From the NCBI GenBank assembly GCA_026984515.1, contig JALSRZ010000173.1, forward strand, positions 1 through 32,057: a DNA stretch of 32,057 nucleotides, in the 5' to 3' direction. Positions within the stretch are counted from its first letter, which is position 1. The number at the start of each line of letters is the position of its first letter. Below, one piece after another: positions 1-32,057 of the stretch. Below the pieces are notes generated by a model. It saw only the letters and a list, made by a program, of their open reading frames with translations, was not told the origin of the DNA and searched no databases. The stretch is from Thiohalobacter sp. (GTDB taxonomy: Bacteria; Pseudomonadota; Gammaproteobacteria; DSM-19610). A program made the position numbers and the translations under genes.

Positions 1-14
1 CGGGTATTCCAGGC

Positions 15-50
15 GGCCCCGAGTCCGATCACGGACCGGGGCCGTTTTTT
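15..50 (+). terminator. Rho-independent terminator at the left edge
   Basis: A GC-rich stem (GGCCCCGAGTCCG at 15-27 pairing with CGGACCGGGGCC at 32-43, one bulged A, loop ATCA) is followed by six T residues at 45-50. It reads on the plus strand, so it probably ends a transcript entering from outside the window and isolates the regulator gene that follows. Confidence 0.85.
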
Positions 51-87
51 GTGAGCCGCTGTTTACTTGCTGACAGGAGGCGCTCGC

Positions 88-444
88 ATGCCCGCACAGG
101 CCATTTTATATTCTGACTTTTTGCTGGATACCCACCCTTTCGAGTACTGGACACGCGAACCGGTGCCAACCTATGACGCCGGTCACAGGGCACCGGAAAC
201 GTGCAGGCTGCTGGGGAGCAACATTCGCTATATGCGGGTGCTGCGCCGCTGGTCGCAGGAGGCATTGGGGCTGGAAGCGGGACTCCATCGCACCTTGATC
301 GGGGCGATTGAGCGGGCCGAGGTCAATACGTCCCTCGGGACGGCGGAGAAAATCGCGCAGGCCTTCGGGCTCTCGGTGGCGGAGTTGCTGACCGCCCGAC
401 CGCCCGCCGGTTTCGGTGCGGGGCGCGATGCCTGCAACGATTGA
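88..444 (+). CDS. XRE-family HTH transcriptional regulator
   Basis: This 118-residue protein is a probable DNA-binding repressor or regulator of the integrated element. The C-terminal half (about residues 42-103) is a Cro/C1-type helix-turn-helix: LGSNIRYMRVLRRWSQEALG, then a recognition-helix segment and the typical IERAE...SLGTAEKIAQAFGLSVAELL ending. The N-terminal 40 residues are not recognisable. I chose the ATG at 88 because AGGAGG at 75-80 lies 7 bases upstream; an in-frame TTG at 67 would sit before that ribosome-binding site. The gene is convergent with the integrase on the other strand, with only 15 bp between the two stop codons. The target is unknown; control of integrase or of the rep-like operon is an inference from proximity. 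Confidence 0.85.
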   Translation: MPAQAILYSDFLLDTHPFEYWTREPVPTYDAGHRAPETCRLLGSNIRYMRVLRRWSQEALGLEAGLHRTLIGAIERAEVNTSLGTAEKIAQAFGLSVAELLTARPPAGFGAGRDACND

Positions 445-459
445 GGCAGCGGGCTGAAA

Positions 460-1326
460 TCACCGCGATAGATAGACTGCTGTGATCTGCTCCCGCTCGT
501 GGCCGAGTTCCTCACTGATGAGCAGCCGTGCCTTGCGGTCGGCTTCCCGTTGTTCCGGTGTCAGGGAGCGGGTTTCGGGGCCACCGGCGGCCGGAGCCTT
601 CCAGCCAGTCAGTTCTTCGTAGCGGTTCTGGGCGTAGGCATGGCGCAGGCCGTGCATTTTGGAGAGTCCGGCTCGGCAGGTGTTACCTTCGTAGACACGC
701 ATCTGGTGGACGTAATTGCGGTTGCTCGGGATCAGCGAACCAAATCCGGCCAGGCGGCGCGCCCGGTTGAGTACGTCCCGCTGCGCTTCGGTCCGGACCG
801 GGAGGGTTCGTTCCCGGCCGCCCTTGGTCCAGCTGGCCTTCAGCACCAGGTGGTCGCCCCGGTCGGCGAAGCTCGGCTGGAATTTCATGGCTTCCTCCCG
901 GCGCAGGCCGAAGGCCTGCTGCAGTTCCAGGCTCATGCGCACATGCTCGTCCCGGACTTTCTCCAGCTGCTCCCGGGTGACAGACCTGGCTTTGGACTCG
1001 TTGGTAATGAAATGCCGGTCCGGGATGCCATAGTGCTCGTTGGACCGCGCCACCACGTTCTGCTTGTTGACCTTGTGTGCCCACCAGCGGATCACGGCCA
1101 TGCGGTTCTTGATGGTGCCGACGGGAAGCTCCTGGCCAAACCAGCGTTTGACCAGGGCCTCGATGTGTTTGGGTTTCAGGGATTGGGGGGTCATTTTTCG
1201 ATAGCCGAGCTCATGGAGCTGGTTGGCCATCAGGCTCAACACCCACTCACGGTTGGACTGGGTGGCATAGCTGCCTTCACGGCATTGACGGCAGAGTTTT
1301 TTCAGTTGGTAGTTCAGGTCTCTCAT
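460..1326 (-). CDS. Tyrosine recombinase of the short 'integrase domain' type
   Basis: A 288-residue site-specific recombinase. Catalytic residues are all visible: Arg142 in the FGLRREEAMKF block, beta-hairpin Lys168 (WTKGGRERTLP), the box-II HGLRH (His225, Arg228), His276 in LGHER, and nucleophile Tyr285 in AVYLSR, only three residues from the C terminus. The N-terminal part (1-115) is a helical SAM-like core-binding region, and an insert of about 40 charged residues separates box II from the LGH motif. This layout matches the Phage_integr_N/Integrase_1 proteins found on conjugative and genomic-island elements, not the longer tRNA-targeting integrases. The start codon is ATG with only a weak purine-rich GAG upstream. 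It is distinct in sequence from the second recombinase at 3721-4824, so the element may be composite or this enzyme may serve resolution or inversion and not integration. Confidence 0.88.
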   Translation of the reverse strand: MRDLNYQLKKLCRQCREGSYATQSNREWVLSLMANQLHELGYRKMTPQSLKPKHIEALVKRWFGQELPVGTIKNRMAVIRWWAHKVNKQNVVARSNEHYGIPDRHFITNESKARSVTREQLEKVRDEHVRMSLELQQAFGLRREEAMKFQPSFADRGDHLVLKASWTKGGRERTLPVRTEAQRDVLNRARRLAGFGSLIPSNRNYVHQMRVYEGNTCRAGLSKMHGLRHAYAQNRYEELTGWKAPAAGGPETRSLTPEQREADRKARLLISEELGHEREQITAVYLSR

Positions 1327-1633
1327 AGTGTGCTCGCTTTCTGGTTAGTGTTTCTGATCTACCGGACAGCCTGGGCTGACAGGTTCGCTTGCGCTGAACG
1401 ATCATGGGCCACAACGCCCAGTCGACCTGAATATGCCTGGTCAGAGGCAACGCGGGCTTTCCTCAGTTGAGGGATAGCCTCGCGTGATCCAACGTGCCCG
1501 AGTACGGGCGTACTTTGAGTGTGGTGAAACACCTCCTTTGAAGTAAGCAGGACAATCCTGCGGTTTGTGAAAAATGAGCGCGGCAAGACAATGGCCAAAG
1601 GCTATCGCCGGGCGCGAGGCTCGTGGATTAAGA

Positions 1634-1674
1634 CAGGCGGATGCCTGCTGAATGGGACAGCCCTGTGGCTGTCC
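1634..1674. repeat. Two tandem hairpins
   Basis: CAGGC/GCCTG with loop GGAT (1634-1647) is followed 7 bp later by an 8-bp perfect stem GGACAGCC/GGCTGTCC with loop CTGT (1655-1674). Neither is followed by a T tract on either strand, so they are not simple intrinsic terminators. Confidence 0.6.
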
Positions 1675-1777
1675 TGATGTCGAAGATGGACAGACCTGTG
1701 AGGCACTGCCCTGTGTGGAAGATGGATCGCAGCTTGCGCTGATGCACCGTTACACGATCCTGGTGGTGCCTTGCTTG

Positions 1778-1795
1778 CCACTGTACACGCAGTGG
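1778..1795. repeat. 6-bp inverted repeat
   Basis: CCACTG at 1778-1783 and CAGTGG at 1790-1795 are perfect complements around a 6-base spacer. Small on its own, it is listed because it adds to the density of dyads in the non-coding stretch. Confidence 0.45.
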
Positions 1796-1954
1796 CCACG
1801 GATAAACTGATTGCGTTCGGGAAGTATAGACAAGTCATACGTCGTTGTCGTTCCCGATGTTGCAGAAAATGTTTAGCAGTCGACGTCATAATCCCCGGGG
1901 CATTCGGACGTGCATTTAAAAAGTTCCGGCACGCTGCGTACTTGGGTCCGGAAT

Positions 1955-1999
1955 GCGGCCGCGTCACTACCGCGCTGCGCTGTGTAGTGACACGGCCGC
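1955..1999. repeat. 16-bp near-perfect inverted repeat
   Basis: GCGGCCGCGTCACTAC at 1955-1970 pairs with GTAGTGACACGGCCGC at 1984-1999 with a single mismatch, around a 13-base spacer that is itself CG-rich (CGCGCTGCGCTGT). It is the strongest dyad in the region and sits about 50 bp downstream of the rep-like gene. There is no adjoining T tract. It could be a transcription barrier, a recombinase or relaxase site, or a single-strand origin. Confidence 0.7.
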
Positions 2000-2028
2000 T
2001 CGTGCGGGCAACCGGTGCGCCAGGCGAT

Positions 2029-2043
2029 GCCTGTCACACAGGC
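2029..2043. repeat. 6-bp hairpin just after the rep-like gene
   Basis: GCCTGT and ACAGGC with loop CAC lie immediately after the stop of the minus-strand gene at 2048. No U tract follows on the minus strand, so a role as a terminator is only weakly supported. Confidence 0.45.
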
Positions 2044-2047
2044 TGCA

Positions 2048-2761
2048 TTAGTTTGCATCAGGTGGCGTCAATCGCGTTTCCGCCACTGCATCGGCAAACC
2101 GCAATCTGAAATCCCCCGCCTCAAACCGATTCACCATGGCCTGCAGGTAGCCGAGTGGTGAGGTTTCGATCAGCTCAGAGGCCATGCTACCCGCCCATTC
2201 GTCGATCACCATCTGTGCCGCGACCGGGTTGAGTCCGGCCACTTTTTGCAGGGCCGCCTCGCGCAGCTCAGCCGGAACCCAGGTGGCGAATTCCGAAGCG
2301 CCAATATCAATTTCACTACTACTACACCCTTGGGTAGTAGTCGGTGTTGTAGTAGTTGTCCTTCTTAGGTCAGGATCAGTAGTAGGTAATGCATCCGGGT
2401 TGACCGGGTACGGTTGAGCCGTATCCGGCTCAACCACATACGGCAAATCCGGATGTGGTGAACCGGCAATCTCCTGAACGATGTAGGTACCGCCACGGAT
2501 GCGGCCGTGCCGGTCACGCTTGCGCACGAAGCGCATGTAGCCGGCATCGCGAAGTTCCCGGAGCAGGCGGTAAATGCCGTCGCGCCCCAGGTCGCCACGC
2601 TTGCGCAGGTCGTTGACCAGCACTTTCCAGTCGTCCGGGCGGGACAGCAGGTAACCGAGCAACCCCCTGGCTGCCCAGGACAGGCGGGTATCTTCGATGG
2701 CGCCCTGGTCGATGATGACAAACCGGTGGCGTCGCGCGGCACGAACGATGGTGTTGCTCAT
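2048..2761 (-). CDS. Helix-turn-helix protein resembling a replication initiator / replisome organiser
   Basis: A 237-residue protein with three parts. Residues 1-90 form a winged-helix or HTH domain (ARGLLGYLLSRPDDWKV, then LRKRGDLGRDGIYRLLREL and a basic wing RKRDRHGRIRGG), which resembles the N-terminal domain of phage and plasmid replication-organiser proteins. Residues 105-155 are a low-complexity Thr/Pro/Ser linker. Residues 160-225 are a helical C-terminal domain (WVPAELREAALQKVAG...ATG-rich helices ending in LQAMVNRFEAGDFR) of the type seen in island-borne HTH proteins. It overlaps the upstream AlpA-like gene by an ATGA junction (2758-2761), indicating translational coupling. Function as replication initiator for the element is inferred from architecture and context, not from a diagnostic motif; a plain transcriptional regulator is the alternative. 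Confidence 0.65.
   Translation of the reverse strand: MSNTIVRAARRHRFVIIDQGAIEDTRLSWAARGLLGYLLSRPDDWKVLVNDLRKRGDLGRDGIYRLLRELRDAGYMRFVRKRDRHGRIRGGTYIVQEIAGSPHPDLPYVVEPDTAQPYPVNPDALPTTDPDLRRTTTTTPTTTQGCSSSEIDIGASEFATWVPAELREAALQKVAGLNPVAAQMVIDEWAGSMASELIETSPLGYLQAMVNRFEAGDFRLRFADAVAETRLTPPDAN
2315..2390. repeat. Triplet-repeat tract inside the rep-like gene
   Basis: Within the Thr-rich linker codons the plus strand shows repeated TAGTAG units (2335-2341, 2350-2356, and an AGTAGTAGG at about 2378-2386) and an inverted repeat: ACTACTACACCC at 2318-2329 against GGGTAGTAGT at 2332-2341. The tract is poorer in GC than its surroundings. In lambdoid phages the origin iterons lie in just this linker position of the O gene, so an embedded origin is a possibility. 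Confidence 0.5.
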
Positions 2762-3009
2762 GCCTCGCTGGTCCCGATGATGATCCTGGCGACCTCCGAA
2801 GCCGGGTAGTACACGCGCCGGCCGATCTTGCGGCCGCAGGCCTTGAGTGCGCGCGTACTCGAGTCACTCGGGTAGCAGAGACTGTAGCGCAGGCCGCCGG
2901 TAGTCCGGCCCAGCAGCTCTGCCAGTTGCGTCTGTGACAACAGCAGACCGAAGCGGTCAGTCAGTTGATGCTCCAGTGTTTCCACGCTCGAATGTTCTGA
3001 TGCTTGCAT
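2758..3009 (-). CDS. AlpA-like small DNA-binding protein
   Basis: An 83-residue protein with a predicted helix-turn-helix: LSQTQLAELLGRTTGGLRYSL around residues 22-42, followed by a Lys/Arg-rich segment (ALKACGRKIGRRVYYPASEVARII) that resembles the beta-hairpin ending of AlpA/MerR-like or plasmid-related regulators. The ATG at 3009 is preferred because AAGGAG (3025-3020 on the minus strand) lies 10 bases upstream; longer in-frame starts would read through the repeat region. It is the first gene of a two-gene operon with the rep-like protein, whose start overlaps its stop. Likely role: regulator of the operon or partner of the replication protein (inferred). Confidence 0.72.
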   Translation of the reverse strand: MQASEHSSVETLEHQLTDRFGLLLSQTQLAELLGRTTGGLRYSLCYPSDSSTRALKACGRKIGRRVYYPASEVARIIIGTSEA

Positions 3010-3026
3010 ACGCCATGATCTCCTTG

Positions 3027-3138
3027 TGCATGATTCGGAGACACGAGATTGCACAATGCATGATGCGCTGACCACATCTAAACGTTTAGCCGCATGCAAA
3101 AGACATCCTGCATGAAATCGGCAGCAGGAATTGCATGA
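3027..3138. repeat. Four direct repeats of TGCATGA
   Basis: TGCATGA occurs at 3027-3033, 3057-3063, 3109-3115 and 3132-3138, all in the same orientation, immediately upstream of the alpA-like gene. Four identical 7-mers within 112 bp are far above chance; spacings are 30, 52 and 23 bp. They are candidate operator or iteron sites for one of the element's HTH proteins. Confidence 0.65.
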
Positions 3139-3194
3139 GGTAACACGTTTCTTACGGCCGTTTGCTGCAAATATCAGCTGGCACTGTTTTTATA

Positions 3195-3217
3195 GTCATT
3201 GCGTTCATCGCAATGAC
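3195..3217. repeat. 9-bp perfect inverted repeat
   Basis: GTCATTGCG (3195-3203) and CGCAATGAC (3209-3217) are perfect complements around the 5-base spacer TTCAT. The position, in the middle of a divergent control region, suits an operator for a dimeric repressor such as the XRE protein. Confidence 0.6.
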
Positions 3218-3304
3218 GCGGTAATCAAGTCTTCCTCGCTTATCCGCGGTAAAAAATGTATCACCCTGCTAAACATTTACTTTTGATTTGGCAAATTACG
3301 CGGT
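3217..3304. repeat. Three direct repeats of CGCGGT
   Basis: CGCGGTAA is present at 3217-3224 and 3245-3252, and CGCGGT again at 3299-3304, all on the plus strand and separated by AT-rich DNA. They may be binding sites, but the short length makes chance possible. Confidence 0.4.
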
Positions 3305-3393
3305 GTTAGGGTCAGCGTATGTAATGAAACGATCTGTGCTCCAGTGGTTATTTCAGGCGACACTATTCTGACATTGCTTATGTACAAAAACAG

Positions 3394-3429
3394 GTTCGAA
3401 AGCGTGCCTCAGGAGGTGCGCTTTCGAAC
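3394..3429. repeat. 11-bp perfect inverted repeat
   Basis: GTTCGAAAGCG (3394-3404) and CGCTTTCGAAC (3419-3429) are perfect complements around a 14-base spacer. It lies 40 bp upstream of the small DNA-binding protein gene and has no T tract. An operator, an excisionase/integrase arm site, or a leader-RNA hairpin are all possible. Confidence 0.65.
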
Positions 3430-3469
3430 GTGATTCTGAACCACCCTGCGACTACTATGACTTTATCTG

Positions 3470-3895
3470 ATGAAACGCGATGCAAGACACCAGCTCATGA
3501 AACTACCCAGCCCGATCACACCAAGACTGCTCCGCTTCCGGGACGCGCCCGCCTACCTGGGCATGGACCGGAACCGCTTTAACGCCGAGGTACGACCGTA
3601 CCTGGTTGAAATTCGCATCGGAATACAGGGCATTGCCTTTGATCGCCTTGATCTGGATGCCTGGGTAGACCACTATAAGTCCCGCAACGGGCGTTCCGGT
3701 CAACTCAGAGGAGATTTGACATGGGACGCAAAAGAACAGCCGGACTCTACGAGCGCAACGGGGTCTGGCATATCGACAAACACATCCGAGGCATCCGCAT
3801 TTGCGAAAGCACTGGAGAACGCCTCCTCGCAAGGGCGGAAGAATACCTCGCCAGGAAAACGGAGGAAGTCAGGCAGGCGGTCGTCTATGGAGTAA
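3470..3895 (+). CDS. Small DNA-binding protein preceding the integrase (excisionase-like)
   Basis: A 141-residue protein. Residues 18-65 contain a helix-turn-helix-like block (LLRFRDAPAYLGMDRNRFN, then a YLVEIRIGIQGIAFDRLDLDAW segment) of the kind seen in AlpA/excisionase-type proteins that read 'the DNA-binding site, then a hydrophobic hairpin'. Residues 75-141 are a Ser/Lys/Gly-rich disordered tail. Its last 175 bp overlap the integrase gene in a different frame (3721-3895). From memory, similar small proteins with the WDAKE...S.ISTN.SE...FAKALE tail precede integrases of this subfamily in other Proteobacteria, so the overlap is probably genuine. The ATG at 3470 lacks a good ribosome-binding site; an ATG at 3497 is an alternative. 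Its role in excision or integrase control is inferred. Confidence 0.65.
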   Translation: MKRDARHQLMKLPSPITPRLLRFRDAPAYLGMDRNRFNAEVRPYLVEIRIGIQGIAFDRLDLDAWVDHYKSRNGRSGQLRGDLTWDAKEQPDSTSATGSGISTNTSEASAFAKALENASSQGRKNTSPGKRRKSGRRSSME

Positions 3896-4824
3896 GGCCG
3901 AAACGCGCCTTTCGGCGGGCCGCAACCCGGTACCTGAATGAGAACCCGCACAAACGTCGTATCGCCGATACCGCATTGCACCTGAAACAACTGGACCCGT
4001 ACATCGGCGATCTGCCGATCGAATCGGTCCATATGGGAACACTGCAACCGTTTATCGAGGCACGGCGCAAGCAGGGGATCAAGACCAAGAGCATCAACCT
4101 CGCCCTGGGTGTGGTACGGCATATCCTCAATATCGCAGCATCGGAATGGCTGGATGGGAACAACCTCACCTGGTTGCAAACCCCGCCCAAGATCAAGTTG
4201 CTGCCGGTGACGGACGCGCGCAAGCCCTGGCCCCTGTCGTGGGAAGAGCAGGCGCGGCTGTTTCTGGAACTGCCGTCACACCTGGCGCGGATGGCGCTGT
4301 TCAAGGTCAACACGGGTACGCGGGACAAGGAAGTGTGTTACCTGCGTTGGGACTGGGAGGTGCCCGTTCCCGAACTGGAGACCAGCGTGTTCATCATCCC
4401 GGAGGATCGGGTGAAAAACGGTGAAGAGCGTTTGCTGGTGCTGAACCGGGTGGCCATGTCCGTAATCGAGGGGGTCCGCGGTGAGCACGACGACTATGTG
4501 TTCACGTATCGCGAGCATCCGATTGCGACCATGAACAACTCGGGGTGGCGAAGTGCACGCAAGCGTGCGGGACTTCCGCAGGTGCGGGTGCACGACCTCA
4601 AGCACACCTTCGGCCGTCGATTACGGGCGGCCGGGGTAAGCTTCGAGGACCGGCAGGACCTGCTGGGACACAAGTCGGGAAGGATCACTACACACTACTC
4701 GGCGGCCGAGTTAGAGAACCTGATCGAGGCTGCAAACAAGGTGTGCGGGGAAAACTCCCGCAAAAGTCCCGCACTGGTGTTGTTGAAGCAAAAGGCGGTT
4801 GCGGTAGGCGTTGTAACCGCATGA
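3721..4824 (+). CDS. tRNA-associated tyrosine recombinase / phage-type integrase
   Basis: A 367-residue integrase predicted to catalyse integration and excision of the element at the adjacent tRNA-Arg. Catalytic positions: Arg201 (NTGTRDKEV), Lys232 (VKNGEER), box II HDLKH (His291, with Lys294 where Arg is usual), His317 (LLGHKS) and nucleophile Tyr326 (TTHYS). The N-terminal 60 residues look like an arm-binding domain and 65-150 like a core-binding domain. The Lys for Arg replacement in box II occurs in this integrase subfamily and need not mean loss of activity. A strong ribosome-binding site, AGAGGAG at 3707-3713, is 7 bases before the ATG. The start lies inside the upstream small gene. 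The stop codon is 15 bp from the tRNA CCA end. Confidence 0.92.
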   Translation: MGRKRTAGLYERNGVWHIDKHIRGIRICESTGERLLARAEEYLARKTEEVRQAVVYGVRPKRAFRRAATRYLNENPHKRRIADTALHLKQLDPYIGDLPIESVHMGTLQPFIEARRKQGIKTKSINLALGVVRHILNIAASEWLDGNNLTWLQTPPKIKLLPVTDARKPWPLSWEEQARLFLELPSHLARMALFKVNTGTRDKEVCYLRWDWEVPVPELETSVFIIPEDRVKNGEERLLVLNRVAMSVIEGVRGEHDDYVFTYREHPIATMNNSGWRSARKRAGLPQVRVHDLKHTFGRRLRAAGVSFEDRQDLLGHKSGRITTHYSAAELENLIEAANKVCGENSRKSPALVLLKQKAVAVGVVTA

Positions 4825-4839
4825 TATAGAAGTGAAAAT

Positions 4840-4860
4840 TGGCGCGCCCGGAGAGATTCG
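4840..4860. other. Probable attachment site (att) at tRNA-Arg 3' end
   Basis: The acceptor and T-arm end of tRNA-Arg abuts the integrase gene, so the crossover core is expected to lie in the 3' part of the tRNA. The duplicated core that would prove it is not in this window, so the exact limits are a guess. Confidence 0.5.
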
Positions 4861-4916
4861 AACTCCCGACCGCCTGGTTCGTAGCCAGGTACTCTATCCA
4901 GCTGAGCTACGGGCGC
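4840..4916 (-). tRNA. tRNA-Arg (anticodon ACG)
   Basis: The minus strand folds as a full cloverleaf: acceptor GCGCCCG/CGGGCGC, D-arm GCTCAGCTGGATAGAGT, anticodon stem CCTGG/CCAGG with loop CTACGAA, T-arm with GTTCGAATC, discriminator G and an encoded CCA (4842-4840). Anticodon ACG, read as ICG after deamination, decodes CGU/CGC/CGA. Neighbouring tRNA-Ser(GCU) and csrA match the serV-argV-csrA neighbourhood of Escherichia coli. The gene is intact despite the integrated element at its 3' end, because such elements carry the replacement 3' sequence. Any native terminator has been displaced by the element. Confidence 0.96.
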
Positions 4917-4929
4917 GTGGAAGCGCGGG

Positions 4930-4958
4930 ATTATCCGTTAGTGCCGGATAAAACTCAA
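4930..4958 (-). promoter_or_regulatory. Promoter of tRNA-Arg
   Basis: On the minus strand, TTGAGT (-35, 4958-4953) and GATAAT (-10, 4935-4930) are separated by exactly 17 bp. The -10 is followed by CCCGCGC, a GC-rich discriminator typical of stringently controlled stable-RNA promoters. The tRNA begins 13 bp after the -10 box. Confidence 0.7.
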
Positions 4959-5044
4959 GGTTTGAGTAGCGAAAAAGGGCGCGTGCGGTATCCTGCACCA
5001 CGCCTGGCCCGGCTGGTCGAACCGAAGGGTTCTCTTCATACACC

Positions 5045-5104
5045 CCCTCTCCGCCAGACACAAAAAAGCCCCTTGCGGGGCTTGTTTGTGTCTGGCGGAG
5101 AGGG
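5045..5104. repeat. 28-bp inverted repeat mirroring the tRNA-Ser 3' end
   Basis: Arms 5045-5072 and 5077-5104 are complementary over 28 bp with one mismatch (A versus C at the 21st pair), around loop TTGC. The right arm contains the 3' acceptor strand and CCA of tRNA-Ser; the left arm therefore carries a second, oppositely oriented CCCTCTCCGCCA. The centre of the palindrome is the tRNA-Ser terminator. An AGGGTTC, as in the tRNA-Ser T-arm, also lies 15 bp outside the left arm (5026-5032). Confidence 0.85.
5062..5082 (-). terminator. Intrinsic terminator of tRNA-Ser
   Basis: Read on the minus strand: stem AGCCCC/GGGGCT with loop GCAA, followed by a run of U residues (A tract at 5062-5067 on the plus strand), 11 bp beyond the CCA end. 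Because the flanks are also palindromic the stem can extend to 28 bp. Confidence 0.88.
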
Positions 5105-5183
5105 AGGGATTCGAACCCTCGATGGGTGATTAACCCATACTCCCTTAGCAGGGGAGCGCCTTCAGCCGCTCGGCCACCTCTCC
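5093..5183 (-). tRNA. tRNA-Ser (anticodon GCU)
   Basis: A class II tRNA with a long variable arm on the minus strand. Acceptor GGAGAGG/CCTCTCC, D-arm GGCCGAGCGGCTGAAGG, anticodon stem CTCCC/GGGAG around CTGCTAA (anticodon GCT), variable arm stem ATGGGT/ACCCAT, T-arm AGGGTTCGAATCCCT, discriminator G and encoded CCA (5095-5093). It decodes AGC and AGU. It lies between csrA and tRNA-Arg as in many gammaproteobacteria. Confidence 0.97.
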
Positions 5184-5222
5184 CTTCTGCAAATGAACTT
5201 TCAGTCAGTCGGTTGCAGAAGG
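5183..5222. repeat. 10-bp inverted repeat in the tRNA-Ser leader
   Basis: CCTTCTGCAA (5183-5192) and TTGCAGAAGG (5213-5222) are perfect complements around 20 bases. On the minus strand the hairpin would occupy the short precursor leader just before the first tRNA nucleotide and overlaps it by one base. It may influence 5' processing, or act with the end of the csrA transcript; there is no U tract. Confidence 0.55.
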
Positions 5223-5227
5223 CGGGT

Positions 5228-5256
5228 AGAATACCGGCGCTTTCGTGCAAGGTAAA
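5228..5256 (-). promoter_or_regulatory. Possible promoter of tRNA-Ser
   Basis: On the minus strand TTTACC (5256-5251) and TATTCT (5233-5228) are separated by 17 bp. The -35 match is mediocre. Transcription would start near 5221, giving a leader of about 38 bases before the tRNA. Readthrough from csrA is the alternative. Confidence 0.4.
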
Positions 5257-5264
5257 GTCAAATC

Positions 5265-5468
5265 CTAGTTTTCGGCGGTTTCCGCCGGTGTGCTGTCAGT
5301 CTGCTGCTCACGCTTGATGCGGTCATAGATTTCCTCGCGGTGCACTGCGACTTCTTTGGGTGCATTGACACCGATGCGGACCTGGTTGCCCTTTACGCCC
5401 AGTACGGTAACCGTGACTTCGTCACCAATCATGAGGGTTTCACCAACCCTTCGTGTAAGTATCAACAT
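5265..5468 (-). CDS. csrA: Carbon storage regulator CsrA (RsmA)
   Basis: A 67-residue RNA-binding global post-transcriptional regulator that binds GGA motifs in mRNA leaders and controls central metabolism, motility and biofilm formation. The sequence [18 protein letters not shown] is diagnostic, and the RNA-contact residues Leu4 and Arg44 (VHREEIY) are present. The start at 5468 is fixed by homology and by AAGGAG at 5483-5478, 9 bases upstream; an in-frame start further upstream is not used. Residues after 56 are the usual variable acidic tail. It is flanked by lysC upstream and tRNA-Ser downstream, the order seen for rsmA in Pseudomonas. Its activity is likely connected to the c-di-GMP network in this window, although that is inference. 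Confidence 0.97.
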
Positions 5469-5483
5469 TCCTGTTATCTCCTT
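5469..5483 (-). promoter_or_regulatory. csrA ribosome-binding site with two GGA motifs
   Basis: The csrA Shine-Dalgarno AAGGAG contains one GGA (5481-5479), and a second GGA (5471-5469) touches the ATG. CsrA binds AnGGA sites over the Shine-Dalgarno of its own mRNA in E. coli, so self-repression is plausible here. Confidence 0.5.
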
Positions 5484-5641
5484 AACCCACTCAATTACCA
5501 ACCGCTTGCTTGCACAGTCGGCTCGTACTCAGGCAATCAACATAAATCCTATGTCGGCCACTACCTGTAAAACTAAACTTGCCTAACAGTTTTTTGTTTT
5601 TATTGGCTTTTTAAGAACCGCTTGCGGCGGCTTCCGGCAGG

Positions 5642-6871
5642 TCAGGCAGGAGTGGCCTGATCAAGTTGGAAGGTCTCATGCAGTGCCCGAACACCCAGTT
5701 CCAGGTACTTTTCGTCCACCACCACCGAGACCTTGATTTCAGAGGTTGAGATCATCTTTATATTGATGCCTTCCTTTGCCAGGGTCTCGAACATGGAGGA
5801 CGCGATCCCGGCGTGCGAACGCATACCGACACCGACCAGCGATATCTTGACAATTTTCGGGTCACCGACGACCTCGCTGGCGCCCATGCCCCCGGCGACT
5901 TCCTGCAGGATTTCCAGGCTGCGCTGGTAATCATTGCGATGCACGGAAAAAGTAAAGTCCGTGGTCCTGCCGTCCGGGGCCACGTTCTGGATGATCATGT
6001 CCACTTCGATATTCGCCGCGGCAATCGGCCCCAGGATCAGGTGCGCAATACCCGGCTGATCCGGTACACCAAGCGCCGTCAGTTTTGCTTCATCACGGTT
6101 AAAGGCGATCCCTGAAATCAGCGCCTGTTCCATGCCTTCGTCCTCATAGGTAATCAGCGTGCCCTCGCCCTCCTCGAAGCTGGAAAGCACGCGCAGCGGT
6201 ACATTGTACTTCCCCGCGAACTCGACGGCACGGATTTGTAGTACTTTCGAGCCCAGGCTCGCCATTTCCAGCATTTCCTCAAAGGTAATGCGTTCCAGGC
6301 GTCGGGCATGGGGTTCGACCCTGGGATCGGTGGTATACACGCCGTCCACGTCGGTGAAAATCTGGCACTCGTCCGCTTTCAGTGCCGCCGCCAGCGCTAC
6401 GGCCGTGGTGTCCGAGCCGCCCCGCCCCAGGGTGGTGATATTGCCCTTTTCATCCACCCCCTGGAACCCGGCGACCACCACCACGTGCTGCGCATCCAGA
6501 TCAGCAGCGACGCGATCTGCGTCGATCTCCCGGATTCTTGCCTTGTTATGAGCGTTATCGGTCAGGATGTGGACCTGTGCCCCGGTATAGGAACGGGCTG
6601 CGCAACCGCGCTCCGCCAGCGCCATCGACAGCAAGGCAATAGTGGTCTGTTCGCCGGTCGCCAGCAATACGTCCAGTTCACGCGGGTTCGGGCTCGCGGA
6701 CACGGCACCGGCCAGCCCAAGCAGGCGGTCGGTCTCCCCGCTCATCGCGGAAACCACCACCACCAGGCGGTGCCCCTGGTCGCGGCAGGCGATGATTTTT
6801 TCAGCCACAGCCTGGATTCTTTCCGGACTGCCGACCGAGGTACCGCCATATTTCTGGACGATGAGTGCCAT
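5642..6871 (-). CDS. lysC: Aspartate kinase (aspartokinase)
   Basis: A 409-residue enzyme that phosphorylates L-aspartate, the first step to lysine, threonine, methionine and diaminopimelate. It has the N-terminal amino-acid kinase fold with KYGGTSVG at 7-14, the GRGGSDTTA substrate/ATP segment near 149-157 and FTDVDGVYTTDPR near 172-184. Two C-terminal ACT domains (about 262-335 and 342-403) bind the feedback inhibitor. Length and order match the single-domain LysC of Pseudomonas and Bacillus, not the fused ThrA type. Met247 (6133) lies just ahead of the ACT region with a GAGG 8 bases upstream, so an internal start giving a separate regulatory subunit is possible. It lies between alaS and csrA, as in Pseudomonas. 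Confidence 0.97.
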   Translation of the reverse strand: MALIVQKYGGTSVGSPERIQAVAEKIIACRDQGHRLVVVVSAMSGETDRLLGLAGAVSASPNPRELDVLLATGEQTTIALLSMALAERGCAARSYTGAQVHILTDNAHNKARIREIDADRVAADLDAQHVVVVAGFQGVDEKGNITTLGRGGSDTTAVALAAALKADECQIFTDVDGVYTTDPRVEPHARRLERITFEEMLEMASLGSKVLQIRAVEFAGKYNVPLRVLSSFEEGEGTLITYEDEGMEQALISGIAFNRDEAKLTALGVPDQPGIAHLILGPIAAANIEVDMIIQNVAPDGRTTDFTFSVHRNDYQRSLEILQEVAGGMGASEVVGDPKIVKISLVGVGMRSHAGIASSMFETLAKEGINIKMISTSEIKVSVVVDEKYLELGVRALHETFQLDQATPA

Positions 6872-6955
6872 ATCAGGTGATCAACCGGGTAGATCTGCGT
6901 AAAAACCGCGCATTAAACACCATATTGGTGCAGGATAAAACCGTTGGATGAAGGT

Positions 6956-9595
6956 CTAAACCATCTCTGAGGCAGCAATTTGCTGTTTTACCCAGTCAGT
7001 GACCGATGCCAGGGCGTCGTCCAGGTTCTCCGGCTGGCTACCGCCTGCCTGCGCCATATCGGGGCGACCGCCGCCGCGACCGCCAACCTGGGTGGCCACG
7101 TGGTTCACCAGGTCACCCGCCTTGATGCGCGTGGTCTCCTTCTTCGTGACCCCGCCAATCAGCACGACTTTACCGTCATTGACTGCACCCAGCACCACCG
7201 CCGCGCTGCCCAGCCTGTTTTTCAGCTGGTCCACGGTTTCGCGCAGGCTCTTCGCATCGGCACCGTCCAGCCTGGCGGCCAGCACCTGGATACCGCCCAC
7301 CTCCTGCGCCTGGCCAGCCAGATCCCCACCCTGGGCACTGGCCAGTTTGGCTTTCAACGCATCCAGTTCTTTTTCCAGCTTGCGGTTGCGCTCCAGCAGC
7401 TGGCCGACTTTTGCAGCGGTCTCCTCGCGTCCGGCCTTGACCATGCCGGATACCTCCGCGAGGTTTTTTTCCGTCTCGCCGATGTATTCCAGCGCACCGG
7501 TGCCGGTGACGGCCTCAATGCGTCGCACACCGGAAGCAATACCGGTTTCCGAAAGAATTTTGAACACACCGATATCACCAGCGCGGCTGGCGTGGGTGCC
7601 GCCGCACAGCTCCACGGAAAAGTCACCGATCGACAATACGCGCACTTCGTCACCGTACTTTTCACCGAACAGTGCCATAGCCCCGGCCTCCATGGCCTCG
7701 TCAATGGGCATGACCCGGGTTTCCACCGGGGCATTGGCACGGATCTGGTCGTTCACCAGGGTTTCGATCTGCTGCAGCTCGTCGGCAGTAAGCGGCTGGA
7801 AATGCGAAAAATCGAAACGCAGGCGATCCGGGTCCACCAGTGATCCTTTCTGTTGTACGTGCTCGCCCAGTACCTGGCGCAACGCAGCGTGCATCAGGTG
7901 GGTGGCGGAATGGTTCAGCCGCGTGGCCGCGCGACGCTGCTTGTCGACCAGCGCTTCAACCTGATCACCCTGTTTGATTTCTCCCTGCGTCACCAGTCCG
8001 ATGTGCGCAAACGCGCCACCGCCCTGCTTTTGCGTATCGATGACCCGGAACACCCCGCTGTCAGCCACGCGGATCACACCACGATCTCCGACCTGGCCAC
8101 CGGATTCAGCATAAAACGGGCTGTGGTCGAGGATAACAATGCCTTCTTCACCACCGTGCAGCACGTCAACGGTTTCACCGTCCTTGAACAGTTCCGTCAC
8201 CGTGGCAGTGTCCTGCAGCCGTTCGTACCCGGTAAATTCCGTGCAGCCTTCAATATCGAGATTACCGGTTTCCAGCGTACCGAAACTACTGGCGGCACGC
8301 GCACGGTCTCGCTGGGCTTCCATTTCGGTTTCAAAACCCGACATGTCGAGTGACAGGCCGCGTTCACGGGCAATATCCGCGGTCAGATCGACCGGGAAAC
8401 CGTAGGTGTCATACAGCTTGAACACGGTATCACCCGGGATGACCCTGCCATCCAGACCATTGATCGCGTCCTCGAGGATCTTCATGCCGTTATCCAGCGT
8501 TTCGGCGAAGCGGGTCTCTTCCTGCTGGAGAACCCGTTCCACCTGTGCCTGCGCCTTGACCAGTTCCGGGTAGGCTTCCCCCATCTCGGCGGCCAGCGCC
8601 GCCACCAGTCGGTGGAAGAAGGCATCGCGTTTTCCCAGTTTGTGTCCGTGGCGAATGGCGCGACGGATGATGCGGCGCAGCACGTACCCCCGTCCCTCGT
8701 TGGAAGGCATGACGCCGTCCACGATCAGGAATGCGCAGGCACGGATATGGTCGGCGATCACGCGCAGGGATTTTTCCTGCAGGTCTCTGGCCCCGGTAAC
8801 CTCTGCCGCGGCCTGGATGAGGCGCTGGAACAGGTCGATCTCGTAGTTGCTGTGCACCCCTTGCAGGATGGCGGCCAGGCGTTCCAGCCCCATGCCGGTA
8901 TCCACCGAAGGCCGGGGCAGCGGGTTCAGTTCACCGCTGGCAGCGCGGTCGTACTGCATGAACACCAGGTTCCAGATTTCGATGTAGCGGTCGCCGTCTT
9001 CCTCCGGTGTGCCGGGAGGACCACCGGGCACGTCGGGACCGTGATCGTAAAAGATTTCCGAACAGGGGCCGCAGGGGCCGGTATCCCCCATTGACCAGAA
9101 GTTGTCTTTTGCACCAATGCGTGAAAAACGTTCGGCCGATACACCGATCTCCTGCAGCCAGATATCCGCCGCCTCGTCGTCTTCCTCGTAGACGGTCACC
9201 CACAGGCGTTCGGCCGGCAACTTCAGCGTCTCTGTCAGGAACTCCCAGGCATAGCGGATGGCTTCGCGCTTGAAATAGTCGCCGAAGCTGAAATTGCCCA
9301 GCATCTCGAAAAAGGTGTGATGACGGGCGGTATACCCAACGTTCTCCAGGTCATTGTGTTTGCCGCCGGCCCGCACGCAGCGCTGCGAGCTGGCCGCGCG
9401 CACGTAACTGCGCTGTTCCCTGCCCAGGAAGACATCCTTGAACTGCACCATCCCGGCATTGGTAAACAGCAGGGTCGGATCGTTGGCGGGCACCAGCGGA
9501 CTGGACGCAACCAGGGTATGGTCCCGCTGCCGGAAATACTCCAGAAAGGCCTTGCGAATCGCTGTGGTGCTGGTGTGGTGGGTCTGGCTGTTCAT
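6956..9595 (-). CDS. alaS: Alanyl-tRNA synthetase
   Basis: An 879-residue cytoplasmic enzyme that charges tRNA-Ala and edits mischarged Ser and Gly. The N-terminal class II catalytic core is seen in [15 protein letters not shown] and in [15 protein letters not shown]. The editing domain carries the zinc-binding HSATH (His562, His566) and CGGTH (Cys664, His668). The C-terminal region has a coiled-coil segment followed by the glycine-rich [16 protein letters not shown]-Ala motif. Length is typical (about 875). The ATG at 9595 has little Shine-Dalgarno complementarity, but no better start precedes the conserved [10 protein letters not shown] 72-bp gap separates it from recX and 84 bp from lysC, so the minus-strand genes may be co-transcribed in part. 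Confidence 0.98.
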
Positions 9596-9667
9596 GGCGC
9601 GAAAAGGTACAGGATATTGGACCGTATTGCATCCATATCCCGGATTTTCGGGGCCATTCCGTGAGAA

Positions 9668-10141
9668 TCAGCGCGGGTCGAATGCCGCGCGGATCTGCTC
9701 ACCGGTGAAACCCCTGTGTTGCAGAAAACGCATCTGCCGGCTGCGCTCCCGGTAGTCCTTCGGGAGGTCGTGTCCAAATCGCTTGTGGCGTTGCCGGACC
9801 GCGGAGTCGACCCAGGACTGCGACAGCGCTTCCAGTGGCTGTGCCATCAGTTCGCTGTCGATACCGCGCTCATACAGCTCGGCCTGTATTCTGGCCGGCC
9901 CGTAGCCCCGCTCGAAACGGCCGCGCACGTAGGCTTCGACAAAACGCCGGTTACTCAGCAGACCTTCGTCGCGCAATTCATCCTGTACCGCGGTGATGAT
10001 CTCGTCCGGGACGGAGCGTGCGGCCAGCTTGTTGCGCAATTCCAGCTCGCTGTGTTCGCGCCTTGCCAGCAGTCGTAACGCCGTCGCGTACGACTGCTGG
10101 TACAGCTCGGCGCGATCGGCGCTTTCAGCCTGCGGATTCAA
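9668..10141 (-). CDS. recX: Regulatory protein RecX
   Basis: A 157-residue modulator of RecA that blocks filament extension and recombinase and coprotease activities. The three-helix repeat pattern is recognisable: [18 protein letters not shown], then [42 protein letters not shown], and the C-terminal [26 protein letters not shown]. The start codon overlaps the end of recA by 17 bp (10125-10141), so translation is likely coupled to recA and expression follows SOS induction. Position directly after recA and before alaS matches E. coli. Confidence 0.95.
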
Positions 10142-11165
10142 TGGGCGTTACGTTCGCCGCTTCCGGCTCGACACCCTGGTCCAGCAACCGGGCACGCAGC
10201 TGCTTTTCGATATCCTGCGCAATCTCCGGGTTGTCCTTCAGGAAATTGCGTACATTGTCCTTGCCCTGGCCAATGCGGTCGCCGTTATAGCTGTACCAGG
10301 CACCGGCCTTGTCCACCAGGCCTTCCCTGACACCCAGCTCGATCAGCTCGCCCTGGCGGGAAATACCCTGGCCGTAGAGGATCTCGAACTGGGCCTGTTT
10401 GAACGGTGGCGCCATCTTGTTCTTGACCACCTTGACACGGGTCTCGTTGCCGACGATTTCGTCGCCTTTCTTGATGGCGCCGATGCGGCGGATATCGAGC
10501 CGCACCGAGGAATAGAACTTCAACGCATTACCCCCGGTGGTGGTCTCGGGGTTGCCGAACATGACGCCGATCTTCATGCGGATCTGGTTGATGAAAATCA
10601 CCAGCGTGTTGGAACGCTTGATGTTGGAGGTCAGCTTGCGCAGCGCCTGCGACATCAGGCGGGCGTGCAGCCCCATGTGTGAATCACCCATTTCACCCTC
10701 GATCTCGGCCTTGGGCGTCAGGGCGGCGACCGAGTCGACCACCACCACATCCACCGCGCTGGAGCGCACTAGCATGTCGGTGATTTCCAGCGCCTGCTCC
10801 CCGGTATCCGGCTGGGAAACCAGCAGGTCGTCGATCTGGACACCCAGTTTTTCGGCATATACCGGGTCCAGCGCGTGCTCGGCGTCGATGAATGCGGCGG
10901 TACCGCCTGTTTTCTGCACCTCGGCGATCACCTGCAGGGTCAGGGTGGTTTTACCGGAAGATTCCGGCCCGTAGATCTCGACCACACGACCGCGCGGCAG
11001 ACCACCGATACCCAGCGCCACGTCCAGTGCCAGTGAACCGGTGGACACCACATCTGTATCGCGCACGGCGCCAACATCCCCCATGCGCATTACCGAACCC
11101 TTGCCAAACTGCTTCTCGATCTGACCCAGCGCTGCACTGAGCGCCTTGCGTTTGTTATCGTCCAT
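10125..11165 (-). CDS. recA: Recombinase RecA
   Basis: A 346-residue DNA strand-exchange ATPase and coprotease for LexA. Walker A GPESSGKT is at 66-73, the Walker B region is [12 protein letters not shown] near 138-149, and the L2/ATP-sensing stretch [28 protein letters not shown] is intact. The acidic C-terminal tail typical of E. coli RecA is shortened and neutralised here. The ATG is preceded by a strong GGAGGAG at 11178-11172, 5 to 7 bases upstream. Upstream lies a LexA box and promoter. recX is overlapped by 17 bp. Confidence 0.99.
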
Positions 11166-11265
11166 TTAGACTCCTCCGTCTGTTGTCGTCAACTGAGGGG
11201 GCTGTTCCCTGCCCCGCGGGTAGTGGTCGTGCACAACCTGGCGGCTTCGCTGCCGATTGCCACAG

Positions 11266-11294
11266 AGTATGCACCACGCTACTGTAAAAATAAA
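11266..11294 (-). promoter_or_regulatory. Putative recA promoter
   Basis: On the minus strand TTTATT (11294-11289) and CATACT (11271-11266) have a 17-bp spacer. The -35 match is weak. The LexA box overlaps the -35 and spacer, which fits repression by promoter occlusion. Confidence 0.4.
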
Positions 11295-11299
11295 CAGTG
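11280..11299 (-). promoter_or_regulatory. LexA (SOS) box of recA
   Basis: The sequence TACTGTAAAAATAAACAGTG holds CTGT-N8-ACAG exactly, the core of the gammaproteobacterial LexA operator (consensus TACTG-TATATATATA-CAGTA). It lies 115 bp ahead of the recA start. It indicates damage-induced expression of recA and the coupled recX. Confidence 0.9.
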
Positions 11300-11415
11300 C
11301 CGGTAACATTTTGTTTCGGGCCGTGAAAACCGGCCGATGCAGGCCGGGATTCACGATACCCGAAGCCCTCACCTGCAGGCGCGCTCCGGAGTTAACGGGA
11401 CAGCAGTGAACCGAA

Positions 11416-11967
11416 TCAATGAATGTCTCCTGTTTCCCGGGACCCGTTTGCGAACGCCCAGCGCTGCAACACATCGTAGCGAACCCCCTGCGGGGTCGAC
11501 ACCGATTCGGCCAGCACAAAGTCCCGCACCTGCCAGCACACCGGTGTCAGCCCCGCCTGTATACGCGGGTTTTTCTCCTTGCGCGACAGCGTTACATGGG
11601 GCACGTAGCGCCGCGGTGCCGCGGCTATCCCGCAGGGCAACAGCGCCGCCTGCAACTGCTCGACCAGCTGCAACAGGGCCGGCGGTATATGACTGGTTCC
11701 CAGCCATTGCACGCGTGGTTTCGTCCAGCCGCCCAGGTAATCCAGCTGCAGTTCAAAAGCCTCCCCCTGCAGTTGCCCGGCCGCTTCACAGCAACAGGCC
11801 ATTTCAGCGGCCGTGCGTGCACCGAGGAACTGCAGGGTCATATGCAGGTTGGCAGCGGCGACCGGGTAGCGGGTCCAGTGCCGCGCGGCGGCGGCCAGCT
11901 GTTGGCGCACGCCCGCATCGGGCCAGAGTGCAAAGAACAGGCGCCGCCTGCTGTCAGCGCCCTTCAC
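11416..11967 (-). CDS. thpR: RNA 2',3'-cyclic phosphodiesterase (ThpR/LigT)
   Basis: A 183-residue member of the 2H phosphoesterase superfamily, which hydrolyses 2',3'-cyclic phosphate RNA ends and can join 2'-5' RNA. Both signature H-x-T-L motifs are present: HMTL at His42 and HVTL at His124, framed by LFFALWPD and LQFLGA. The start is GTG at 11967, inside the 4-bp overlap (GTGA) with pncC, which argues for translational coupling. It lies upstream of recA in the same direction, separated by the recA control region. The physiological role in bacteria is unclear. Confidence 0.93.
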   Translation of the reverse strand: MKGADSRRRLFFALWPDAGVRQQLAAAARHWTRYPVAAANLHMTLQFLGARTAAEMACCCEAAGQLQGEAFELQLDYLGGWTKPRVQWLGTSHIPPALLQLVEQLQAALLPCGIAAAPRRYVPHVTLSRKEKNPRIQAGLTPVCWQVRDFVLAESVSTPQGVRYDVLQRWAFANGSRETGDIH

Positions 11968-12446
11968 GCCAGTTCCAGCAGCCGGTTACCCAATCCGTCC
12001 AGCGCGGCTTCCACCGACTGCCTGCGCACCGCGTCACGATCCCCCTGGAAACGGCAGTGGCGCGTTAGCAACCAGTCTCCGGGACCGGCCCAGGCGATCC
12101 ATACCGTGCCCGTGGGTTTGTCGTCCGTGCCGCCACCCGGGCCGGCGATCCCGCTGATGGCCAGCCCCCAGCGGGCGTGGCTGTGGCGCAACAGGCCATG
12201 CACCATTTCCTGTACGGTCTGTTCGCTGACCGCGCCAAAGCGCTCCAGCGTAGCGGCCGAAACGCCGAGCAGTTCCTGTTTGGCGGCATTGCTGTAGGTC
12301 ACCAGGCCGCGCTCGAACCAGCCGGAACTGCCCGCCCGGTCGGTACAGACCTTGGCGACCCAGCCACCGGTGCAGGATTCTGCCGTGGCCAGCAACTCAC
12401 GCCGCGCCAGTAGCGCTTCGGCCAGTACGGCCACCCGCTGTTCCAC
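11964..12446 (-). CDS. pncC: Nicotinamide-nucleotide amidase PncC (CinA C-terminal type)
   Basis: A 160-residue stand-alone CinA C-terminal domain that deamidates NMN to nicotinic acid mononucleotide and so recycles pyridine nucleotides. Motifs include TAESCTGGWVAK at about 21-32, GLVTYSNAAKQELLGV at 47-62 and ISGIAGPGGGTDDKPTGTVWIAW at 97-119. The annotated start is a GTG at 12446; a second in-frame GTG at 12434 has a better spaced GAGG and cannot be excluded. It lies just after the PilZ gene (6 bp gap) and overlaps thpR. A pncC gene next to recA is also the E. coli order (ygaD-recA). Confidence 0.93.
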   Translation of the reverse strand: MEQRVAVLAEALLARRELLATAESCTGGWVAKVCTDRAGSSGWFERGLVTYSNAAKQELLGVSAATLERFGAVSEQTVQEMVHGLLRHSHARWGLAISGIAGPGGGTDDKPTGTVWIAWAGPGDWLLTRHCRFQGDRDAVRRQSVEAALDGLGNRLLELA

Positions 12447-12452
12447 CTCAGT

Positions 12453-12767
12453 TCACTCGCTGTGGATGATCCGGATCGCGCTGCCGACGGCCCAGGACAG
12501 ACCGTCCTCTGCCGGCTCCACGCGCACCACTTCGATGCTGGCGTCCAGCACCGAGATCAACGCCTGGCTGGCTTCGATGTGCATCTCCAGACGGTCGCCG
12601 GGTTCCAGCCGCTCATCGGTGTGGAACAGCACACCGCAGGCGCTCAGGTTGCGGCCTGCCGCCTGAAAACGCCGGCCGCTGTCCGCGTGCTGCAGTGCGA
12701 CCTCGCAGTCCACCGGTACGCGTATAAACCCCCGTTTTTCATCGTAACCCCGCTGATCCAGACTCAT
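12453..12767 (-). CDS. PilZ-domain cyclic-di-GMP receptor
   Basis: A 104-residue single-domain PilZ protein. The two c-di-GMP binding motifs are present: RGFIR (RxxxR, Arg12 and Arg16) and NLSACG (N-x-S-x-x-G, 40-45). The rest is the expected beta-barrel with a KAR-like hydrophobic pattern. The ATG at 12767 follows GGAGG with 8 bases spacing; longer starts would extend into the mutS upstream region. It is the first gene of the minus-strand cluster pncC-thpR and divergent from mutS with a gap of 104 bp. Partner proteins are unknown; the WspR cyclase encoded later in the window could supply the ligand, but no direct evidence links them. Confidence 0.93.
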
Positions 12768-12871
12768 TGCCCCTGCCTCCGGTGGATGCGCAATACGTGC
12801 TACAGGAGTACCAAAGCACAGACCATTTGGCAAGCTGTAGCGGAGCGTGCAATTGGGCTAGACTGGCCGCC

Positions 12872-15454
12872 ATGTCCGCCGTCCCCGAAGCCTGCAAACA
12901 CACCCCCATGATGCAGCAATACCTGCGCATCAAGGCCGAACACCCGGATATCCTGGTGCTGTACCGCATGGGTGACTTCTACGAACTGTTCTTTGACGAT
13001 GCACGCAAGGCTTCGGAACGCCTGGATATTACCCTCACCAGTCGCGGCCAGTCGGCGGGGGAGCCCATCCCGATGGCCGGTGTTCCGGTGCATGCGGTGG
13101 AACAGTACCTGGCCAGGCTGGTGCGCCAGGGTGAGTCGGTCGCCGTGTGTGAACAGGTCGGTGACCCGGCCACCAGCAAGGGGCCGGTGGAACGCAAGGT
13201 AGTGCGCGTCGTCACCCCCGGCACACTCACCGATGAGGCCCTGCTGCCGGAGCGGCGCGACAACCTGCTGGTGTCGGTGCACCGTGACGCGGAAGGGTAT
13301 TACGGCGTGGCTGCGCTGGACCTGTCGGCGGGGCGCTTCGTGGTCCAGGAGTTCAGCGGCGAGGAGACCCTGCTGGGGGAAATCGAGCGCCTGCAACCCG
13401 CCGAGCTGCTGCTCAGCGAAGACCTGTCCCTGCCGGACGCGCTGCAGCGGCGTGACGGGCTGCGCCGCCTCGCGCCCTGGCATTTCGATACCGAGAGCGC
13501 CGCGCGCCAGCTCAACCAGCAGTTCGGCACCCACGACCTGAGCGGTTTCGGTTGCCAGGACATGCCGGTCGCCGTGGCCGCCGCCGGCGCGCTGCTGCAC
13601 TACGTCAAGGACACCCAGCGCGCTGCCCTGCCCCACCTGCGCGGCCTGCGCACCGAATTGCACGAGGACAGTGTGGTCATGGACGCGGCCACGCGCCGCA
13701 ACCTGGAGCTGGACCAGGCGCAGTCCGGGCAGAAGGCGCACAGCCTGATCGCCGTGCTGGACAAGAGCGTGACTGCCATGGGCGGCCGCATGCTGCGACG
13801 CTGGCTGCACCGCCCGCTGCGCGACCGCGCCATCCTGGCGCGGCGTCACCAGTGCCTGGAATCCCTGCTGCAGGCGCGCCTGTTCGAGGCGCTGCGCGAA
13901 CAACTGCGCGGCAGTTGCGACCTGGAACGCATCCTGTCGCGCATCGCCCTGAAATCCGCCCGGCCGCGCGATCTGAGTGCCCTGCGCGACACCCTGGCAC
14001 GACTGCCCGGGCTGCAGGCCCTGTTACGTAATGACCATGACCCGCTACTGGGTGAACTCGCCGGCCGTATCCAGGAACACCCCGGCATCCATAAACTGCT
14101 GCGCCGCGCCTTACCCGACATTCCCCCCGCACTGGTACGCGACGGCGGTGTCATCGCCGTGGGCTACGACCAGGAACTGGACGAGCTGAAACGCCTCAGT
14201 GAACAGGGCGACCAGGTGCTTTTGGAAATGGAAGAGCGGGAACGCGAACGCTCCGGCATCGGCAACCTGAAGATCCGCTACAACCGCGTGCATGGCTATT
14301 ACATCGAGGTCAGCCGCGGCCAGTCCGACCGGGTGCCGGATGATTACCAGCGCCGCCAGACGCTGAAAGGTGTGGAACGGTTCATTACCCCCGAGCTGAA
14401 ATCCCACGAAGAGCGGGTGCTGAGCGCCCGCAGCAAGGCACTGGAACGCGAAAAGGCGCTCTACGCCGAACTGCTGGACAAGCTGCTCGAAGACCTGAAA
14501 TCCCTGTCCGGCTGTGCGGAGGGTCTGGCTGAACTGGACGTACTGACTACCCTTGCAGCGCGTGCCGATGCCCTGAACTGGTCACGCCCGACGCTGGTCG
14601 ATGAACCCGGCATCCGCATCCGCGGCGGCCGCCACCCGGTGATCGAACAGGTCAGCGAGGCCCCGTTCGTGCCCAACGATGTGCAACTGGACGACGCACG
14701 GCGCCTGCTGGTGATCACCGGCCCCAACATGGGCGGCAAATCCACCTACATGCGCCAGACTGCGCTGATCGTACTGTTGGCCTGCATGGGCAGTTTTGTC
14801 CCCGCCGACCAGGCTGACATCGGCCCGGTCGACCGGATTTTCACCCGCATCGGCGCCTCCGACGACCTCGCCAGCGGGCGTTCGACCTTCATGGTGGAGA
14901 TGACCGAGACCGCCAACATCCTCAACCATGCAAGCGACCGCAGCCTGGTGCTGATGGACGAAATCGGCCGCGGCACCAGTACCTATGACGGGCTGGCGCT
15001 GGCCTGGGCCGTGGCGCGTGAGCTGGGCGCACTGCGCGCCTTCACCCTGTTTGCGACCCACTATTTCGAACTCACCGGCCTGCCGGAAGAATTGCCGGCC
15101 AGCGCCAATGTTCACCTGGATGCCGTCGAGCACGGCGAACGGATCGTATTCCTGCACACCGTAAAAGACGGCCCGGCCAGCCGCAGTTACGGACTGCAGG
15201 TGGCCGCACTGGCCGGGGTGCCGGAGCACGTGCTGGAACAGGGGCGCAGCATCCTGCAGAAACTGGAAAGCGAACCCCTGCACGCGCCGCTGCAGAATGA
15301 CCGGCCGGCGCCGCAGATCGACCTGTTTGCCCGCCGGGAAGAGTCTCCGCTGGTGGATGCCTTCCAGGGCATCAAGCCCGACAACCTGACCCCGCTGCAG
15401 GCACTGGAGCTGCTGTACAAACTGAAGCAGATGGCGGAAGACACCGCACCCTAA
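12872..15454 (+). CDS. mutS: DNA mismatch repair protein MutS
   Basis: An 860-residue mismatch sensor ATPase that starts repair with MutL. The mismatch-contact segment reads [11 protein letters not shown] (the Phe-x-Glu motif) at about 37-47, and Walker [10 protein letters not shown] is at 617-625, followed by the ATPase motifs [30 protein letters not shown] and FATHYFEL. The ATG at 12872 is chosen because a typical short leader ([17 protein letters not shown]) follows; the Shine-Dalgarno is poor. The C-terminal end lacks a strong tetramerisation extension. The stop codon TAA lies inside an 11-bp tandem duplication. In Pseudomonas mutS is followed by fdxA; here an ompA/protease/wsp block intervenes. 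Confidence 0.98.
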
Positions 15455-15474
15455 CAGGCTGTTAACAGGCTGTT
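15453..15474. repeat. Tandem 11-bp duplication at the mutS stop
   Basis: AACAGGCTGTT is repeated exactly at 15453-15463 and 15464-15474; the mutS TAA stop (15452-15454) overlaps the first unit. It directly precedes the A-rich end of the ompA terminator. It may be a replication-slippage duplication or a scar from an element. Confidence 0.8.
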
Positions 15475-15475
15475 G

Positions 15476-15505
15476 AAAAAAACGGGCCCTGAAAAAGGAC
15501 CCGTT
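15476..15505 (-). terminator. Intrinsic terminator of the OmpA-like gene
   Basis: On the minus strand the stem AACGGGTCC/GGGCCCGTT (one mismatch, 15505-15497 with 15489-15481) is followed by a run of U residues (A tract at 15476-15482). It lies 21 bp after the stop of the minus-strand gene. On the plus strand there is no T tract, so it is not primarily a mutS terminator. Confidence 0.88.
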
Positions 15506-15525
15506 CTGCATGAATGCCGGCCGGC

Positions 15526-16203
15526 CTATTTTGAAACCGGTATGGGCGCTTTCTCCCTGGGCACTTCCTCGTGTACTTCGACCTCCTCGATCGCTGACAC
15601 CTCGACTTCCGTGCGCCGGTTGGGCGCAAGGCAATCGATCAGCGCCTGACCGCGTATGCCGGGACACTCCACCACCGGGTTCGCCGAACCCAGGCCTTTG
15701 GTTTCGATATAGGCGGGTACCACACCTTTGGCGACCAGGTAGCTGCGTACCGATTCCGCGCGCCGTTTCGACAACGCCAGGTTGTAGGCATCGTCGCCGA
15801 TGCGATCGGTGTAGCCGGTGATCTCGATTTTCTGCTCCAGCAGGATAGCCGCGGTCAGGTTGCCGACCAGGTCGTCGAGCAGCACCGCGCCATTATCCGA
15901 GATCGCATCACTGTCGAAACCGAACAGGGCATCCGCCTGCAGGTGGACCGGGTTGCGTTTCATCCGGATAACCACATCCACCGCCGCCAGATCGACACCA
16001 TCGCGTTTCGCCACGATCTCCGGGTCGCACTCCACGATGGCATTGGGTATGGACCAGCGTTTGGTATGCATGCAGTCCCCGTATCCGGTACGCACAGCCG
16101 TTTTGCTGCTGTCGTCCACGTATCCTTCTGACGCCAGCGCCCATCCGCTCGTCAACCCCAGAGCTGCCAGCACACATACTTTTGCTGTGTTGTTTGTTTG
16201 CAT
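15526..16203 (-). CDS. OmpA-family envelope protein (peptidoglycan-binding C-terminal domain)
   Basis: A 225-residue exported protein. The signal peptide MQTNNTAKVCVLAALGLTSGWALA is followed by a short N-terminal region with two cysteines, then an OmpA-like domain from about residue 90 to 210: DALFGFDSDAIS, the ITGYTDRIGDDAYNLALSKRRAESVRSYL signature and NRRTEVEVSAI. In this family Asp and Arg of those segments bind meso-diaminopimelate in peptidoglycan. There is no beta-barrel of the OmpA N-terminal type and no lipobox, so it is probably a periplasmic or outer-membrane-associated anchor protein. The final 20 residues are rich in Glu and Lys. GGAGG lies 10 bases before the ATG at 16203, which I prefer over a start 11 codons upstream. 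It has its own terminator. Confidence 0.92.
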   Translation of the reverse strand: MQTNNTAKVCVLAALGLTSGWALASEGYVDDSSKTAVRTGYGDCMHTKRWSIPNAIVECDPEIVAKRDGVDLAAVDVVIRMKRNPVHLQADALFGFDSDAISDNGAVLLDDLVGNLTAAILLEQKIEITGYTDRIGDDAYNLALSKRRAESVRSYLVAKGVVPAYIETKGLGSANPVVECPGIRGQALIDCLAPNRRTEVEVSAIEEVEVHEEVPREKAPIPVSK

Positions 16204-16322
16204 TGCCTGAAATCCTCCGCACACTGCACGATTCACGGGCCCTCACGGCCCTTCCCTGCAACGGCTATTTTCTGCCAGTTCAGAGGGATGTGCAAACTGT
16301 CCGGGGAGGGGTTCCGGGTGGC

Positions 16323-16802
16323 TCAGCCGGTGACCGCGCCGCAATTGCTCAATCCCAGGCTGGGGGGATTGGTGGAAAAGGTAAAGGGCGCTGCTTTTTT
16401 GAGCGCACTCAAACCCAGCAGCATGCGGGTTTTATCCGGGAAAACAGCGGCTTCGATATTGGTCAGTACGCAGCCGGCACCCAGTACCAGGCGTTTTATA
16501 CTGTACACTGGCAGCCGCAGCTGGGTACCGTCCGCCATTACACCCGTCAGTTCGCCCACGTACTCGGCATTATTCGCCTGTAACAACTGCTGCAGCGTGA
16601 CTTCATTGATGGTCGTGTAGCCGGCCCCGGTATCCACCATGAATTCCACATTGCCGCTGCCCTGCATGCTGGCTTCGATGTAATAGGTCGCCAGCTGCTT
16701 CTGGTTCATGGGGATGACGTGAAAGGAATCGGCGGCCGGCAGCAGCCCGCTGTTCAGCAGGGTAAGCACTCCGAGTACGGGTTTCAGGAAGGGGCGCATC
16801 AT
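16323..16802 (-). CDS. Secreted retropepsin-like aspartic protease
   Basis: A 159-residue protein with an N-terminal signal sequence (hydrophobic stretch LKPVLGVLTLLNSGLLPAA, residues 6-24) and a single retropepsin-like domain. The catalytic motif VDTGAG (Asp57-Thr58-Gly59) is preceded by NVEF and followed by YTTINEVTL; the second hydrophobic-hydrophobic-Gly motif of the fold is seen in MLLGLSAL. One lobe only, so it would act as a homodimer in the periplasm. The substrate is unknown. It lies upstream of the OmpA-like gene in the same direction (119 bp gap), so these may be co-expressed. Two adjacent ATGs (16802, 16799) are possible starts, neither with a strong ribosome-binding site. Confidence 0.85.
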   Translation of the reverse strand: MMRPFLKPVLGVLTLLNSGLLPAADSFHVIPMNQKQLATYYIEASMQGSGNVEFMVDTGAGYTTINEVTLQQLLQANNAEYVGELTGVMADGTQLRLPVYSIKRLVLGAGCVLTNIEAAVFPDKTRMLLGLSALKKAAPFTFSTNPPSLGLSNCGAVTG

Positions 16803-16933
16803 GATAATCCGGCAATAGTGACAAATTTCTGTCGTTATTCAGGATAACGGCACCTCAAAGGCCAAACTGAACGCCTTCCGCCATCCTGCGTCGCACTCGC
16901 CCAGGGGCGCGGCCGTAATATATTTTCTCTATA

Positions 16934-16950
16934 TTTAACAACCTGTTAAA
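16934..16950. promoter_or_regulatory. Palindromic operator candidate upstream of wspA
   Basis: TTTAACA-ACC-TGTTAAA is a perfect 7-bp dyad around 3 bases, inside an AT-rich patch. It lies 90 bp upstream of the -24 element of the predicted sigma-54 promoter, the usual distance for an upstream activator site. The cognate activator is unknown. Confidence 0.55.
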
Positions 16951-17039
16951 ACACCCAAAAACCAGGGGGTCGATACGGCCGGCGTTTTCAGGGTAGCCGC
17001 TATCGCGTCCGGCAGCCGTAAACACGCCCTTTTCCATCG

Positions 17040-17055
17040 TGGCAAGCAATTTGCA
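17040..17055 (+). promoter_or_regulatory. Sigma-54 (RpoN) promoter of the wsp operon
   Basis: TGGCAAGCAATTTGCA differs from the consensus TGGCACG-N4-TTGCW at only one position. The invariant GG (17041-17042) and GC (17053-17054) are 10 bp apart, as required. The start point would be near 17066, giving a leader of about 50 bases before wspA at 17119. Confidence 0.75.
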
Positions 17056-17118
17056 GTTCCGGTGATTGATGACCTCGCCCAAGTGTCGGGCTGCCCGGGA
17101 AAAGTGAGAACCGAAACC

Positions 17119-19140
17119 ATGCGAATAGAAAAATTTTCAGTGAAGGCACTCACGGTGAGCATGCTGCTGATCGTGGGCATCGTAGCGGTAGCCATGGCCT
17201 TCGTATCGGAAACCGAATACCGCAGCGCCGCGGTACAGGCGCAGACCGGCACCGTTGCACGGATCCTGCAGGTTGCCAGCGATGCCACGCTCGACCAGCT
17301 GGTCGCCGACAGCCAGCAGCTTGGCGCAGCAGCGGCCAAGGCCCTGTCGCGGCAACCGGAACTGGGCAGCTACCTGGCAGAAGCGCCCGCAGGCACCGCC
17401 AACCCCATGCTGCAGAAACTGCTGGCGGCACCACTGAAATCCGGATTGCCGCAGGTGCAGGCCACCTCGGTACGACTCTACAACGCCAACAAACAATTAC
17501 TCATGCAGGCGGGAGACCATGAGAGCGGCGACCAGGTCGCGCTCAAGAACGCCACCCCCGGGCAGGTGGCAGCCGCCTTCTGGCTGTCGGACAAGGGCAG
17601 TCGCTACTCGGTGGTGCGCTCGCTGGGTAACCAGACCGGGCGGGGCTACCTGGAGATCAGTTTTGACCCGCTTTTCAGCCTGCAACATGTGGCTGAACTG
17701 ACCCACCTGCCGCTGCGCATCGAGACCCTCTCCGGCGATACCCGTTTTGAGTCCGAACAGTGGCCCGCGCAGTCCGGCAAACTACAGGAAATACGCTACC
17801 AGGTGCTGGGCAAGGACCATGTCCCGCTTGCCCGGCTGACGGCACTGGATGATTTCTCGTCGCTGTACGACGCAACCCGGCAGACCCGCAACACCACCAC
17901 CGCGGCCTTTGTCGCGCTGATCGGGGCCGTTTTGCTGGTCGCCATCGTGCTCCTCAACCGTTTCCTGTTTCGGCCGGTGAAAACCATGACCAGTGACATG
18001 GACCGCGTTGCCAGCGGGGAAGAAGCCGACGCGCGGCTGGGTGACCGCGCACTGAAAGAGTTCCACGCCCTGGCCAATGCCTTCAACCGCATGAATCAGC
18101 AGGTCCAGGACATCATCGAACGCGAGCGACAGGCGTCGGAAGACATCAAGGGCAAGGTCGAACTGATCCAGGATGTGGTAGCTATGGCCGCCGAGGGCGA
18201 CCTGACCGGCGAAATCATGGTGTACCGCGACCAGGACATCATTTCCGAACTGGCCACCGGCATCCAGCAAATGCTGAACAGCCTGAACTCACTGGTAGCC
18301 CGCATCCAGCAGTCCGGCGTGCAGGTCACTTCGTCCGCCACTGAAATTGCCGCCACCGCCAAACAGCAGGAAGCTACCGTCACTGAACAGGCCGCCACCA
18401 CCAACCAGATCAAGGCCACCGTGACAGAAATCACCGCCACCTCAAAGGAACTCCTCAACACCATGAACGAGGTGACCGAGGTGGCCTGGAAAACCTCCGA
18501 AGGCGCCAACGCCGGCCGCTCGTCCCTGCAGAGTATGGAAAAGACCATGCACCAGATGATGGAAGCCACCGATTCGATCGGCTCCAAGCTGGCGGTGCTG
18601 AGTGAAAAAGCCGGTAACATCAACACCGTGGTCACCACCATCAACCGCGTCGCCGACCAGACCAACCTGCTGTCACTGAACGCGGCCATCGAAGCCGAAA
18701 AGGCAGGTGAATACGGAGTCGGCTTTGCCGTCGTCGCCACGGAAATCCGCCGCCTTGCCGACCAGACCGCGGTTGCCACCTGGGACATCGAACAGATGGT
18801 GAAGGAAATGCAGTCCGCGGTATCGGCCGGCGTGATGGGTATGGAAAAATTCTCGGAAGAAGTACGCCACGGCGTCGAGGATGTGCGCCAGGTCGGCTCC
18901 CAGCTGGCACACATCATCGAGCAGGTGGATACGTTGATCCCGCGCTTTGAAGAGGTCAACGAAGGCATGAATTCACAGGCCCAGGGCGGCAACCAGATCC
19001 GTGATGCCATTGTTCAGCTCAGCGAATCCGCGCAACAGACCGCCGACTCGCTGCGCCAGTCCAACGGCGCCATCATGCAGCTGAACGAAGCGGCCAACCG
19101 GCTCCAGGAAGGCGCCTCCCACTTCCGGGTCAGTTCCTGA
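17119..19140 (+). CDS. wspA: WspA membrane chemoreceptor (MCP)
   Basis: A 673-residue methyl-accepting receptor of the Wsp surface-sensing system. TM1 (about 8-30: LTVSMLLIVGIVAVAMAF), a periplasmic sensor of about 230 residues, TM2 (about 259-281), a HAMP domain (about 281-335) and a long cytoplasmic signalling coil are visible. The tip reads AAIEAEKAGEYGVGFAVVATEIRRLADQTAVAT, and the EKAGEYG variant with QTAVAT is typical of WspA. It clusters with six Wsp genes in canonical order. The start at 17119 is chosen because it directly precedes the first transmembrane helix; upstream in-frame starts would only add a soluble extension. The wspB gene begins 10 bp after its stop. Confidence 0.93.
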   Translation: MRIEKFSVKALTVSMLLIVGIVAVAMAFVSETEYRSAAVQAQTGTVARILQVASDATLDQLVADSQQLGAAAAKALSRQPELGSYLAEAPAGTANPMLQKLLAAPLKSGLPQVQATSVRLYNANKQLLMQAGDHESGDQVALKNATPGQVAAAFWLSDKGSRYSVVRSLGNQTGRGYLEISFDPLFSLQHVAELTHLPLRIETLSGDTRFESEQWPAQSGKLQEIRYQVLGKDHVPLARLTALDDFSSLYDATRQTRNTTTAAFVALIGAVLLVAIVLLNRFLFRPVKTMTSDMDRVASGEEADARLGDRALKEFHALANAFNRMNQQVQDIIERERQASEDIKGKVELIQDVVAMAAEGDLTGEIMVYRDQDIISELATGIQQMLNSLNSLVARIQQSGVQVTSSATEIAATAKQQEATVTEQAATTNQIKATVTEITATSKELLNTMNEVTEVAWKTSEGANAGRSSLQSMEKTMHQMMEATDSIGSKLAVLSEKAGNINTVVTTINRVADQTNLLSLNAAIEAEKAGEYGVGFAVVATEIRRLADQTAVATWDIEQMVKEMQSAVSAGVMGMEKFSEEVRHGVEDVRQVGSQLAHIIEQVDTLIPRFEEVNEGMNSQAQGGNQIRDAIVQLSESAQQTADSLRQSNGAIMQLNEAANRLQEGASHFRVSS

Positions 19141-19150
19141 GGCGAAAACC

Positions 19151-19609
19151 GTGTTGATGCTGCTGTTTCAACTGGGGACCAGCCGTTACGCCATCCCGGT
19201 AATGGAAGTGGTGGAAGTAACGCCACAGGTGGAACTGGAAACCATCCCGCTGGCGCCCGTCTGTGTGTGCGGCCTGTTCAATTACCGCGGTCAGCACGTG
19301 CCGGTCATCGACCTGTGCCGGCTGATCAACGACACACCCTGCAGCAATTCTTTCACCAGTCGCATCATCCTGGTGAACTATCCGCTGGCGGACGGCAGCC
19401 AGCGCGTGCTCGGCCTGCTCGCCGAGCGCGTTACCGAAACCGTCGACATTGCCCCTGAGCACTTCACCAGCACCGGCCTGAACATGGAGGGTACACCCTG
19501 CCCCGGTCAGGCGGCCCGCTGCGAACCCGGACTGGTGCAGCACATCACCACCTCTGAACTGCTCCCTGAAGCCATCCAGTCACAGCTGTTCCCGGCCGAG
19601 GCCGGCTAG
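19151..19609 (+). CDS. wspB: WspB, CheW-type coupling protein
   Basis: A 152-residue CheW-domain adaptor coupling the WspA receptor to the WspE kinase. Typical CheW sequence: LLFQLGTSRYAIPVMEVVEV, then GLFNYRGQHVPVIDLCRL and a RIILVNYPL beta-strand. GTG (19151), TTG (19154) and ATG (19157) are consecutive in-frame start candidates; GTG is preferred because GAGG at 19139-19142 lies 8 bases upstream. It is a simple single-domain CheW with several cysteines in the middle. It abuts wspC with no gap (TAG then ATG). Confidence 0.92.
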   Translation: MLMLLFQLGTSRYAIPVMEVVEVTPQVELETIPLAPVCVCGLFNYRGQHVPVIDLCRLINDTPCSNSFTSRIILVNYPLADGSQRVLGLLAERVTETVDIAPEHFTSTGLNMEGTPCPGQAARCEPGLVQHITTSELLPEAIQSQLFPAEAG

Positions 19610-20866
19610 ATGTCACTGCCGGCCATTGCATCCCTGCTGAAACAGCACATGGGCCTGCACAGCTCGACCGTGGGTTCGGGTACCATCAGCCAGGCCGTGG
19701 AGCGGCGTATGCGCGACTGCGGCATCAACGATATCGGTGACTACCACAACATCATCAGCCAGTCCGAAACCGAGTTAAACGAACTCATCGACACGGTAGT
19801 GATCCCGGAAACCTGGTTCTACCGCGACCGCAACCCGTTTTCCGCCTTCAGTGACTGGGTGCGGCATAACTGGCTGGCTGGCTCCGCACACACCCCGCTG
19901 CGCATCCTGAGCGTACCCTGCTCCACCGGCGAGGAACCCTATACCCTGGCCATGTGCCTGGCCGACTGCGGGATGGCCGCTGCCGATACACACATCGACG
20001 CAATCGATATCAGCAGCACCAATATTGAACGGGCACGCCAGGCCCGTTACGGTAATAACTCTTTCCGCGGCGGCGACCTGCGTTTCCGCGACCGCTACTT
20101 CGAGTCGGTCGGTACGCGTTTCCAGCTGACAGACGCTATCCGCCAGCGCGTGCACTTTGAGCAGGCCAACCTGCTGGAGCAGGACTTCAGCACGGGCCGC
20201 GCCCCCTACCACGTGATCTTCTGCCGCAACCTGCTGATCTATTTTGATCGCCCCACCCAGCACCAGGCCATCGACCGGCTGGAACAGTTACTGACCAGTG
20301 ACGGCATCCTGTTCCTGGGCCATTCGGAAACCAGCCTGCTGCTGGAACGCCCTTTCTCGGCGCTGGAGTTTCCACGCTGCTTCGGTTTTCGACGCGCGGA
20401 AAAAGAAAGCCGCACAGACCACGCTCCGGCATCACGCAACAAACCGAAAGCGCCACGCAAACGCGACAGGCTTCCCGTGACAGCTCCACTGCCCTTTGCT
20501 GAAGTCGAAGCCGGGAAGGAGTTGCACACGGTTGAGACCGGGGACAACGATGTACTGTTACAGAAGGCTTTTCGGCTTGCCGACCAGGGACACCTTGACG
20601 AAGCCGCCCGTCATTGTGAGACCCTGTTGCAACAACACGCGCTGCAGGCCGATGCGCATTACCTGCTGGGCCTGATCCGTGAAGCGGCCGGCAATAGCGC
20701 TGAAGCGGAGCGTATGTTCCGCAGGACCGTGTACCTGGACCCCACGCACTATGAAGCACTCGCGCACCTCAGCGTGATCTGCAGGCGACAGGGTGACAGC
20801 GGCGAGGCCCGGCGTTTCCACGAGCGGGCGGCACGGGTCCAGCGCCATAACCGGGGTACAGGCTGA
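19610..20866 (+). CDS. wspC: WspC, CheR methyltransferase with TPR tail
   Basis: A 418-residue S-adenosylmethionine-dependent methyltransferase that methylates WspA glutamates to keep the pathway active. The CheR catalytic core occupies about 1-265, with the SAM-binding segment LRILSVPCSTGEEPYTLA and the IFCRNLLIYFD motif. A charged linker (about 266-310) leads to tetratricopeptide-like repeats (about 310-415: FRLADQGHLDEAARHCETLL, ADAHYLLGLIREAAGNSAEAE, HYEALAHLSVICRRQGDSGEA). CheR fused to TPRs is the hallmark of WspC. The ATG follows the wspB stop directly, and its stop overlaps the wspD start by one base (TGATG). Confidence 0.94.
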   Translation: MSLPAIASLLKQHMGLHSSTVGSGTISQAVERRMRDCGINDIGDYHNIISQSETELNELIDTVVIPETWFYRDRNPFSAFSDWVRHNWLAGSAHTPLRILSVPCSTGEEPYTLAMCLADCGMAAADTHIDAIDISSTNIERARQARYGNNSFRGGDLRFRDRYFESVGTRFQLTDAIRQRVHFEQANLLEQDFSTGRAPYHVIFCRNLLIYFDRPTQHQAIDRLEQLLTSDGILFLGHSETSLLLERPFSALEFPRCFGFRRAEKESRTDHAPASRNKPKAPRKRDRLPVTAPLPFAEVEAGKELHTVETGDNDVLLQKAFRLADQGHLDEAARHCETLLQQHALQADAHYLLGLIREAAGNSAEAERMFRRTVYLDPTHYEALAHLSVICRRQGDSGEARRFHERAARVQRHNRGTG

Positions 20867-21555
20867 TGACGGACCACTACCGTGATGATGCAGTGACCCT
20901 GGACGATTGCTGGAACCGCATCGGGGTCTGGAGCACGGAAAAGGCCAGCTGCCCCGAACTGCAGCGTTTCGTCCACTGCCGCAATTGCGAACGTTACTCG
21001 GCAGCCGGCCGAAAGATGCTGGAACGCCCGGTGCCGGGGGCCTACCGCCAGGAATGGACCCGGCGCTTTACCGATGCCCGTGACACGGACCGGGACGCAA
21101 GCCGCTCGGTGCTGCTGTTCCGCCTGGGTGACGAATGGCTGGCCATGGACAGCCTGTTTGTCAACGAAATCACACCCATGCGCACCATCCACAGCCTGCC
21201 ACACAAAACCGGGGCGGCGATCAAGGGCCTGGTCAACATTCGCGGTGAACTGAAAATCTGCATTTCCATCGGCGCCATTCTGCAACTGGACAAGGCGCGC
21301 GAGTCCTACGTTACCGATCACGAAATACTGGAGCGCATGATCTTTATCGAAAAGGAGGGTCAGAGTTTCGTGTTCCCCGTCAGCGAAGTGCACGGCATTT
21401 TCCACTACACCGACGGCACCCTGCAGGCCTTGCCGGCCACCGTGGCCAAATCCCGGCAGACCTATACCAGCGGCATCCTGTGCTGGAACGAACGGCACGT
21501 CGGGGTACTCGATCACGAATTGCTGTTCTATGCCCTGTCCCGGAGCCTGCAGTGA
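20866..21555 (+). CDS. wspD: WspD, CheW-type protein with cysteine-rich N terminus
   Basis: A 229-residue protein. Residues 75-215 are a CheW domain (LLFRLGDEWLAMDSLFVNEI, IKGLVNIRGELKICISI, FVFPVSEVHGIFHY). The N-terminal 60 residues carry Cys15, Cys29, Cys38 and Cys41 (C-x13-C-x8-C-x2-C) flanked by aromatic residues. The second CheW between CheR and the hybrid kinase is characteristic of Wsp operons. It may bridge WspE and WspA together with WspB. The four cysteines might bind a metal or be redox active, which is inference. It overlaps wspC by one base and wspE by 4 bases (GTGA). Confidence 0.92.
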   Translation: MTDHYRDDAVTLDDCWNRIGVWSTEKASCPELQRFVHCRNCERYSAAGRKMLERPVPGAYRQEWTRRFTDARDTDRDASRSVLLFRLGDEWLAMDSLFVNEITPMRTIHSLPHKTGAAIKGLVNIRGELKICISIGAILQLDKARESYVTDHEILERMIFIEKEGQSFVFPVSEVHGIFHYTDGTLQALPATVAKSRQTYTSGILCWNERHVGVLDHELLFYALSRSLQ

Positions 21556-23828
21556 GCGAGGACCTGGGCGATTTCTCGATGCTGGAACTGTTTCGCCTGG
21601 AGGTGGACAACCAGGCGGCCATCCTCAATGACGGCCTGCTGGCACTGGAACAGGATGCACAGTCGGCGCAACACCTCGAGGCACTGATGCGTGCAGCGCA
21701 CTCGATCAAGGGCGCCGCGCGCATGGTCGACATCGATAACGGTGTCAGGCTCGCACACGCCATGGAGGATTGTTTCGTGGCCGCCCAGCAGGGTGAACTG
21801 CAACTGGCGCCACAGCAGATCGATCTGTTGCTAAAGGGTGTAGACCAGTTGATTGCCATATCCACCGGGCAGGCCGACGCAGAAGCGCTCTCGATCCTTA
21901 CGCAACAGATAGAAACCATGGAACAAGCGGAGCCAGCGGCGGAAAAGACCGCGCTACCGGCAACAGCAGACAGCGGGACCGGTGTGGAACCACCATCACA
22001 GGTCCCGGCCGACGACCCGGCCGACCCCGGCGTAGCGGCGGACGCAAGCCCGGCACCCGCCGCGAGTGCCCACAGCACAGCGGCCAGCGAAGCCGGCGTG
22101 CGGGTATCCTCCGAAAGCCTCAACCGACTGGTCGGCCTGGCCGGTGAAGTACAGGTTGAATCACGCTGGCTGCACCCGTTTTCCGACGCACTGCTGCAGA
22201 TCAAGCACCGCCAGGCTGAACTCATCAGCCTGCTGGACCGCCTGAACGAAAACCTTCATTCCAGTGGCAGTATCGAGTACAGCCGCACGCTCGCCAGTGA
22301 AATCCAGACCAAGGCCAACCGCTGCCGCCACCAGCTGAGTGACCGGCTGGTGGAACTGGACAGCTATGACCGGCGCATGCACAGCCTTGGCAACCGCCTG
22401 CACCAGGAAGTCATCACCAGCCGCATGCGGCCGTTCTCCGATGTGACACGCGGCTTCCCGCGCATGATCCGCGATGTCGCCAGGCAGCTGGGCAAGCAGG
22501 TGGATTTCAGAATCGAAGGTCTGTCCACACAGGTGGACCGCGATATCCTGGACTGCATAGAAGCGCCCCTGAACCACCTGTTACGCAATGCACTGGATCA
22601 CGGTATCGAGACGGTCGAGGAACGCCGCCAGGCCGGCAAACCTGAACAGGCAAGCCTGCGCCTGAGCGCCATGCACAGCGCCGGTATGCTGTCCATCCAG
22701 GTAGAGGACGACGGTCGCGGCATCGACCTGGAAAAACTGCGTAGCAGCATCGTCACCAAGGGCATGGTCAATGCAACCATGGCCGCGGAGCTGAACGAAA
22801 CCGAACTGCTGGAATTCCTGTTCCTGCCCGGCTTTTCGACCCGTGACGAGGTCACCGAAATCTCCGGCCGCGGCGTCGGTCTGGATGTAGTCCACAGCAC
22901 AGTGCAGCAAATGCGTGGCGTGGTACGCGCCACCAGCAACAAAGGTGCGGGCACCCGTTTCCACCTGCAACTGCCATTGACCCTGTCGGTCATCCGCGCG
23001 CTGCTGGTGGAAATCTGCGGGGAACCCTATGCCATCCCGCTGGCACGCATCGACCGCACGCTGCGGCTCGACACCAGCCAGGTCGAATCGCTGGAAGGCC
23101 GCCAGTACTTCACGCTTGGCACCCAGCACGTGGGACTGGTATTCGCCAGCCAGGTACTGGGCTGCAACGGCAGTGCCGAGCGCGGAGATTTCCTGCCGGT
23201 CGTCGTACTGGGTGAACGCCTGCACCTGTCGGGCCTGGTGGTTGACCGTTTCATCGGTGAACGCAACCTGGTGGTGCATACCATCGATCCGCGCATGGGA
23301 AAAATCCAGGACATCAGCGCCGCCTGCCTGCTGGAAAACGGTGATCCCTGCCTGATCATCGATGTGGATGACATGCTGCGCTCCATCGACATCCTGATCG
23401 CCGGCGGACGCCTGAACCGCATACAGGACAAGCAGGACAGCAGCGACGTACACAGCAAGCGCATCCTGGTGGTCGACGACTCGATCACGGTGCGCGAAGT
23501 CGAGCGCAACATGCTGGTATCGCGTGGCTATCACGTCGACGTCGCGGTCGATGGCATGGACGGCTGGAACGCCGTGCGCACGGAAGACTACGACCTGGTC
23601 ATCAGCGATATCGACATGCCGCGCATGAACGGCTTTGAGTTCGTCCGCCTGATGCGCCAGGACGAGCGCCTGGGCAAAACCCCGGTCATGATCGTGTCCT
23701 ACAAGGACCGTGAAGAAGACCGGCAGCGCGGGCTGGAAGCCGGCGCAGACTATTACCTGACCAAGGGCAGCTTTCACGATGAAACCCTCATCGACGCCGT
23801 CCTCGATCTGATCGGTGCAGCGGAGTAG
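21552..23828 (+). CDS. wspE: WspE, CheA-REC hybrid histidine kinase
   Basis: A 758-residue chemotaxis-type kinase that phosphorylates WspR and WspF. Domains in order: HPt with His50 (MRAAHSIKGAARM), an Ala/Pro-rich linker (about 130-175), the dimerisation helices, the HATPase with LLRNALDHGIETVEER and DDGRGIDLEKL (N and G1 boxes) and GRGVGLDVV, a CheW-like P5 domain, and a C-terminal receiver with phosphoacceptor Asp686 (VISDIDMPRMNG) and Lys in LTKGS. The start is GTG at 21552, inside the wspD stop overlap. CheA with a fused receiver in this order is typical of WspE. Confidence 0.94.
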   Translation: MSEDLGDFSMLELFRLEVDNQAAILNDGLLALEQDAQSAQHLEALMRAAHSIKGAARMVDIDNGVRLAHAMEDCFVAAQQGELQLAPQQIDLLLKGVDQLIAISTGQADAEALSILTQQIETMEQAEPAAEKTALPATADSGTGVEPPSQVPADDPADPGVAADASPAPAASAHSTAASEAGVRVSSESLNRLVGLAGEVQVESRWLHPFSDALLQIKHRQAELISLLDRLNENLHSSGSIEYSRTLASEIQTKANRCRHQLSDRLVELDSYDRRMHSLGNRLHQEVITSRMRPFSDVTRGFPRMIRDVARQLGKQVDFRIEGLSTQVDRDILDCIEAPLNHLLRNALDHGIETVEERRQAGKPEQASLRLSAMHSAGMLSIQVEDDGRGIDLEKLRSSIVTKGMVNATMAAELNETELLEFLFLPGFSTRDEVTEISGRGVGLDVVHSTVQQMRGVVRATSNKGAGTRFHLQLPLTLSVIRALLVEICGEPYAIPLARIDRTLRLDTSQVESLEGRQYFTLGTQHVGLVFASQVLGCNGSAERGDFLPVVVLGERLHLSGLVVDRFIGERNLVVHTIDPRMGKIQDISAACLLENGDPCLIIDVDDMLRSIDILIAGGRLNRIQDKQDSSDVHSKRILVVDDSITVREVERNMLVSRGYHVDVAVDGMDGWNAVRTEDYDLVISDIDMPRMNGFEFVRLMRQDERLGKTPVMIVSYKDREEDRQRGLEAGADYYLTKGSFHDETLIDAVLDLIGAAE

Positions 23829-23836
23829 ACCGGTTT

Positions 23837-24883
23837 ATGTTGAAAATTGCAGTTGTGAACGACTCCCTGATGGCCGCGGAAAGCCTCAGGCGGGTAGTCG
23901 AGAGCGTGGCGGAATACAAGCTGGTATGGACCGCCAGCAACGGGGTCGAAGCTGTACAACGCTGCAGTGAACACTGCCCGGATATCATCCTGATGGACCT
24001 GATCATGCCGGAAATGGACGGTATCGAGGCCACGCGTCGCATCAGTGCGGACTTCGACTGCGCCATCCTGGTCGTTACCGCGACGGTCAACGGACACGCC
24101 GGCAAGGTCTTTGAGGCCATGGGTGCCGGCGCCCTGGACGCGGTCAATACCCCGGTGCTCGGCACATCCGGCCTGAGCGAAGGCCATGATGTGCTGGTGC
24201 ACAAGATCGACACCATCGCCATGCTGTTACACAGCAAGCCATACCGGGGGAAACGCCCGGCTGCAGCGCTGCGAGCACCGTCGGGCGAAGGGGGGGTGCC
24301 ACTGATCGCCATCGGCGCTTCCACGGGTGGGCCCTCCGCGCTGCGCGAAGTACTGCAGGCGTTGCCACCAGAGTCCGGCGTCGCGATTGCCATTGTTCAG
24401 CATGTAGATGAGCAGTTCTCCGCCGGTTTAACGGCGTGGCTCGACGAACACGCACCGTTACCGGTCCGCCAGGCACGCCCCGGCGACCGTTTTGAAGCCG
24501 GTGTTGCACTGGTGTGCGGGCGTGAAGACCACCTGGTCCTGAGCGCCGACGGCAGCCTGGACTACACCCCGGAGCCGCGCCGGCTGGCGTATCGCCCCTC
24601 GGTCGACGTTTTTTTTAATAGCCTTGCAGAAAACCATTCAAATCAAACAGTTGGCGTATTACTCACCGGCATGGGCAAAGACGGTGCCGTGGGACTCAGG
24701 GCGCTGCGTGAGCGCGGCTGGATAACCCTTGCTCAAGATCAGGAAACATGTGCCGTTTACGGTATGCCAAAAGCCGCAAAAGAGCTTGATGCAGCAAAGG
24801 AAATTCTGCCACTCGGCAAGATCGGGCCACGCCTGGCCGAGTGGGCGGAACAGGCCTCCGGCAGAGGCGGGGAAAAACAGTAA
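23837..24883 (+). CDS. wspF: WspF, CheB methylesterase response regulator
   Basis: A 348-residue protein that demethylates WspA and dampens the pathway; loss-of-function alleles in Pseudomonas give wrinkly, high c-di-GMP colonies. The receiver (1-120) has Asn-Asp-Ser in place of the usual acidic pair (VVNDS) and phosphoacceptor Asp54 (LMDLIMPEMDG). The methylesterase domain carries the triad Ser162 (GASTGGPSA), His189 (QHVDEQF) and Asp282 (GMGKDGAVG). VNDS is also seen in other WspF proteins, so the variant is not a sign of decay. It starts 8 bp after wspE. Confidence 0.94.
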   Translation: MLKIAVVNDSLMAAESLRRVVESVAEYKLVWTASNGVEAVQRCSEHCPDIILMDLIMPEMDGIEATRRISADFDCAILVVTATVNGHAGKVFEAMGAGALDAVNTPVLGTSGLSEGHDVLVHKIDTIAMLLHSKPYRGKRPAAALRAPSGEGGVPLIAIGASTGGPSALREVLQALPPESGVAIAIVQHVDEQFSAGLTAWLDEHAPLPVRQARPGDRFEAGVALVCGREDHLVLSADGSLDYTPEPRRLAYRPSVDVFFNSLAENHSNQTVGVLLTGMGKDGAVGLRALRERGWITLAQDQETCAVYGMPKAAKELDAAKEILPLGKIGPRLAEWAEQASGRGGEKQ

Positions 24884-24887
24884 CGGG

Positions 24888-25955
24888 ATGACAAGGGATA
24901 CCGACATTCAAGGGGAAGCACCGGACAGCGACGAAGGCCGCTGGGTGGTCGTGCTGCTGGTCGATGACCAGGCCATGGTCGCCGAGGGTATTCGTCGCAT
25001 GCTCGCCGACGAACCGGATATCGAGTTTCACTACTGCGCTGATCCGAAACAGGCTGTCAAGCAGGCGGTCGCCGTCAGGGCGACCATTATCCTGCAGGAC
25101 CTGGTAATGCCCGAAGTGGACGGCATGACCCTGGTCCGTTTCTACCGCAACAACCCGACTACGCGTGATATTCCGGTGATTGTCCTGTCCAGCAAGGATG
25201 ACCCGGTCATCAAGAGTGACGCTTTCACCAACGGGGCCACCGACTACCTGGTCAAACTACCCGAGAAAATCGAGCTACTGGCCAGGATTCGTGCTCACGC
25301 CAAAAGCTACCTGGCGCAGAAGGAACGCGACGACGCCTTCAAGGCGATGGAAAAAATGCAGGGCCAGTTGTCCGCAATCAATAACGAGCTTGCCCACAGC
25401 AACCGGGAGCTGAAACGCCTGTCGTCCATGGACGGTCTGACCGGCCTGGCCAACCGCCGGCAGTTCGACGAAACCCTGGAGCAGGAGTGGCAAAGAGCGA
25501 TCCGCACCGAGCTGCCCCTGTCGCTGCTGTTTGTCGACATCGATTATTTCAAACGCTACAACGACAGCTACGGTCACCAGGCCGGGGATGACTGCCTCAA
25601 AAAGGTCGCTGCCAGCCTGCAGGAAACCGTACACCGACCCGCGGACCTGGTCAGCCGTTACGGGGGCGAGGAATTCGTCATGATCCTCCCGGACACCACC
25701 AGCGAAGGCGCGCTGGCAGTGGCGGAAAAAGTGCTGGTCAATATCGCCGGCCTGAATATCCCGCACAAGAATTCGGATTCCGCCGATCGCGTCACACTCA
25801 GTATCGGCGTTGCCACCCTGCACCCGGAAGAAGGCTCGGACTGCAACGAGTTGATCGAGGCGGCCGACAAGATGCTGTACCGGGCCAAGGACAACGGCCG
25901 CAACTGTATTGAAGTCACGCAACCCGTGGAACGACTGCAGAGCGTGCTGCGCTAA
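24888..25955 (+). CDS. wspR: WspR, REC-GGDEF diguanylate cyclase
   Basis: A 355-residue response regulator that makes c-di-GMP from two GTP when phosphorylated by WspE. A receiver (about 20-140) has phosphoacceptor Asp71 (LQDLVMPEVDG) and Lys in YLVKLPEK. A coiled linker (about 145-185, rich in Glu/Gln/Lys) leads to a GGDEF domain (about 190-345) with GGEEF at 259-263 and the inhibitory I-site RPAD at 250-253, nine residues before the GG as in Pseudomonas WspR. So the enzyme should be active and feedback inhibited. The ATG at 24888 gives the canonical length; longer in-frame starts would lie inside wspF. The stop is followed by a 69-bp gap to fdxA. Confidence 0.95.
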   Translation: MTRDTDIQGEAPDSDEGRWVVVLLVDDQAMVAEGIRRMLADEPDIEFHYCADPKQAVKQAVAVRATIILQDLVMPEVDGMTLVRFYRNNPTTRDIPVIVLSSKDDPVIKSDAFTNGATDYLVKLPEKIELLARIRAHAKSYLAQKERDDAFKAMEKMQGQLSAINNELAHSNRELKRLSSMDGLTGLANRRQFDETLEQEWQRAIRTELPLSLLFVDIDYFKRYNDSYGHQAGDDCLKKVAASLQETVHRPADLVSRYGGEEFVMILPDTTSEGALAVAEKVLVNIAGLNIPHKNSDSADRVTLSIGVATLHPEEGSDCNELIEAADKMLYRAKDNGRNCIEVTQPVERLQSVLR

Positions 25956-26024
25956 CCCCTCTTCCCCTGCACCACGCGAAACATTCCGTGTATCATTGGG
26001 CGCCTGAACAATCAGGAGCCGGAC

Positions 26025-26348
26025 ATGACCTTTGTAGTGGGTGAAAATTGCATCAAATGCAAATATACGGATTGTGTCGAAGTCTGCCCCGTGGACTGTT
26101 TCCACGAGGGCCCCAATTTTCTGGTGATCGACCCCGAAGAGTGTATTGACTGCACGCTGTGCGAGCCGGAATGCCCGGCCGAGGCAATTTTCCCGGAAGA
26201 CGACCTGCCCGCCGGCCAGGAGGAATTCCTGGCCCTCAATGAAGAACTGGCGCAGAATTGGCCGGTGATCACCCAGCAGAAAGACGCTCCCCCGGATGCC
26301 GATGACTGGAATGGCAAACCGGGCAAACTTGATCTGCTGGAGCGTTAA
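26025..26348 (+). CDS. fdxA: Seven-iron ferredoxin FdxA
   Basis: A 107-residue ferredoxin with one [3Fe-4S] and one [4Fe-4S] cluster. By homology to Azotobacter vinelandii ferredoxin I, Cys9, Cys17 and Cys50 hold the [3Fe-4S] and Cys21, Cys40, Cys43 and Cys46 the [4Fe-4S] cluster, with Cys25 free. The sequence [21 protein letters not shown] is nearly identical to the prototype. A good AGGAG precedes the ATG. In Pseudomonas this gene lies next to mutS, so it is a syntenic marker here. Likely an electron carrier in an oxidative or anaerobic pathway; the partner is not shown. Confidence 0.97.
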
Positions 26349-26349
26349 T

Positions 26350-26364
26350 GCCGGCCGCGCCGGC
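26350..26364. repeat. GC-rich hairpin after fdxA
   Basis: GCCGGC/GCCGGC with loop CGC lies 1 bp after the fdxA stop. It has no T tract and so is not a standard intrinsic terminator. It separates fdxA from the addB-like gene. Confidence 0.5.
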
Positions 26365-26403
26365 CCCGCATCCATGCCCCTGGCCCGGGTGGAGTACTGA
26401 CCC

Positions 26404-29298
26404 CTGCTGACCCTGGTCCCTTACAGCCAGGATCCGCTCGCGGTAGCGGCGCAACAGATCCTCGACCATTACCAGGCCACGCTGCCCGACCTGGGTGACT
26501 GCCAGGTACTGATCGCCTGCGAACCGGGCATCGCGGCATTGCGTGCAGAACTGCTCAGGCAGGCCGCGCAACGCGGCTACCCGGCCCTGCTGGGCCCCTC
26601 CATCGAACCGCTGGATCGCTGGCTGTCACGCCAGGGCCCGCTCTCTGCCACCGTCCTCAACCAGCCCGCGCGCGAACTGGTACTGGCCGATGCACTGCGC
26701 AAGGCAGCCAGTCTCTACACAGCGACCGATCCCTGGCAACTGGCCGGCCAGTTGCTGACCCTGTTTGACGAACTGACCCGTCATGCCGTCGATATCCCGG
26801 AAGACTTCGAGCCGTTCCATACCTGCCTGAAAAACAGCTACGCGGCACCGGCACCCTCGCCTTCGCTGCAGCAGGAAGCCAGTATGCTGCACACCCTGTG
26901 GCACGCCTGGCGTCAGCAACTGGCCGCCGAGGAGCTGCTGGACCCGGCCATGGCCAGGCGCCGGCATCTCGCCCATCACCTGCAGCACCCCGGCAAACAG
27001 CAACTGTGGCTGATCGGTTATACCGACTTCACCCCTGCCGAGCGGCACTGGCTGCGCACCCTGCTCGAATCCGGTCGCGCCCACCTGTTGCTGCACGGTG
27101 AAGCCCGGCACAAGGGCTTTCACCCGGACCGGCCACTCACGGAGCTGCTGGAACAACTCGGTATCGAGCCGCCCCCGCCCGCGGACGGGCCCCGCAGCGA
27201 CCTCGATCAGCTGATCGACGCGCTGTTCGACACCGGCCCGGACCACCTGCAACAGCGGGCGCAGGACTACGCCGGACGGCATCCGCAGGATACCGGTGGC
27301 CAGCGGCTGAAGACGTTCCGCGCCAGCGACCCGGAACAGGAAGCCCAGGCCGTGGCCCTGCAGGTGCGGCGCTGGCTGCTCGACGATATCCGTCCCATCG
27401 CGATTGTCACCGAAGACCGGCGCCTGGCACGCCGGGTACGCGCCATCCTGGAGTCATCGAATATCGAGCTGGACGACCGCGGCGGCTGGGCCTTATCCAC
27501 CACCAGTGCGGCAGCCACGCTGGAACGCTGGCTGGAGACCGTCGAGGAAGACTTCGCCTGCGGACCGCTGCTCGATGTACTGAAATCCCCGTTCGTCTGC
27601 TTCGGCGAACGTGATGCGCACCTGGCGCAGGTACGGCGCCTCGAACAGGATATCATCCTGCACGAAAACATCGCCCGTGGCATGGCACGCTACCGGCATC
27701 ACCTGGACCGGCGCAGCGAACGCCTGCCCGACTGGTCCGAGCGCATGCGGCTGGCCGTGCACCGCATGCTGAACCTCATCGACCACGCCGCCAGCCCGTT
27801 GCTGCCCCTGCTGGAGGGAGCACGCCCGGCCGGCGAATACCTCGCCGCGCTGCAGGAAAGCCTGCAGGAGATCGGGGCAGCGCAATGTTTTGCCAACGAC
27901 CGCGCAGGACAACGGCTGCTGGACGTGCTGGAGACGCTGCAACAGGCGGCTACGCACTCCGATGTAATGCTGCAATGGCCGGAATTTCGCAACTGGCTGG
28001 GACGCAACCTGGAACACGCCAGCTTCCAGCCCGCATCCTGCGCCAGCCCGGTGCGCCTGCTGACACTGGAACAAAGCCGCCTGCAACGCTTTGCCGCAAC
28101 CATTGTTGCCGGCTGCAGCCAGGAGCATCTGCCGGGGTCCCCGCCGGGCCTGGCGTTCTTCAACCAGCGCGTGCGCTCCGCCCTGGGGCTGCCGACCTGG
28201 TCGCAGCAGCTTGCCCTGAAGCTGCATCATTTCTGCCACGTGCTGCACAGCGCGGAACGGGTACTGCTGACCAGTCACCGGGAACGCGACGGCGAACCCG
28301 TCAGCACCAGTCCCTGGCTGGAGCTGCTGGAAGTGTTCCAGCAAAACGCGTATCGATCCGACCTGGAAGACACAGGGCTCGGCTGGCTGCTCCGGCAGGC
28401 ACAGGCCTTCCCTGCTTCTCCCGACACGGCCGCATTACCATGCCCGCAGACACAGCCCGCCCCGTATGCCGACGCCGCGATACAGCCCGACACCTGGTCC
28501 GTATATACCCACCAGCGGCTGATCGACTGTCCCTACCGTTTTTTTGCCGCCGATGCCCTGGGCCTGAAACCGCAGGATGAAATACGCGAAGCGCTCAGCA
28601 AGAGCGACTACGGCTCCCTGGTGCACCGTATTGTGCAGGCCTTTCACAGTAACGTGGAACGGCTGCCCGGACCCTGGTCAGGCCCACTGGACGAATCCGG
28701 GCGCGACCGGGCCGCGCGCCTGCTGGAAAAAATCAGCCAGGCGGTATTCCACGAGGCCGTGGCGGACAACTTCCAGGCGCGCAGCTGGCTCAGGCAATGG
28801 CAGAAAGTGCTGCCTGACTACCTGGAGTGGGAAATCCGCCGCCAGCACGAATGGCCACAGCGCCGGGTTGAAGTCACGGCCGAACGCGCATTCAGCCCGC
28901 AACTGTGCATGCGCGGTCGCATCGACCGCATCGAACAGGCCGACGGCGCTACCGCCATCGTCGATTACAAGACCGGCAAACCACCCGCGACCGATGACGT
29001 CCTCAGCGGTGAAGCCGTACAGCTGCCGAGCTACGCCCTGCTGCTCGATCAGCCCGTTGCCCGGCTGGAGTACCTCGAATTCGGCAAGGACCGTGCAAAA
29101 CTGCAGACTTGCGCCGAGGGCGAGGCACTGCAACAGTTGCTGCCCGCGGTAAAGCAGCGTTTGCAACAACTGGACACAGCGCTGCAACAGGATGCTGCAC
29201 TACCTGCCTGGGGTGATGCAAAGGTCTGTGGCTACTGCGAGTTCACCGGGATCTGCCGGCGTGACATGTGGGAGCACGGGAGCGGCGGGCATGACTGA
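26404..29298 (+). CDS. AddB-like nuclease/DNA repair protein, probable CTG start
   Basis: A 964-residue protein of the 'probable DNA repair' PD-(D/E)XK family, the inactive-helicase plus nuclease partner in AddAB-type end resection. The C-terminal nuclease (about 760-940) has GRIDRIEQ and the VDYKTGK box (Asp854, Lys856). Cys709 (LIDCPYRFF) and Cys942, Cys945, Cys951 (CGYCEFTGIC) match the four-cysteine [4Fe-4S] staple of AddB. The first canonical start in frame is a TTG at 26539 without ribosome-binding site, but the protein clearly reads back to just after an in-frame TGA (26398-26400): LVPYSQDPLAVAAQQILDHY. A GGGTGGAG at 26387-26394 stands 9 bases before CTG at 26404, so CTG is the best start. 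It overlaps the helicase gene by 8 bp. Confidence 0.85.
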   Translation: MLTLVPYSQDPLAVAAQQILDHYQATLPDLGDCQVLIACEPGIAALRAELLRQAAQRGYPALLGPSIEPLDRWLSRQGPLSATVLNQPARELVLADALRKAASLYTATDPWQLAGQLLTLFDELTRHAVDIPEDFEPFHTCLKNSYAAPAPSPSLQQEASMLHTLWHAWRQQLAAEELLDPAMARRRHLAHHLQHPGKQQLWLIGYTDFTPAERHWLRTLLESGRAHLLLHGEARHKGFHPDRPLTELLEQLGIEPPPPADGPRSDLDQLIDALFDTGPDHLQQRAQDYAGRHPQDTGGQRLKTFRASDPEQEAQAVALQVRRWLLDDIRPIAIVTEDRRLARRVRAILESSNIELDDRGGWALSTTSAAATLERWLETVEEDFACGPLLDVLKSPFVCFGERDAHLAQVRRLEQDIILHENIARGMARYRHHLDRRSERLPDWSERMRLAVHRMLNLIDHAASPLLPLLEGARPAGEYLAALQESLQEIGAAQCFANDRAGQRLLDVLETLQQAATHSDVMLQWPEFRNWLGRNLEHASFQPASCASPVRLLTLEQSRLQRFAATIVAGCSQEHLPGSPPGLAFFNQRVRSALGLPTWSQQLALKLHHFCHVLHSAERVLLTSHRERDGEPVSTSPWLELLEVFQQNAYRSDLEDTGLGWLLRQAQAFPASPDTAALPCPQTQPAPYADAAIQPDTWSVYTHQRLIDCPYRFFAADALGLKPQDEIREALSKSDYGSLVHRIVQAFHSNVERLPGPWSGPLDESGRDRAARLLEKISQAVFHEAVADNFQARSWLRQWQKVLPDYLEWEIRRQHEWPQRRVEVTAERAFSPQLCMRGRIDRIEQADGATAIVDYKTGKPPATDDVLSGEAVQLPSYALLLDQPVARLEYLEFGKDRAKLQTCAEGEALQQLLPAVKQRLQQLDTALQQDAALPAWGDAKVCGYCEFTGICRRDMWEHGSGGHD

Positions 29299-32057
29299 AA
29301 CGCCACTCGCCACCCGGCCCGACCGCAGCTTCAGCGTCATCGCCTCGGCCGGCACCGGCAAGACCTGGCAGCTGGTCGCCCGGCTCACCCGTCTGCTGTT
29401 GCACGGTGCACCGCTCGACAGCATCCTTGCCATCACCTTCACCCGCAAGGCCGCAGGTGAAATGCAGCAGCGTCTCAACCAGCGCCTGCGGGAATTGCTG
29501 GAAGCGGACGACCGGGAACTGGATGAAGCGTTGAACAGTATCGGTGAGACCTCCACGGACGCCCTGCGCCGCCAGGCCCGCAGACTGTTCGAAACCACCC
29601 TGCGCAGTGAACAGAGCCTGCGCTCCACCACCTTTCACAGTTTCTGCCAGTCCCTGTTGCAACGCTTCCCGCTGGAGGCCGGCTTGCCGCCCGGCTTCGA
29701 ACTGGTGGAACAGACCGGCCTGCTGATCGGTGAAAGCTGGGACGCGCTGTTTGCCGAAGCCACGGCTGCACCCGACCAGCCCGTGGCCCTGGCACTGGAA
29801 TGCCTGTTCGAGGCACTCGATGGCCTGTACAACACCCGTAGCGCACTGTTCAACTTCGTTGAACACCGCAGCGACTGGTGGGCCTTTACCCAACTCAGTA
29901 ACGACCCCGTTGCTGCAGCTGCTGCACACCTGCACCGGCAACTGGACCTGGATCGACAGACGGCAGACGCTGCAGGTTTCTGGAGCAGTGCGACCCGTGA
30001 CAGGCTGGGTGAATTTGCGGCGCTGCTGGGGCGCCATGCGACGAAAACCAACCTCGGGTTCATCGCTTCCATCGAAACCGTCCTGAAAAACACGGATGAC
30101 GCGGACAGCGCTTTCCAGCAACTGCTGCCCGTGTTTTTTACCGCCGGCGGCACACACCGCAAGCGTTCTTCCAGCAAGACCCGGCGCAAGTCCATGACCG
30201 ACGCCGGTGAAGACCGTTTCCTTGAACTGCACGAGTGGTTTTGTGGGCAGCTGGACCAGCTCATCGAGGCCCGTAACCGCCAACACACCCTGGAACTCAA
30301 CCAGGCCTGGTACCGGGCGGGACAGCGCATGCTGGAACACTACCAGCGCATCAAACGCGAGCGGCGCCTGCTGGACTTTGCCGACCTGGAATGGAACGCC
30401 TGTTGCCTGCTCAATCATCCCGAGCACGCACACTGGATACAGTACAAGCTGGACCAGCGCATCGATCACCTGCTGATCGACGAATTCCAGGACACCAACC
30501 CGACCCAGTGGCGCCTGATCCTGCCGCTGCTGGAAGAGATGGCCGCCGGCGGCGAACGCTGGCGCAGCCTGTTTATCGTTGGCGACGCCAAGCAGTCCAT
30601 CTACCGCTTTCGACGGGGTACGCCGCGCCTGCTGGATATCGCGTCACAATGGATGCAACAGCACCTGGATGCAGGCAGCATCCACCTGGATCGTTCCTGG
30701 CGTTCCTCCCCTGCGATCGTCGATTGCGTCAACCGGATATTCCAGCACCCGGACATGGAAGCGCTGATGCCCGGTTTCAAGCCTCATTCAACCCACCAGC
30801 AACACCTCTGGGGGCGTGTCGAACTCTGGCCGCTGATCACCACAGCGGCGGCGGCCAGCGATGCAACACCCACCGACCTGCGCAACCCCTTGCAGCAGGC
30901 GCGTCCCTGCACAGGCGATGATCGTCATTACCGCGAGGGTGAAGCCATCGCCCGACGCATCCAGGAACTGGTGGCTGCGAAAACCGCCGTCTACAACGAC
31001 ATCCTGATCCTGATGCGTTCCCGCACCCACCTGGCGGATTACGAGGCTGCGTTGCGCGACCAGGGCATTCCCTACCTGAGCCTGGACCGTGGCAGCCTGC
31101 TGCAAAGCCTGGAGATCCGTGACCTGGTAGCGCTGTTGACGGTACTGATGACGCCGCAGGACAACCTGGCGCTGGCCCAGGTATTGCGGTCACCGGTCTT
31201 TTCAGCCAGCGACGAGGACCTGGTGTTGCTGGCCAGGGGTGCCGGCGGACCCTGGATCGAACGCCTGGAGACAGTTGCTGACCGGCTCGCGGCCGAGCAC
31301 CCGCTGGCGCGCGCGCGACATCTTCTGGGTAACTGGCGGGCACTGGCCGGGCACCTCCCGATCCACGACCTGCTGGAACGTATCTTTCACGAAGCCAACC
31401 TGGTGCAGCGCTACCAGGCCGCCTTCCCCGCCGCCCAGGTTGCACGCGTGCAGGCCAACCTGACACGCTTTATCGAACTGGCGCTGGAAACGGACGCCGG
31501 CCGCTACCCCACGCTGCCACGTTTCCTGGAACGTGTGCGCCAGCTGCGCGGCCTCGACAAGGAAGGGCCGGACCAGGCTACACCCCAGGCCGAACAGAAC
31601 CAGCGCGTCCGCCTGTTAACCATCCACGCGGCCAAGGGCCTGGAAGCCCCCGTGGTATTCCTGGCCGACAGCACCAGCCAGGGCAGCGGCCCGCCCGGCA
31701 GCCGCACACTGGTGCGCTGGCCGGCGGAGGCGGAACGACCGACCGACTTCCTGTTGCTGGGTAACAGCCGCCAGCGCGACCGCATCAGCCGTGAACGCTA
31801 TACACTGGAGCAGGAAGAAGAACAGCGCGAATCCGCCAACCTGCTCTACGTGGCGCTGACCCGCGCCAAAAGTATGCTGGTGATCTCCGGTTGCGCCCCG
31901 TCTTCTGACAGTGCACCCGCCGGCTGGTACGGGCATATCGCCAACGCCCTGTGCAACGAGCCCTCACCCGCACAGGTCTGGACGTATTGCCTTGGTGAAC
32001 CCCCGGTCACAGCGTCCGACACCGGCAGCAAACAAAACGGATTCGATGTCGACAAGC
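29291..32057 (+). CDS. UvrD/AddA-like helicase-nuclease, partial
   Basis: A superfamily 1A helicase of the AddA/UvrD type; 922 codons are visible and the gene runs off the window. Walker A ASAGTGKT is at 18-25, motif Ia ITFTRKAAGEM at 54-64, motif II LIDEFQDTNPTQW, motif III FIVGDAKQSIYRF, motif IV DRSWRS, motif V LLTIHAAKGLEAPVVFLAD and motif VI LLYVALTRAK follow in order. The C-terminal nuclease domain would lie beyond the edge. The ATG at 29291 is 8 bp inside the AddB-like gene, so translation is coupled and the pair very likely forms one complex for resection of double-strand breaks. I cannot see whether a nuclease domain is retained. Confidence 0.92.
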   Translation, partial: MTETPLATRPDRSFSVIASAGTGKTWQLVARLTRLLLHGAPLDSILAITFTRKAAGEMQQRLNQRLRELLEADDRELDEALNSIGETSTDALRRQARRLFETTLRSEQSLRSTTFHSFCQSLLQRFPLEAGLPPGFELVEQTGLLIGESWDALFAEATAAPDQPVALALECLFEALDGLYNTRSALFNFVEHRSDWWAFTQLSNDPVAAAAAHLHRQLDLDRQTADAAGFWSSATRDRLGEFAALLGRHATKTNLGFIASIETVLKNTDDADSAFQQLLPVFFTAGGTHRKRSSSKTRRKSMTDAGEDRFLELHEWFCGQLDQLIEARNRQHTLELNQAWYRAGQRMLEHYQRIKRERRLLDFADLEWNACCLLNHPEHAHWIQYKLDQRIDHLLIDEFQDTNPTQWRLILPLLEEMAAGGERWRSLFIVGDAKQSIYRFRRGTPRLLDIASQWMQQHLDAGSIHLDRSWRSSPAIVDCVNRIFQHPDMEALMPGFKPHSTHQQHLWGRVELWPLITTAAAASDATPTDLRNPLQQARPCTGDDRHYREGEAIARRIQELVAAKTAVYNDILILMRSRTHLADYEAALRDQGIPYLSLDRGSLLQSLEIRDLVALLTVLMTPQDNLALAQVLRSPVFSASDEDLVLLARGAGGPWIERLETVADRLAAEHPLARARHLLGNWRALAGHLPIHDLLERIFHEANLVQRYQAAFPAAQVARVQANLTRFIELALETDAGRYPTLPRFLERVRQLRGLDKEGPDQATPQAEQNQRVRLLTIHAAKGLEAPVVFLADSTSQGSGPPGSRTLVRWPAEAERPTDFLLLGNSRQRDRISRERYTLEQEEEQRESANLLYVALTRAKSMLVISGCAPSSDSAPAGWYGHIANALCNEPSPAQVWTYCLGEPPVTASDTGSKQNGFDVDK

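Follow-up and report, generated by a model that had tools for sequence, protein, structure and literature searches.

The wsp operon and its surroundings

The window, by which we mean the whole 32,057-nucleotide stretch of Thiohalobacter sp. DNA analysed here, carries on its plus strand a complete wspA-B-C-D-E-F-R operon, directly downstream of a site that reads as a sigma-54 (RpoN) promoter. Domain searches place wspA, which encodes an MCP-type receptor of 673 aa, at 17119–19140, with its ATG start codon at 17119, followed by wspB (CheW; 19151–19609), wspC (CheR with TPR; 19610–20866), wspD (CheW; 20866–21555), wspE (a CheA hybrid; 21543–23828, scanned from 21480), wspF (CheB; 23837–24883) and wspR (a REC-GGDEF diguanylate cyclase; 24888–25955). 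The Pfam domain order is thus MCP / CheW / CheR-TPR / CheW / Hpt-HATPase-CheW-REC / CheB / REC-GGDEF, and both this make-up and the order of the seven genes are those of the Pseudomonas wspABCDEFR operon. The best PDB matches of the last gene product include the WspR structures 3bre, 3i5b and 3i5c as well as the REC-GGDEF protein 3i5a, with an E value of 1e-110 against the solved WspR structures. Because all seven domain assignments fall into place and the last gene matches solved WspR structures, the operon can be called complete, as the initial annotation had proposed.

The sensor of Pseudomonas WspA is smaller than the one found here. Structure prediction gives the WspA periplasmic region (about residues 40–250) a pLDDT near 90, within a whole model whose pTM of 0.40 denotes low overall confidence. 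The predicted region is matched by the sensor of KinD, with weaker matches to those of Tlp3 and DctB, and a Cache-like fold is accordingly predicted for the periplasmic domain.

Between 10125 and 26348 the gene order reads recA ... mutS – ompA-like – aspartyl protease – wsp – ferredoxin, with wsp lying between mutS and the ferredoxin-like gene. The aspartyl-protease-like gene (16323–16802, minus strand, assigned by domain search) is divergent from wspA and shares its intergenic region. Towards its left end the window has two phage-type integrase genes, at 460–1326 and 3721–4824. At the end of mutS (15451–15476) lie two overlapping TTAACAGGCTGTTRA-type dyads; similar ones close other genes of this genome, and they may form part of terminators.

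An RpoN-type site ahead of wspA

The site itself, TGGCAAGCAATTTGCA, occupies 17040–17055 on the plus strand and differs at a single position from the consensus TGGCACGNNNNTTGCW. Throughout the genus an A stands in place of the C at consensus position 6, a point that counts against the promoter reading. Its GG (17041–42) and GC (17053–54) doublets are separated by exactly 10 bases, in a TGGCA...TTGC context and at a proper distance from the gene, 64 bp before the wspA ATG. The coordinates, the single mismatch, the doublet spacing and the 64 bp had been claimed from the sequence beforehand, and the motif is present letter for letter. From sigma-54 geometry, transcription is predicted to start 12 bp past the GC doublet, at 17066, which would give a 5' leader of 53 nt. 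A consensus scan, of a kind that an additional weak sigma-70 promoter could escape, found no sigma-70-like site on the plus strand of the region.

With a weighted score, whose matrix is an approximation to the published consensus and not a curated one, the site at 17040–17055 ranks best among the RpoN-like sites of the window, and sites as good are expected by chance only 0.07 times per shuffled window and 0.0007 times per shuffled intergenic region. A loose consensus search, on the other hand, shows no excess in the window, with 25 matches at two mismatches or fewer where 23 are expected. Genome-wide pattern matching with the exact TGGCA-N6-TTGCW string returned 32 matches, as opposed to 9 for the reversed control (3.5-fold), and since the control is itself matched this often, a lone match to the string is weak evidence.

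Conservation across one WspA clade

The site is conserved in relatives. GGCA-N7-TTGC, with the exact GG-N10-GC spacing, precedes wspA in 17 of the 17 members of one WspA clade whose upstream region is readable (at a further six loci, L012, L014, L015, L016, L076 and L134, the upstream region is not readable, and they are outside this count), and the clade spans two families. GGCA and TTGC are constant in all 17, while the bases between them vary. The readable bearers are ten from the window's own family, five from the second family, f122 (L072, L073, L131, L132 and L133), together with L130 and with L186 of genome G140. Within the ten genomes of the window's family the site is read as TGGCAAGCAATTTGCA (three times), TGGCAAGCATATTGCA, TGGCAAGCAAATTGCA (twice), AGGCAAGGAAATTGCA, AGGCAAGAAAATTGCA, CGGCAAGAATATTGCA and TGGCATCCAATTTGCT; in f122 it is TGGCATCGAACTTGCT, TGGCACCCTTCTTGCC, TGGCACCGAACTTGCT (twice) and TGGCACCCATTTTGCT (twice), the last two standing 256 and 316 bp from the ATG. 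Across the clade the distance from site to ATG varies from 60 to 316 bp. In L132 and L133, where 256 and 316 bp separate the intact promoter from wspA, this interval contains a REP-like palindromic stretch (CGTCATCCCCGCGAA...GGCGGGGATCC), which lengthens the leader by about 150–220 bp.

The promoter persists despite a changed intergenic sequence and a changed upstream gene (mutS or a divergent aspartyl-protease gene). It persists as well in G140 (L186, at G140:C1:2065500-2070400), where TGGCACCCTTCTTGCT lies 63 bp before a wspA start codon situated further inside the open frame. The receptor there is of wsp type, with an N-terminal sensor half unlike that of the rest of the clade, to which it aligns from residue 237 onward only; mutS was not found upstream within the 4.9 kb read. 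Further sites of equal quality are rare in the surrounding DNA, with 3 in about 159,000 positions over both strands of 16 relative loci. A tree built from the receptors' signalling domain unites all carriers of the site in one group with 100/100 support, and the 17 cases, coming from related members of a clade, are not independent events. The clade's hosts appear to be relatives of marine sulfur-oxidisers, in which the promoter seems to have been kept through evolution.

Outside the clade the picture is quite different. When the span from 400 bp before the open frame through to the conserved part of the gene was scanned, 47 of 48 control receptor genes lacked an RpoN site, among them at least 23 that are trailed by wspB- and wspC-like genes; a site is likewise absent from f94 (L075), the sister group. 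In f122 mutS adjoins wspA, and it does so in some other lineages that have no RpoN site. Several of the outside receptor genes adjoin mutS, as the f122 operons do, and yet have no site, so being next to mutS is not enough to entail the promoter. The sole control with a site is L185 (G287:C283:4600-6900). This MCP gene belongs to family f2, has TGGCATTTTGTTTGCA 75 bp upstream of its start and probably encodes a lone RpoN-driven receptor; no wspB- or wspC-like genes were found after its relative L017. The simplest reading of this distribution would be that RpoN control was gained once, at the base of the clade, or else that the surrounding lineages lost it.

The 17040 motif might also be taken for a palindromic operator (GCAA-T-TTGC) that binds a repressor or activator, given that in the window, as in some relatives, GCAATTTGC forms a perfect 9-base palindrome, but we reject this as exceedingly improbable, since the left arm is not kept (relatives have GGAA, GAAA, CCAA, CGAA or CCTT) while GGCA and TTGC are invariant at fixed spacing. 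An RpoN promoter ahead of wsp is, on this comparative evidence, strongly supported.

RpoN and its activators in the host

The genome from which the window derives, whose closest named relatives are MAGs of Thiogranum and Thiohalobacter, encodes one rpoN and 12 activators with a sigma-54 interaction domain, 11 of which have the GAFT/GSFT-type loop needed for sigma-54 contact; the one without a GAFTGA loop is an NtrX-like protein. From their sequences and NCBIfam matches the activators read as FleQ-like, FleR-like, PilR-like, NtrC, NtrX-like, NorR-like, GlrR-like, PrsR and others, and of these names only PrsR passes a curated NCBIfam cut-off, the remaining ones being sequence readings. RpoN sites precede fliL, fleS, fliD, fliK and flgB as well as the gene of a PEP-CTERM-like protein, which argues that RpoN is in real use in this host.

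A scan with boxes for FleQ, GlrR, NtrC, NorR, TyrR and the PEP-CTERM system found none that recurs before wspA in the clade relatives. The same scan did recover two boxes that served as positive controls, the GlrR box ahead of the gene next to glrR in the downstream direction and a PEP-type box ahead of the gene for the PEP-CTERM-like protein. At two loci, L110 and L107, TGTC-N10-GACA boxes of GlrR type lie upstream of RpoN sites, at distances of about 104 and 125 bp; the genes that have such boxes are the one after glrR and one for an exported protein with a Golvesin_C domain, from which a small GlrR regulon is predicted.

Among the named proteins PrsR, the response regulator of PEP-CTERM and exopolysaccharide genes, deserves separate mention as a candidate activator, in which case wsp would be co-expressed with matrix genes. 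It is found in 13 of 16 clade genomes, the protein of the window's genome scoring 713 bits against a cut-off of 502.6, and in Aquincola a PEP-CTERM gene is known to be RpoN-dependent (PMC9850573). We nevertheless think PrsR a distinctly improbable activator of wsp. The PEP-CTERM-like gene (L125) is preceded by a TGTC-N9-GACA box that has no counterpart upstream of wspA in relatives, and G002, a genome 99% complete, keeps the wsp promoter with no match above the PrsR cut-off, which disfavours PrsR as the sole activator in particular.

The dyad at 16934–16950

Upstream of the promoter, in an AT-rich island, lies the perfect dyad TTTAACA-ACC-TGTTAAA (16934–16950), again exactly as the initial annotation had described it. 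There it had been taken for the binding site of the enhancer-binding protein. We have weighed this against two other readings, and the dyad remains a candidate activator, IHF-like or divergent-gene site.

It may have nothing to do with wsp, belonging instead to the divergent aspartyl-protease gene or being a chance dyad in an AT-rich spacer, a reading that we hold to be somewhat doubtful. Measured from the centre of the dyad to one fixed codon in the divergent gene, the distances fall into two tight groups, 226–227 and 247–249 bp, two helical turns apart, and the region's only sigma-70-like match is on the minus strand with the dyad as its -35 box. That gene has, however, a conserved block of its own closer to its start codon, TAACGACAGAAATTTGTCAC, found on the minus strand within 16800–16860 just before the gene and conserved across much of the genus; this block is likely to be the operator of the aspartyl-protease-like gene. 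G018, moreover, has no divergent gene upstream and still shows an IHF-like element beside its wsp promoter.

Such a resemblance to IHF sites is the basis of a further reading, according to which the dyad would bend the DNA and so help a more distant activator to reach the polymerase. Here the flagellar RpoN promoters of the same genus provide the reference. They share with wsp the GG-N10-GC core and an upstream IHF-like element, TAACNNNCTGATA, which stands at -32 (fleS/flrB; L151–L163) and -41 (fliL; L135–L148) from the -24 element, and the reverse complement of TAACNNNCTGATA fits the IHF consensus WATCARNNNNTTR. Before fliL there is in addition a GTCAAA-N5-GNC block, whose GTC-N8-GAC pattern fits the FleQ consensus and is not convincingly present before wspA; the TAACNNNCTGATA elements and this block are candidate IHF and FleQ boxes of the genus. 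A matrix built from the flagellar sites scores the window dyad at 15.1, a high rank within the 13.0–17.7 range of its own members, and it picks out comparable elements upstream of wspA in L005, L008, L009, L013, L073, L132 and L133. One of these, L013, has a perfect TATCAATTAGTTA at -29 that fits the IHF consensus in full, and the window dyad departs from WATCARNNNNTTR by one mismatch in each orientation. Against this, position 3 of the consensus is A and not T in the wsp sites of the genus in both orientations, and the element is farther from the promoter at wsp and more variable in its distance than at other RpoN promoters, loose where the fliL and fleS elements are fixed. We hold an IHF-like role for the dyad to be rather unlikely.

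The proposal that the dyad binds the enhancer-binding protein that activates the wsp promoter seems to us just as unlikely, and the dyad is weakly supported as an activator site. Its position is apt, the 7+7 dyad beginning 106 bp upstream of the -24 T, at the usual distance for an enhancer and within the 80–150 bp in which an inverted repeat would be sought. Related elements (TAAC-N5-GTTA or TTAC-N5-GTTA) occur in L004, L005, L008 and L009, most of them improbable in shuffles of their own regions. But an equally good dyad (arms of at least 7, spacer of at most 9) is present in 20% of cases when the 316-bp intergenic region is shuffled, and an unbiased dyad search retrieved TAAC-N5-GTTA in just 3 of 10 genus and family regions, as many as 4 of 100 shuffles also yielded; in f122 the same search led to motifs inside the coding end of mutS. 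The distance from dyad centre to -24 T is also loose, at 97, 110, 110, 130 and 131 bp with the window included.

Conservation, which had been put forward as a check on both motifs, separates them: the promoter is kept in 17 of 17 readable clade members across two families, while a degenerate form of the dyad is present in 5 of 9 congeners and the dyad is missing from most of f122, where the promoter persists. Four congeners (L006, L007, L010 and L011) have only AT-rich stretches or weaker elements at its place. Nor does the dyad fit the FleQ, GlrR, NtrC, NorR, TyrR or PEP-CTERM boxes. A genome search, from which co-regulated genes had been hoped for, gave no other exact intergenic copy and one further exact copy at a gene end, and so suggested no regulon. 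Of the original claim, then, the upstream placement usual for an enhancer stands, and against the assignment to an enhancer-binding protein speak the partial conservation, the loose spacing, the IHF-like appearance and the place between two divergent genes.

Discussion

Whatever the dyad may be, we consider it very probable that the conserved RpoN promoter at 17040–17055 drives the wsp operon and is opened by an activator. We infer transcription from this site, its start point and its need for an activator; given the promoter class, wsp would have to be turned on by an activator of the RpoN type. RpoN polymerase would wait at the promoter as a closed complex, which an ATP-driven enhancer-binding protein, one of the genome's 12, would open; transcription starting near 17066 would then lead to all seven Wsp proteins. 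The c-di-GMP made by WspR would in this way pass two gates, a transcriptional one governed by the activator's signal and one of protein activity governed by the signal of WspA.

The Wsp genes lead bacteria to settle on surfaces, and the system serves as a model of surface sensing and the switching-on of c-di-GMP; its regulation has mostly been studied at the protein level. The only study of a wsp promoter that we found, in P. putida, reports that PwspA is directly RpoS-dependent, with a CTATACT -10 box, and that the operon has several internal promoters (PMC11784136). No paper linking wsp to sigma-54 was found in the open-licence literature, and because the search covered open-licence papers only, this absence is weak evidence; it agrees with the initial annotation's remark that no description of such control was known to it, and a wsp operon under RpoN seems to be a variant not yet described. 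The nearest parallel is in Geobacter, where chemosensory operons likewise have predicted upstream sigma-54 promoters (PMC2577667), although the operons there appear to be che clusters and not wspA-F,R, and the predictions are for single genomes, with no clade-wide test of conservation.

More speculatively, and less likely than not, this may be a whole Wsp lineage in which c-di-GMP output is tied to a second cue through the RpoN activator that senses it, such that surface sensing comes into play only after the activator has fired, and in which this wiring was kept even through the exchange of the WspA sensor domain in G140. The state of flagellar assembly and the state of the envelope or matrix are candidate second cues. 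The conservation pattern makes activator-dependent expression of wsp directly testable. The contrast between RpoS control in P. putida (PMC11784136) and the RpoN-type promoter found here would mean that the same output module has come under different sigma factors in different lineages, and if the promoter is off without its ATP-driven activator, then in this lineage the sensor itself would be made only under a chosen condition.
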